Positions 1 to 64,000 of a stretch of DNA of 64,000 bases are shown piece by piece (position 1 is the first letter of the stretch; every line of letters starts with the position of its first letter). The DNA is from Acorus gramineus. Taxonomy: Eukaryota; Streptophyta; Magnoliopsida; Acorales; Acoraceae. The translations under genes and the position numbers were made by a program. The notes below the pieces were generated by a model, which made no database searches, was not told where the DNA came from, and saw only the letters and a list, made by a program, of their open reading frames with translations. Where the stretch lies: positions 31,175,080 to 31,239,079 of the forward strand of contig CM060849.1 in assembly GCA_030737835.1 (NCBI GenBank), written 5' to 3'.

Positions 1-284
1 TATAACTTTTGGATTCGGAGGAAGCCTATTTGAAAATGGGGGCCAAAAGGTGATGTCTCTCTGCCCTTCACGGTGCAGTGGCCCTTCCCTTCCAAGGTTC
101 ACGAAACGCGGTAAAGAGCATTTTAGTAATGTTTTATGTTTGGTTAATATAAATTATATGTTAGGTTACTCGGGGTCACAACATGGATTTATTTAACATT
201 CTCACACATATTTAATTGTTTTATACCCCAATTAAAGAACGTTAATATTTTAAAAAATATTTTTATTTGTGAATAAATTTTATT
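1..284. other. No gene seen at window start
   Basis: This stretch has no open frame of note and no recognisable element end. The first 120 bases are less AT-rich than what follows and could be the tail of an element that starts outside the window; that is only a guess. Confidence 0.4.
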
Positions 285-1565
285 TTTATTTTTTTTATAT
301 TTGAATACACTATTAATAGCTGAATTGTCAAAAATTGATATTTTTTAGCTTTAAAATATTTTTTTGGATATTTTTCTATATTTTATAAATTGTTGGGACA
401 TTCATATTTAAATATTATAAAAAAATATTCTTATGCAAGAAATTTGTAAGGTGAAATAACAATTTTTTTTTTTTTTGAAAGAAACTTCAAAAAGTCAGAA
501 ATATATAAAAAAAAACAAATCTTGTAAAATTTGAGAATGACAATTTTGAAAATATTAACATTTTTGATAGGATACTCAAAACATTTAAAAACAAATAAAA
601 TCACTCTCATTTAAAAATTATTTTTTTCGTTGATATTGTTTAATACTTAATTAGATGAGGGTATGAAACATTATAAATATGGTGAGTGAAATTTTAAAAA
701 TAATAAAAAATGTCATTTACGTCATTTTAAATTATATAATTACTAAAAGAGATTTTTTTTTTATAGAATTATTAAAAGTAGACATATTACTATATTAGAT
801 ATTTTGCTTCTATTTATGGGGAGCCTAAAAGTTGGTTTGTGGTTTCGGAATTCGTTGTAATAAAAAATTTATTCACATCTTCCTCAGAAGATTTTTTTTT
901 TTTTGGTGAGATGATCTACCTTAGAAGATTTGTCTCTTCTTCTTCCTTGTTAGTTTACTGGGTACTTTTCATCTCTCTGGCTCTCTCATAGCTGAAACTT
1001 CTTCACTGATTGGTGAGGAACACGTTCTTCATCAAGTAGCTCATTGTTGAAAATCATCTACATTTTTTTTAATGGTTATTTTTATATTTTATATATCAGA
1101 ATACACTAATGGGAGATGAATTTTCAAAAATTGATATTTTTTTAGCTTTGGAAGAATTTTTTGGATATTTCTAAAGTTTATAAGATTTGTTGGGGGCACT
1201 TATATTTAAAGATTGCACAAATATATTCTTATGCAGCACATTTATAAGATGAAATAAAAAAAAAATTGAAAAAAGTACAAAAAGTTAGAAATATCTAAAT
1301 AAATCTTCTAAATTTTGAGAATGACAATTTTTTACTATGTTAACATTTTTGATAGGATATATATTCAAAACATTTAAAAACAAATAAAACCTCTTTTAAA
1401 TAAAAATCATTTTTTACATTGATATTGTTTAATTAGATGAGGGTGTGAAACATTATAGATATAGTGAGAGAGTTTAAAAATCATAAGAGGCAAATGTCAT
1501 TTACTGTCATTTATGAAATTATTTAAAAAATTTTACAAATAGAATTATTAAAAGTAGTAGTTTTT
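285..1565. repeat. Direct repeat pair (about 285-790 and 1075-1565) flanking a caleosin 5' fragment
   Basis: Two diverged copies of the same roughly 500-bp AT-rich sequence lie about 790 bp apart in the same direction. Both contain a shared block beginning near ACAC TAxTxxxAGxTGAATT and continuing through CAAAAATTGATATTTTTTAG and TATTCTTATGCA. They bracket the caleosin 5'-end copy at 820-1063. The arrangement fits an old tandem duplication whose unit included the caleosin promoter, exon 1 and part of an intron or flank. Confidence 0.6.
820..1063 (+). pseudogene. Truncated duplicate of the caleosin promoter/exon 1
   Basis: About 245 bp align with 5584-5831, the 5' end of the intact caleosin gene downstream. 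They share the GGAATTCGTTGTA block, the TCTTCCTCAGAA and CATCTCTCTGGCT runs, exon 1 and the start of intron 1. The start codon is lost (ATA at 988-990 where the intact gene has ATG), the TATAAAG box reads TAAAAG, and the exon 1 donor GGTAAGG reads GGTGAGG. No later exons follow, so this is a dead 5' fragment. Confidence 0.8.
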
Positions 1566-1747
1566 GTTTTATTTTTTTGGGGTAAAATGCATTTGGACTT
1601 CCTGAAGTTTTTGAAACATGTAAAAGTATTTTTTGAAGTTCAAAAACATGCACTTACATCCCCTACTGTTAGATTTTCTGTTAAAATGAAACAAAACATT
1701 TTAAAATTACTACTTTACTTTTTTTAATTTTATAAATATTAAAAAAA

Positions 1748-2017
1748 AGCTCAAGGATTGGGGCATTTGTTGCGTAGTCGTGAGGAGGATTTCTTTAATA
1801 GGGGAACAAATTTGTATTGAGTAGTCTCATGTACTTTTTATATTTTATTGATTATATTTTATTGAGAGAGACAGTAGTGCCCTCTCGATGGGTTTTTTTT
1901 AGTAGGTTAAGTTTTTGTTAACTTGCTTCCTTATATTTCTCTACTTTGGGCATTCACTCTCTCAATCAATTAAGGCCGAATGTCTATCATTTTCTTCAAA
2001 AAGAAAAAAAAAAGCCT
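1748..2017 (+). mobile_element. Retroposed 3' end (LINE/SINE-like) with poly(A) tail
   Basis: This segment sits inside MITE family A, whose other copy lacks it, and ends in an A-rich tail (2000-2014). It carries no coding remnant that I can identify. The position inside another element and the poly(A) end suggest target-primed retroposition; whether LINE or SINE cannot be told. Confidence 0.4.
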
Positions 2018-2060
2018 ATGAATTAACTTTGGATCTACTATGTGAATATTAATTAATATA

Positions 2061-3641
2061 AGGGCTTTTTGCATGTATACCATCAACAATTATGGTATTT
2101 ATTTATATATCACCACAAATAATGTATTTATTTTTATGCTATTATAATTTTTCTTAATGTAGAAACATGTCCCTCTTTTATCATTTTTAACCAAAATGAA
2201 TCTTAACTATAATTAGTTTCTTAACCAAAAAGTAAAAATGACAAAATAACATTAACATATAATATTTGACACAATGTAAATAATTAAACATAATAACTTA
2301 TTTAATTTTATGTTTTTTCCAAATCAATCGTAAGTCATTCAACATTACCCCTTCTTTCCTTTTCTTCCAATCAAGATTTATTTTTTAAAAAAATTATCAT
2401 TTTGTAATATATATATGATTAATTGTTCTCAAAATAATTTTATTTCATTTCTACTAACGTAAGTATTAATAATTATTATGTCTTTGCTAATAAATAGTCT
2501 GTATGATTAATTTTTATGTTTTTTGAGTTTTAGATGAAATTTATCATTTTCATGTTAAAATTAATAATTTTTATTGGGGAAATTAATTAGAGGCCCATGG
2601 TGATACCTATGTATTAATGATAAATCCCTTGACTTTTTTTACTTTTCTTTAAATCCCTAAAATGGCTGAGACATTATTTCTAGGTCCTTGGCAAAAACTG
2701 TTGTTAGACCCACCATTTAGACTCCCATTTAGCAGTGTAAAAAGGTGACTTAACAATGTACATATGCATATCATCAAGTTGTGATTTAGCATTATGCACA
2801 AATGACTTAACAGTATACACATATAACATAGAAGTGTACAAAAATAATTTAACAGTGTACTCAGGTGACTTTGTAGCATTCAGATTTATCTCATTTGCGG
2901 ATACCCTGAAGGGGTCTATTTTTCTCCCCCCAGCCTCATTACCCATTTGAATAATCATGGGTAGACATGATGAGTTGTCTGCCTTCATCTAGTGGTTCTT
3001 TTGTGCACGTAAAACTAAACCTATGAAAATAATTTAATTAATTTTCATGATAAAATAATAATAAATTGAATAATAACATTCTTCAAGTAATATGAAACTT
3101 ATATAGTGGATCGCCATGCAATAAAAAACATATCCCATTGAAGACGAGTCCAGGATGGGATCACCCCAAAAATCGACAACTCTATGATCAGGTCAACGTC
3201 TTTGTCAGTCAATGACATCGGTTTCTTATATGTACATTGTTAAGTCACTTTTGTATACCGCTAAAAGGGAGTCGAAATGGCAGTTACTGCTAGGGACCCA
3301 GAAATAATGTCACAGCCATTTTAGGGACTTAAAAAAAAGAAAAAAAAATCAAAGGACTTATCATTAATACAGAGGCATCCCGAGGGACCTCTAATTAATT
3401 TCCCTTTTTTATTTTTATAAATATTTTATTTGGTAAGGTAAAATATGCACTAGAAAAAAGGGTAATTTGTTCATTTCTTTAAGACTTTAACAATTTTAAT
3501 GAAAATTTGGATGAAAGTTAACTAGAATGGTAAATATGCATAAGTTCTATATATTTCAATGGTATAAAAATAAATAGGTTATTTAGAGTGGTATAAAATT
3601 AAATAGCATGCTTTTGAATGATATACATGCAAAAAATCCTT
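2061..3641. mobile_element. TIR element B (nested in MITE A)
   Basis: The left end AAGGGCTTTTTGCATGTATA near 2060 and the right end near 3640, which reads AAGGATTTTTTGCATGTATA in reverse complement, are terminal inverted repeats. Similarity continues inward for about 80 bp. No transposase is present; the middle is occupied by another TIR element (2577-3404). It is non-autonomous and its superfamily is unassigned. Confidence 0.6.
2577..3404. mobile_element. Long-TIR element C (Mutator-like MITE), innermost of three
   Basis: It starts GGGAAATTAATTAGAGG and ends with the reverse complement of the same sequence. The two arms stay similar for about 165 bp, through CCCTAAAATGGCTG and TGACTTAACAATGTACA. 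Long TIRs without coding capacity are typical of non-autonomous MULEs. The flanks are T-rich and an exact 9-bp target duplication is not clear. The small open frames inside are incidental. Confidence 0.7.
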
Positions 3642-3800
3642 ATTATAATAATCAACTCTTCAAATACATCTGGATGCATTTATTGTGAGAATTAACTCAC
3701 ACGATAATTAGTTAAAAGGTGAAAACAAGGTAATGATTTAATTAAAAGGGTAAAGTTACACTTTTGTTCTATCTCAATAAAAAATCTAATGGTAGGGGTG

Positions 3801-4181
3801 TAGCTGTGTTAGTGCATGATTTGGATCGGATCTTCAAGCGGTGTCTGTGCATGTAAGTTTCATCGATTCTTCCATGGGTGCGGTTACTCCGACCAACCAA
3901 GTTATTAGTGGCATCACCTTTTTAAACCCCCCACCTCGCAATTTAGCTTTCACCAACCCCACATCACAATAAATACACTACCAATGGAATCCCAACCCCA
4001 GCATCTACCGATTTTCAAATGAACTCCTCTCTCTTCCCCCACTTTTCACTCCTTTTTTGGTCTTCTCCTTCACATCCGGTGCTGCGAAGTCTGTCGTGAG
4101 TCGATGAGTCCGTTAAGAGTCCACTGTGAGTCCGTTGTGAGCCCACCGTGACAGTGATCCCCTACCACAGTCTGTCTTATT
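3801..4181. other. Non-coding interval, promoter/UTR-like composition
   Basis: No open frame of size occurs here. The interval is richer in C than its neighbours, and 4090-4160 contains short degenerate direct repeats of a GAGTCCGTTGTGAG type. It could be a remnant promoter or 5' UTR, but no gene follows that supports this. Confidence 0.35.
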
Positions 4182-5075
4182 ATAAGTTAGGGTTTTCATA
4201 GGAATTTAGGATATTTTTAGAGAAATTTATGGTTTGGGTCTTTTTTTTTTGTTGGATTGCATGTTATAATTATGATTGCATTTGTTTGGTCTAAAACCCT
4301 TATATTACAAGTATTGAGATTTTTTTTATATTCAAAGTTAGGGTTTTGATAGAAAGCTATGGTATTGTTAGAGCAATGTATGGTTTAATCTCTTTTTTTT
4401 ATTATTGAAACCCATGTTTGTGATTCTATTGGTTTGGTTTAAACCCTTATATTATAGATAATGTGTGTTTTTTTAAGTGTAAGTTAAGGTTTTGATAGGA
4501 ATTTAGGATATTTTTAGAGAAATGTATGGTTTGGTTTTTTTTTGTGTGTTGGATTGCAGGTTATGATTGTGATTGCATTTATTTGGTTTAAAACCCTTAG
4601 ATTACAAGTATTGAGGTTTTTTTTAATTCAAAGTTAGAGTTTTGATAGGAAGATAAGGTATTGTCAGAGCAATGTATTGTTTGAGTTCTAATTTTTTTTT
4701 TTTTTTGGATTGAAAGGCATGTTTTATGATTCCATTTGTTTGGTTTAAACCCTTATATTACAAGTAATGTGCGTTTTTTTAATTGTAAGTTAGGTTTTTG
4801 ATAGGAATTTAGTATATTTTTAGAGAAATGTATGGTTTGGGGTTTTTGTTTTGTTAGATTGCAAGCTATGATTGTGATTGCATTTATTTGGTTTAAAACC
4901 CTTAGATTACCGGTATTGGGATTTTTTTTTAATCCAAAATTTGGGTTTTGATAGAAAGATAGGGTATTGTTAGAGCAATGTATGGTTTGAGCTCTATTTT
5001 TTTTTTTTTTTGGATTGAAAGCGATGTTTTATGATTCCATTTTAGTTTAAACCCTTATATTACATATATTCAGTT
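4182..5075. repeat. Tandem array of three ~302-bp units, each a dimer of ~150-bp subunits
   Basis: Units begin at about 4182, 4483 and 4785 with AAGTTAGGGTTTTxATAGGA-like sequence. Each contains two related halves: one with TTTTTAGAGAAATGTATGGT and one with TTGTTAGAGCAATGTATGGT. Each half then has a T-run, a GATTGCATxTTATGATT-like block and AAACCCTTATATTACA. Alternating half-types make this a small higher-order repeat about 700 bp upstream of the caleosin gene. Confidence 0.75.
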
Positions 5076-5363
5076 TGTGAGAATGAGTTATATATCATAT
5101 AATATTTTCCAATGTGTAGCATATCAACAACGTCGTTCGCTATCTTGAAACGTTTCCTGATATGTGCTATACTTGAAAGATATATTTTGATATTGGTGTG
5201 TCATAGAGATATCACAGTTTACAGAAGTCCTTAGTTTGACAATTGTATAACCCGATCAATTTCAGACTACATTACTCTGTTAACTCTGCATTATGTGTTT
5301 CGACCTTGGTGTGTCATACATGAGATATGGCGGGGGAAATAAGGGTTTGGTTTTATTTGATTT

Positions 5364-5475
5364 AGGTGGTGGGATTGTGTTGTCATTTGATTTGGGGTGG
5401 TGGGATATGTATAGGTGGTGGAATTGTGTTATCATTTGATTTGGGGTGGTGGGATATGTATAGGTGGTGGGATTA
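5364..5475. repeat. 49-bp minisatellite, 2.2 copies
   Basis: AGGTGGTGG recurs at 5364, 5413 and 5462, with TCATTTGATTTGGGGTGGTG inside each 49-bp unit. The copies are almost identical, so the repeat is young. It lies about 290-390 bp upstream of the caleosin start codon. Confidence 0.8.
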
Positions 5476-5590
5476 ATATAGTATAATGAAAATGAGAATC
5501 GAGGTTTTTTTTTTTTTGTAATATTGAATGGTGGGACCGTGAAATAATGTGGTGGAAGTAAAAACACCCTTCTTCCATTTGTGAAGAACC

Positions 5591-5597
5591 TATAAAG
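5591..5597 (+). promoter_or_regulatory. Probable TATA box of the caleosin gene
   Basis: TATAAAG lies 160 bp upstream of the caleosin ATG at 5757. In the truncated duplicate (820-1063) the aligned site reads TAAAAG, which fits loss of function there. No transcription start is known. Confidence 0.45.
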
Positions 5598-5756
5598 TTG
5601 CTTGTCCTGTCGGAATTCGTTGTACTAAAGAATTTATTAATATCTTCCTCAGAATATTTTTGTTTAATTTTTGGTGAGAATATCTTCCTCATAAGATTTG
5701 TCTCTTCATCTTCCTTGTCAGTTAACTGGGCATACTTTTCATCTCTCTGGCTTCTC

Positions 5757-8679
5757 ATGGCTGCAACTTCTTCACTGGTTGGTAAGGAACACGTTGTTCT
5801 TCAAGTAGACTCATTGTTGAAATTCATCTACGTTTAGATATTTTTCAAATCAGATTTTATATGTGTATGATTTTCATTGTCAACCACCATTAATTTTAAA
5901 GGTGTGGAAGGAACATCGATTGACAAGGAATTGAGTCCTTTACAGAAGCATGTCAGCTTCTTCGACAGGAACAAAGATGGCATTGTTTATCCATCTGAAA
6001 CTTACAAAGGTAATCCATATATGTCATGCCGTTTCAATCTTGATATTCATATTGTTTTGATTATTTGGGTTTTGTGTCAATGTCCTTGTGATTAATCAAT
6101 CTTTAACTTTTTTTATTTTGTTAAAATTTTGTCATTCATCTCTATTAGGATTCAGAGAAATTGGATGTGGTGTGGCTTTATCTGCTTTTAGCGCGATCTT
6201 CATTAATGTTTTTCTCAGTGGTCGCACTGCTCCTGCTGTATGTGAATCAAATTTCAATACTAGTTTATCTACAGAAAGAACTAGATCACTGTAGTGATTA
6301 AATTCCTAAATGTTATGTTTTTAGTTAAGTATTTTTTATTATTGTCTCTTTCATTTCCTTGATGGGCAATTCACTCCTGTTTGGATGCAGGGGAAGGCAT
6401 CCTTTCCTTATTTTCCAATCTATGTGGACAACATCCACAAAGGAAAACATGGGAGTGATTCAGGAGTGTATGACTCTGAAGGGAGGTGATTCTTATTCTC
6501 ATTATTTGAAGCTATTATATTCCTTCCTTTTTCCAATTTTCAATATGATTTAAAATTTAAGACCTCTGCTTCTTTTCTTGTTGTAATAAAAAAGAACAAT
6601 AATTCTAAACCATAAACAATTATACCATCCATCATGGGCTGGATTAGAAATCGATTGTTTGAAAGTTTAGAGACCTTTTTTTTTTTTTTTCTAAAGCTTT
6701 GTGCTAGCAGCCTGAAGTGTGATTATACCTAGAGAATGTCAGAATTCACTTTCATTAATTTCTTTATGTTCATGTATAATATGTTATATAAAAGATTTTT
6801 TTGATCTTTATGAAATGTGACAATTTGTTTATTTTTATACATGATACTTTATGTGTGAGTGCTTGGAAATAGTATTAGAAAAGAATAATGAAGAAAAAGG
6901 AAGCTTGACAGACACATCTGAAGATCCTTGCTGACTAGAAAGTTATGATGTTTTTTCTTTTCCTCTTTATTCGATGTCACATTCTTTAATGAAAGTGCGG
7001 TATTTAACTTATGCTCTATGTGGGGTCCTCAGCTTTTCTTTCTATGGTTCTTTAATTAAAGAAGGTGCCATGTCATTGCCTTGGTTGTTTTACCTTTGTC
7101 TGCTAACATGATTGTGCATAAAATGCAATTTAAAAAGGTTATCTAATTATGTTTATGTCCATCCCACACTACTATTTATGTGTAATGCCCAAATCCATGT
7201 CTCAGTCGAACACAAGGAAATTTGAACAATTGCAATTATTCCTGCCACAATATAATTGGCAAAACGAATCAACCTACTGTTTTATGTGGCAAAGGAAAGA
7301 GGGTGGTCCTGCTCACAATATTACCAAGATCAAATCACTGTGAGATTAATCAGGAATTTTGTAGTGTCTTGACATGGAAAGGATGTATTACGGGATTATG
7401 TCATGACAATATAATAAGACCATAGTGTTGTCCCCATTATCTGTGGACTGGGACAAATACTTTTGATAATACGTGTCTAATATTTCTGGGATTGTTGCAA
7501 ATCAACTTGCAGGCCAAACTAAAAAGTATAGTCATCTAGCTTCCATGTAGTCAGTAACTATGTGATTGGTCTTCCAAACTACTCCTAGCTATTCATATTC
7601 GTGGACTGAATATTGGCTTTTAGTTCTTCAGCTTTAGAGGTCTGAAGGAATGAAGTGAGCTATCAAGTCACACGCTTTTGGGATTGGTTCAATTATAAAT
7701 TATACATGGTATCATTGGCTTGACATTAAATTTTCCATCCCCATATTATGCACTATAATGCAACAGATACGCATATGCATATGCATACACATATATTACA
7801 CACATGTACATACTTTATACACATATATATACACACATGCACGCTCAAACTTGGAGATTAACTAGTTCAACTTTTCATCTGTATTTGTTGTGCAAGATAA
7901 CTTCATATTATGCAAGTTGCCTCTATTGTTTCTATTATTAGTGCAAGAAATTTGTAGACATGAACAAATTACCCAAATAAGTGATTCAGTATTGATCTGT
8001 TGGAATCATTGTTGCACCTCCTTGATGCATTGTTATCAGTTCTTTTTAATTCTTCCTATGCCAATAATGATTTTCGTAGGTTCGTATCTTCAAAATTTGA
8101 GGACATCTTTTCCAAGCACGCGCACACACACCCAGATTGCCTAACATCGAAGGAGTTGATGGAGATGCTGAAAGCAAATCGTGTTCCTAAGGACTACAAG
8201 GGATGGTTAGATATATCTTCATTTTTTTACCACATTATTGAGAATTATTGTGTGGAATTTCTTGTATATATCTTCGATGCAGATTTTTTTTCTGGATTAG
8301 TTACCCTATGAAATCTAAATTTTCACAATCATTCAAAAATAACAATCTGGCAGTATCCTTTTTGTAAATCATTTTTAGAATCATTCATATGAACTGTAAA
8401 AACTACGTCTATTTGGCTATTTCAAGCTGTTTTTTAGAAATATAAAAATTTTCACAAAATTTAATCTTCAAATGCAATAATTCTGGCCTCTTAGTGTACG
8501 TAATCATAGGCTACATGAATTGCTTTTGCAGGGTTGCAAGCTGGACGGAGTGGAAGATCCTTTACTATCTGTGCAAGGATAAGGATGGATTGCTTCACAA
8601 GGAGACCATAAGAGATGCTTTTGATGGAAGCCTGTTTATGCGTATGGAGGAGAAGAGATCTGGTAAGAAAATGAAATGA
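5757..8679 (+). CDS. PXG: Caleosin / peroxygenase, six exons, 196 aa
   Basis: Caleosins are lipid-droplet or ER proteins that bind calcium and haem and oxidise unsaturated lipids. My model is exons 5757-5781, 5902-6009, 6149-6237, 6391-6485, 8080-8205 and 8532-8679, all with GT-AG introns and consistent phases. The product has a 12-residue EF-hand [12 protein letters not shown] (30-41), the conserved haem-ligand histidines in LQKHV (25) and KGKHGSDSG (94), and a hydrophobic segment at about 45-70. A short proline-rich segment with FPYFPIY follows, then a C-terminal domain with [13 protein letters not shown] and [15 protein letters not shown]. The length matches the short caleosins (about 195 aa) such as Arabidopsis PXG4. 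The start is the ATG at 5757, which makes a phase-1 join (GTAAGG donor) straight into GVEGTS. Intron 4 is 1.6 kb and otherwise empty. The gene converges on an OBAP gene. Confidence 0.93.
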
Positions 8680-8827
8680 GTACTGGCAGAGCTATCATGA
8701 GAGATGTAATCCAATAGTTGACAGAAGAAATAAAAGGAAATCAGTCAGTACAATAAAACATTTGATAAATTTCCAAGTATAAACTCATGTAACATGATAT
8801 TATGTATGTGCATGATTGAAAAATGTG

Positions 8828-9019
8828 ACATCCAACTTTGCTTTTAAGTCAATTTTTGGCCCTACACCTTTTTTGAGGTTTTATGGATTTATATGGAAAT
8901 TCCTTCTCTACCTTGTTCTTTTAACATCCAACTTTGCTTTTAACTCAATTTTTAGCCCAACCCCTTTTTTGAGGTTTTATGGATTTATATGGAAATTCCT
9001 TCTCTACCTTGTGCTAGAA
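8828..9019. repeat. Tandem duplication, 2 x 96 bp, downstream of caleosin
   Basis: ACATCCAACTTTGCTTTTAA begins at 8828 and again at 8924. Each copy runs through TTGAGGTTTTATGGATTTAT and CCTTCTCTACCTTGT with only a few differences. It starts about 150 bp after the caleosin stop codon and could lie in the 3' UTR. Confidence 0.8.
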
Positions 9020-9083
9020 TCTGATTCCATCCTAAGATTATGGGAAAATTCAATACAATTTCAAAATTTGTTAATTATTTGCT

Positions 9084-9423
9084 AACAGATTTGATGATTC
9101 TTTATTCTCCAAGGGGAATGTCCCTTTAACACCAATCGTAGTGCGCACGCACTGAGTAAGATCGTATAGTCCTCGCAAATTGGCATATAGGTCTCTCTTT
9201 GTGTCTTCATTGGTTATTCAACTACTCGGAAGGGCTATTCATGTTATCGTCGACCTACATATCAGGTTTATTATATCTTCAATTTTTCCTTACACCTTCA
9301 CCTAACTCCAAGTGACCTATTTGGCAGTACAATGTCCTCTCCCATCTCCATCCAACATTCACCTAACTGTTAAACCAAATTTATATTCATTGATTTGGAG
9401 AATAAAGAATCATGAAATCTGTT
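9084..9423. mobile_element. Foldback MITE, ~29-bp terminal inverted repeats
   Basis: AACAGATTTGATGATTCTTT at 9084 is repeated in inverted form at the right end (9395-9423), with one mismatch over 29 bp. The 340-bp interval has no coding sequence. Family and target duplication are not determined. Confidence 0.55.
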
Positions 9424-9546
9424 CATGGAAAAATGAAACATCATCTTGAAATGAACCTCGGCATTTATAACATTTAATGTATTGAAAGAAGAAATATTGT
9501 ATTGTATGGGTAGTTAAAAAGTCTTGTTGACTGTTACCTTGTTACG

Positions 9547-10250
9547 TGATGCAGATATCATAGTCACACATTATATGGACATATGAGATCAGATGGACTA
9601 AAGAAGAAGAAGATATCTTAATCGTTTGGGAGCATCGTACCTTTAAATGGCCATAACTTTCGAACCGTAGATTAAAATCACTATTATAATATGTCTATGC
9701 GTCCGTATCAACGAGCCCTACAAGAGTGGTGCTACGCTACTTTGCCAAATTTCAAAGCTTTCTGAGATGGTCTTGGGAGTCAAATCGACGGTTTAAAGTT
9801 ATTTTTACTATTTTTTGTAGCTTTAGTTTGTTAGGGTTTTTATTCCTTGTTTTATAATCTACATTTAGATTTGAATTTTAAATATTGATTTGAATTCAAA
9901 TTTGAATATTAGTTAGGTTTAAATAAAGATGTATTTGTTATTTTTAAGATTTAGATAATCTGTTAGGATCATAGTTTACATATTTAGATAATTAGTTGAG
10001 TTAAGGATTCTCTACTATATAAATAGACCTGTAAACAATTGATTAATTAAGTTATTGATTATTAGAGTTATTTCCTTCATTTTTGTTATTCGTGATGAAT
10101 ATCAACTATGTAGAGTTTTATAATCTGGTATTTCGTTAGAAATCAATTGTTGAAGCCCAATGCCCTGGCATTCTTCTTGAAAAATCAACAACACCATTGG
10201 AACATGTCAATTTTGTATCTTTGATCAATTTTGTAGAAGATCGTAATGGA
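9547..10250 (+). mobile_element. Solo LTR related to the gag-only element at 13535
   Basis: It starts TGATGCAG, like the LTRs of the element at 13535-15243. It shares the AT-rich middle (TTAGATTTGAATTTTAAATA, GAATTCxAATTTGAATATTA) and the TATAAATAGxCxTGTAAACxATT promoter block. No internal domain or second LTR is adjacent. The right end is diverged, so its border is approximate, and I found no clean 5-bp target duplication. Confidence 0.6.
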
Positions 10251-11855
10251 TGTAAAAAATATCCGTGTAGTGGGTGATGTTGAATGTACTGAAATGAAAA
10301 AAAACAGAGTAACTTCAGATTTGAAGAACTATTTTTTTATCTCGCTTGCTTGCTCTGTTGTTCTCCTTGTTTATAAGATCAGCATCAACTTCTCACATAC
10401 CCCAAGTTATATCATCATGGACTCAATACAATGACACCATATGAATACTCGGGCTCGAGATGAGATTTATAAAGTCCATTAAGAAAATGCATGCATTTAA
10501 TTTGCTGCTACTGAACGTCCTTTGTAGACTGACAATATTGAATAACCCTTCGTAGATTCAGAGTGCGGATACGAATATCATTGTATTCGATCAAAAAAAT
10601 ATCTATATCTGAGATAAATTATAAAAATTTACATATTTGTATTATATATAATTCATATTTGTTAACTTGTATAATTAATCACAATAATGATATATTATAT
10701 TACTATTAAATTTTCAATGTATAATATCTAAAAGTGATAACAAACCTTAAAATCTTAATTTTAATTTTCATATCGCTCTAATATATCATTTGATTATCCA
10801 ATTTAATGTAATATTTATACATGTCCGTATCTAATTTGTATCCGAAAAGATCAGAATCCAAAAATTAATATATGTATACAAAAGTTAGGATATATATATT
10901 AATATATCCGTTGTGTCTGTCCGATTGGCAGGCTTACTCCTAGTTCTTATGATGAAACTTTTAGGGGATTTTTGCGTATATGCCCCTCTTAAAGTCTAAT
11001 TTGTCAAAATACATATGAAAAAACCCACAGTACAAAAATGCCCCCTCAGAAACTTTAAATGAGTGCAATTTGTGCCTGTTGTCAAGTTCTGTCTGGTATG
11101 ATTAATATTCTCCGTTTGCATTCCGTTAGAGACAACCAAATGATCCTTATACCTCTTAAACCCTCTTTCTCTGAATCATCTCATCTTCTTCTTTTTCTTC
11201 TACTAATTCTAAGCCATTTCATCTCTTTTAAAGCACACTTTTTACATGGATTTCAGCTCATCTTATCTCTCATAAATCCACTATTTAACCTCTGCAATGG
11301 TGAATGTTCAAACCGATGATTTAGAGTTTGAAATAGAGTTTCGCATGAAGAAAGGGGATTAGAGTTCGATTTGCAATCAAATGGGGGTGGGGGGGGGGGG
11401 GTTTGCTAGGTTTTCAACAGAGATTGAAGGGAACTTAGATGGAATGGGGGCTAGGGTTTCAAGTGAAGAAGAATTCAGATTTTTTTTAAAAAAATAAATA
11501 ATGTACATGTGAAAAAGACTTTATAACCATAGGTATATCAAAATTCTTTACGGCATGTGATATAAAGTTACGGTTGCATTGACGAATTAAAATTTAACGG
11601 GAGTATAATATAATGAAATATCTAAAACTTTTAGTCAGGTATATTTTATTTGGGACCTCTATATCTGCCTTTCGTCATAATAATGGAATCCAAGGGCTTT
11701 AACACCTTAAACAAACCCATACATGTTACATTCCCGCATCGAATCCTTACCAAGATCAAACCTGTACGTACACACGGAAAGATCTGAAAGCTATCCATTC
11801 TTACACGCATACACAACAAAAAAAAAAAAAAAAAAAAACTGTACAACTTGTCCCT
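10251..11855. other. Intergenic interval between solo LTR and OBAP gene
   Basis: No convincing gene. Around 10555-10920 is an AT-rich stretch with scattered CGGATA / TATCCG dyads, resembling the foldback sequence in the last NPF intron. A run of 13 G lies at 11389-11401. The rest is AT-rich with A/T homopolymers, including a long A-run at about 11819-11838 just beyond the OBAP stop codon. Confidence 0.4.
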
Positions 11856-13066
11856 TCAAGGGAAAGGAGCCCTGGTCTTCATCTCCGTCCTCACCACATC
11901 AACAGCAAACCCCTTCCCATGCTGCTTCCAGTAATCCGCCTCCGGGTTTATCCACTCCGGCTCCCCGATTTCTACCCTCGATTTCCCGATCTCCTCGCTC
12001 GATATGCCATACTTATCGTCCCTCGCTTTCACCATATCCGGTCTCACCACGCCCGCGTTCACCCCCTGTGGCGACATCATCAGCGCCGGAGCCCCAAGCG
12101 GGAGCCGATCGCCTCGGTCCACCTGCCACGTGCACCAGAACTTCCCATACGTCCTCGCCAGGTTCTCGAGCTCGGTCTTCTGTATCATCTCGGGGACTCG
12201 GGGGTTCACCCAGAGACCAGTTTTCACCTCGTACGCGTGCGAGTGCCACAGCTTCTGCTCCTCCGCGGGCAGGCCTTCGAATAGCCTATCTGATATTATG
12301 TACTCCACACCTGTCGTATACAAAGAAAAACTCACTCTAGCTGTGTCGTCCTTCATAACAAACCATTCGTACAAGAAGGCCGACACTTGCTACGCTTTCT
12401 CATGTAAGATTCAATTCCCTTTACATTCACTCTCTAACCAGACATATAATTAATTAAAATTTATTGTATCATAGACTATTTTTTTTAATAACCGCCCGCT
12501 GTTATAATAAAAAAAATTTACAATCTAAATATTATTTTACATGTCTCATTAAAAATTTAGTTAGATGAACAAAAACTTTTTTTTACGTTTATTAAAAATA
12601 AGTTTATTCAATTCTATATGCTTTTTATCAAAGGATAAAGTATTTTTTAAAGATTGAATATAAATTTTTTTTTTTCATTTTAAAACATACTTGAGAATCA
12701 TAACAGAATGGGTATATGATTTTAAAAAAAAATTAAAAATACAAATACAATGGACTGCATTTGGGGCTGACCAATGAGGCGGGCGGTGGGGGAGTCGGAG
12801 TCGTAGACGGGGCACTGGAGGAAGTCCTGGCTGAGGCGGGAGAGGTAGTGGTGGGTCTCGATCTGGCGTGAGAGGTCGTGCGCGTATAAAGCGAAGGTGC
12901 ACACGTGCTGCTGGAGCTGCTTCACCGGTTTCATCGACTGGATCATTTGTGCCCCCATGTCCAACACATGTGACCCGACCGTGGTCACCTTTCCCTGGAG
13001 AGGTTCCGCTGGACCGCCTCCGCCGTAGCAAGGCGTCGCTCCCGGACACTGATCGCTTGAGGCCAT
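11856..13066 (-). CDS. OBAP1: Oil body-associated protein (OBAP1-like, DUF1264), two exons, 249 aa
   Basis: OBAPs are plant seed proteins that associate with lipid droplets and are needed for normal oil-body size; their biochemical activity is unknown. My model is exon 1 13066-12772 and exon 2 12310-11856 (minus strand), with a phase-1 join giving ...TARLI-G-VEYIISD. Family signatures read in order: KVTTVGSHVLDMGAQMIQSM (about 26-45), HHYLSRLSQDFLQCPVYDSD, VEYIISDRLFEGLPAEEQKL, WHSHAYEVKTGLWVNPRVPE and KFWCTWQVDRGDRLPLGAPA. The length agrees with the family (about 240-250 aa). Coding GC is much higher than the surroundings. The 461-bp intron is AT-rich. The gene converges on the caleosin gene. 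OBAP1 versus OBAP2 cannot be settled without a tree. Confidence 0.92.
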
Positions 13067-13153
13067 CTCTCTCTCTCTGATTCCACTACTGGTTTTCGGT
13101 TACAGCATCTGAAATGGGGACACAAGGTGTTTTAGTGGAGTTGATTACGGGCA

Positions 13154-13208
13154 CACGTGCACCGATTGTGAAGCCACGTGTTGGACATCGCGTGCGTGGC
13201 TGCATGCA
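13154..13208 (-). promoter_or_regulatory. Two G-boxes and an RY motif upstream of OBAP
   Basis: CACGTG occurs at 13154-13159 and 13175-13180, and TGCATGCA at 13201-13208. They lie about 88-142 bp upstream of the OBAP start codon at 13066. G-box/ABRE plus RY is the combination bound by bZIP (ABI5-type) and B3 (ABI3/FUS3-type) factors in maturing seeds. The motifs are seen; the binding is inferred. Confidence 0.6.
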
Positions 13209-13334
13209 AAGATGGCTGGGTTGTTGGGGCATGGCTGGACACATATACTGTACAGGTGTTTTTTTTTTTTTTTTTTGGCAAGTGGGGGCATATCAATATT
13301 TGTATAGGATCGAATTTCATCTTGGTAGGATGGG

Positions 13335-13450
13335 AGAGGTACCCCTTCTTTAGTGAGGGGATTTGGGTTACCCCTTCTTTAGTGAGGGATTTGGGTTCGA
13401 GTCTTGCCGCCTGTTGATAGGAAGATTCGACCGAAGGGAAAAAAAAAAAA
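13335..13450 (+). repeat. SINE-like fragment with pol III B-box-like sequence
   Basis: GGGTTCGAGTCTTGCCGCC near 13392 resembles a tRNA-type B box (GGTTCGANNCC). An A-rich tail follows at 13440-13450. A 32-bp segment with CCCCTTCTTTAGTGAGG is duplicated in tandem just before it. No clear A box, so only a tRNA-derived SINE remnant is suggested. Confidence 0.4.
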
Positions 13451-13534
13451 TTTACCCACAAAAAAAAAAAAAATTGTATAGGTGTTGAAGCACCGTTCAA
13501 AACGAGACAACCAACGCATTTTCTTTTGGGAAAC

Positions 13535-13647
13535 TGATGCAGTACGATCATGGACTGTTCAATTGGCATCGAGGACCATTAAATGGACGATCATGGACCG
13601 TTCAATTGGCATCAAAGACCATCGATTGGCTTCATCACGCTGCATCA
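13535..13647 (+). repeat. 5' LTR, internally deleted
   Basis: 113 bp with TGATGCAG and CTGCATCA ends. About 470 bp present in the 3' LTR are missing, including the TATAAATAGG promoter block at about 14975. CGAGGACCATxAAATGGAC occurs in both LTRs. Loss of the promoter means this copy can no longer start its own transcript from the 5' LTR. Confidence 0.8.
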
Positions 13648-13649
13648 GT

Positions 13650-13661
13650 TGGTATCAGAGC
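13650..13661 (+). other. Primer-binding site (initiator tRNA-Met)
   Basis: TGGTATCAGAGC follows the 5' LTR after two bases. This 12-mer is the standard plant PBS complementary to the 3' end of tRNA-iMet. Confidence 0.9.
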
Positions 13662-13746
13662 CTCATCGATTCATCGAGGTAATCCGTGATCTATCTCATT
13701 TATCCCAAAAAACAAAAACAAAAAAAGAAGAAGAAGAAGAGAGAAC

Positions 13747-14694
13747 ATGCCGCCGAGAAGACGTCCTCTTAGCGATACCTATGACCGTAAGGAGCACCAG
13801 CAAGCCATCGCAACAGTTAACAGGCGCATGGATGAAAAACTCGAAGCACTCACACGACAGATGGAGGTGATGATGGCGTTTATGCAACGTCATGAGCGAT
13901 CTCTAACTCCACGACCTTGATCGCCAACCCCACTATCTCCAACCGCGCGATCTGAAGCGAATGATTCTATTGATGATGATTTTGATAATTCGTTCGAAAA
14001 GACGATCCTTCCATCTATCTTCAATGAGGATGAAGATGAAAAGATTGAAGGGGCAAAACCAATCTTCGATGAAGATGAAAAGATTGAAGAGGAGAACTTT
14101 CCACCTATCTTTGATGAGAAAATTGAAGATGCGAGACTTCCACATATCTTTTATGCAGAGATCGAGGAAATAGACCTTCCACCTATCTTCGATGAAGAGA
14201 CGGAGGAGACGGAGTTCAAGAGTTCCCCTCAAATATTTGGTAACAATAATCACTTCTTGTCTTTCTCTACTGTCTCTCATCATAACTTTTCCACCACCAA
14301 AATCATTAACACCCACATATTTTACGTGATTGGAGCTTCATCCAAATCTTTCCCGCTAGACTCCTTTCAAGTTACTCATACCTCTTCACCATCGAAAAAG
14401 CTATCACATGAAACATTTAACCCACTCTACCATCATTTTGTTGATTCATTCTTTCCATCCTTCATTTTTCCTCATCCACCACCCTTTCTCAGAAGGTTAT
14501 TACTTGAAAGCTGGATTCGTGAGCATTGGTCCGATTGGATGGAAGTGATGCAGCATCCTAAAAGATTCGTTGTTCGTAAGAAATCTATATCTGAAGTTCA
14601 TGGTGACAATTTTACCAATGGGGATTTGAATTTGAGGACTTTTCTCTTAAACCTAGGGAGAATGATGCAGTACGATCATGGACCGTTCGATTAG
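13747..14694 (+). pseudogene. Gag-like frame with one in-frame TGA, ~315 codons
   Basis: The frame starts MPPRRRPLSDTYDRKEHQQA and then forms a short coiled coil (KLEALTRQMEVMMAFMQ), as in the N-termini of plant Ty3/gypsy Gag. A TGA at 13918-13920 interrupts it after 57 codons, probably from an Arg CGA by CpG decay. The same frame then stays open for 257 codons into the 3' LTR. After the stop it has five degenerate acidic repeats of a DEKIEEENFPPIFDE type, then a low-complexity Ser/His/Phe region. No zinc knuckle or pol motif is seen. Confidence 0.65.
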
Positions 14695-15243
14695 CATCGA
14701 GGACCATCAAATGGACAATTATAGATGATTTACAATTTTTATTATTTTTACTATTTTGACAATTTTAGAGTTTGTCAGGATTTATTTTATTTGTTTTAGT
14801 TACTATATTTAGATTTGAATTTTAAATAATTATTTGAATTCGAATTTGAATATTAGTTAGGATATATATGAAGTTTGTTTGTGGTTTATTAGTTAGGATT
14901 AGATAATAATGTAGTTGTTATTTTTAGTTTAGATTGGAATAATCAGTTGAGATCCAATCTATTAAGGATTCTCTTCTATAAATAGGCATGTAAACGATTT
15001 CATTATTCAGATTATTGATTATTAAAATTTGTTTATTTTCTCTATTATATTTTTGTAATCCTAGGAGGATTGTCAAATACATAGATTTCCATCGTGTTTC
15101 TGGTATTCTTAGGAATCAACAGACGCGTTGAAACCCTTCGTCCTGGTATTCTTAGGAATCAACAGCGTCGTAGAAGCCTGTAGATCTCGCATCCTTGAAA
15201 GTTGATCGGGTCAGTAGAAGAGCGTGGTCATCACGCTACATTA
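14663..15243 (+). repeat. 3' LTR of the gag-only element
   Basis: 581 bp from TGATGCAG to CTACATTA, followed directly by the GAAAC target duplicate. It contains TATAAATAGG at about 14975 and near its end a repeated TCxTGGTATTCTTAGGAATC motif (about 15100 and 15144). Confidence 0.85.
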
Positions 15244-15248
15244 GAAAC

Positions 15249-15736
15249 TGTCGAGTATGTCTTTTTTTTTCAATTTCAATACATATATTAGCTTTGATTT
15301 TTTTAAAAATAATATATTATATTAGATAAAATATATATATTTTATAAAAATAAATTATATTATAATAAATTAGATAGATTTATTTATAAAGTATGTGAAA
15401 ATTTTTTAATGAGTCATGTAACATATTAATGTGAGCATATAATACCATTAAAACATATAAGACTAAAAGTGGGATCAGAAGAAGAACCGTATAATAAAAA
15501 TTTTCTTTTGATACTTATTTTTCTCATGTATGTATTTTTTTTAAAATTTTTTTGGTGTGGTATGGATTAGGGTGATTTTTTTAATATTTATAATATAAAC
15601 TAAAAAAAAGTGGTACCTCATATATTTGATTACGTGACAACTAGGGCTGTGGCAAACCCCGTACCCCATGTAGACTCTCAGCAAGACCAGGTAGGAATCA
15701 CTGTAGTATTCTATGGATTTTGTCATCCTGCACACC
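15249..15736. other. AT-rich interval, no gene seen
   Basis: Between the retroelement and the next MITE the sequence is AT-rich with A/T homopolymers. No open frame or element end is recognisable. Confidence 0.4.
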
Positions 15737-15739
15737 TAG

Positions 15740-16179
15740 CCCCGTTTGGATACAGAATATGATTTATTTTTTGGTATACATTTATTCCGACATAAGTGAG
15801 TATAAATAAAAATAAAATGATTTTGTGTTTGGTTATATTTTGAATTATTCTCGTTGGTAAATGTATAAGAATAAATTTTTGGATATTTGGGTAAAATGTG
15901 AATAAAGTATGGATAAGGATTTGTAAAAGGTGAAAAAATAGTGATAGATGATTTATTAGAGGTGATGAACGTTAATTTGATAGTTGGCCAACATATTTTT
16001 TTGATGGAATAACCTATAATAATTTGATTCTATCATCAACTTGGAATTGCTATCTAGGGCTATGCCAGCTCATCTAGGAACATCTTATGAAGGGTTATTC
16101 ATCGTTTTCAAACATATTATTTTTCATATTCCAGTCAATACCAGGATATTCTTAGATTTATTCCCAAAACAAACGGGCC
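15740..16179. mobile_element. Tourist-like (PIF/Harbinger) MITE, copy 1
   Basis: The ends CCCCGTTTGG and CAAACGGG are inverted. They are flanked by TAG and TAA (a 3-bp duplication with one change). The interior (GATTTTGTGTTTGGTTxTxTT, GAATTATTCTCGTTGGTAAA, AGAGGTGATGA) matches the copies at 34253-34631 and 34690-35108. Confidence 0.7.
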
Positions 16180-16182
16180 TAA

Positions 16183-16748
16183 TGTGTGCCTGTTTTCCTG
16201 CCTTAACCGGCCCACCCTTGCAAGGGCCGTAGCAGGTGCAAACATTTGACAATTGACCTTAGAAAATGACTAGTCAATTGTAGTCCCCTCCCCACAATAA
16301 CCATGTATATTATATCCATTATACATGTTGTTATACATGGTATTGTCTGGGCCCTCTTCGAGCAACCTATATTACAAGTTTCGCATCTAGCAATACCTGC
16401 ACCTCCCTGTATCCATAATGTAGGGCTCGAGCTAACACAATCAACCGCTTCAATTTCTGTCAATTGAGGCGCAAGTCAAGGCCAGCTTTCACACTCGGCT
16501 CCTAATTCTGGCTTAATCAGAACATACTCAATAATAATCCTTAAAAGTCTAATTTCCGCTTGAGTTTTAATCCAAATAACAATTGCTAATCTTCCAATAT
16601 AATCCAAAAAGTTTCATCACATTCTTCAACAATTCTTTCGCATCTAATGAAACACAATCCCATTAACAATGAGAATACCAAGACCAGAAAGCAATGAAAA
16701 GATTAAAACACACTACACGAAGCCGAATTATTTCGTGAGGTTCAAGGT
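16183..16748. other. 3' flank of the NPF gene
   Basis: The open frame here (about 16203-16463, minus) has no recognisable domain. The stretch nearest 16749 probably contains the NPF 3' UTR on the minus strand. Nothing else is identified. Confidence 0.35.
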
Positions 16749-19700
16749 TCAAGCCTTGTTGCTCCCACTTTGAACCTGTGGAGGCCTGTACTTGTACCAC
16801 CTAGCCCAGAACAGGTAATTCAAGAAGTTGATGAAGCTGACAATAGCAAGTAACCAATAGAACAGATTCAAATGGTTCCTGTTCAAATTGTTCCCAGCCA
16901 ACCATCCCCCACTCGCAGTGAGGTTTTTAGTGGCCTTGTTCACCACCTCCACAATGATGGTGCTCAAGAAGTACCCGAGAGCGATGGAGCACCACAAGAA
17001 CGCCGTCGCGAATGACTTCAGAGACAACGGAGACTCCGAATAGAAGAACTCGAGCAACCCAACATAGGTAAACATTTCTGCTATTCCAAATATGAAGAAC
17101 TGGAAGGACAGCCAGAACGTGCTGATGGGGAGGTGCTGGTCGACCGGGATGGCGTCAAGCATGCCGTGAGTGGCAGCGACGTCCTTCCTCTTCACCTCCA
17201 TGAGCGCGGCTGTAGACATGGAGATGCACGAGAGGACGAGACCGACACCGATGCGTTGGAGGTGTGTGATGCCTGTAGGTAAAAGCATCTCGATTATCTT
17301 AAAAAAATCCGTGTCCAAAAATTTAAAAAATTATTTGATATCCAAAGATTCGTATTCATGTCTCAAATAAAATATTTGTATTTGAAATATTTCAAATCGA
17401 ATACGGTTACAATGGTATCCTATTAGAAAAATATTCGAATCCAAAATTTATTTTATATTATTATTTATTATATATATTTTTTTAGAATTAGTATGAGTTT
17501 TTATTATTTATTTTAAACCATGTAATATACTTATAAATTTTTATAATTTTATGTTTATATTAGATAATTATTAGATGTTTTACATATTTTTAGATATTTT
17601 GAAAAATTATCTGAATCTGAATTCAACTTTTCTAATCGAATACATATGCTTAATGTAAATATCCGTGAGATATCGAATACATATATTTTTTTGGATATAT
17701 AAAACACGGATATGGTTCTATTCATATCCGTTCTATTGACAAACTTACCTGTAGAACGTCCAGTGATCCTCCTCGCGAAGGGGACAAAGACGCGATCATA
17801 GAGGGGGATGATGGGGATCATGAATAAGATGGGAATGATGGGTAGGGACGCGGGGGGTATGTGGAAGTGATGGGAGATGCGGGTGTCCATGGTGACGGCC
17901 TGCTGGATGGAAAATGTCTGGAGCTGGGCCAGGCATGTGCTCATGATGATTGTGCTGAAGAAGATGGGGAGCATTCCCAGGATGATCTTGGCCTTCTCCA
18001 CTTGTGTCACTGTGCACAACTTCCATGGGGAGATTGGGTCTTGGAGGATTGGTGTTGTTTGGATTGCTGCCTTATCTAGGAACCTGTGGTTTGTATATTG
18101 AAGAGCTACTGAAAATTAAAATGATTTATCAATGGATTGAAATGAAGTTTGTTGGGATAGTGTTGTGACCTGAAAATGTCTCTATGTGGAAGAAATTCTA
18201 CTTCCGTTGCAGATTCTTTATCTTTCACAGTTTCGTAGAGCTCCTCTGAATGCTCAGGGTGGTGAAATTTTCGGTTTCGAAAAGATGCCACATAGACCTA
18301 CATACATTTTCAATAACAAGTAATTAAATAAATAGAAGCGAATTTGCCAGAGATGCGCTTCGGGCATACGTTCTAGATAAATAAATTGAGGTTCATACAT
18401 ATCATATCCTAAAAAAACATTTATCAGACATGAAGGATATATTAGATATCCAGTAAAGTGCAACATCCTATCAGTTTTAATTAATCACAAATTCTTAACA
18501 TATGAGATTGATCACATCTGAGAGGAGTCTAACACGACTACTAACGATATTGCATTTAACTTAAATTAAACTATTGGCGTTGTTATACATAATATCTTTT
18601 ATAACCTTAAACGTAATCTCATATGTCTTATTAGTCATCCAATTACGTATATATATCTCTTTAATTTTTTTTATATTTATTAAAAATAAGTTCATTTGAT
18701 TTAAAATGGAATGATGTGTTTGTTTTTTAAAAATTAAAACATGCAAAAACTATATGTGAGACTGCAAGTAGAGCTGTCACTAACATTATCCTTTACGAAC
18801 CTGAAGGAGTTCTGTGATTGGATTAGTAGCTTGAACGACGTGCATCCGGTACCTCGGAATCCCAGCTATGAAGATGAGCCCACCTAAGAAGATGGCCACG
18901 GACGAGACACCAAAACCCCAGTCCCACCCCACATCACTTTGAATGTACACCACAAACACCAAGCTCAAAGCAGCTCCAATGTATGCGCTCAGTAAAACCC
19001 AGTTGAAGTAGCTCGACCTCTGTAAGGCCTCCCGTTCGTTCTTCTCATCGAATTGATCCGCACCATGTGGAGGGACCCCGGCTTTGATCCCAGCAGCGCC
19101 AAGCGCCACCAAGTACAGAGAAAAGAAGAGGAACAACGCGTTACAGCCTCCGACTCTCTCACAGTGCGATTTGGGATCAAAGATGTTGCATGGGGGAGGC
19201 TTAAGGTGTGGGATGTGTGCTTGCACTGTTAGCATTGCAAATCCCTACATATACATATAACACCAGATTCATTTTGTTCTACTATATATACTAATTGAAT
19301 GATGTGATATGAATTTGTACGGATACATTTTGTGGAATACGCACCAAGAATTCGAAGAAAACGGATATGACAATGACTTTGCAACGGCCAATGTGTGAGT
19401 CAGCAACATAGGCTATGAGAATTGAGAGGATGTAGCAGACGCCCATAAAGTTTGTGAGCTGGTTGGAGGCGTCCGCAATGTTATAATGCATCAAGCCGTT
19501 GAAATATGTGACAAGGTTCACTGCTGGTGCCGTCGTCGCCAAGTTTTCAAATGCGAACAGAGCTGGATCACAGGTATATCATGTATAAAAGGAACAAGGT
19601 GAAGTTAAAATCAATTAGTTTTCGATCAATCAAGATTATAATTTATGGTTGCGCAACATACAAGCACTCGTGTGTGTTCCTTTATATGGGACATAAGAAC

Positions 19701-20670
19701 ATAAGGGGACATTGAAAAGAAGGTTAAGGGGATATTGAAAAAAAGGCTTGACCATAACAGGGTAGGTTGGGTCATCATCCCCCTTACAATTTGTGAAATT
19801 CATCAAATAAAAAATACAAGAGCAAAATCCTCCAAAAAAATATAAAATAAAATAAAATTTTGAAAAGAGTGGATGATGTGATGCGCCTAGATTTTCAATT
19901 TTTTCCCCCTGTTTATTGTTTCCTATTCTAAAAATAATAATTCAATCTCAATGTGTCTCCTGTTGATTTTTTTTTTTTTAAGGAAAGGTAGATATTTGCT
20001 ATCCGATTTCATTTCTAATTTCAAATTATAAACTCCAAAAGGAATGTGATTAGAATGCATTACAATAACAAAAAAGAAACATAACCCAAAACCCGCTCCG
20101 TCCATCCCCAAGATTAGAAAAGGCATCTCAACCAGGGGGTGAAGTGGTTTGGCACTCTCGACTACTATCCGGTGACTGGTGATTAAAAGGACATTTTGTT
20201 TCTTCCTTTATGGTAAAGGGCTAGATTTCTACCAAAAGTACGATTAAAATTAGGAAGTTCTCGTGGGGTGGGTTGCTTGTAAACAATCAACCTAGTTTTC
20301 TTAGTGTATGTAAGAGATTTTTGTAATCTATAAAAATCTTTGTAACAAAAAAAAAAAAAAAAAAGTTATACACCATAACAAAGAGGTAAATTAATGGTTA
20401 CCAAGTACGAGCAAAGAATTGTAGTGTCCACCATGACTCCCTATTGTAACTGGCCTCCCTTTCCAGTCCACCTTCCCTTCAACCACCTCCTCCGCTTCAA
20501 CCACCGCGCTTTTATCCTGCAAATAAAAACCATATACGAGTGGTGATGGTTTTTTTTTTTTTTTTCTTTTGAAAGATTAGCAAACAATATATATAATTGG
20601 TGGAAGATCAAATGGTATATCAATAAGCAAATGAAACTAGAATTTTGAAGCCTAACAAAGTATATACCAT
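16749..20670 (-). CDS. NPF4: NPF4-type (NRT1/PTR family) membrane transporter, seven exons, 588 aa
   Basis: NPF proteins are 12-helix proton-coupled transporters of the plasma membrane or tonoplast; the NPF4 clade includes nitrate, abscisic acid and gibberellin transporters. My minus-strand model: 20670-20668 (ATG only), 20516-20402, 19562-19345, 19244-18801, 18297-18170, 18083-17749, 17272-16749. All junctions are GT-AG and in phase. Key segments are VDWKGRP (about 17), [35 protein letters not shown] (after helix 4), [25 protein letters not shown]...[27 protein letters not shown] and [20 protein letters not shown] with a terminal RWYKYRP. The usual ExxER motif of helix 1 is absent (ENLATTAP instead), as in NPF4 relatives. 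The start exon is inferred: an ATG directly followed by a GTATAT donor. Substrate cannot be read from sequence. Confidence 0.9.
17290..17740. mobile_element. AT-rich foldback sequence in the last NPF intron
   Basis: ATCCGTGTCCAAAAATTT at 17306 has an inverted counterpart near 17690-17715 (TTTTTTTGGATAT...CACGGAT). CGAATAC / GTATTCG dyads recur between. It fills almost the whole intron and resembles 10555-10920. It is probably an intronic MITE, but the ends are not sharp. Confidence 0.4.
20126..20362 (+). mobile_element. Retroposon (SINE/LINE 3' end) with poly(A) in NPF intron 2
   Basis: The segment ends TTTGTAACAAA followed by an 18-A run at 20347-20364. It begins near AACCAGGGGGTGAAGTGG, a GTGGTTxGGCAC-type start common in plant SINEs. 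Orientation is opposite to the NPF gene. No B box is evident, so the class is uncertain. Confidence 0.4.
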
Positions 20671-20747
20671 GATATTAATTAAGAACTTCAGATAGGAGTT
20701 CAAGATACGAGTGGTATTATATAAGCTATTCAGCTAAGTTACCATAC

Positions 20748-20755
20748 TATATATA
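20748..20755 (-). promoter_or_regulatory. Probable TATA box of the NPF gene
   Basis: On the minus strand CTATATATAG lies about 80 bp upstream of the inferred ATG at 20670. This spacing supports the short first coding exon. Confidence 0.5.
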
Positions 20756-20759
20756 GCAA

Positions 20760-21439
20760 TCTTTACTACATATGACGCTTTCAGAATTTTAAGGACACAG
20801 AAGTTGTTTTCGTAAGGTCCATCAGTCCATCTGCCGACCCCCAGAGAAATGGGCCGAATTCCCCAGTTTGTCCTCCTGGAAATGATACGACATAAGATAC
20901 CCGTTCATTTAAATTTGCAAATGTTAGGGGCAATCTTGTCATTCCATAGAGTGAGTAAACAGCAAAAGCAAACGTACAAGTAGAGAGAGACATCTATATA
21001 TGCATGTCCTGAAAATGTATTTTATATATGTAATGTCTCCTAAAAGGTTGTAGATTGGTTTCTGGTTCTCTACATGTTTCTTATTGGACTGGTTGTCATA
21101 CACCGATATCAGGTGTTAAGAGAGCGATTGTAGTTTATGAAGATGTCCACTGGCTAATGATCAATGATGTACAAGTTGGGTTTTAAATACTTGGTTTTGT
21201 ACAATATTTTATTGTAAATAAAGAGAATAAACAATGACTACCATGAAGAAAAACACAGTCTGTGCAGGCTTAAGGGATATAATATATTGGTAAACCATGG
21301 ATGAATATAATGCAAAACCAGATAATAACAAGTGGAGATGCTTGATCCTGTTCTTTAGTATTTGGATAAAAAGGAAAAATTCATATAACCCCATACCATC
21401 AACAACCTGATATCCATATAATCCCCAACATATATTAGT
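20760..21439. other. NPF upstream region
   Basis: The open frame at 20781-20993 (minus) has no recognisable domain and would lie upstream of the NPF TATA box. I regard this interval as promoter and intergenic sequence. Confidence 0.4.
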
Positions 21440-22075
21440 GAAATAAAAAAAAGGAATAAATCCAAATAACAACCCCCCCCCCCCCCAAAACAGTCTGAAA
21501 TCCATATAACCCCTTTATTTTTCTTGAAATTCATATAACTCTCTGAAAAAACCTATAAAAATCCAAATAACCTCGAGAGATAAACTTTCATTGACAGATG
21601 AGGAATATTCTGTGGAATATCCATGGAATATTCTATTTGGTTAACCTTGTCTGAAAATATAGTATATCAAAAACCCTTATTATTTAATTTGTTAAAAATG
21701 TGAAAAACCCTATGCAAATGATAAAAAACTCAGAGGGGTAAAATCACCATTTATAGAGGATTTGTTGTAATTTATTGTAGAAATTCTGGGATCAATAATT
21801 GGACCATGCAATTCGAAATACCTTTTATTGACTAGTGAATTATAACTTTGTTGTACCTCAAATAACACATTGTAGGGAGTTTTGGTATACTCTGTTTTAT
21901 AGTCAGGGTTAACTAAATGGAATATTCCACAAAATATTTCTCATTTGTCAATAAAAGTTTAATTTAGAGGTTATTTGGATTTACATAGGTTTTCAAGGGG
22001 TTATATGGATTTCGGGAAAAATCAGGGAGTTATATAAATTTTGGACTGTTTATAGGGGTTTATTTGGATTTTTCC
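21440..22075. mobile_element. Long-TIR (Mutator-like) MITE, copy 1
   Basis: The left arm reads AAATCCAAATAAC...CTGAAATCCATATAACCCC. The right arm is its reverse complement, ending GGGGTTTATTTGGATTTTTC. The arms are similar for about 250 bp. The copy at 30057-30590 shares both arms and the CCAAATAACC/GGTTATTTGG ends. A 14-15 base C-run at 21472-21486 lies in the left arm. Confidence 0.75.
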
Positions 22076-22138
22076 CATTACATAAGTCCAAATCAACTTC
22101 AAAAATCCTAGACAAATTTGTAATATGCAATATACTAA

Positions 22139-22480
22139 GGCCCCGTTTGGTTGTGCGTTGGGGCGCGCTTTTGCTTTTTGAAAAGCTGAAAAGCTAAAAG
22201 CGTGCAGCCAAACGGGACAGTTTTTTACAGAATCGGAAGCTGGATTCCTTTTAATTTTTTCCTCGAAATCTGTGTTTTAAAAAGCTCAGAAACAACGCTT
22301 TTTGGTTGGAATCGATTTTTTGAATTGAAAAGCAACTTTCTCAGCCAAACATTAAACTCCTTACAAATATTGATTCCTGATTTTAAAAAAAACATCCTAA
22401 AAAAGTCAACGTCTAAAATTATCTTAAAAAGCAGCTTTATTCCAAAAACTACTTTTCAATCTGTGTTTCCAAACGGACCC
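22139..22480. mobile_element. Tourist-like MITE with TAA target duplication, 342 bp
   Basis: GGCCCCGTTTGG at the left and CCAAACGGACCC at the right form 12-bp inverted ends. Exact TAA duplicates lie at 22136-22138 and 22481-22483. The open frame inside is short and unremarkable. Confidence 0.75.
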
Positions 22481-22483
22481 TAA

Positions 22484-24272
22484 GTAAAAAATAAGTTTTT
22501 CCAAAGAAATTTTTTACTCGGTAAAAAATAAGGATTTCCTTAGTAAATTTTTACAAACGAAAACTTCGTCGGTGCTTTCGGCTCAGAAAATAAGTTAGTA
22601 AATGTTTTTACCAAGCAAAGCTCACTTCCTCGGTGAACAATCCCAACAAAATATGTTTCTTTACCCTGTTTGTGGTAGAGAATTAGCAGACAATGGGGGA
22701 TGAATGTCGGAGAATAATCCTTATTTGTTGTTTATTTTTTTCGAATAAACTCTGATAGCTCTATCTAAATGACTTAAGATAAGGTCTGAAAATAATTTTA
22801 AAGAAATGCTTGAATTGTTTATTAGGATTTATATATTTCAATAGATAAAAATATTTTTTATCATTTTAAAAATTTTACTCACCTAACAGTCTCACACACA
22901 CATTCCAAAAACTGTCACATCTTTCAAATCAGTCATATATTTCTCATACTTTATTCAAGAATATAATTATCATTTAAAAAATCATAAATTTTTATCCACC
23001 ACTTTATCTAAGATGAATAAAAAAAAATGTCACTTTTATGTTTTCTAATAAGAATAATAGAAAAGTCAATCAATCAAAAATTAATTTGTTTATTCAGCAT
23101 GGATTGTTATTTATTTTGATATGACTATTAGATAAGATTAAATATATGTCATACCCCACACGGATTCTTAAGAAATCCAATTCAAACATGCCATCATTTA
23201 AGAAATCAATTTCAACCATGTTCCAACAATATTAAATTCTAAGCAAAATTTATATACACCAAAAGTCTAAGAGAAAATACATAATAATTGAATTCTAAAT
23301 AATCAAAAAGGGAAAAATCTTCTTAACTCTTTAAAATATTTTTGAAATCACAAAAAGTCCCTCTAAAATCAGAAAATCATTTAGATCCCCATAAAGTGTA
23401 TATGGTTAACGAATTTAATCTCCCAGTCAAGAGTATATTGAAATAAGTCCTCAGAAACTTAATAAAATTTAATTCAGTCCCTACAAACTCTATAAAATCA
23501 GATTAAGTTATTTTGTAAAACAAAAATACTCCTGTCATTTTTTAACATTCTCATGTCCTGAAGTGTCATCCTCATCTGTAAAAAAAAATATATATATCCG
23601 TCGAACCTCAATTGATCTATAAAATTGAGTCATTTTTCAACATTTTTCCCTCCTTAATCTCGTTACAGAGACTGAACAAAAAAAATTACAGTTTCATTAA
23701 CTCCATTACAAAATCAGTAGAAAAAATAATTTAAAAACCAAATCAAAATTCTATAATACATTCTTAACTCAAAATTACTAGCAATAAAAAGAAAAATACC
23801 TTGACTATAAAACTATAATTTTTTTAATAAAATTTAAATAAATTAGTATATATTTTTAGATAATCACATGGATTTTTTTATGATTTTTTTAAGATTTCAA
23901 TGAGTTAAGACGATTTTTAAATTTCACATGAATTTTTTTCGATTTTCATAGTTTTTATGGAGTTATATCGATTTTTTCTAACAAAAAACATAAATTTTAA
24001 AAGGTTATAACAGTAATTTACCATGCATGGATAGGATTAACCACACATCTGGTTAGTCATAGAGACTAAAATAAATATTATCTAATAAGATAGGGACCTG
24101 AGGGGATTTACCAGTTTTACATAGACTTGTCTTGATTTTCATAAGTTTTCAAAGAGCTAGATCGATTTTTCCCTAAAAAAAAAAAAAACTTTATGTAGCA
24201 AAAAAAAATAGAAAGTAATACCTCTACAATAATAATAACCAAAAGTCCTGTAAAGTTGCATCTTGATATGGT
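22484..24272. other. AT-rich intergenic DNA
   Basis: No gene. It contains many A/T runs and repeats of a TAAAATTTAATTCAGTCCC-like type with TTTTTCxATTTTCAT motifs, probably decayed long-TIR elements. No complete element could be delimited. Confidence 0.4.
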
Positions 24273-24281
24273 GTTGTACCT

Positions 24282-24853
24282 GGGGGGCTGCAATGGGCAG
24301 GCCCGGCCCGTTGAAACAAGGCCTAGGCCTGGCCCTGGGCCAAGACCTGCTTGGCCAACGGGCCTGGGCCCGGGTCGGGCCGGGCCTAGGCTTAAGGCCT
24401 ATGGACTTAGATTTTAAACATACACTTTCTTTTGATTTATAAATTTTAAGTCGTTCATTGATATATAATGTTAAAATAACACAAAATTTTAAGTATAATG
24501 TTGAAAAATATTTATATCTATTGAATTTTCAACAATAAAAATAGTAAATGAATTAATTACTTGAAAAATTAAATAACTACATGTAATTAATGACACCTAC
24601 TTATATGTCAATAATTTGTATAATTTAATTACAATTTAAATAAAAATTACATAAAATTACATGTGACTCATTTATTTGATTGTCTTCATGGACCTACTGG
24701 CCGACTCCACAGGCAGACCAACGGGCCAGTCGAACGGACCTAATTCAGGCGGGCCAAATGGCCGGGCCAAGGCTGGGGGCCCAAAATCAGGCCCAAGCCC
24801 GGCCAGCCCATGAACGGTCCGGGCCTGGCTTTCGAGCCTTTTGAAAACCCTTA
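24282..24853. mobile_element. hAT-like MITE with GC-rich ends, 572 bp
   Basis: Identical GTTGTACCT lies on both sides (24273-24281 and 24854-24862), fitting an 8-bp hAT duplication plus one base. The subterminal regions are dense in GGGCC/GGCCC (CAGGCCCGGCCCG left, CGGTCCGGGCCTGGC right) and enclose an AT-rich core. No transposase. Confidence 0.75.
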
Positions 24854-24862
24854 GTTGTACCT

Positions 24863-25654
24863 AGCTGGAAACTTTCAATCCCATATTCAAGCCGATAGTT
24901 GTTGTACCCTTCGAGAAAGATTGATAGATTGATCGATGGGACATTTTGATTTGAAAGAGCTAAGAGGTACTTTAATTGTCTTAAAGTTTTTTTTTTCTAT
25001 AAGAGATATCTCAAATCTTTTTGAGGTAAAGTCTAATTTTTTTCGAGTAACTGAATAAATCGATGGTGGGAGTCTAACATGCATCAATGGAGAGTAAATT
25101 CACAGTATTAGTCAACTTACCAAGACTGGTAAATTAAAAAATTGGAGACAAGAAATTTATTTTAATAGTGTCAGTCAACAAAGTTAAAATCTGCAAGTTA
25201 TTAAGCATAACATCTCAACTTTGACTAGAACCGGCCAAAATGTCCTAAATAGGCTTTCTAAGAGAAATATTAAAGAAGTCGAGAAATTAATTAGAGACTT
25301 TCTATGGAGGGACTCCCCAAGAAAACGACAATGCATCATTTTATTATGGATAATATTACATCCAGCCTCATTTTCAACCTCAATTTCAGTCTGCATGTGT
25401 TTTGAATTTTTTAAAAATAGTATATCTCATCTAATAAGGTATATGCTTTATAAAAAATAAAGCATATGCTTCAATGAATTACATGGATGTATTTATAAAA
25501 AATGTAAAAAAATTATTTCAAAACATATGTATTATTAACATGAGCATATATGCGTTGATAGAAATCTATCGACGCATATAGAACTAGAATTAGGGTTGGA
25601 AATAGATCTAGGTGTAACAGCGCCCGTTTATTATTAGTATTTTTTGCTAAGTAA

Positions 25655-25690
<36 letters not shown>

Positions 25691-26269
25691 AGTTTATAAT
25701 TAATAATGTTTTTAATATTATTATGCAAAGTGATGCGTAGAGTTTAATATTATCGTGGATGATTCAATGTTGATTTACATCATCATCATTTTATACTTCA
25801 ATGTAAGGGTATTTAGTTTATGCATAATTGAGTCAGATGAAATGGTACTAATCCTTATATAAGTTTCAACTGGCCGGGCTAATTAAAATAATTTCTTGAG
25901 GGCCAAAAATGTTACTATATAATTACACAAATATTCCTTTTTTTTTTATCAAATGGTAATAGAGTATCATTATTTATAGCCTACGGATTGTATGTACCCG
26001 CTTAAAGAATATGTAAAAACTTATATATATATTTAATAATGAATGTACCTCGTTATAAATGTTATTGTACACGGGGTTGTAAGAAGACTGTGTTCTCATG
26101 TGTTATTAATAAAAATGCTAATAATTTTTTTTCAATTTTGTCTTGCAAAACTCCATGTACATCAACATTGAATCATCCATGATTAGTATGTCTCTCTCCT
26201 TACATAAGAATTATTTAAAACAAAGAAGACATGACATGATCATGTAGAGAAGGATGCCTTTTGGATTCA
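24863..26269. other. AT-rich intergenic DNA
   Basis: No gene is recognised. TCTAATAAGGTATATGCTTTAT near 25430 belongs to the dispersed repeat seen at 27.7 and 46.1 kb. Frames such as 25184-25396 lack any domain. Confidence 0.4.
25656..25689. repeat. (ATT)n microsatellite
   Basis: About eleven uninterrupted ATT units. Likely polymorphic and usable as a marker. Confidence 0.9.
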
Positions 26270-27200
26270 ATTCAAGTATACATATTGTAGAAGCTCAAAT
26301 CTATCACACCGAATTAGGATCCATTTAAAATATCACACCGCCTCAGTCCATGATATTGGACTATAAACAAAACACCATCTTATGATGGATCAGAGGAGAA
26401 TTCTATCCTATGATATACTCACACCTCCATGGCAATAGGCACACCCCCTACCACTATAAATAGAGGGGTATCCCCTTCACAAGTGTAGGAGGCCAAATCA
26501 ATCACAAAACAAAATAAAATTGTATAAGTATGAGAGTTAAGCGCTGATATGACCGAAATTCAGAATGAGAAGGCCCATGGGCCCAAATTACCCCCATGAG
26601 TTAAACAGGCTCACCCTCCCTATCAGATCAGGCAAATGATATTGCCTGACCAGGTCAAGACGGACTTTCACACAGGGCGGATGTTTAGTCCCTGGCTGAC
26701 CAAGGGCGGACGCATAGTATTGCCCGACTAAGTCAAGGTGGCTGAATACCACAGGCTCGATCTGAAGTATGAGCTGTCCAAACCATAATACCCGAACTGG
26801 AATGCATGTCGGCCATACACCCATCTCTATAAAATAACGGTTAACTAAGGAAATATTCCCTGACACAGGAAAAAGACTAGATGTCATAAAATCAGTTGCA
26901 ATATGACAATCCCTAGGTGACAAGTGTCCACAGATCCTAGAGCCACGTGGAAATTCTATTTCATGCTATACTAACTCTACAATGTTAGCTCGGCACGTCC
27001 CTTCTCTAGTATAAAAAGAGGACATTTCCTCCCCCGTGAAGGGGGGACACTCTCTCTCTCTCCCCTACTAGTGCTCAAGAATTCTAAGGTCTTCTTCTTC
27101 TTCTCATTGAGGAATCACTAACTTGACCGTCGGAGAGGGCATAGTCTTCTTCTTTTTCCCCAAAAAAAGAGAACCCTAGACTCAAGCTTGAAATCCCATT
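26270..27200 (+). mobile_element. Two adjoining or nested Ty3-type LTR fragments
   Basis: Two promoter blocks, CTATAAATAGAGGGG near 26454 and TATAAAAAGAGGAC near 27011, mark separate LTRs. The second (about 26545-27200, starting TGATATGACCGAA) ends with ACTTGACCGTCGGAGAGGGC. This resembles the ACTTGAGCGTCGGAG signature of Tat-lineage Ty3 LTRs in plants. No internal domain is present, so these are solo or nested LTR remains with approximate borders. Confidence 0.6.
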
Positions 27201-27239
27201 TTAATATATACTTCATTAGATAAATATATAGTTTAAATT

Positions 27240-28735
27240 TTCAAAAATGTTGGACACTATAAAAGTGACTTTAGATTCTTAATATTTTTTTGAAAAAAAG
27301 TATATATTTTTCATAAGAGTTACGTTACATTCAGTCATTTTTACAGTTTCAAATATAGTTTTATATACTTCGTTAGCTCCTTTCATTCATTGTACCAGGA
27401 TATATACCTTATTATAAAAATTTTATATTTTTTTTACAAATGATATAAATCATTTCATTTTAGTATATACTTTACATTTTATAAATATACATATCTAATT
27501 AGATGAGGTATATCTAATTAGATGAGGTACATGATTTTAAAAGATAAAATTTTTTGCAATTCACATTTTAGACAGTAAAATAGTATGAGTGTAACATTTT
27601 TTTTTTCCACAATTGGTTGCCAAATAAAAGTTCAATTCTAGTGTTCTAAATAGACAATGAGACTAATACTCAACTCACAGGCCAGCATCAACTTGAAACC
27701 CTTAAGAAAAATGATACACTCAATCACATTTATTAACTAAAACTCAAACCTCACATGTTTTCGTTTTTTTTTAAATAGTAATCATCTAATGAGTTATATG
27801 ATTTAATAAAAAGTGCATGTCGCTCCATTTCGAGTTGAATGGACTAATTTTTAGTAAGTGTAAGAAAAAATTTAGTAAGATATATACATCATCTAACGAG
27901 GTATATGCTTAACTGAATCTGTAACGAGGTATATAAGTATATGTTTTGGACTGAGAAAAAAACTGAATGTAGCCGCACTCTGTCCGTAAACCCGCTGGTC
28001 TACCCATGCCTATAGGACTAAAACCTGACTCACGGCCCGCTCAACCCAGGCCTGTCCGGGCTGTCTGGTAGGCCCTCTCCATGGGCCCAATGCCATTGTC
28101 GGATGACCATTTAAAATAATTTTTTTTTCACAAAGTTTAATAAATGTAAAGAATATTTCACAATAAATATAGAAAAAAGATACATGCAGCCCTTTTACTG
28201 TCTCAAACTCTCAATTACAGTCCATCTCATTTTTATTTTTTTTTTAAATCATACACTCATCTTTTAAAGTATATGAAATAAAGTATGCACTGAGATACAT
28301 TAGTGTTTTTTTTTTCATGAAGAAAAAAAAAAATTTAATCATATTCTATGATAGGACCATACATTATGATAGTGTAGTATATATTATATTATCATAGCAT
28401 ATGAGACGGTAAAATGGGCTTTGTATATCAGCGTTCATAAATATAACACATAAAATCATATACTATATGATTTATATTTCATTAATGTTCAATCCTTGAT
28501 TTTCTGGAAAAAAAAAAAAAAAAAACATCTAAGCATGCAGCCCACGGACTAAGCCCTAGTCGGCACGCCCATTCCTTTTAGAAACAAGCCTACGGGCGGG
28601 CCTAGAATCTGAGTTTTACCCAAAAGGCTGGGCCTGAGAAAAGCCAGTGGGCTGGGGCCAGAAAAGCCAGCGGGCTGGGGTCTGAGATTCACAAGCTAAG
28701 CTAGCCCGTTGTCGATAGCTGAATAAGCCCCTATA
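27240..28735. repeat. Dispersed repeat family, shared with 44.9-46.3 kb
   Basis: 27740-27990 (AACGAGGTATATGCTTxACTGAAT, CGCTCCATTTxGAxTTGAAT) matches 46020-46290. 28170-28440 (TACATTAGTGT, CCATACATTATGATA, ATATGAGACxG) matches 45460-45660 and 45770-45900. GC-rich segments with GGGCTGG/CCAGC words lie at 27980-28110 and 28530-28730, in the style of the hAT-like element at 24282. Probably decayed hAT-type elements. Confidence 0.5.
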
Positions 28736-28779
28736 TTAATAGTGGAAATGGGACTGGATGTAACATTATCCATATTAAT

Positions 28780-29357
28780 ATTACTCTAACATGTGCCCCA
28801 GTGTGTGTATTAAAAAATTACTCTGAACAAGTTATATGCGATATGATATGTCATGTTATATATAGATAAATAATATAATAATATTTTATTAATTATTAAA
28901 TAAATCATTTATAAATAAATAAAAAGTATTTTACAACTAAATACGAGTTTATTTTGCACATATACCATATGTCCATATGCCTCATTTCAAACTCTAAAAC
29001 TATGAGTACTACTCAAATGAGTCAACGAACATCCATTTTAAGGGTATTATTAGAAATAACAATTCATTAAGGACAAATATAAAAAAATATTAAAAATATC
29101 CCATGTAATTTGTGGATATGAATATGATATTATCTAATTTATATATAAATCTATAGCTAGATAGATTTTTATAATTTATCCATATCCAAATTTAAAACCA
29201 ATAAAAATAAAACAATAAAAGTGATGATGTGGCATGATCAACACCATTCATTCATAAATCTAAAATTAAATATCACACATAACTAAGGGTGAAATTGGAA
29301 ATGAAAATGTTACAAGAAAATAAATTTGAAAACTAAAACACTTTCGATTAATATATA
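28780..29357 (-). mobile_element. Helitron, unit 1 (degenerate 3' end)
   Basis: The interior (TTATATGCGATATGATATGT, TAAATAAATCATTTxTAxAxT) matches the following units. Its 5' end abuts the CTAG of unit 2. The 3' hairpin region (GTGCCCCAGTGTGTGT) is eroded. No Rep/helicase, so non-autonomous. Confidence 0.5.
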
Positions 29358-31065
29358 CTAGTCTTCCCCCACGCATGTGCGTGTAAATAAAAAAAAATCT
29401 TCCTACAACCATTATCCACAATTTTTTTCAATCTGTTTATATATGATATAATATATCATGTTATATATACATAAATGATATAATAAATTTTTTATTAATG
29501 ATTGGATAAATCATTTGTAGAATTTATTATGAAATTATACACAAAGGAGATGTTATAGTTGAAAATGAGTTTTTCGTATATATACCCCTCAACTAACCTC
29601 ATATTGTAAAAATATCCATTTGAAACTCTAGAATCAACAATATTGCTCAAATGAATAAAAAATGACGTTCACGTATAATTTAAATATTTTTGAATGGTAT
29701 TATGAGAAATAACATATCATCAAGGGTATTTTGTTAAAATGTATTTTTTAGGTGTATATATACAAAAAAAATTATTAAGATTTGGTGTGTATGGATGATA
29801 TTATTCAATGTATAAATAGATAAAAAACCAAGCATTAAATTATTCCCAAAATTCTTTAATAATTCATAAATTTTTAAGTATAACTCCAATTGAGGTTGAT
29901 CAATAGGTCGTTGGAAAGATCTTTTTGATATATACCTATGGTTGTGAAATAGCTTTTTCCCAAAAATGATAATTTAATGATGAAAAGTGAGATTATACAT
30001 TGAAACTCATGTTTCACTCAAAATTATATCTCAATCTAAATTTATTAAAAAGCGGAGGGGGATCCAAATAACCCCCTATAAACTACCTGAAATCCATATA
30101 ACCCCTGGCTTTTCCTATAGTCCATATAACCCTCTTAAAACACATATATAAATCCAAATAACCCCGTGAGTAAAACTTTCGTTGATAGAGGATAAATATT
30201 CTACGAATATTCTGTTTTATTAACCTTGACTGAAAACACAATATACCCAAAACCCCCATATAATTTGTTAAAAATGCAAAACATATTTTGTATATGATGA
30301 TTTTATCTCTTCAGATAGATGATAAAACCTATCCAGAGTGGTAAAATCGTCATTCACATATGATTTCTCATATTTTTAACACATTGTAGGAGGTTTTTGT
30401 TATACTATGTTTTGAACCAAGGTTAACCAAACAGAATATTCGCTGAATAATCATAATCTGCCAACAAAAATTTAACTCAGAGGGTTGTTTTGATTTACAT
30501 AGGTGTTTTCATGGGGTTATATGGACTTTAGAAAAAGGCAGGAGTTATATGAATTTCAAGCAGTTTATAGGGGTTTATTTGGATTTTTTTCTAAAAAATA
30601 ATAACAAAAAATATATGATGATGTGGCACGATCACTACCATTCATTCAATATTGTTAAAATCCCCTACTTAAACTTTTAAACCATCAATATCCCTCCAAT
30701 GGCTAAAAAAAAATGGTGTTCATACTAGAGTATTATTAAAAATATCAAATTATTAGAGATATTTTTCCAAAATATGAATTTTTTAGGGTTATATATACAA
30801 AAAAACCATTAAAAAATATTAAGAAATATTAAGATTTGGTGGATATAAATATGATATTATCTAATTCATATGTATACACATATGTAAATAGAAAGATTAT
30901 TTTTATTTTTATCTGAATATAAAACTAATAAAAATATTTTTCCATTCTTAACTTTAATTTAAAATCAAAGATAATTAAAAACTAAGAGTAAATTCAAAAA
31001 ATGAAAATCTTACAAAGGACAGGACTTGAAAACTTAAACAATTTCGCTTGGTATATATAGATAGA
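29358..31065 (-). mobile_element. Helitron, unit 2 (contains an inserted MITE)
   Basis: On the minus strand the element ends CACGCACATGCGTGGGGGAA-GA-CTAG: a short stem-loop about 8-10 nt before CTAG, the Helitron 3' signature. Its minus-strand 5' end at 31065 begins TCTATCTATATATACCAAGC. The long-TIR MITE at 30057-30590 is inserted inside. No transposase is encoded. Confidence 0.7.
30057..30590. mobile_element. Long-TIR (Mutator-like) MITE, copy 2
   Basis: Same family as 21440-22075. It starts ATCCAAATAACCCCCTATAA, ends TATAGGGGTTTATTTGGAT, and both arms carry AAATCCATATAACCCC or its complement. It interrupts Helitron unit 2, so it is younger than that unit. Confidence 0.75.
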
Positions 31066-32243
31066 CTAGTGAGTAGTCTCCCCCTAACACGATGTGTGTG
31101 TAAATAAATAAATACAAATTTTAAAATCTGCCCATGACCAATCCGCGCAATTGTTTTAAATACATGTATATGCAATATAATGTATCATATTATATATGCA
31201 TAAATGATATTATGAAAATTTTAATAATGATTAATTAAATCATTTGTAAAATTTATTATAAAATTATACATAAAAGAGAAACGATACAACTGAAATTAAG
31301 TTTTTTTTTATAGATATACCTCTCAACCAATCCTATATTGTAAAAATACTCCATTGAAACTTTAAAACATCAATAACGCTCGACTGAATAAAAAATAAAT
31401 TAATGTACAATTTAAACATTTTTTAATGGTATTATTGGAAATAACAAATCACAAGGATATTTTGCTAAAATGTATTTTTTAGAGGTATATATACAAAGAA
31501 AAAAATCATTAAGATTTAATGGATATGGGTGATACTATCCAATTTATTTATAGATACAAAAAAACCAAGAATTAAATTATTTCTGAAATTCTTCAAAAAT
31601 TCATAACTTTTCAAATATAAATCTGATTTGGGTGATTAATTGCTTGTTGGAAATATCTTTTCAATTTATACTTATGACCGTCAAATAAAGTTTTCCCATA
31701 AATGACTATTTCATGATGAAAAGTGAGATCCAATGTTGAAACTCATATTTCCCCTAAAATTAGTGATATATTCCATGATTATCTCATTCTAAATCTAATA
31801 AAAAGTAATAACCAAAAAACATAATGATGTGGCACAATCACTTCCATTCATTTAATATATCTTTAAAAAATAATTAGCCTTACCAAGTTGAAAACATTTT
31901 TTGTTAGATAATAAATGAATATCTCGTATTATCTACTAAAATATTAAAATTTATATTTTCCATTCTTACCCTTTAATTTAAAATAAAAGATGATAAATAA
32001 ATTAGGGTAAAATTGAAAAATAAAAATGTTACACACAAAGGAACATACAAAACTTACACACTTTTAGTTAGATAATAAATAGATTGACTTAAAATCTAAT
32101 TATCTTTTTATGATACTAAGATAAGATTAGGAGACTAAATATTAGTTTTTATCATAATAAATTTTAACAAATTTATTAGGGATAACGATATAAAATTGTG
32201 TTACATACAATTGAAAACATTTCCCATTAGTATATAGATAGAC
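31066..32243 (-). mobile_element. Helitron, unit 3
   Basis: It begins with CTAG at 31066 directly after unit 2's TCTATC end, and carries CTCCCCCTAACACGATGTGTGTG as the eroded 3' hairpin. The other border is the ATATAGATAGA|CTAG junction at 32243/32244. The interior is homologous to units 2 and 4. Confidence 0.65.
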
Positions 32244-33096
32244 TAGTCTTTAAACACTCATAATGTGCGTGTAAATAAAAAAAAAATATTTTGAAAATTG
32301 CCCACAACCAACCCTCTCAAATTTTTTTCAATTCATGTATATGTGATATATCAGGCGATATATACATTATGATATTTATGAAAATTTTAATAAAAGTTAA
32401 TTAAATTGCATGTAAAATTTGTTATGAAATTACACATAAAAGAGATGGTACACCTAAAATTAACCTCAACCAACCCTACATTGTAAATATACCACATTCA
32501 AATCTTTAAAACCAACAATATCGTTCATATGGATAAAAAAACGATGTTCATCTACAATTTAAACCATATTGAATAGTATTATTGGAATTAACAAATCACC
32601 CAGGATATTTAGCGAAAATGTGATTTTTTAGGGTTATATATACAAAAACAAATCATTAAGATTTTGGTGGATATAGATGATATTATCCAATTTATATATA
32701 CATACAAAAGAAACAAGAATTATTTAATTCCCAAAATTCTTTAAAATTCTTAACTTTTAAGTATAACTCTGATTGAGGTGATTAATAGCTCGTTGGAAAG
32801 AGCTTTTCGATATATACATATGAGTGTGGAATACATGATTTCCAAAAATAACTATTTCATGATAAAAAATGAGATCAAGCATTCAAATTCATATTTGACC
32901 TCAAATTATCTATTTATCATATATATTCCATGATTATCTCATTCTAAATCTAATAAAAAATAATAACAAAAAAATATATGATGATGTTGTACAATAACCA
33001 CCGTTCATTCAATATATCTATAAAAAATTTATTTGCATGACAAAGTTGAAAACACTTTTGGTAGGTAATATAGATAGATATATAAGATAGATAAAA
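32244..33096 (-). mobile_element. Helitron, unit 4
   Basis: It starts CTAGTCTTTAAACACTCATA at 32244 and runs to the TATAAGATAGATAAAA just before the next CTAG. The interior shows the shared GATTGAGGTGATTAATxGCTxGTTGGAAA and TAATAACAAAAAAATATATGATGATG blocks. Confidence 0.65.
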
Positions 33097-33480
33097 CTAG
33101 CCTTCATCCACGCACGATACATATGTAGATTAAAAAAAATATTTTAAATAATTCCCCTAAACCAACACCCTTATTTTTTAACCCATTTATATGCGATATG
33201 ATATGTTATATATATAAATAATATAATAAATATATTATTTACTATTAAATAAATCATTTGTAAAAAAATTTATGATGTTACAAATGAAAGAAGAATGTTC
33301 CAACCAATTTTTTTTTTCTATATATATCACTCAACAAACCATATATTATATTCAAATTTTAAAACTATGAGTATCCCTCAAATGAATTAACAAACTGCTC
33401 TTTTAAGGGTATTGTTAGAAATAATAAATTATCAAGGACATTTTGACAAAATGTGATTTTTTTTTAGGGTTAGGTATTAA
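33097..33480 (-). mobile_element. Helitron, unit 5 (truncated)
   Basis: CTAGCCTTCATCCACGCACG begins the unit at 33097. It follows the common interior through TTATATGCGATATGATATGT and ends abruptly near 33480, after ATTTTTTTTTAGGGTTA. Confidence 0.55.
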
Positions 33481-34048
33481 AAAAGAGTCCCGCTTCATAA
33501 ACCTCAAATTATAAGTCCCATTTATAAACCCTAATAGATGTCACAATGTAATTGATTGAATGTTTGACTTTTAAAAAAATTAAAAAATCATATTGTCTAA
33601 ACACCTTTAAAAAAATACGCTTTCATTCTATCGATCCCACTTCTTCACCTCCTCCTCACAAACTCTAATGGACGTGAGAAATCTCATCAATTCATCGATT
33701 AAATCGAGTAATGGAAAGGACGATCACGATTTGCCATCATTGATCATTGTTTTTTTTTACATTTTTTTGGAATCAATCGGCATCCATTGCTCTTTTTTTA
33801 TATTATTTAAATCCAGATTTTTATTTTTAATCCAACTGAGTTTTTAAATTTAAATATGCATTTGAATATCATAGAATATAACTGAATCTGAAACAACATA
33901 TCTGAATTTTAATTATTACCGAATTTTCAATATAATTGAGTTTTCAAATTTAAACATGCTTTTGGATTTCACATAATGTTTGACAAAATCTGTGGGGCCC
34001 ACTTTTGTCCACTGGGAAAAGTAAATTTGAATAACTCAATTCCAGCCC
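33481..34048. other. AT-rich interval, no gene seen
   Basis: The stretch 33610-33700 is less AT-rich (CCCACTTCTTCACCTCCTCC) but has no recognisable protein. Repeated TTTTCAAATTTAAACATGCxTTTG-like sequences at 33840 and 33940 suggest a short local duplication. Confidence 0.35.
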
Positions 34049-34051
34049 TTA

Positions 34052-34249
34052 TGGGGCTGTTTGGGTGGAGTAATAAGAAGAGAATAAGTAAGAATAGACA
34101 AATAATAGGAAAAAAAAAGTATTTGGGTGAAGGGGATAAGGTGGTATTTGGATATTGAAATAACAAAGAATAACGTGAATATCTATACCAATTCATACCA
34201 CTTAATTTTGACATACTAATTTTTGTTTATTCCCTCTAACCAAACACCC
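34052..34249. mobile_element. Tourist-like MITE, 198 bp
   Basis: The ends GGGGCTGTTTGG and CCAAACACCC are inverted, flanked by TTA (34049-34051) and TAA (34250-34252). The right TAA is shared with the next MITE, so the two elements abut. Confidence 0.65.
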
Positions 34250-34252
34250 TAA

Positions 34253-34631
34253 CCCCCTGTTTGGAACGGGGATAGGATTTATTTTTATGTATACGTTTAT
34301 CCAAACATAAATGAGTATAAATAAGGTTAAAGTGATTTTGTGTTTGATTGTGTTTTGAATTATTCTCGTTGGTAAAAGGTGAAAAAATAATGATAGTTGA
34401 TTTGACAGGTGATTTATAAGAGGTGATGACTGTTAATTTAACAATGGACGTCCCATATATTCTTTGAGTGGAATAACCTTGGATAACTTTAATTCCAAAG
34501 GTTGATTGGAATCCATATACCATTTTACACCAGTTTATTCTAACATACTTTATCAGGGGTTATCCGAGGTTTTCAAACACCCTCTATCCCTTATCCGGAG
34601 CTGGAGGCTTATTCCCAAAACAAACGAGGGC
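34253..34631. mobile_element. Tourist-like MITE, copy 2 of the 15740 family
   Basis: Flanked by exact TAA (34250-34252 and 34632-34634). Ends CCCCCTGTTTGG and CAAACGAGGG. Interior matches 15740-16179, for example TGAATTATTCTCGTTGGTAAA and AGAGGTGATGACTGTTAATTT. Confidence 0.75.
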
Positions 34632-34689
34632 TAAAAATCCATATTTTACTTTATATCAGTCTATTCAACCACATATTTTCTATTCAAAC

Positions 34690-35108
34690 ATCGGCTATAC
34701 CCATATTTAATTTAAGGATTAAATTATTTTGAGGTTTATGACTATTTCTAATATAAATAAGGATAAAATAATTTTGTGTTTGGTTGTGTTTTTAATCATT
34801 CTCATTAGAAAACGTAATAATAAAAAAATTTCAGTTTGGATAAAATGTGAATAAAATGTGGATAAAGATTTATAATTATAAGAGGTGATGACAGTTGATT
34901 AATAGTGGGCCCACATACCTTCTTTTGGTTTGGATAACCTAAAATAATTTAATTATAATGAACGGTTGAAATACATATACTATTTTATACCAGTTAATTC
35001 TAGTATACAAATTTTTATATATTTCAACCATCTAAACATCCATAATGAAGTTATTTTAACTAATTCCAATATATTCCGGACTTATTTCGAACCAAACATG
35101 GGCCATGT
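34690..35108. mobile_element. Tourist-like MITE, copy 3, left end lost
   Basis: It shares GATAAAATAATTTTGTGTTT, TGTGGATAAAGATTTAT and AGAGGTGATGACAGTTGATT with the two copies above and ends ACCAAACATGGGCC. The left terminus is not identifiable. Confidence 0.6.
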
Positions 35109-35468
35109 GTTTTCATCAGTGGTTTTTGACAATTCCTATTGTGGATCCTGATGTTTATTTATACACATGTTAGATCTATGGTTTTCAAGTTTTTTCAAAT
35201 TGATTTAATGAGTTTTGGATCTTATATTTTATAGATTTTCATATGTCCCTTTACTGTTTCTACAGAGTTTTATTGTTGATACGCATGTACTTGTTTGTTC
35301 ATTTGGGGAGCACAGGGAGGGAAGGAGAAGAGAGGGGGTGCAGTATCACCCGGCAAGGCGGAGAGGCATAGTGAAAAGCCCTTAGGAGACAGTCATAAGA
35401 GTTATAAACAGCTATCGATGGCTTTTCATAATTGAAAGCTACAAAACTCTGGTTTAACTTAAGGTTAT

Positions 35469-35525
35469 CACTACAAGAAAAACATGCATTTGAGAGGGAT
35501 AAAAACCGTCGCAAATAGTCCGTGT
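35469..35525 (+). mobile_element. CACTA (En/Spm) element terminus
   Basis: CACTACAAGAAAAACATGC is the canonical plant CACTA end. It is followed by AACCGTCGCAAATAGTC, the kind of sub-terminal motif that recurs near CACTA ends. I did not find the matching right end in the window, so this is an orphan or decayed terminus. Confidence 0.65.
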
Positions 35526-35849
35526 AACCGTAATTTCTGAATTTACCCTAAATTTTTTTATGATACATCTTTTTTGGATTAATGATCAGAATAAAAAAAA
35601 ATAAAGAATAATGTGAAATATTCACTAAATCTATTTTATTTAATTCCATAAACCCTTATGCTCCGTTTGGCTACAAGAATTATATAGGAATAAAGGGGAA
35701 TAAACAGGAATAACCTAGTTTTAGATGTTTAGGAAGGTGGTATAAGGGTGAAATTCAGATGGTGGAATAAGAGGGACTCCCCAATCCATAAAGGAGGTCA
35801 GGTATCAAACATTGGGGAGCACTCATTTTCAAAAAAAAAAAAAAAAAAG

Positions 35850-36640
35850 GGACTTCGATGTGCCTACTATGTACAGGCATATCTATGGGATTTTAGAGCA
35901 TTTCAAGTTGTTTTCAAAGATTGGGGAGATTGAAAAACCAAAATTTTTATCAATAACTCATTTACTAGGATCTAATGAAGAATACTGAAATTGCAACTTT
36001 ATAATCTTAATTGAATCAAACGCTAGGTATTTTGCTTTATTCATATCTTTATGATAACTTGGTTGGATCAACCACACCATTGCATATTGTTCCTTATTTT
36101 GACTGTGTCTTCATCTGGGGTGGCCGAAGATATTAGGTTTGAGGCATATTCAGAGGATATAACCAAAAAAAAAAAAATTGTGTGCTGGGCATGGAGGGTC
36201 ATAGTTTACAAAAGGTGTGGGTTTTAGCGAGGCTAGATTCAAGGTGAACTAGGTAGTAGTTTTTTTTTTTTCAGTAGATTGTTGCTATTGATGAGCTCCA
36301 TGGTTTTTGCTCTCAAAGATTTCCACGTAAAAAATTGTTGATCCTTGTGTGTGATTTACTGTGAAGATTTCCTGATGATGAATTCAAATCAAATCAGCTA
36401 ACAACTAAGCCTCTGTTTGGGTAGAAGAATAGATGTGAAATCGGGTGGATACCAGCAAGAAGTTCGTAATGCCTCAAGCTCACACAACAAGATATGTTCA
36501 TGTCAGATCTATCAATCATTCATCACGTGAGGAGAACAAGGCATGTGCAGAAGGCAGCCCAAAACATGTATAAGCCCTTCTTTCTTTTAAGTTTTTTAAA
36601 GAGAAGGTGAGATCCAAAGGAATTACGACTAAGGAAATCG
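35850..36640 (+). repeat. Segmental duplication, block A
   Basis: Homologous in direct orientation to 37490-38660: both contain GTTGTTTTCAAAGATTGGGG, GCTTTATTCATATCTTT, GGTGTGGGTTTTAG and ATCTATCAATCATTCATCACG. No coding function is evident. Block A lacks the MITE present in block A' and so shows the empty site (about 36140). Confidence 0.8.
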
Positions 36641-36699
36641 AGGGGTTGCCCAGGGTCTCCATTCATTGTAGAAAAGGTCCTCCGAGAGTTCCATTTGGG

Positions 36700-37110
36700 T
36701 GTGGTAGTATCGGTTAGATGTGATGGTCCCGATTCGTTTGATCATACCAGCATAAAGGCATTAGATCCATCGAAACCCTGAATTTAAGAATGCTTGGGCA
36801 AGAGCAACACAAGGATGGGTGACCTTCTAGAAAGCCATCATATTGCAATTCTGAATTCCTTATCCTAGGGTATTAAATTTGAGTATCAGACTCACATGGT
36901 GGTGGGGTAAGACCCCAAAAAGGGATGTGTGGCCTGTCTTTGGTGTGGTGTTCTGTGTGGCTAATTGAGGGGGTGGTGGGTTGAGCCCACCTAAGAACCC
37001 AATAAGCTAAAGTGGAGTGAAGTGAATACTGACACCTTGATTTAGTATCACATCGTCCAAAGAGAGCATAGTGTTCCGTGTGGCTAATTGAGGGTTTGCA
37101 TGAGAAAATT
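36700..37110 (+). mobile_element. Cassandra-like TRIM LTR carrying 5S rRNA sequence
   Basis: Cassandra elements are short plant retrotransposons whose LTRs contain a 5S rRNA-derived promoter. Here a 5S-like segment (36731-36852) sits in a roughly 400-bp unit that ends with two copies of GTGTGGCTAATTGAGGG (about 36956 and 37076). No second LTR or PBS is seen, so it is a solo or decayed LTR with approximate borders. Confidence 0.65.
36731..36852 (+). pseudogene. 5S rRNA-derived sequence within the Cassandra LTR
   Basis: The order of blocks follows plant 5S rRNA: GATCATACCAGC near the 5' end, TTAGATCCATC, TTTAAGAATGCTTGGGC (A-box region), AAGGATGGGTGACC (C-box region) and a terminal TATTGCAAT. 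Many substitutions elsewhere show it is not a functional 5S gene. Both internal pol III control regions are largely intact. Confidence 0.8.
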
Positions 37111-37489
37111 CATTTTCATTGGCATTCGAACAGATGCATCCGGCCAAATAGTCAGACCAAAAAAGGCTTTTGTATTATGCTAATTCACATGCCACAAAAC
37201 CATTAAAACAGTATTCGAACACCAGAAAGCGTTCTCACTTCTCAGTGGATACTATTCAAAAGCCGTTCAAATGATCTTAAAGAAAATTGAAATTTGAATA
37301 GTGTAAAATCATTCAAACAGACTTATAGAGACAAAAAAGTCTATTGGTCATTATACCAAATCGAACCCGATCGGACAGCCTTTGGACCTTTGGGCATTCA
37401 AACAATTACATCACTTGTTCAAATGAACTATAGATAAACTTTGAAAATAACAGATTTAACCGAATCTGTTTTTGAAATCCATAAAAACA

Positions 37490-38660
37490 GAAAGCTTTGA
37501 TGTGCCAACTCTGTATGGGCTTTATCAATGGCATTTTAGAGCACTTCTAAGTTGTTTTCAAAGATTGGGGAGATTGGAAAAACTAAAATATTTATCAAAT
37601 TCTCATTTCCTAGGATCTAATTAAGATTTCTGAAATTACAAATCTATATCTATAATCTTAATTGAATCAAATTCTGAGCATTTTGCTTTATTCATATCTT
37701 TCTGATAAATTAGGCTCGTTCGACCACACCATTGCATTTTATTCCTCATTTTGACAATGTCTTTATCTGGGGTGGCTGAAGATACTAGGTTAGAGTATCT
37801 TCAATAGATATCTTAACTAACATGTTAGTGTTATATTTTACATAATATATAAAAATGTTGTTCCAATGGATATGTTAAGAGGGAGCTAAATGTGGACCCC
37901 ACGTGTCAATGTGTTATTTTTTATGTTAACTGTAGCTAGTGTTTTAGCTAGTCAAATGTGGGCCCCACGTGATAGTTCTTCTTTAAAAATTAATAAAAAA
38001 ATACATTTGAGAGGTTTAAGTGGGTGGAGAGGTGGAGCCCACTATTGGTTTGGCTAGTTTATTTAGCTAGTCCATTGGAGCAACATCAATTAAATATGGA
38101 TGTAGTAAATGAGTGTGTAGTTAAGGTATAAAGTGCTGACATGGAACTTTAACATCTTGTTTAGCTAACATATACATTGAAGATGCTTTTAGAGACATAC
38201 TCATTCAGAGGATATTGCAAAAAAAAAAAAACTTTCGTGTGCTCAAGCATGGAGGGTCACAATTTACAAAAGGTGTGGGTTTTAGTGGGCTAGATTCAAG
38301 GTGAACTGGATAGTTGTAAGTTTGTAGTTTTTTTTTTCCAGTAGCTTGTTGCTCTTGATGAGCTCCAGGGTTTTTGCTTTTGGAGATTTCCACATAAATT
38401 TAGTGATCCTTGTGTGTGATTTACTCTGAAGATCGTTGATTGGATTCCTAAAATAACACAAAACTAAGCCCCTGTTTGGGTAGAAGAATTGATGTGGAAT
38501 AGGGTGCATACCAGCAGGAATTTTCTAATGCCTCAAGCTTACACAACAAGATTTGTTCACATCGGATCTATCAATCATTCATCACGTGAGGACAAGGCAT
38601 GAGTAGAAACAGCCCAAAACAAGTAAAAGACCTTTTTTTATGTTTTAGAAAGAGAGTGAG
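37490..38660 (+). repeat. Segmental duplication, block A'
   Basis: Second copy of block A, about 1.65 kb downstream in direct orientation. It is longer because of the MITE at 37793-38189. The two copies are clearly diverged, so the duplication is not recent. Confidence 0.8.
37793..38189. mobile_element. TIR MITE of the GAGxATCTTCAAT type
   Basis: The left end is GAGTATCTTCAATAGATAT and the right end is its near reverse complement, ATTGAAGATGCTTTT; TTA/TTTAG flanks it. The paralogous block A reads straight across this point (about 36140), giving an empty-site comparison. ACCCCACGTG words occur inside. Confidence 0.75.
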
Positions 38661-40116
38661 ATCCAAAGGGATAAATGAAATGTCACTAAGGAATAAATGA
38701 AATGAATTGATTTGAAGTGGATATTTAAATAGCACAATGCACTTCCTAGATATCTTGCCCGGTTGCTTCAAATGCTTAAATTAACTTTTTAACATCGGAA
38801 AATGCAAGCAGAGTATTAGGTTGAAAAGGGGAGTAAAGAGACTACCACACTTACAGCAGACTCATGTTTGAATTTGGTTATGATGGGTTTATTTTTTATG
38901 TTTGGATTTTTTTATAGATGTTTGATTAATCTAGCACGAGACAATGGGAGTATGAGCAACAATACTAATCAATTGTGTATGTGTATATTTTGTTGTCTAA
39001 TACTACTACTACCGGTGGTAGTGGTGATAAAAATACAAGTATTGCTTCTGATCTCACACAGTGAGTGTTGAATGGGTTTGTTAGTGGAGATTGATTTTTT
39101 TTTTTTTTTATCAAGGATTGGGTTTTATTTGGTTTGGACTTGTGTTTTCATCTCCGATTATTATTGAAATTTTTTTTTAGCAAAGTAGGCATTGTCATTA
39201 ATTGATTGTAATAACAATGATTGAATGGGGTTGAGAAGAGTAGAAGATAAAAGCAAAGCAAAGATTAAACAAGCAAAGTAAATCAACGATAACAAGGATG
39301 CGCTTCCAATGGACGATCGGCCACCATCCGCACCTCCCATCCTCCCATCCGACCCCTACTCCTCCAACAGGAGACGACCTCCCTCAAAATGCACCAACGA
39401 AGCTCCAGCTAGCTACGTGCCCTAATCCATTATTGGAATTTTTTTTGGTATGCGTTTTTGTTCTGAAGTTCTCCATGTTTGTTAGTTTGATTGATACAAT
39501 GCAATGATTTAGATAGAACTTGAGCTTTCTCTCTTGCACATAGAGAGAACATCTACAGAGAGAAAGAGGAGGGTGGGGGGGGGGGAGCATTCAATTCAGA
39601 ATTCGAATCAATAGATAGGTTTATCTTAATATTGTTTGATTTGTAAGTGTAAATCAACTCTATGATATGTAACAATTTTTTTTTGTTAATTTTCTAGTTC
39701 TTTCCTTACACCATTTGCTAGTTCTCCATTCCTATGATACCATTAGTGTTCTAACTGGACACTTACATTTTTACAACATGCTCTTTCTCAATAATATTTT
39801 CGATCAGATCGATCTCCTTAAACAAGAATGGTGGTGTGTAAATTAAATATGCAGATGCATGGATATGTTTCAAATACATTGTTCCATTTATGATGTCTGA
39901 TTATCATCATGAAAGTCATTAACTATTGGATGGACTGCCAAGTCACTGATTCCCCCAGACGCAATAGTATGAATGAGTTGTTGATCACTTCCCTACCCCT
40001 ATCTCCATGTTCACACTAGAATATAGATGGTCACATGAATCTCTGTCTCATATACATCATGCACCGTCCAACTGATTATTGAATTGTTTTAATGACATCT
40101 GGTATTGGTATTGCAG
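38661..40116. other. Interval without a supported gene
   Basis: A C-rich stretch at 39310-39410 (CATCCGCACCTCCCATCC...) looks like a former coding or UTR segment, but its frame shows no domain. A run of about 11 G lies at 39574-39584. It could hold upstream exons of the fragment at 40117. Confidence 0.35.
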
Positions 40117-40273
40117 ATTTGGAAACTTGACTCTTATTGCATTGGAGTATATAGTGAAGTTTGAATCAACTAATCATGTACCCATCTTGAAGGAAGAAAG
40201 CTTAGAAAGCATCAAGGGAGGTGATGAATTGAAAGTCTACAAGATCTACACTATAGGAACGACCCAAAGATAG
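40117..40273 (+). pseudogene. Unclassified coding-like terminal exon
   Basis: After a good acceptor (GGTATTGCAG) a 51-codon frame reads FGNLTLIALEYIVKFESTNH...SIKGGDELKVYKIY and stops at 40273. The even amino-acid mix suggests former coding sequence, but no family is recognised and no convincing upstream exon was found. It may be a fragment. Confidence 0.35.
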
Positions 40274-41606
40274 GCATTGTACACTTCAGATTCAACAGTG
40301 ATGGCGAGTTTAGGGCCCACATGAAAGAAACCCCTGCTCAAAGTTTGAAGTTATTTTTGTTTAATTGGAAAACTAAATGTATTCGTCACTCAATGTCACT
40401 CAATGGATATGAACCAGTTTGATTTCATGTATATATGCCATATAAATGAATGAAACATGTTGTTTGATCTCATCCCATCTTTTGTGTATGCATTGTTATG
40501 TTTCTCGGCTGTTTATGTTAAATAGGGTCATGTTTAAACAAGGTCATGAAACAATTTTTTTTTTGTCCTTGAAGCGTCCAGTTCTTGGATGACATTAAAA
40601 TGTGGTTGAAGGCTGTCATTTCTGTTGAACAATGTTGAGCAAGAGAATTGTAATATCATTGTAATACTAACAAGTTTATATTCTAGGCTTTGACATCAAG
40701 AAAACCAAGTGATTGTGGTTATCAAGGATATTTGTAGTAGTAGCAATAAGATGCCCCATCTTGGAGTATGTGTTGTGGAGGTTTGCAGACTTGGAGAGTT
40801 TCTGGGGACTTCATAAAACATTTGAAAAAAAAAAAGATGCAGAATCTACACAGAGTCATCCACAAAAAATAATAATAACAATAATTTTGATCATTTTGAA
40901 TCAATGTGCAACAACAATAAGATTGGTTCTCACAACGCCCTCTATTCCATCATACAAAAAACAAATTTGTACATTGTGAAATACATGCATCCACTGGCTT
41001 TTCTGGAAGATCAGTAAATTATGTTTTAAAGTGCACACCATCCATACCTATGAGGCTCATTTCCCATTACAGAAAACTCACTATATATAAGTTATTGAAC
41101 AAGATACAATGAAAATCTTTATCTGTAGGATCATTGCACTCCCCTCTGATAAAATTGTGTAGAGCTTAGAATGCTTCATCACAAGCACCATCTTTATAAG
41201 CACTCAAATGAATATATGATATCACCTAGACATGCAAAACCAAGCATTCAACTGCATGAAAAAAATGAAAAGTAGCAAAGATCGTTTCACTGGAACAAAA
41301 AATATGGGCAAAAGACTAACCGGATAGATCATGTCGAGAAGGTACCAATGGAGTTCCAGAGTCATTACATAAATAATTCTCCGATTTGGTGAGGTCATTC
41401 TCTGTGTTTTTCAGACTCATGAGAGGGGGAACTTTTAGCCATATGAAATAGTTGCAAACTCCGTTTGGATAAGTGTGAAAACAGTACATCTCAATACAAT
41501 TACTTTTTTGTACGCTGCAAGGTAAATATTTAAATGTAGTTTCATTGCGGATTTAAAATGCGTTTGAATGTATAATTTTATTTCAGGTGGTTTATAGAAA
41601 CAGAAC
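40274..41606. other. Interval without a supported gene
   Basis: No domain-bearing frame or element end is recognised. Frames near 40713-40979 look incidental. Confidence 0.4.
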
Positions 41607-42135
41607 CAAGTCGGTTCTGAGGATTAAAAATCAAAAGCAATTGGAGGATTTAAGTCCAACCGATTGCTATATTCGAGTCCCTCATATTGTTGTTGCTTAA
41701 AAGAGGAAAGCAATCATTCAGGACGCAAACAAAATTGGTCTAAAAGTGAAGAACCAGTCTTCAGCAGATCAGAAAGCTTACAATTTAGACCAAATTGAAT
41801 TTCAATTGAATAGGCTGGTTGCTGAAAGAGAGAGCAAAATGAATGGGTATGCAATTGTAGTATTTTATTAACTTGACTTTATATTTACAAAAAAAAATAA
41901 AGTTTTATTTCTTAGGTTGTATGTTCCTAAAAGGCAACTTGATATTTGAAAAAAAGAAACTGGAGGAGAGAAATGTTGGTTTTTTAAAATGTTTTTCAAA
42001 AATTAAAGTTTCAAAATTCTATCCTCCAACAAGAAAAACTATACTTAGAAAAGATTCGTAGTGATGTAGGCTTTCTTAAAACTTGCATCTTCAAAACCAC
42101 TTAGCAGATGCAGAGCGTAAGATTGTCGAAGCTAA
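41607..42135 (+). pseudogene. Decayed fragment of an unknown coiled-coil gene
   Basis: From 41607, after an AACAG acceptor-like site, a frame encodes about 80 residues including TDCYIRVPHIVVA, AIIQDANKIGLKVKNQSSAD and NLDQIEFQLNRLVAERESKM, broken by one TAA. Shorter coding-like pieces follow in other frames (LYVPKRQLD; EKLYLEKIRSDVGFLKT near 42040-42080). This is a multi-exon or frameshifted relic cut off by the retroelement at 42142. I do not recognise the family. Confidence 0.4.
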
Positions 42136-42141
42136 AAATCA

Positions 42142-43520
42142 TCAAAAAAATTTGCACAACATATAGCCCACACTCGTAGTAATATAGCCCACGCTATAGT
42201 AATATAGCCCACGCTCCGTAACGAATGAGGTTTTCTCTTGATCCCGTGGATGAAGAGGGATTTGGTTGTAGCCGGAGTACATGTGCAAGAATGATAAGCG
42301 CTTGTAACCGGCAGTGGCGTCTACGAGCTGATCTATCTTCGATTGCGGATAGCTGTCCTTGGGGCACGCCTGGTTGAGGTTCATGAAATTGACGCAAAAC
42401 CTACCACTTTCCGCCTTCTTCTCCACAAGGACGACGTTGGAAATCCAATCCGGTTAGTGGACCTCCCGAATGAATCCCTCTTCGAGGAGTCAGTCGATCT
42501 CATCAGAGATCACCTTGTTTCGTTCGGGTGCGAATCATCGCTGCTTTTGCCTTACTAGGATAGACTCAGGGTAGACGTTCAGCTCATGGACAGCGACTAT
42601 GGGATCCATTCCAGGCATATCGCTATGAGTCTAGGGAAACACGTCGCTGTTATCTTGCAAGAAAGACGTGAGAGCGTTCTTCTCGTCATCAAGGAGGAGG
42701 CGTCCCATCTAGACTGTTTTGCCCGGATCATCCCTGTCTAGTGGGATGGGGTCGATGGCTTGAGAGTGGGTGGTTCAGGCTCGGCTTCTAATAGTGCCTA
42801 AACCCACTTCAAGGGTCGGTCGGTTAATTGCTATAAGTCTGGGGAAGGTTGTTCCTGAGCAAGAAGAGCCGGGACTTGTGACACGAGGGCATAGCAGTTT
42901 TGGGCCATGACCTGATCCCCGCGGATGTCGATGGTCGAGTGTCCATCTTTAATAAGGACTGCATAACTTGATGCAAAGTGGACGGGGCACCCTTCATCCA
43001 ATGAATCTATTCTCGCCCCATGATGGCGTTGTATGTCGATCGAGGGGGAATATAGGACAATAAATTTGATGTCTAGGGTGTAGTTGTTGGCTGTTACCGA
43101 CAAGGTTGTGACCCAACCGTGCTCACCTTCTTTCCGTCAAATCCAACCAATAGAGGGTTGGAACGCTTGATGCTTTTGACGTTCGTCTAAGAACAAGATG
43201 TCCGCATTGCTCCCTCTGTCAATCATGACATGCTGCACCTGGCAATTGTAAATATATATTATAATAACCAACGGACCAGTGTGCGGCAGAGATACCTCTT
43301 CTAGGTCGTCCGTGCTGAATTGGATTGAGTTGATGGTGATTGCCCGATCATGGGAAGATTCGGTGATAGCATGCTTTCGGGATTCGGTGTGATCCTTTCG
43401 CTTTGGTTCAATGTCGTCGAGAGCATGCCATGAATGACTACGACAACTTTGGTTGGCAGGTCCCTGGGCTTCAGGACAGTGTTTCCTTGTTGATGTTGGC
43501 CACGGCCCTTCGGCCGCTAT
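42142..43520 (-). mobile_element. Ty3/gypsy (Tat-like) protease-RT remnant
   Basis: Reading the minus strand downward: a protease-like piece (VQHVMIDRGSNADILFLD, near 43190-43250, with DRG in place of the usual DGG/DNG), then GHSTIDIRGDQVMAQNCYAL (42880-42960), then reverse transcriptase (FCVNFMNLNQACPKDSYPQS, KIDQLVDATAGYKRLSFLHM, YSGYNQIPLHPRDQEKTSFV; 42200-42415). The order is that of Tat-lineage pol. RT stops before the YxDD box, integrase and RNase H are absent, and frames are broken. Confidence 0.8.
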
Positions 43521-43532
43521 GACCCCCTCCTT

Positions 43533-43983
43533 CTAGCCTCGGTCCCTATCCGGAATATCGAGCATGAGGAATCGGCTCTTCCTCATTGCAAGGTAGTACA
43601 TCTGCGAGCTCCGAGGACATTGGGTGAATATGTAGAAAAACATCACCTCCCGTACTCCGAGGCCATATTCCAGCGTCTCGTTGATATAGAGAGCGACAGC
43701 AAGAACCCAGAACACGTTCGGCTGTAGCTGCATCGGCGCCAGCCCGAAGAACGAAAGGAACATGGGGATGAAGGGGTGGAGCGGGAACTGCAGCGCTGTC
43801 ATGTGGAAGATGGAGAATGGACGGCCTGGACTCAATCGACCTCACGCTCATCCCCCTCGACAATGGGAACCTCTTCTCCACCATCTCTGCTAGATGACAA
43901 GAAAGCAAAGGAGGTATAAAGACCAAAATAAAATATGAAGAAAAAATAAAAGGGATGGGGTCATCTTCATCCTCCCGGAACAA
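43533..43983 (-). pseudogene. Gypsy-associated extra ORF (PF04195-like), frameshifted
   Basis: The frame ending at 43533 reads ALQFPLHPFIPMFLSFFGLA...QLQPNVFWVL, the pattern of the plant 'putative gypsy type transposon' domain (PF04195). A second frame (to 43983) supplies the N-terminal part MVEKRFPLSRGMSVRSIES; one frameshift lies between them near 43800-43830. Such extra ORFs are known in Tat-lineage elements, often in antisense near the 3' LTR. That fits this piece relative to the LTR at 44176. Confidence 0.6.
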
Positions 43984-44175
43984 TTTATAGGTAGAAAACC
44001 CAACTCTTCGTATTCACCGTGCCGTTCCTCGAATTCGGACGACTATTAATGACAATACATAATCATGGCTCATCATAACCGCCAAGCTCTTCACTCGAAG
44101 CGATGTCCTATCGGTTAAGTCGATATGACAATCCAATGGACTCGCCATGATGCCAAATTGGGGTGGGGGACGCAC

Positions 44176-44865
44176 TGAATTCGAGGAATATCATTTCGAT
44201 GGGATGAGGGTGACGCTAGACACATGTCGCCTCAAACATTGTTTTTCCCATTCGACAGGAAGGGCTCCCAGTCGAACAAGAAAAAGGGGGTCCGGGAAGC
44301 CATCGAACGGATCCACAGCCCAATCAACTCGAACCTGACAAGGCCCGGCCCATCAGCCTACTCTGATCCGACAACAATATCCCAAGTCATTACATTTTAA
44401 ATTGATATTTCCTGATCCCCTAAAACATATTTACTTGATTTGAAGTTATCAACCTTTAATTTCAAAATCACAAAGATATATCACAGGATCAGATCACCAT
44501 TGACTAATCCATAAAATCCCAACAAAATATATATCTTTATGAGGATGTAATTAATAAAGTCACCGAGATATTTTTTTTATCCCCTTGAAAATCATGGATC
44601 TCTTCTCATCCGTCCGATGAGAAGAGATCAACTAGAAACCCTAGGGCAATCCTAGGAACTTCTATAAATAGGGAGTTAATCCTCTTTATAAAGGTATGTG
44701 AATTTCTCCTTTCAGTAGTCCTATTTCTACCACCATTACTGATTTGAGCGTTGGAAGGTCTTCTACATGTCTCCACCTTCCTGTGTCTTCGCCGGTCAAG
44801 GGGAAGGTTTACAGGAAGCGGAGTGGAAGATAGCGGGAGCAGACAGATTAGAGTACCCGAATCCA
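44176..44865 (+). mobile_element. Ty3-type LTR, plus orientation
   Basis: Starts TGAATTCGAGG and ends near CCCGAATCCA. It contains TTCTATAAATAGGGAG (44662) and then ATTTGAGCGTTGGAAGG, the usual order of TATA then 'GAGCGTCGGA' in plant Tat-type LTRs. A polypurine-like AATTGGGGTGGGGGA lies just upstream (44155-44170), so it would be a 3' LTR of a plus-strand element. Orientation is opposite to the neighbouring protease-RT piece. Confidence 0.6.
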
Positions 44866-46320
44866 GTATGTTGATTTTTGCCCCTCTAGTTAGCGATATA
44901 TATTCACATTAACGAAGTATATGTTTTTTGTATATGCATCCATGCAATAGTATGTGTTTATTTTTATTTTTTTATAATGATATGTTTATTCTTTTTTATA
45001 AAAGAATAAACCTCGTTAAAAGAAGTACAATATTATTAAACAATCAAAACATGTATGAGATGAAATTAAGACTCAAAAATGGGTTGTACTTGGACATTAT
45101 TCTTCCACTTTTATTATCTCCCTACTCCCTCAGTTTATATACCCACTCATTTTACCTACACAGACACATACAAAAAAAATTTCATGGCTTGGGGGTATGC
45201 TTGTCAACAGATCACGGGTTAACTTGGATCCGACCCAGATTTAATAAAAGGCGTAAAATATCTGACATGGAGGACCTGAGAACCAATATGGACCCAACCT
45301 GAGAACTCTCGATCATCGAAATAGGTAGGGTCCCGGTCCACCCCAACCCGATCCTTTGGACCTGATGGACCACATATTATATGTATTGCTGGAATTGTTT
45401 TTATGGAAAAGGATATGTCCAATCCCTTGTGCAACCCAAATTGCGGTCTATACCATTTTTTTTTAGATCATACACTCTCCCATACGAGTACATCCTGTTA
45501 TAAGAAATGAAGTATATACTGAAATACATTAGTGTATATTTTTTATTTTGAAAAAATGATAAATTATTTTATGTCATGCACTATAATGAAACCCCATACA
45601 TTATGATAATTATAATAGTGCACTATATACTATAATATCATAATATATGAGACTGCAAACTAGATTGAGTATATTAGCACTCTTTTTTAGTACAAAATGA
45701 TATGTCTAGCCCTTATTGTAGCCCCAATTGTAGTACACACCAGTTTTCTTTTTTCTAAAAAACAAATTATAGACTCTCCAATTGAAGTACATGCTATTAT
45801 ATGAAATGAAATATATACTCAGATACATTAATGTATTTTTTTTTATTAAAAAAAAATTACGCCATACACTATGATAGAACCCCATATACTATGATAAACG
45901 CAATATAACTCAACTCAAATTACCCAAGCCATACCTAGACTTACCCAACCTAGGTTATCCAGCCCAAGCCTATTATACCATGAATGTTTTAACATATTTT
46001 AAATGGAAAATGTTAGATTCGATCATTTTTACTAACAAAAACTCTAACCACACATATTTTTATTTTATAAAAATAGTAAACATTATCTAATAAGGTATAT
46101 GTTTTGATAAAAAAAATTAAATATCGCTCCATTTTGAATTGAATAAACTTATTTTTAGTATGTGTAAGAATATATTTAACGAGGTATATACTTTATCTAA
46201 CGAAGTATATGCTTCACTGAATTTCTCATGAGGCATATAAAATTGTATTTTGAACTGAAAACAAAACCGAGTGTAATAGTGCCCATTTTAAACCCATTAC
46301 ACAACCAAACTAGGGACATG
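44866..46320. repeat. Copies of the dispersed repeat family seen at 27.2-28.4 kb
   Basis: 45460-45660 and 45770-45900 are tandem-like copies of the block at 28170-28440. 46020-46290 matches 27740-27990. 45190-45440 contains GGACC/GGTCC-rich sequence like a hAT-type subterminal region. No gene. Confidence 0.5.
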
Positions 46321-46339
46321 AATAGAAGAGAAAAATAAA

Positions 46340-46775
46340 AAGGTAAAAGCATTTGGACTCCTAAAGTTTTCGAAATATGTACAAACACTCTCTGAAATTC
46401 AAAAACATACACTTACACCCTTTACCATTAAACTTTTCCTTAAGATGAGCAAAAATACTTTAAACTTACCATTTTACTCTTTAATTAATTTTTTAAATAT
46501 CCAAAAAAAACAATGAATTAATTTTAGATATGTTTCGTCAATATTAATTAATACAATAATTAATTATTGAATTACATCTAAATGTAATTGTTGTGAGAGT
46601 TAACTCACACATCAGTTAATTATATGAAAACACGCTAATGAATAAATTATAAGGGTAAAATACTGTTGTCCTATATTAATAAAAAATCTAACCGCACGAG
46701 GTGTAAAGTTTTTGAATTTTAAAGGGTGTTTTTATAGATTTCAAAAAATTTATGGAGTCCAAATGCGTTTTACCC
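46340..46775. mobile_element. TIR MITE (family A), intact copy, 436 bp
   Basis: Ends GGTAAAAGCATTTGGACTCC and, in reverse complement, GGTAAAACGCATTTGGACTCC. The interior has GTTGTGAGAGTTAACTCACAC. This copy defines the family that is split by nested insertions at 1578-3800. Confidence 0.75.
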
Positions 46776-47349
46776 AAATAAAATAGACCTAGACCCCATT
46801 TTACTCCCTGCCGCTACCTCCAGTCCCACACCCCTTCTCACCCTTTCATTTTTTTGTTGTAGTTTGTTGTGTTTTTGTTTTCTTTTTGTGTGATTTTGAT
46901 TTTTTTAGCTATTTTGGTGTTGAATGTTGACTTTTTCTTCAATGATTCTACCTGTGCTGGAAAAAAATTTTGTTGGTTGGTGTTTTTGTGGTTTAGAAAT
47001 TTTGTTTTGTGGGTTTACTTTGGAAAGCTTTTTTGAGCTTCTGGTTGTGATTAGGTGTGGGAGGCACTCAAGATTCTTGATTAGGCGAATGTTGATGATC
47101 ATGAAGCGTCATCGGAAATGTATGTTTGTGAATCCCAGTTGGTTTTGATTGTTTGTTGTAATGAAAACTGAGATTTTGCTTGTGAAGTTTTGATTTGGTG
47201 TGGGCAGGATTGAATTTTTTTTTTTTTCTCTCTCGATGTTTATCCGGGTCGACCAGGGTCCGCCGAGTCCTGGGTCGGACCCAGGTTCGGCGGACCCGGC
47301 TATATGTCTTTGCATTTGGGAATCGAAATGCCTAGGTCCGCGTTCACAT
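46776..47349. other. Interval without a supported gene
   Basis: T/G-rich sequence resembling an intron or UTR. A short plus-strand frame (46924-47148) contains CGRHSRFLIRRMLMIMKRHR but no recognised domain. An 11-base T-run lies at about 47217-47227. Confidence 0.35.
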
Positions 47350-47358
47350 TTCACAATA

Positions 47359-48133
47359 GGGGGCTTATATTTCCACCCCGTCAACTATTCAACCCACCCG
47401 TAAAAAAAAATTAAAATTTATTTGTTTTTTATACTGAGGTATCAACCCCGCGAAACCCTTCTCTTCCAAATCTCACTCTCTCTCTCTCTCTAAAAAGAGC
47501 ATCCATGGCGTCGTCGAGGATGATGAGGCGCCTCCGACTCCGACTACACGTTGTCGATGTTCACAGCCGTCTGATCCGGATCTCCCGCCGACGGCCACCC
47601 GGTCTCGAAGACGACGTCCATCTGTGCATCGATCAAACATGTTCGTGTAGCGTAATCTATGGTTTTGGGGGCGAATCCGAAGTAGGGATAGGGGTTGATG
47701 AGAAAGGGCGTCTTCGTCTTCCGGTGGTATTTGAGGATTGGACCGATGATCGCCCGACCGTAGCAGTGGTTGAATCGACCGTAGGAGGGGGGTTCGGAGA
47801 CGGAGAGGATGCCGAGGGAGTGGGGGTGGAGACCTGGATGCGGAGACCAGCGGCGGAGATCGTGGCGGAGAGGGAGTGCAACGAGCGGAGGAGGAGGGAG
47901 ATAAGGATCCGATCGCCGGTGGTGAGGATTTCGTTGCCGACGTAGGCGAGCGCGGCCTCCTCCGCCGTGGCCCTATTGTCGCCGTGTGCTTCTTTGATAG
48001 AGAGAACAGATGGAGTGAGACAGCGATTGAGAAGAAAGGGGGTCTGGGGGTGGGTTCCTCTGTTAAAAATGAAATTTTTAATTTTTTTTTAGGGGTGGAT
48101 TGAATAACTAATGGGGTTGAAATAAAAGCCCCC
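47359..48133. mobile_element. Pack-MULE carrying a GH17 gene fragment, 775 bp
   Basis: Exact 9-bp duplicates TTCACAATA lie at 47350-47358 and 48134-48142, the Mutator hallmark. The element begins GGGGGCTTATATTTCCACCC and ends in the inverted form; the arms are similar for about 65-70 bp, including ACTATTCAACCCACCCGTAA left and its counterpart right. Between the arms the GC content jumps and a beta-1,3-glucanase fragment is present. No transposase. Confidence 0.9.
47544..47985 (-). pseudogene. GH17 glucan endo-1,3-beta-glucosidase fragment
   Basis: GH17 enzymes cleave beta-1,3-glucan. Minus-strand reading gives EEAALAYVGNEILTTGDRIL, LHSLSATISAAGLRIQVSTP, then after a one-base frameshift HSLGILSVSEPPSYGRF, AIIGPILKYHRKTKTPFLIN, PYPYFGFAPKTIDYA and ETGWPSAGDPDQTAVNIDN, ending at a TAG (47544-47546). 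The VGNE and ETGWPS motifs, each with a conserved active-site Glu, are present. About 25-30 residues before ETGWP are missing, as are the N-terminal signal region and C-terminus. It is a captured piece, not a working enzyme. Confidence 0.85.
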
Positions 48134-48319
48134 TTCACAATAATAGCTACTGCCCAAAATCCCGTTTTTGTCCCCACCCAAACAGACCACAAAACCTAGC
48201 ACTAGTCATCGTTACTTAAAAAAGGGAAGGGCAAAGAGGGAAATAAAAATATGGAACCGCCCTTTAAATTGGGAATTCGTTAAGTCGGAGAAACCCCGCT
48301 CGTTCTCAGCTTAAAAAAA
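48134..48319. promoter_or_regulatory. Interval upstream of the repeat-exon gene
   Basis: It holds the right TTCACAATA duplicate of the Pack-MULE and the presumed promoter/5' UTR of the gene starting at 48320. No clear TATA box. Confidence 0.3.
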
Positions 48320-48526
48320 ATGAGGTCTTCGTTTTCGTTCATTCGGACTAAGAGAAGAGGCGTTGATGGCGAAGAAACGCAAGGAGCCTCTAGAGTAAGT
48401 ATTTTCTATGGGATTTTGTCTTAATGTGTTCATTAATCTATAGGTACTACCGATAATCAAATTCTGATGAAGGAATCAAAATATTTCTTCGAAAAAGGTG
48501 ATAATGGTCAAGAAGTGCAAAGAGGA
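48320..48526 (+). CDS. First two exons of an unrecognised repeat-exon gene (disrupted)
   Basis: Exon 1 (48320-48394, 25 codons) reads MRSSFSFIRTKRRG-VDGEETQGASR and ends at a strong GTAAGT donor. Exon 2 (48473-48526, 18 codons, phase 0) reads ESKYFFEKGDNGQEVQRG and again meets GTAAGT. Both introns are or begin as short AT-rich introns. The C-terminal half of exon 1 and all of exon 2 are versions of the 20-residue unit found six more times, inverted, at 49197-50010. I know of no family with this unit. The gene is broken by a copia insertion and inversion, so it is probably not functional as it stands. Confidence 0.5.
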
Positions 48527-48786
48527 GTAAGTTTTTCTGTTTGACCATTTGTCTTAGTACGTAGATACTAACGAAATCAAACTTAATCACATTTTTTTTG
48601 GTTGATTATGGTTTTAACCTGAATCAAGTTGTTCTGATTTCATGAAAAAAGTACATTGTATAGCAGTTTTTTGCGTTCTTGGGATGTGGACCATGTGGTA
48701 GAATAATCATTTTTTTTCTTCTGATATTTGTGTTCTTGAATATTGTGTTCTTGAAGTTTTTTCATATTTCAGTTTGTGTATACTTT

Positions 48787-48926
48787 CTTGCTGTTAGATT
48801 ATATGTGTTATCTTATAATGTGTGTAGTGTATTACACGTGTAACTCCTAGATATTTGTATATATAAAAGGATTAACCCCTAAGTGGAATACAAGGATTCT
48901 TATTATTTTATTCTCTGTTTCTATCA
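48787..48926 (+). mobile_element. Ty1/copia 5' LTR (135 bp) with CTTGC target duplicate
   Basis: TSD CTTGC (48787-48791) precedes an LTR from TGTTAG (48792) to CTATCA (48926). The partner LTR is at 51739-51873 in inverted orientation, equally 135 bp, with about seven differences (roughly 95% identity). Confidence 0.88.
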
Positions 48927-49195
48927 TGGTATCAGAGCTAGAAATTAAAAAACCCTAGTTTTTTTTCATTTTTGGAATCCTTCGTCACCGTCGCTGTCGT
49001 GCTCCTGCCGTCGCCGTCGTGCCCCTGCCGCTGCCGTCGCCGCCCCTGTCGCTGCCGCTGCCGCTGACGCGCGCCGCCCTGCCCTGCCGCGCGCCCTGCT
49101 GCGCCCTGCCGCACCGCGTGCCCTGCCGTGCGGAATCTGCCCGGATTACTCGGGATCTGTCGCGCCCGACAGATCTGCCCGGGCACCGCTGATCC
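48927..49195 (+). mobile_element. Copia PBS and 5' leader, truncated
   Basis: TGGTATCAGAGC (48927-48938) directly follows the LTR: a tRNA-iMet primer site. The leader then turns strongly GC-rich with repeated CTGCCG/CGTCGC words (49000-49150) and is cut at about 49195, where inverted host-gene sequence begins. Gag is missing. Confidence 0.8.
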
Positions 49196-49196
49196 T

Positions 49197-50010
49197 GCTC
49201 TATGTGCCTCTTCGCCATTAACAGCTCTTCCGAAGTGAGATTTTGATTCCTTGATAAAAATTTATTTCATCATTAGTATTAATAGATTAATGAACGCAAT
49301 AAGACAAATAATCCTATATAAAAAAACATACTGTGGAGGCTCCTTGCACGTCTTCGCCTTTGAGGCCTTTTCCGAATAAACATTTGGATTCCTTGATCAG
49401 ATTTGATTTCGTTAGTATTAATAGATTAAAGAACACAATGAGATAAATAATCCCATTGAAAATACATACTTTGGAGGCGCATTGCGTTTCTTCTCCTTTA
49501 AGGCCTTTTCCAAAGAAACATTTGGATTCCTTGATCAGATTTGATTTCGTTAGTATTAATAGATTAATGAACACAATAAGACAAATAATCTCATAGAAAA
49601 TACATACTCTGTAGGCGCATTGTGTTTCTTCGCCATTAACACCTCTTCCAAAGAAGCATTTTGATTCCTTGATCAGATGATTTGATTTCGTTAGTATTAA
49701 TAGATTAATGAACACATTAAGACAAATAATCCCATAGAAAATACATACTCAGGAGGCTCCTTGTGTTTCTTCACCATTAAGGCCTTTTCCGAAGACACAT
49801 TTCGATTCCTTGATCAGATTTGATTTTGTTAGTATTAACAAATTAATGAACACATTAAGACAAATAATCCCATAGAAAATACATACTCTCGAGACTCCTT
49901 GCGTTTCTTCGCCATTACCGCCTCTTCTGAAGAAACATTTTGATTCCTTCATCAGATTTGATTTGGTTAGTCTCAATAGATTAATGAACACATAAAACAA
50001 ATAATCCCAT
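49197..50010 (-). repeat. Tandem array of six ~138-bp exon-intron units (ESK repeats)
   Basis: On the minus strand, six exons start after an AAG acceptor at 49946, 49808, 49667, 49529, 49391 and 49249 (spacing 138, 141, 138, 138, 142). Each is about 60 bp, phase 0, and encodes a 20-residue unit close to ESKCFFGKGLKGEETQCASK. Each ends at a GTATGTATTTTC donor followed by a ~78-bp intron with TTCATTAATCTATTAATACT. The last unit (ESKSHFGRAVNGEEAHRA) is cut by the junction with copia leader. Skipping or including such symmetric exons would keep the frame. Confidence 0.75.
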
Positions 50011-50400
50011 AAAAATCAGATATCAAAATGTAATCTCATTTAGCTTTCAAGAAAAGACATCTCTAATAAGGAATGCAAATATAAATGGTATCACATAATA
50101 GATCATAAGCCAGAAAACCTACTTTGTAAGAAAGTATACACAAATTGAAATATGTAAAAGAAAAAAAAAAGGTTCTTGACTCAATCTACTCAAGAACAGA
50201 AATTATGAGAAAACAAAAAGATTATTATAACACAGACCAAACTCAACATCATAATTTAAGAACAGAACAATTTATTTAAGAACACAAAAATTTCCCATGC
50301 GATTTATTTTCTTTCCATCATAAACTAAAACCATATAGGATACAAAACTATAATAGGCAATATGCATTTCAGAGATTTAAATGTGTTGTTTCTCTAACAG

Positions 50401-51542
50401 TCATCATTCAGTTGACTGTTTCAAATTTATTGATCTGTCTGGTCAGTTTTTTTTTTTTACGTGTTTTTTTCTTCTCTTTTACCTTGTTCCGAAGGACTTC
50501 AATCTTTCTTTCCAATCCTTCGTGTTCGATTGCTCATGCCTGAATGAGCTTTTTTTCTTTAGGGTGTAGTCTGTAGAAAAAGAATGAGCATTAGCTATTG
50601 TTAACATACATTATTAACACACACCAATATAATCACATACCTCCATGATCATCAGTCGGGCGAGCTTTTTTTGACGTGTTTTCTCTTCTCTTTTTATCTC
50701 ATTCTGCAGGACTTCAATCTTTTCTTCCAATCCTTCATATTCGATTGCCCATGCCTGCATGAGCTTTTTTTCTTTAGGGCGTTGTCTGTAGGAAATCTTG
50801 AAGGTTAGTTATTGTGTATATATATTTAGTAATACTTAAATATAATAACGTACCTAAATTTCAATTTGTGCCTCGAATTTCTTAATAGACTTTTGACTCG
50901 ATCTTTGTTGATCATCAGAGTGCTCCGTTTCTCCGTTAATGCAGACAGTAATTTTTCTGTTTTGTACAGACTCGATCTTAGTTCTTGAACAACAGTTACA
51001 TCATCCAATTTCATTTTTCTTTTGATCGCTTCGTTTATTAGCTGATCGCGTAGCCTGCCTCCAATCCTGTGAGGGATCCGAATAGCAGCATTGCCATGTT
51101 TAATACGATTGAAATCTTCGATTTCAGTAATCTCGTGCACTGGTTTTTGTTGTCTTCTCTCACGCTCCACCTAATTCATGAATGAGAGTTCAAGTAATCA
51201 ACAAGTCAAACTTTAGTGAAAGCTTGTATGCAGTTAGAATATATAAATAGTTAAATGGATTAAGATGATCAAACATTTTACAACTAAACAAAACTAAAAA
51301 TAGATTCTACATATTAATTTTCTAACAATTAAATCCCTGTTTTAATTATTTACCTTGCAAGCCAATGAGCAGAATTGATTGGGGGGGTCACTTTTCTCAC
51401 ATTTCTCATATCTGATGTTGTCATGGACTGAAGGTAATTTGCAGGTATTCTTAATGTGTACAACATCATCGTTTCTCGACTTAAATGTCTGGAAAAAGCA
51501 CAAACATAGAAAAATGTTGAATCATGTAACAATCCAGTCAAT
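50401..51542 (-). repeat. Left arm of a 1.14-kb near-identical inverted repeat
   Basis: Reverse complement of 53009-54150 with only scattered differences (for example GTAGTC vs GCGTAG near the last exon, and Ala vs Thr in RIPxNYLQ). Near-identity including introns means a recent duplication. Confidence 0.9.
50559..51533 (-). CDS. Zinc-finger/coiled-coil gene fragment, left-arm copy
   Basis: Minus-strand exons: one ending NFDDVKNAFIDWI at 51533, then 51488-51354, 51170-50854, 50785-50641 and a last short one 50570-50559 (stop). Exon 51488-51354 encodes a Cys-rich segment CEKSDPPNQFCSLACK, which resembles the C-terminal FCSLxCKV part of PLATZ zinc-binding proteins. The following VERERRQQKPVHEITEIEDF, RIGGRLRDQLINEAIKRKMK and ELRSSLYKTEKLLSALTEKR are basic and coiled-coil. 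The next exon is EKKLMQAWAIEYEGLEEKIE. The 5' part of the gene is not joined to it here. The PLATZ link is tentative. Confidence 0.5.
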
Positions 51543-51738
51543 AAAAGCATTCTTCACGTCATCGAAATTTATGTTGAAGATCGAAATGCCAAAATTGTGA
51601 TAAATTTTGGAGATCAAAATGTAATTTCAGCTAGGTTTCAAGAAAAGACATTTGTAATAAAGAATTCAAAGATTAATGACCTAACAAAATAGATCATAAG
51701 CTAGGTAGCTTAATTGGTTCAAAACCCTATTTTGCAAG

Positions 51739-51873
51739 TGATAGAAACAGAGAATAAAATAATGGGAATCCTTGTATTCCACTTAGGGGTTAATCCCTCT
51801 ATATATACAAATATATAGGAGTTACACATGTAATACACTACACACATTATAAGATAACACATATAACCTAACA
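51739..51873 (-). mobile_element. Copia 3' LTR, inverted
   Basis: 135 bp, TGTTAG...CTATCA on the minus strand, followed (minus reading) by CTTGC (51734-51738), the same 5-bp duplicate as at the 5' LTR. Both LTRs therefore come from one insertion that was later rearranged. Confidence 0.88.
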
Positions 51874-51985
51874 GCCCTCCTCAAACTCACGGTGGATCAT
51901 ACAAAGTGAGTTTGCAAAGAAGGAACTGAAATCGAGGAATTGGATGTGACTTCGTAAAGAAATCAGCAAGCTGCTCTTCTTTGTG
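51874..51985 (-). mobile_element. Copia polypurine tract and RNase H C-terminus
   Basis: On the minus strand EHKEEQLADFFTKSHPIPRF is the usual end of copia RNase H, followed by a stop and a TTTGAGGAGGGC tract abutting the LTR. It is cut at about 51985, where plus-strand integrase sequence begins. Confidence 0.8.
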
Positions 51986-53008
51986 TTCATCTTATCAATA
52001 TCACCCCCTCCTCTGTCCTCTCCGGTATGACTCCTCATGAGCGTCTTTATTCTTCTCACCCTGATTATAGCAGACTTCGCACATTTGGATGTACGTGTTT
52101 TGTGCTTCTCCCTCCTCATCAACGCACCAAGTTGGCCGCTCGGTCAATAAAGTGTGTATTCTTAGGGATTAGCTTCAAACACAAGGATTATCGCTGCTAT
52201 GATCCTGTTGGAGATCGATTTTGGATCGCTCGTCATGTGTCCTTTGTCGAGGATGTTCCCTATTTTTCTTCTTCACCCACTCCGTCCTCTCCTCCTGTGC
52301 ATTCTCCTATTCAGGTCTCTTCTATTACGTCTCTTCCTTTTCCTGGCCTACCTGTTGCACTAGAGTCTGTTCCTACCCCTGCGTCTCAACCTGACATTCC
52401 TGCAGATAACCCACCCTCTCCTCCCAGTGTGTCACCTATTGCCCCTACTGAAGATACTTCCACTGGTCCTCCGACTCCCACGCCCGACGCGCCTCCTCCT
52501 GCCGTGGATCCTCATCTTTTGCCTCGTTATCCTCACCGTGCGCGTCACCCCCCTTCCCGCTTCAGTTACAACTCGGGGCCACCAGACCAGTTTGGTTTTG
52601 CATCTGTCAGTACCTACTCTCCACAATTTCAGGCCTATCTCACAGCTATACATGCCCACCGTGAGCCCCGATCTTATCAAGAGGCAGTCGAGTACCCTGA
52701 GTGGCAGCAGGCCATGGCTGAGGAGTTTCAGGCGTTTGAGCAGACACAGACCTGGGATGTTGTTCCCCTTCCGAATGGTGTTACCCCTATCAGCTGTAAG
52801 TGGATTTTCAAGATCAAACATCGCCCTGATGGTTCCATTGAACGCCATAAGGCTCGTCTTGTTTCCAGAGGTTTCACTCAGGAGTATGGCATTGACTATG
52901 AGGAGACTTCTGCTCCTGTTACTCAGATGACTACTGTTCGCACCCTTCTCGCCGTTGCTGCTGTTCGTCGCTGGCCTCTCTTTCAGATGGACGTGAAGAA
53001 TGCTTTTC
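51986..53008 (+). mobile_element. Copia integrase C-terminus and RT N-terminus, plus strand
   Basis: The frame reads HLINITPSSVLSGMTPHERL, then YSRLRTFGCTCFVLLPPHQR and KCVFLGISFKHKDYRCYDP (integrase C-terminal region). A Pro/Ser-rich linker follows, then RT: QAMAEEFQAFEQTQTWDVVP, CKWIFKIKHRPDGSIERHKA, RLVSRGFTQEYGIDYEETSA and QMDVKNAFL. It stops there: at 53009 the sequence switches to host gene. The coding frame is intact, so this copy was young when it broke. Confidence 0.9.
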
Positions 53009-54150
53009 TTGACTGGATTGTTACATGATTCAACATTTTTCTATGTTTGTGCTTTTTCCAGACATTTAAGTCGAGAAACGATGATGTTGTACACATTAAG
53101 AATACCTACAAATTACCTTCAGTCCATGACAACATCAGATATGAGAAATGTGAGAAAAGTGACCCCCCCAATCAATTCTGCTCATTGGCTTGCAAGGTAA
53201 ATAATTAAAACAGGGATTTAATTGTTAGAAAATTAATATGTAGAATCTATTTTTAGTTTTGTTTAGTTGTAAAATGTTTGATCATCTTAATCCATTTAAC
53301 TATTTATATATTCTAACTGCATACAAGCTTTCACTAAAGTTTGACTTGTTGATTACTTGAACTCTCATTCATGAATTAGGTGGAGCGTGAGAGAAGACAA
53401 CAAAAACCAGTGCACGAGATTACTGAAATCGAAGATTTCAATCGTATTAAACATGGCAATGCTGCTATTCGGATCCCTCACAGGATTGGAGGCAGGCTAC
53501 GCGATCAGCTAATAAACGAAGCGATCAAAAGAAAAATGAAATTGGATGATGTAACTGTTGTTCAAGAACTAAGATCGAGTCTGTACAAAACAGAAAAATT
53601 ACTGTCTGCATTAACGGAGAAACGGAGCACTCTGATGATCAACAAAGATCGAGTCAAAAGTCTATTAAGAAATTCGAGGCACAAATTGAAATTTAGGTAC
53701 GTTATTATATTTAAGTATTACTAAATATATATACACAATAACTAACCTTCAAGATTTCCTACAGACAACGCCCTAAAGAAAAAAAGCTCATGCAGGCATG
53801 GGCAATCGAATATGAAGGATTGGAAGAAAAGATTGAAGTCCTGCAGAATGAGATAAAAAGAGAAGAGAAAACACGTCAAAAAAAGCTCGCCCGACTGATG
53901 ATCATGGAGGTATGTGATTATATTGGTGTGTGTTAATAATGTATGTTAACAATAGCTAATGCTCATTCTTTTTCTACAGACTACGCCCTAAAGAAAAAAA
54001 GCTCATTCAGGCATGAGCAATCGAACATGAAGGATTGGGAAGAAAGATTGAAGTCCTTCGGAACAAGGTAAAAGAGAAGAAAAAAACACGTAAAAAAAAA
54101 AAAACTGACCAGACAGATCAATAAATTTGAAACAGTCAACTGAATGATGA
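53009..54150 (+). repeat. Right arm of the 1.14-kb inverted repeat
   Basis: Starts at the RT/host junction and ends at CTGAATGATGA (54150), where the two arms diverge. It carries the same exons as the left arm in plus orientation. Confidence 0.9.
53062..53991 (+). CDS. Zinc-finger/coiled-coil gene fragment, right-arm copy
   Basis: Exons 53062-53196 (45 codons, TFKSRNDDVVHIKNT... to FCSLACK), 53380-53696 (VERERRQQKP...), 53765-53909 (RQRPKEKKLMQAW...KKLARLMIME) and 53980-53991 (TTP-stop) join in phase with GT-AG introns. Upstream it is fused to copia RT in place of its own exon. A further exon-like copy of RPKEKKLxQA after 53980 would be in another frame. The amino-terminal part is absent. 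It may be transcribed from copia or neighbouring sequence, but this is unknown. Confidence 0.5.
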
Positions 54151-54376
54151 TGCTTGTTTGCTAAATTTTTCAAACTGTCAACTGAATGTTAATGTTTTCA
54201 TATTTCTGTTTTGAAGTTTTTTTGTTGAATTTTACATCTAAAGCCATTAAGTGGTACATTGAATGCACAGAATTTCTGAATCTCCATTTTCATCCTCCCA
54301 GTTTTAATCATATTGTACAGGCTTCAAGTATTTTGTTATATTCATTGACTAACGTATAAAAATCTCTTCTTTTTTT

Positions 54377-54407
<31 letters not shown>

Positions 54408-56290
54408 TTGTCAAACTGCATCTTTGCCTCATTCTCAATATCATTGAATCTGAGTTACAACTAGCACGACAATAACCACACACAACATAGTCAGGCTCTT
54501 GTCAAATTTTCTTTTAAAAAAAAATGTAAAAAAGTAAAGGCTTAAATAGTTAAATCTTCCCTTGATTTAACCATCACTATTAGGAATTATGATATGCAGT
54601 TCTGATTGCATCCTTACACATGCCTCCAATGGAATGTAGACATAAAAATATGCCAAGGGGCTTCTTCTTTGTATGCTTTTCAAAAACATCTGCCTAGGTA
54701 CAAAATGTGTACTACCACTGTAGATCTTCTTTACATGAGTCCAAATGTTCTCCTAAGTCTTTCCATATCATGTTATTGCTTCAAACCCACTCTCCCATGA
54801 TTTCATCATGTAACTCATATGTATGATACCATGAAAATTAGTTCAATGACATGAGGAGGATTGGTCGTTGCTTCGAAGGGTTTGGGGGTACCTCCATTAG
54901 CAAACTAATAATAATAATAATACTGCAATCTAGCAGGTTTTTGTTTTTACCGTTTGAGAATATATTTCCTCCATTGGCCTGTCATTTTCCAAATTCTTAA
55001 ATATTCATTGAATATCATTGAATACCAGTTCTTTTTTACCTAAGTTCCCCAAACTTGAGCTGTTATCCCATTGAATATCTCAAGGCCTCGCCAATATTCA
55101 TCTTTTGAAGGCACCCAAATCATATTTCTAATTTTCCTATGCATTTTTATATTTCTCTGAGCACTAATATGCTTTTTATCATATTTTCATGCTTTACCGC
55201 TTCAACCTGACAGTTGTATATTTAGTGCAACAAAAAGGAGCATCCATCGAAATATAAATGTCTTTCAAGAGTTTCATTATCTAGAAACGGAGTAGTTGTC
55301 TACCAGTGTTACCTTGGCTTATAGTATTATGACCAACTACCTAGTATGTCTTTGAGAGAAAGTGACAACCAAAAATAATGCGGGCAGGGGGGAAGTAAAA
55401 TTTGGAAATTAGGAAAATAATGATTTAATCAACACTGCGCATGTATCAGCATGTAAGAAATTAAAACTAGCTTAGAATGTTTTTATAAGTAAAACCATCT
55501 GTGAATTTGATAGACTATGTCAAATTTTCAGTAGAACATTAACATCCATGGCTAAACTTTCCATTATAAACACACCTCCTGGAATTTGAATTATTCTTAT
55601 CAATTATCAACGACTTTTGCTGTAGAGTAGTGATGGCCTGCTAATTTGTTCATAGACATGACAGTTTTCCATTTTTGGTTCTCCTTATGAATTAGATTAT
55701 GTTTGGGGGAAGAATAGGAAAAAGAGGCTTCCACGTTTCTCGGAACTACAGACCATAGAGTCTGAAATTCTCTCATCAAAGCAGGGGTTTATGGTTTCAT
55801 ACGTATAGTGATATAAAAATACAAACTGAATTGATCACATGATATGATGATCAAACTCTTCTAGCGGCAGAGTGGTCAAATTTTAGCAAATTCTTCTAGG
55901 GTATACTATAATAGAACTCATACTATGAGATGATGGTATTGTAGCGTGTAGGATATCGCGTTATATCAAAGCAGTTTTTTTACTTTTTTTTTTTTAAAAT
56001 ATCATGTTTTATTTTAATATATTTCATTTCATATTCCAATATGTGCTTGGGCAAGTTTATAATTTTTTTAAAAAAAGAAAAACAGTTTGGATGGCATGGA
56101 CTGTGGACACGGTTGCATGCGGGGGGCTGTGTATATTTTTTAATTATATTGTATGGTTCAAACAAAATCGGTTGATAATGTAATGAAGTTAGTATTGATA
56201 TTTAAAATTGTTGTGTATGGTTTATTTTATGCTTTGCACATTTTTTGAATTTTTGTAAAGTATAAACCTAATTAATGAAGTACATTCATT
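54151..56290. other. Interval without a supported gene
   Basis: CAAACTGTCAACTGAATG near 54170 repeats the arm end in diverged form. The rest shows no domain-bearing frame; the frame at 54606-54800 looks incidental. It could hold old introns of the rearranged gene. Confidence 0.4.
54370..54407 (+). repeat. Homopolymer junction T17-G21
   Basis: Seventeen T are followed directly by twenty-one G. Long G-runs are rare in plant DNA and are prone to sequencing and assembly error, so the exact length is unreliable. Confidence 0.8.
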
Positions 56291-56672
56291 TATGACAAAT
56301 AAAACAGTGCTGCTACCCGGGCCCCAAATATTAGGCCCCATTGCTGAGCCCCAATAGGTGGCATAATCCTATTGGTCCCTTGTTTGACTATTTCTAACTA
56401 CCAAAAGGCCAATTACATAACTACCCTTACCATGATTTTAAAAAATCGTTCCAATAAGATCATACCGCCATTAATCCTCGTTACGAAATCCCAAAAATCG
56501 CGGGGTCATTAAACGTTCCACTCATATTTAATTTTTTCAAAAAAACCTAACGAACTAGGGTTTCTAATTACGGCGTTCACAGTATCCTGAAAATCGGCAA
56601 ATCCAGGCGAACGAAGGCGAAACGGCATTCCGGATTGATCTGATCTTCTTCCCCGAAAAGAAATAGTCGACA

Positions 56673-59600
56673 ATGGGGAAAAACAAAGGTTACAGTTCTT
56701 GCAGATCGTCCATACCTACCCGTTTTTTTTTTTTGTGCGATATAATCAAGAAACTGTCCCAGTCTTCAACTTTTCCCTTCCGTGCATCTGAATTTTTTTT
56801 ATTAATACTGTGTATCTTAAATTCGGCAGTGTATCTAGATTAATTTTTTGAACTTCACGCAAATGTTGAATCCAATCAAGATACCGTCTATGATCACAAA
56901 TTTTTCCTTCCGTAAATCACACATTTGACATTTTACAAAAGTTTTATGTTATCCTGTGCACACCATTCATATTCAGCATCGAATGATGCATTTAGGATGT
57001 AATATCAGATACTTGTATCTGAAAATATCATGGCACTGTGCAGTGGTTTAATGTCACAGTGCAATGGTTTATATCCTCCCTTAAAACTATGTATCTGAAA
57101 TTCGGTAGTGTATCTTAATTTGAGAAATCACACATTTGACATTTTACAAAAGTTTTATGTTATCCTGTGCACACCATTCATATTCAGCATCGAATGATGC
57201 ATTTAGGATGTAATATCAGATACTTGTATCTGAAAATATCATGGCACTGTGCAGTGGTTTAATGTCACAGTGCAATGGTTTATATCCTCCCTTAAAACTA
57301 TGTATCTGAAATTCGGTAGTGTATCTTAATTTGAGAAATCACACATTTGACATTTTACAAAAGTTTTATGTTATCATGTGCACACCATTCATATTCAGCA
57401 TCGAATGATGCATTTAGGATGTAATTTCAGATACTTGTATCTCAAAAGCATGGCACTGTGCAGTGGTTTAATGTCACAGTGCATAGTTTATATCCTCCCT
57501 TAAATCTATGTATCTTAATTTGAGAAATCACACATTTGACATTTTACAAAAGTTTTATGTTATCATGTGCACACCATTCATATTCAGCATCGAATGATGC
57601 GTTTAGGATGTAATTTCAGATACTTGTATCTCAAAAGCATGGCACTGTGCAGTGGTTTAATGTCACAGTGCATAGTTTATATCCTCCCTTAAATCTATGT
57701 ATCTGAAATTCGGAAGTGTATCTTAATTTTAGAAATCACACATTTGACATTTTACAAAAGTTTTATGTTATCCTGTGCACACCATTCATATTCAGCATCG
57801 AATGATGCATTTAGGATGTAATATCAGATACTTGTATCTGAAAAATAATGGCACTGTGCAGTGGTTTATATCATTGCAATGGTTTATATCCTCCCTTAAA
57901 ACTATGTATCTGAAATTCGGCAGTGTATCTTAATTTGAGTAATCACACATTTGACATTTTACAAATATTTTTTGTTATCCTGTGCACACCATTCATATTC
58001 AGCATCGAATGATGCATTTAGCCTGTAATATCAGATACTTGTATCTGAAAAATAATGGCACTGTGCAGTGGTTTATTGTCACAGTGCAAATGGTTTATTT
58101 CCTCCCTTAATACTATGTATCTGAAATTAGGCATTGTATCTTAATTTGAGAAATCACACGTATGACATTTTACAAATTTGTTTTAGCAACTTGGAATTCA
58201 TGTAAGATACACCTGTATCTTAAAAAAAGTGTAAGACTATGACAGCATATTATGCAATTTTAAGTGTATTGATTAGTGATGGATTGTTCTGTATCTAAGA
58301 ATCAATATGTCTGTGTAATTCTGTAGTTCCAAAAGAAAGAGTTGCTGAACCCAGAAGAAACAAAGCGTACTATCCCCAATACCGATCTGCAATTCATAGA
58401 ATTTTTGAAACGTTCGCAACGATGAAGTTGAACAAAAAGCATTTGGACTTGCTACAGAGAACTCCATTTTGGAACCTATTCAAGTCCTTCATCGACAAAT
58501 CCTATGATTACAGCAAAACAAAGAAAAATGATGATGATGTATTGTCCATAATCCAGTCGTTTGACCACCAGTCTGACAGCTTCAACATTGGTGGAAAAAG
58601 AATAAAGGTCACAATAGATGAAGTGGATCTAATATTTGGGATACAATCAGGAAAAAAAAAATCGAAGGTAAATTTTTTAATGTAGTATATTCAATTGAAA
58701 TTTAAAGAATTTACTTATTATACTGTATCTTGAATTCTTGACATAATCTATCATTTTCAAACAGTTTCTTTGGGAGGTAAACCAGAGACATCTTTTGTAC
58801 AAAGAAGATTTCAAAATGTGAAGAGGCCGAATGCTCCAAAAGTGAAAGAACAGCTACTGATAGCATTCAAAGGCAAAACAAACACAGATTTTGAAGACTT
58901 CACAAAACTATGCTGCCTGTATCTGTTTGTGTGTCTTTTTTATACAAATAGTGGACAAACACTGGGCTGGAATTTTTTCAGTTATGTCGATGACATAAGC
59001 AAGATCAAAGATTATGCGTGGTCCACCTCAATATTGGAAACTCTCATGCAGTCTATAAAGAAGCATCCATCAACTCCATTAAGTGTCGCAGGATGTGTGT
59101 TGTTATTACCGGTGAGAAACCATCTAAATTAAACATTTTAACATTTAAAAGCAATTCCATGACATATTCACTAACCAAATGTTTTCATTTATGCAGTATT
59201 GGTTGTGTGAACACACACGCATAATTCAACCATCACATGCAAACAAATTTCCACGGCTTTTAAGATGGGATCTACGTGAGCTGCATAAAGCCATGGCAAA
59301 AACAAAAATCAAGAAAATTAAAAAAGATCAGGTACTTAGAATGTTTTTCCTTACTGCATGCAGTCCTCACATTATATACCTCATCAGATACATTTGTATG
59401 TTATATAAAAGATTATGTATGATCAGTGATATAACTCTATGTCTGATTAACATTTTTTGATACTGTTAATTTTATCTTTTAAGATACACATGTATCTTAA
59501 AATCTCTGGGTTTACATATGTATGTGATTGCATTTACTACTGTTGTGTCTTTACAAAAATTAAAATGTCTATTACATTACAATGAATCTTAACTTTTCAA

Positions 59601-62162
59601 CTCACCTTATTGATTTTTTGATAGAGGTGTATCTGAATAAGTGTTTTAGTATCTTCTGATTTTCTTTTTAAGATACATATGTATCTGAAAGACTAGCAAT
59701 GCATATATGACTATTGTAGGTAATGATTTCATATCTTCAGATTTTCTTTTTAAGATACATATGTATCTGAAAGACTAGCAATGCATATATGACTATTGTT
59801 TTAAAGAACTATGAAGTGCTACAGTATGATCACAAATAAATATTACCATTCTTCAAACACATTATCTCTTACAGCTCTAATTTAAACATTCACTATGTAT
59901 GTGTATAATATTATTCATTTAAGGTAGTTGTAGCTTAATGACCAAGATTTTAGGTTGATGTATCTTAATTGTAGATTGGATTTTATGTATAACTGATGAC
60001 TGATATTTAATGGCTGCTGCAGGTGATCATTGAGGAGCTCAGCTACAGTTTAAATGAATTAAAACAACTTGGCAATAGGACTCCTTCTAGGGCCCAATCA
60101 GAAACAGAAGATGATGAGGATGATGCTGAAACTCACACTGATTCTCTTCAAGACAATGAGGAGGAAACAGATGAAGATAATGAAAGAGATAGTGGAAATC
60201 AATCACCAGGGGATGATGAAGACCGTGAAAGTATGTTGGTTGAATTACAAAAAAGGATGGTAGAAATGGAGGAGGAAAATGTAAAACTGTTGCAAAAAGA
60301 CAAAGAGATGGAAAAACAAACTACTGAGTGGCGGGAGGGGTGCCAGAAGCTCACCTCAGAATTAGATAAAAAAGCCGATTACATCCAAAATTTGGAGGAC
60401 CGCGTTAAGCTACTGATAGAAAAAGATAAACTGAAAGATTCGGAAATTGAAGCAGAGAAAGAAGCTGCAAGGATGCTAAAGAAAAAAATTGATGAACAGC
60501 ATAAGCAGATTGAGGAATTCCAACTGGATGCCACAGTCCATAGCATCACACAACAAGTCAGTTTGGAAAAAGATAACGAATTCCTTCAAGCAGAGCTCAA
60601 AGAAAGGGATGAAATGATCGCTGATCTGCAGAAAACTAAAGGATCAAGCACTGAAAGTCCTCTTCAGATAGTTCCCTTACAAATCTGGTCGCCCATGCAT
60701 GGACCTGTGGACACCATCCAATATCAGACAATTGCTGTACAGAATAACAACAATCAATCTATGATTTCAAATATCAAAGCTGAACAGCGAAAGAGCACAA
60801 AGAACCCTGAGTTCAAATATACATTTGATTCATCGAACAAGGCTAGGGGTCGAAAGAGGAAAAACAGTGGGAGGGGTAACAAACAACCAGCGAAACCCAA
60901 AAAATTCAGATACAGCTTTCCCAAAACAGCTGTTGTCAAGCTCATGGACATTCAAGACTTGGAAAAACTGAAACACATTGTGACACTCACAGAAGGAAGG
61001 TAATGGACAAACTGTTAAAAATTAAAGCTTGCCTGATTTTATATTTGTATGCTATTGCTCAGTTGAAAAGTTTATCCATATATAGCTAATTTAAGATACA
61101 GCTGTATCTTAAAAATAAAGTATATTGCTGTTGTGATCAACAATCATGTGCTTTTTCATTTAATGCAGTGGAGCAATATGGGAAGGAAATTTTGGCGTGG
61201 TGCATTATGAAGACATGAGGGCAATTTCAGAAGAAGATGAAGTCCCAAGCAATGTATGTATCATCAGCTAAATATAGTGTAATGTAGTATATGAATCTGA
61301 GTTTTTTTTTTAAGATACAGCTGTATCTTAAGAAAAAATACAATTCAAAATGATTATCTAACTTTCTACAAAAACATTATAATTGCCTAGGTCATTGATG
61401 CATACACGGAGATTTTATATGCTGAGCAAGGAGACAAATCAATGGACGTTGGCTCATCTTATTTTGTATCTGCCAACATATCCCAGTCACTTTTAAATCA
61501 AAGCCAGGAACATTTGTTTGATGCCCTAGTGAACAAGAAGGTGGATCTCAACTTTCACAGATACATACACTTTCCACTCCACAACCATGGCCATTGGACG
61601 TTGGCGGTGTATGACGTTTCTGAAAACGAGTGGAGGCATTATAATTCACTCCTTCCAAATGTTGAAGCAGAAGATAACAGCCATTTACAATTAGTCTCAA
61701 AATTGGTAACATTTCATAAAAACCTTGCATAGTTTTACTAACTATCATATGATAATGAAAAGGTGTATGACACATATGTCTTTACTGTGTATTCTGGGAT
61801 TTATACAGAGGGATGAGTTTGAGAAACATTTCAGTGTCAACAAATGTGGGAAAATCATCTCAATGGCAGATGCACCACAGCAAGAACAAATGTCGTAAGT
61901 GAAATTCAATATAAATGCTCAACATTAAGTTTATTATCTGTATCATAATATAAATTGTTTTATTCCCAGGATGGATTGTGGTCCAGTCATCCTACACATC
62001 ATGAAACAATATGCTGCAAAAGAGGAAGTGACAACGCATACGATGGATAGAAAGAAGTGCAGACCAATTAGAGCACACATTATGCATAAATTTCTGAATG
62101 ACAAGCACCATACATATACAGATGAAGATCACATGGTCAGGCAGATGTACATGACGCCTTGA
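56673..62162 (+). CDS. ULP1-like cysteine protease (C48) of MULE type, nine exons, about 831 aa
   Basis: ULP1 proteases process or remove SUMO; for MULE-borne ULP-like proteins the substrate is unknown. Exons: 56673-56688, 58327-58667, 58765-59111, 59197-59331, 60023-60999, 61169-61253, 61391-61705, 61809-61894, 61970-62162. The N-terminal part (RIFETFATMKLNKKHL, LLQRTPFWNLF, VTIDEVDLIFGIQSG) resembles the DUF1985-type region preceding plant MULE ULP domains. Exon 5 has an acidic stretch, a long coiled coil (about 350-520) and a basic patch (RGRKRKN). The protease core has HNHGHWTLAVYDV (His ~702), then YNSL where a catalytic Asp (DSL) is usual, and MDCGPVILHIM (Cys ~772). Exons 2 and 3 do not join in phase: a ten-A run at 58652-58661 implies one base lost or gained, a true frameshift or a homopolymer error. 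All other joins are in phase. Confidence 0.82.
56920..58200. repeat. Six tandem ~200-bp units in intron 1 of the ULP gene
   Basis: CACATTTGACATTTTACAAA begins units at 56920, 57131, 57342, 57531, 57739 and 57946 (a seventh partial at 58157); spacing 211, 211, 189, 208, 207, 211. Each has CACACCATTCATATTCAGCA, GGCACTGTGCAGTGGTTTA and GTATCTGAAATTCGG. Units 1 and 2 are almost identical. Such subterminal arrays are typical of large MULEs; they may bind transposase or affect transcription. Confidence 0.9.
59620..59800. repeat. Direct repeat (80-bp spacing) in ULP intron 4
   Basis: AAGATACATATGTATCTGAA followed by AGACTAGCAATGCATATATG occurs at about 59670 and again at 59752, nearly identical. 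It contains one of the recurring GTATCT palindromes. Confidence 0.8.
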
Positions 62163-62479
62163 TCAGTAAAGGAATGATGTTTTTTCATGAAAAACAATTG
62201 GGGTCTAATTAAAATAGTTTTTGGTTGATTTTTGGATATGAAATTTTGTATTCAATGTATTGTTCAATTTTGATGTATAACTGATAGGTTTTGGTTCTGT
62301 GTTTAACATTGAATTTGATATAGTTATAGATGTATCTGAATTTGGTGGTGTATCTGACATTTGTAATAGACATCTGTATCTTAAGCGCAAATCAATGTCT
62401 TATATGTTTGTGGAATGTATGTTTATTGTGATGTCTATGTGAGACTGTTTATTAGGTGTTTATTGTGATGGAATGTAAA

Positions 62480-63300
62480 ATGTGTATCTTAACACTTGTA
62501 TAAATTGCAAAACAGTGGTGGTTTAAATTTGAATTTGATGTGATACAGTGATAGATGTATCTGAAATCTATTGTATCTTAAATTCGTATTAAACATCTAT
62601 CTGAATCACAAATCAAAGTAAGTTGTATGTGGAATGTAATTGCCTATTGTGAAGTGTATAAGGACTTTTTATTAGGTGTATCTTAATTCAAAATGAATCA
62701 TATAAGATTGGCTTCTTCTCCAGCATAGTAGATCATAATGGGTGATACCTGAAAACCTGTCAAATTACTATTATGATGTATCTTAAAGTGAATGTGTATC
62801 TTAAAACCTGTATAAATTGCAAAACAGTGGTGATTTAAATTTGAATTTGATGTGATACAGTGATAGATGTATCTGAATTCTATTGTATCTTAAATTCGTA
62901 TTAGACATCTATGTGAATCACATATCAATCAAGTTGTATGTGGAATGAATCATATAAGATTGGCTTCTTCTCCAGCATAGTAGATCATAATGGGTGCTAC
63001 CTGAAAAACTGTCATATTACTATTATGATGTATCTTAAAGTGAGATGTGTATCTTAAAACCTGTATGAATTGCAAAAACAGTGGTGATTTAAATTTGAAT
63101 TTGATGTGATACAGTGATGATGTATCTGAATTCTATTGTATCTTAAATTTGATGTGATACATCTATGTGAATCACATATAAGATTGGCTTCTTCTCCAGC
63201 ATAGTAGATCATAATGGGTGCTACCTGAAAACCTGTCATATTACTATTATGATGTATCTTAAAGTGAGATGTGTATCTTAAAACCTGTATAAGATGTGTT
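62480..63300. repeat. Three imperfect tandem units between the ULP and transposase genes
   Basis: AAAACAGTGGTGxTTTAAAT recurs at about 62509, 62821 and 63075. Each is followed by GATGTGATACAGTGAT, GTATCTGAATTCTATTGTAT and, in the last two, GATTGGCTTCTTCTCCAGCA. The GTATCTTAA/GTATCTGAA words are the same as in the intron array. It probably marks the intergenic 3' flanks of both MULE genes. Confidence 0.85.
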
Positions 63301-63486
63301 TGGTCAATGTAATGTGTATCTGCAAAAATGTAATCAGTGTATAAGATGGACTAAGTAAAACTCATAACAACAAACATAATGACAATCTCAAATGAATTCC
63401 ACAGACACATTGAAAAAACACATTATGACATCAAATGTGTAGTACAAAAAGAGGCCCTCTCCAGCCTTCTAAAAATTATTAGATCC

Positions 63487-64000
63487 TTAAGGTAATTTTG
63501 CTTTTGTATTCCTCGGCTTGTAAACCTTGGGTGCCTTCCTTCTTGATGGTGGTCGTCCTTTACTCCGAACTTTGTAAGGCGAGTGAACAATTGAATTTGG
63601 AATCTGCTCATCACCAACACTACAATCATTGTGATCAGTAACTTCTTTCGTTAAGTCATTATACAAAACATCAAGATGCTTTTTGCACAATTCGAACATT
63701 TCAGGAGAGACAACAGCAACATCAGCAATTGATATAAATTTAGAGTGCAAGTCATGGTGCCTCCACATTTGCTCATTTGACATGTTGTCCACATAACAGT
63801 TTTTCACATAATTGTGCATTCGTTTAATGCCCTTCTGCCAACGGTCAAGAATGTAGTTTTGTGAAACTTCCATCATGTTGATGTGTATCAGAACTTTCAT
63901 AGAATGTCTACACAAGATGCCCCTAAATTCAAAAAGACAGCATAGGCATTTAACCTCCTGCTTACCTTCATCAAAATGAACTTGGTACGCTATTTTTTTT
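63487..64000 (-). CDS. FAR1/MuDR-type transposase, C-terminal part (continues past window)
   Basis: The minus-strand frame from the window edge to the TAA at 63487 encodes a SWIM zinc finger, KCLCCLFEFRGILCRHSMKV, then VSQNYILDRWQKGIKR, the standard end of FAR1/FHY3-related and MuDR transposases. The basic tail SKGRPPSRRKAPKVYKPRN follows. An intron may lie just inside the window edge. The DDE core would be beyond 64000. It may be a transposase or a domesticated FRS gene, but the ULP neighbour favours a MULE transposase. Confidence 0.85.
   Translation of the reverse strand, partial: KKIAYQVHFDEGKQEVKCLCCLFEFRGILCRHSMKVLIHINMMEVSQNYILDRWQKGIKRMHNYVKNCYVDNMSNEQMWRHHDLHSKFISIADVAVVSPEMFELCKKHLDVLYNDLTKEVTDHNDCSVGDEQIPNSIVHSPYKVRSKGRPPSRRKAPKVYKPRNTKAKLP

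What the first reader, a model, noticed from the sequence alone, without database searches (positions are those of the whole stretch)
56300..64000. Large MULE pairing a ULP1-like protease with a FAR1/MuDR-type transposase
A nine-exon ULP-like gene, almost intact, converges on a SWIM-finger transposase gene. Repeated capture and retention of a SUMO-protease-like gene by MULEs is known (Kaonashi in Arabidopsis), but the role is unresolved. This copy looks nearly complete and may be recently active.
Basis: partly seen in the sequence, partly recalled or inferred. Interest (0 to 1): 0.75.

Follow-up and report, generated by a model that had tools for sequence, protein, structure and literature searches.

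The report
Plant transposon with likely anti-silencing gene
This looks like a plant jumping gene that carries, beside its transposase, a gene of the kind other plant transposons use to undo the host's silencing, and its non-coding DNA is packed with a private ten-letter tag that this protein probably reads.

Summary
A nine-exon gene (56673-62162, +) with a Ulp1/C48 domain (27.8 bits, cutoff 20.7) converges on a SWIM-finger transposase 3' end (63487-63999, -). Right end, TIR, TSD and DDE core lie past 64000 and were not testable.

The interpretation needs changing: this is probably not just a captured SUMO protease. The N-terminus matches plant mobile domain/DUF1985 near or below Pfam's cutoffs. 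The element's non-coding DNA is filled with TGTATCTKAA: 46 of 46 window copies lie in the element (0.64 expected), 45 non-coding. With repeat arrays collapsed 22 remain, against 0.05 in shuffles; ten palindromic pairs sit at fixed 10- or 12-bp offsets.

A private motif filling introns and intergenic DNA, partly in tandem arrays, is the anatomy of VANDAL/VANC anti-silencing in Arabidopsis, where Ulp1-carrying VANC genes (KIU) are already described. Best explanation: a VANC-type protein binds TGTATCTKAA and unsilences its own family. Binding and demethylation are inferred.

New member of a known kind; motif, palindromic pairs and the PMD/DUF1985 overlap are the new details. A frame break at an A10 tract weakens 'nearly complete'.

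The parts
56298..56672 (.). putative left end and 5' non-coding DNA of the element; left border not proven; no motif
   Evidence: sequence; 0 motif copies; no other match in the window
56673..56688 (+). exon 1 (short, least certain)
   Evidence: ATG, GT donor, phase fits exon 2
56689..58326 (+). intron 1 with 211-bp tandem array (56914-58176, 6.1 copies) and 17 motif copies
58327..58667 (+). exon 2; A10 tract at 58652-58661 where the frame to exon 3 breaks
58765..59111 (+). exon 3 (alternative in-frame start 58788); PMD/DUF1985-like stretch together with exons 2 and 4
59197..59331 (+). exon 4
59332..60022 (+). intron 4, 8 motif copies including three palindromic pairs (59480, 59669, 59751)
60023..60999 (+). 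exon 5: acidic stretch, coiled coil, basic stretch; holds the single motif copy in CDS (60905, - strand)
   Evidence: heptad power peak
61000..61168 (+). intron 5, one palindromic motif pair (61092)
61169..61253 (+). exon 6
   Evidence: sequence and phase
61254..61390 (+). intron 6, one palindromic motif pair (61311)
61391..61705 (+). exon 7: Ulp1-like domain, catalytic His (HGHW), Asn at the Asp position
61809..61894 (+). exon 8: Ulp1-like domain, Gln of PQQ
61970..62162 (+). exon 9: catalytic Cys (DCG), stop at 62160-62162
62163..63486 (.). convergent intergenic region with diverged repeats (about 62479-63290) and 16 motif copies
63487..63999 (-). 3' end of transposase-type gene with SWIM zinc finger, runs off the window
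56811..63281 (.). span of the 46 TGTATCTKAA copies

Best explanation
The region is part of one plant Mutator-like element of the VANDAL/KIU kind, cut by the window's end. The ULP-like gene encodes a VANC-type anti-silencing factor: a PMD/DUF1985-like N-terminus, a coiled coil, a basic stretch and a Ulp1-like C-terminus. The protein binds TGTATCTKAA in the element's own introns and intergenic DNA, probably as a coiled-coil dimer on the palindromic sites and as a cluster on the direct repeats. Bound protein causes loss of silencing marks on its own family only, so that the transposase gene can be expressed. Shown here: gene model, domain matches, the motif, its confinement to the element's non-coding DNA within this window, and the fixed palindromic spacing. 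Inferred: that this protein binds the motif, dimerises, removes methylation, and that the Ulp1 domain contributes.
For: TGTATCTKAA: 46 matches in 64 kb, mean 0.64 and at most 7 in 100 shuffles, all inside 56811-63281. GTATCTTA is the most enriched 8-mer of the element against the rest of the window, score 119.7; best in 7 control bins 20.0, these leaving out 8-mers of fewer than 3 letters. 45 of 46 non-coding, binomial P 3.9e-9. Non-coding: 45 vs mean 0.08 in 300 dinucleotide shuffles; arrays collapsed: 22 vs 0.05. 12, 11 or 5 flank-distinct contexts at thresholds of 10, 9 or 8 of 12 shared flank bases. Ten palindromic pairs, six at 12 bp and four at 10 bp, none in 300 shuffles. No copy in the first 513 bp of the putative element. 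N-terminus PMD E 1e-8 and DUF1985 E 4.5e-5 over the same stretch; C-terminus C48 E 2.8e-6. Heptad power in exon 5 (87.5 at period 3.5, 9.2 at 3.6, peptide residues 64-147). Precedent: VANC21 binds a 9-base motif dense in introns, intergenic and terminal non-coding DNA of its own family, often within tandem repeats; VANC proteins carry DUF1985 (PMC5735166, parts 1-3 of 6). KIU = Ulp1-carrying VANC (PMC13317346, passages). VANDAL group: SWIM, PMD and/or DUF in half the members (PMC6446971, passages).
Against: No binding, methylation or expression data. DUF1985 is below Pfam's cutoff (23.9 and 22.8 vs 35.1 bits); PMD passes only with the broken junction bridged by X (35.2 vs 34.9) and not with the alternative acceptor (33.0). 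The motifs of VANC21 and VANC6 are absent from the element: expected for another family, but no positive link. VANC21 motifs are described as arrayed in the same orientation; here many are palindromic. Inside the arrays the motif is only weakly more conserved by substitution: intron 1 2/38 vs 25/173 columns, P 0.096; intergenic 0/40 vs 17/213, P 0.048; counting gaps as variation, intron 1 shows no excess conservation (12/38 vs 37/174, P 0.94). At the loosest flank threshold only 5 contexts remain. Phasing at 10.5 bp is weak (mean cosine 0.25 over 51 non-independent distances). No other copy of the element was seen, the motif was not compared with the rest of the genome, and the frame break may disable this copy.
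Confidence: 0.75

Rival explanations
1. The motif is a binding site of the element's transposase or of a host factor used for transposition or expression, and the ULP gene is a passenger.
For: Dense short motifs bound by transposon proteins are known in other elements (recalled). The motif occurs next to the transposase gene's 3' end (up to 63281).
Against: The copies are internal: none in the first 513 bp of the putative element, most in introns 1 and 4 and the convergent intergenic region. The right end was not seen. VANC-type elements show this layout with a non-transposase binder (PMC5735166).
Confidence: 0.1
2. An ordinary captured SUMO protease gene; the motif spread by neutral tandem duplication of intron and intergenic repeats.
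For: Two tandem arrays hold many of the 46 copies, substitution conservation within arrays is weak, His and Cys of the protease are kept.
Against: 22 copies remain after collapsing arrays vs 0.05 in shuffles; palindromic pairs with one spacing occur in introns 1, 4, 5 and 6; the gene also has a PMD/DUF1985-like N-terminus.
Confidence: 0.08
3. Two unrelated neighbouring genes, not one element.
For: Right end, TIR and TSD not seen; the transposase gene itself shows no motif in the 513 bp visible.
Against: The ULP-opposite-to-transposase pair is a published MULE arrangement (PMC2528002, passages); motif copies run from intron 1 to 206 bp from the transposase stop and nowhere else in 64 kb.
Confidence: 0.05
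4. The intronic palindromes act as RNA hairpins (splicing or small-RNA source), not as DNA sites.
For: Five of the six 12-bp-offset palindromes, all that were folded, fold better than shuffles (z -2.9 to -5.5).
Against: Any palindrome folds so; most copies are direct repeats on one strand, 40 of 45 non-coding copies on +.
Confidence: 0.02

Closest known systems
Kaonashi/KIU non-TIR MULEs of Arabidopsis, Ulp1-carrying VANC genes (PMC13317346 and PMC2528002, passages seen; Hoen 2006 and Sasaki 2022 not read)
   Same: Ulp1/C48 domain in a separate gene on the strand opposite the transposase; motif-filled non-coding DNA
   Different: Host not identified here; motif differs from the two I could check; a third coding gene, described for KIU elements, is not seen in the part inside the window
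VANDAL21/VANC21 and VANDAL6/VANC6 (PMC5735166, parts 1-3 of 6 read)
   Same: Short private motif dense in introns and intergenic DNA, often in tandem repeats; two motif types differing at one base (here T or G at K)
   Different: TGTATCTKAA instead of YAGTATTAY or AGTTGTCC/AGTTGTAC (0 copies of these in the element); many palindromic pairs; Ulp1-like C-terminus rather than DUF287
PMD-bearing plant MULEs (PMC5418596 and PMC6446971, passages seen)
   Same: Plant mobile domain in a MULE, in several groups antisense to a SWIM transposase; Ikeda et al. speculated on anti-silencing use
   Different: Ikeda et al. describe fusions with the transposase; here the PMD-like stretch is in the Ulp1-bearing gene and overlaps a DUF1985 match
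En/Spm TnpA (recalled, no call)
   Same: Element-encoded protein that binds many short motifs and counteracts methylation
   Different: CACTA element with subterminal motifs

Membership tests
MULE (Mutator-like element) | MuDR-type transposase with DDE core and SWIM finger | tested here: inconclusive
   SWIM 26.1 bits, above cutoff; DDE core would lie beyond 64000
MULE (Mutator-like element) | two ends flanked by a 9-bp TSD (TIRs may be degenerate) | not testable with these tools
   right end outside the window; own-genome search unanswered
VANC anti-silencing protein | DUF1985 domain | tested here: inconclusive
   E 4.5e-5 and 9.4e-5 over profile positions 15-140 of 141, but 23.9 and 22.8 bits against a cutoff of 35.1
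VANC anti-silencing protein | dense, family-private motif mainly in the element's non-coding DNA, often in tandem repeats | tested here: met
   46 of 46 window copies in the element, 45 non-coding; two arrays. Privacy tested only within this 64-kb window
VANC anti-silencing protein | binds its motif and causes hypomethylation of its family | not testable with these tools
   needs binding and bisulfite data
KIU / Kaonashi Ulp1-carrying gene | Ulp1 (C48) domain, strand opposite the transposase | tested here: met
   27.8 bits vs cutoff 20.7; convergent genes
Active Ulp1/SENP SUMO protease | His-Asp-Cys triad and oxyanion Gln | tested here: inconclusive
   In the alignment to SENP1 (E 0.038) His and Cys are kept, a PQQ Gln is present with a one-residue offset, and Asn stands at the Asp position
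Plant mobile domain (PF10536) | Pfam gathering score of 34.9 bits | tested here: inconclusive
   35.2 bits with X at the broken junction, 33.0 with the alternative acceptor

The most novel reading that the evidence does not exclude
The N-terminal domain of VANC proteins (DUF1985) is a divergent plant mobile domain, kin of the host silencing factors MAIN and MAIL1. In this element it acts with a coiled coil as a dimer that reads TGTATCTKAA palindromes, and the tethered Ulp1 domain removes SUMO from silencing factors at those sites: anti-silencing by a relative of the host's own silencing domain plus local desumoylation.
Probability: 0.2. Interest if true: 0.8.

Novelty: new member of a known kind. 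Interest (0 to 1): 0.52.

Why it matters
Sequence-specific anti-silencing by transposons has been worked out in Arabidopsis; how widely it reaches, what reads the motif, and what the Ulp1 domain does remain open (the review PMC13317346 calls the Ulp1 function unknown; passages). This element supplies, in one piece of DNA, a candidate reader and its likely site, so binding and the role of the Ulp1 domain become directly testable. The palindromic pairs suggest a dimeric reader, and the overlap of PMD and DUF1985 matches suggests a tie between the transposon's anti-silencing domain and host silencing proteins.

Tried and rejected
Rejected or set aside: transposase-site, neutral-repeat, two-neighbour and RNA-hairpin readings (see rivals). 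Known VANC motifs looked for and not found in the element: YAGTATTAY 0 (4 elsewhere in the window), AGTTGTCC 0 (0 elsewhere), AGTTGTAC 0 (2 elsewhere). Selection on the motif within arrays: weak or none. Helical phasing: weak. Rfam: no family at gathering score in the window; no tRNA (ARAGORN). A scan of viral contigs with the transposase end found no relative. PDB by sequence: nothing for the transposase end at E 1; for the N-terminal part six matches, none better than E 0.48. NCBIfam: no match near its cutoffs. Paper searches used 8 of 10. The motif strings occur in 112 held papers, of which 15 were listed, none about VANDAL by title; so absence of the motif from print is not established, and Sasaki 2022, the likeliest place, is not held. 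'plant mobile domain' with 'DUF1985': 0 held papers. 'VANDAL', 'VANC' and 'palindrom': 7 held papers, one on MULEs, the rest unrelated by title; PMC5735166 has no 'palindrom' or 'dimer' in its main text. PMC7156037: no occurrence of the six terms sought.

Full report
What is there. On the + strand nine exons with GT-AG borders run from 56673 to a stop at 62160-62162. All phases join except at exon 2/3, where the frame breaks at an A10 tract (58652-58661); an alternative acceptor with the exon starting at 58788 keeps one frame of 823 residues. Whether the break is real, an assembly slip or bypassed by splicing cannot be told here. On the - strand 63487-63999 is the 3' end of a gene with a SWIM zinc finger (26.1 bits, cutoff 19.6).

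Domains. The C-terminal part matches Peptidase_C48 (27.8 bits, cutoff 20.7). Against solved structures the best sequence match is SENP1 at E 0.038; in that alignment the catalytic His and Cys are kept and Asn stands where SENP1 has Asp. Cys-His-Asn triads work in papain-type proteases (recalled), so this does not show inactivity. The N-terminal part matches plant mobile domain (35.2 bits with X at the broken junction, 33.0 with the alternative acceptor; cutoff 34.9) and DUF1985 (23.9 and 22.8; cutoff 35.1) over the same stretch. Exon 5 encodes an acidic stretch, a strong heptad signal (power 87.5 at period 3.5 against 9.2 at 3.6 for peptide residues 64-147) and a basic stretch.

The motif. TGTATCTKAA occurs 46 times in the window, all between 56811 and 63281; 100 shuffles give a mean of 0.64 and at most 7. 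An unbiased count of 8-mers puts GTATCTTA first (score 119.7; best of seven control bins 20.0). Of the 46, 45 are non-coding (40 on +, 5 on -) and one lies in exon 5 on -. By segment: intron 1 has 17, intron 4 has 8, introns 5 and 6 have 2 each, the convergent intergenic region 16; the 5' 375 bp and introns 2, 3, 7 and 8 have none. One-mismatch forms number 15 in the element and 19 in the other 56 kb; the shorter core GTATCTKA occurs twice outside.

Duplication does not explain it all. Intron 1 carries a 211-bp array (6.1 copies) and the intergenic region diverged repeats. Keeping one unit of each leaves 22 copies in 3,069 non-coding bases against 0.05 in 300 shuffles. Flank comparison gives 12, 11 or 5 separate contexts by threshold. 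Palindromic pairs: six with starts 12 bp apart (introns 1, 4 three times, 5 and 6; two of those in intron 4 are a local duplicate) and four with 10 bp apart (units of the intron 1 array); 300 shuffles give none. Results against: motif columns inside the arrays are at best weakly conserved (P 0.096 and 0.048 by substitutions; P 0.94 in intron 1 with gaps counted), and phasing near 10.5 bp is weak.

What it most likely is. In Arabidopsis, VANC21 binds a nine-base motif dense in the introns, intergenic and terminal non-coding DNA of its own VANDAL family, often within tandem repeats; VANC6 uses other motifs; VANC proteins carry DUF1985 (PMC5735166, parts 1-3 of 6 read). A review states that Ulp1-carrying VANC genes are the KIU genes and that these elements too are unsilenced through their own motifs (PMC13317346, passages). 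VANDALs have SWIM transposases and PMD and/or DUF in half the members; other plant MULE groups have PMD antisense to the transposase (PMC6446971, passages). KI-MULEs carry ULP in reverse orientation to mudrA (PMC2528002, passages). Gene order, domains and motif layout here fit this kind. The step from layout to mechanism is inference.

Mechanism. Proposed: the protein dimerises by its coiled coil, reads the motif, and removes silencing along the element; what follows binding is unknown even for VANC21 (discussion of PMC5735166). The Ulp1 domain could free silencing factors from SUMO; this is the least supported step. The absence of the motif from the first 513 bp of the putative element argues against a transposase-end site, but the right end was not seen.

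Novelty. The kind is known. New here, as far as I could check: the motif TGTATCTKAA, the palindromic pairs, and one protein stretch that matches both PMD and DUF1985. No held paper has 'plant mobile domain' with 'DUF1985'. The motif's absence from print is not established: 15 of 112 papers with the strings were listed and Sasaki 2022 is not held. Ikeda et al. already speculated that PMDs taken up by MULEs serve anti-silencing (PMC5418596, passages).

Limits. No second copy, no genome search, no structure model, host not identified, left border unproven.

Noticed in passing
50401-51560 and 52990-54150: A 1161-bp inverted pair, 99.5% identical, around a truncated Copia-type pol ORF 51958-53025 (SH3 and RVT_2 domains); each arm holds the same 114-residue ORF of no firm family.
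   Followed up: partly
49209-50016: Tandem array of a 138-bp unit, 5.8 copies, close to the inverted pair.
   Followed up: no
4179-5068: Tandem array of a 306-bp unit, 3.0 copies.
   Followed up: no
16752-19244 (-): ORFs of a probable peptide/nitrate transporter gene; PTR2 match for 16752-17330, the other ORFs not scanned.
   Followed up: partly
11859-12389 (-): ORF with a strong DUF1264 match (151.6 bits), probably a host gene.
   Followed up: no
58652-58661: A10 tract at the end of exon 2, the longest A/T run found in the exons by the scan and the place of the frame break.
   Followed up: partly
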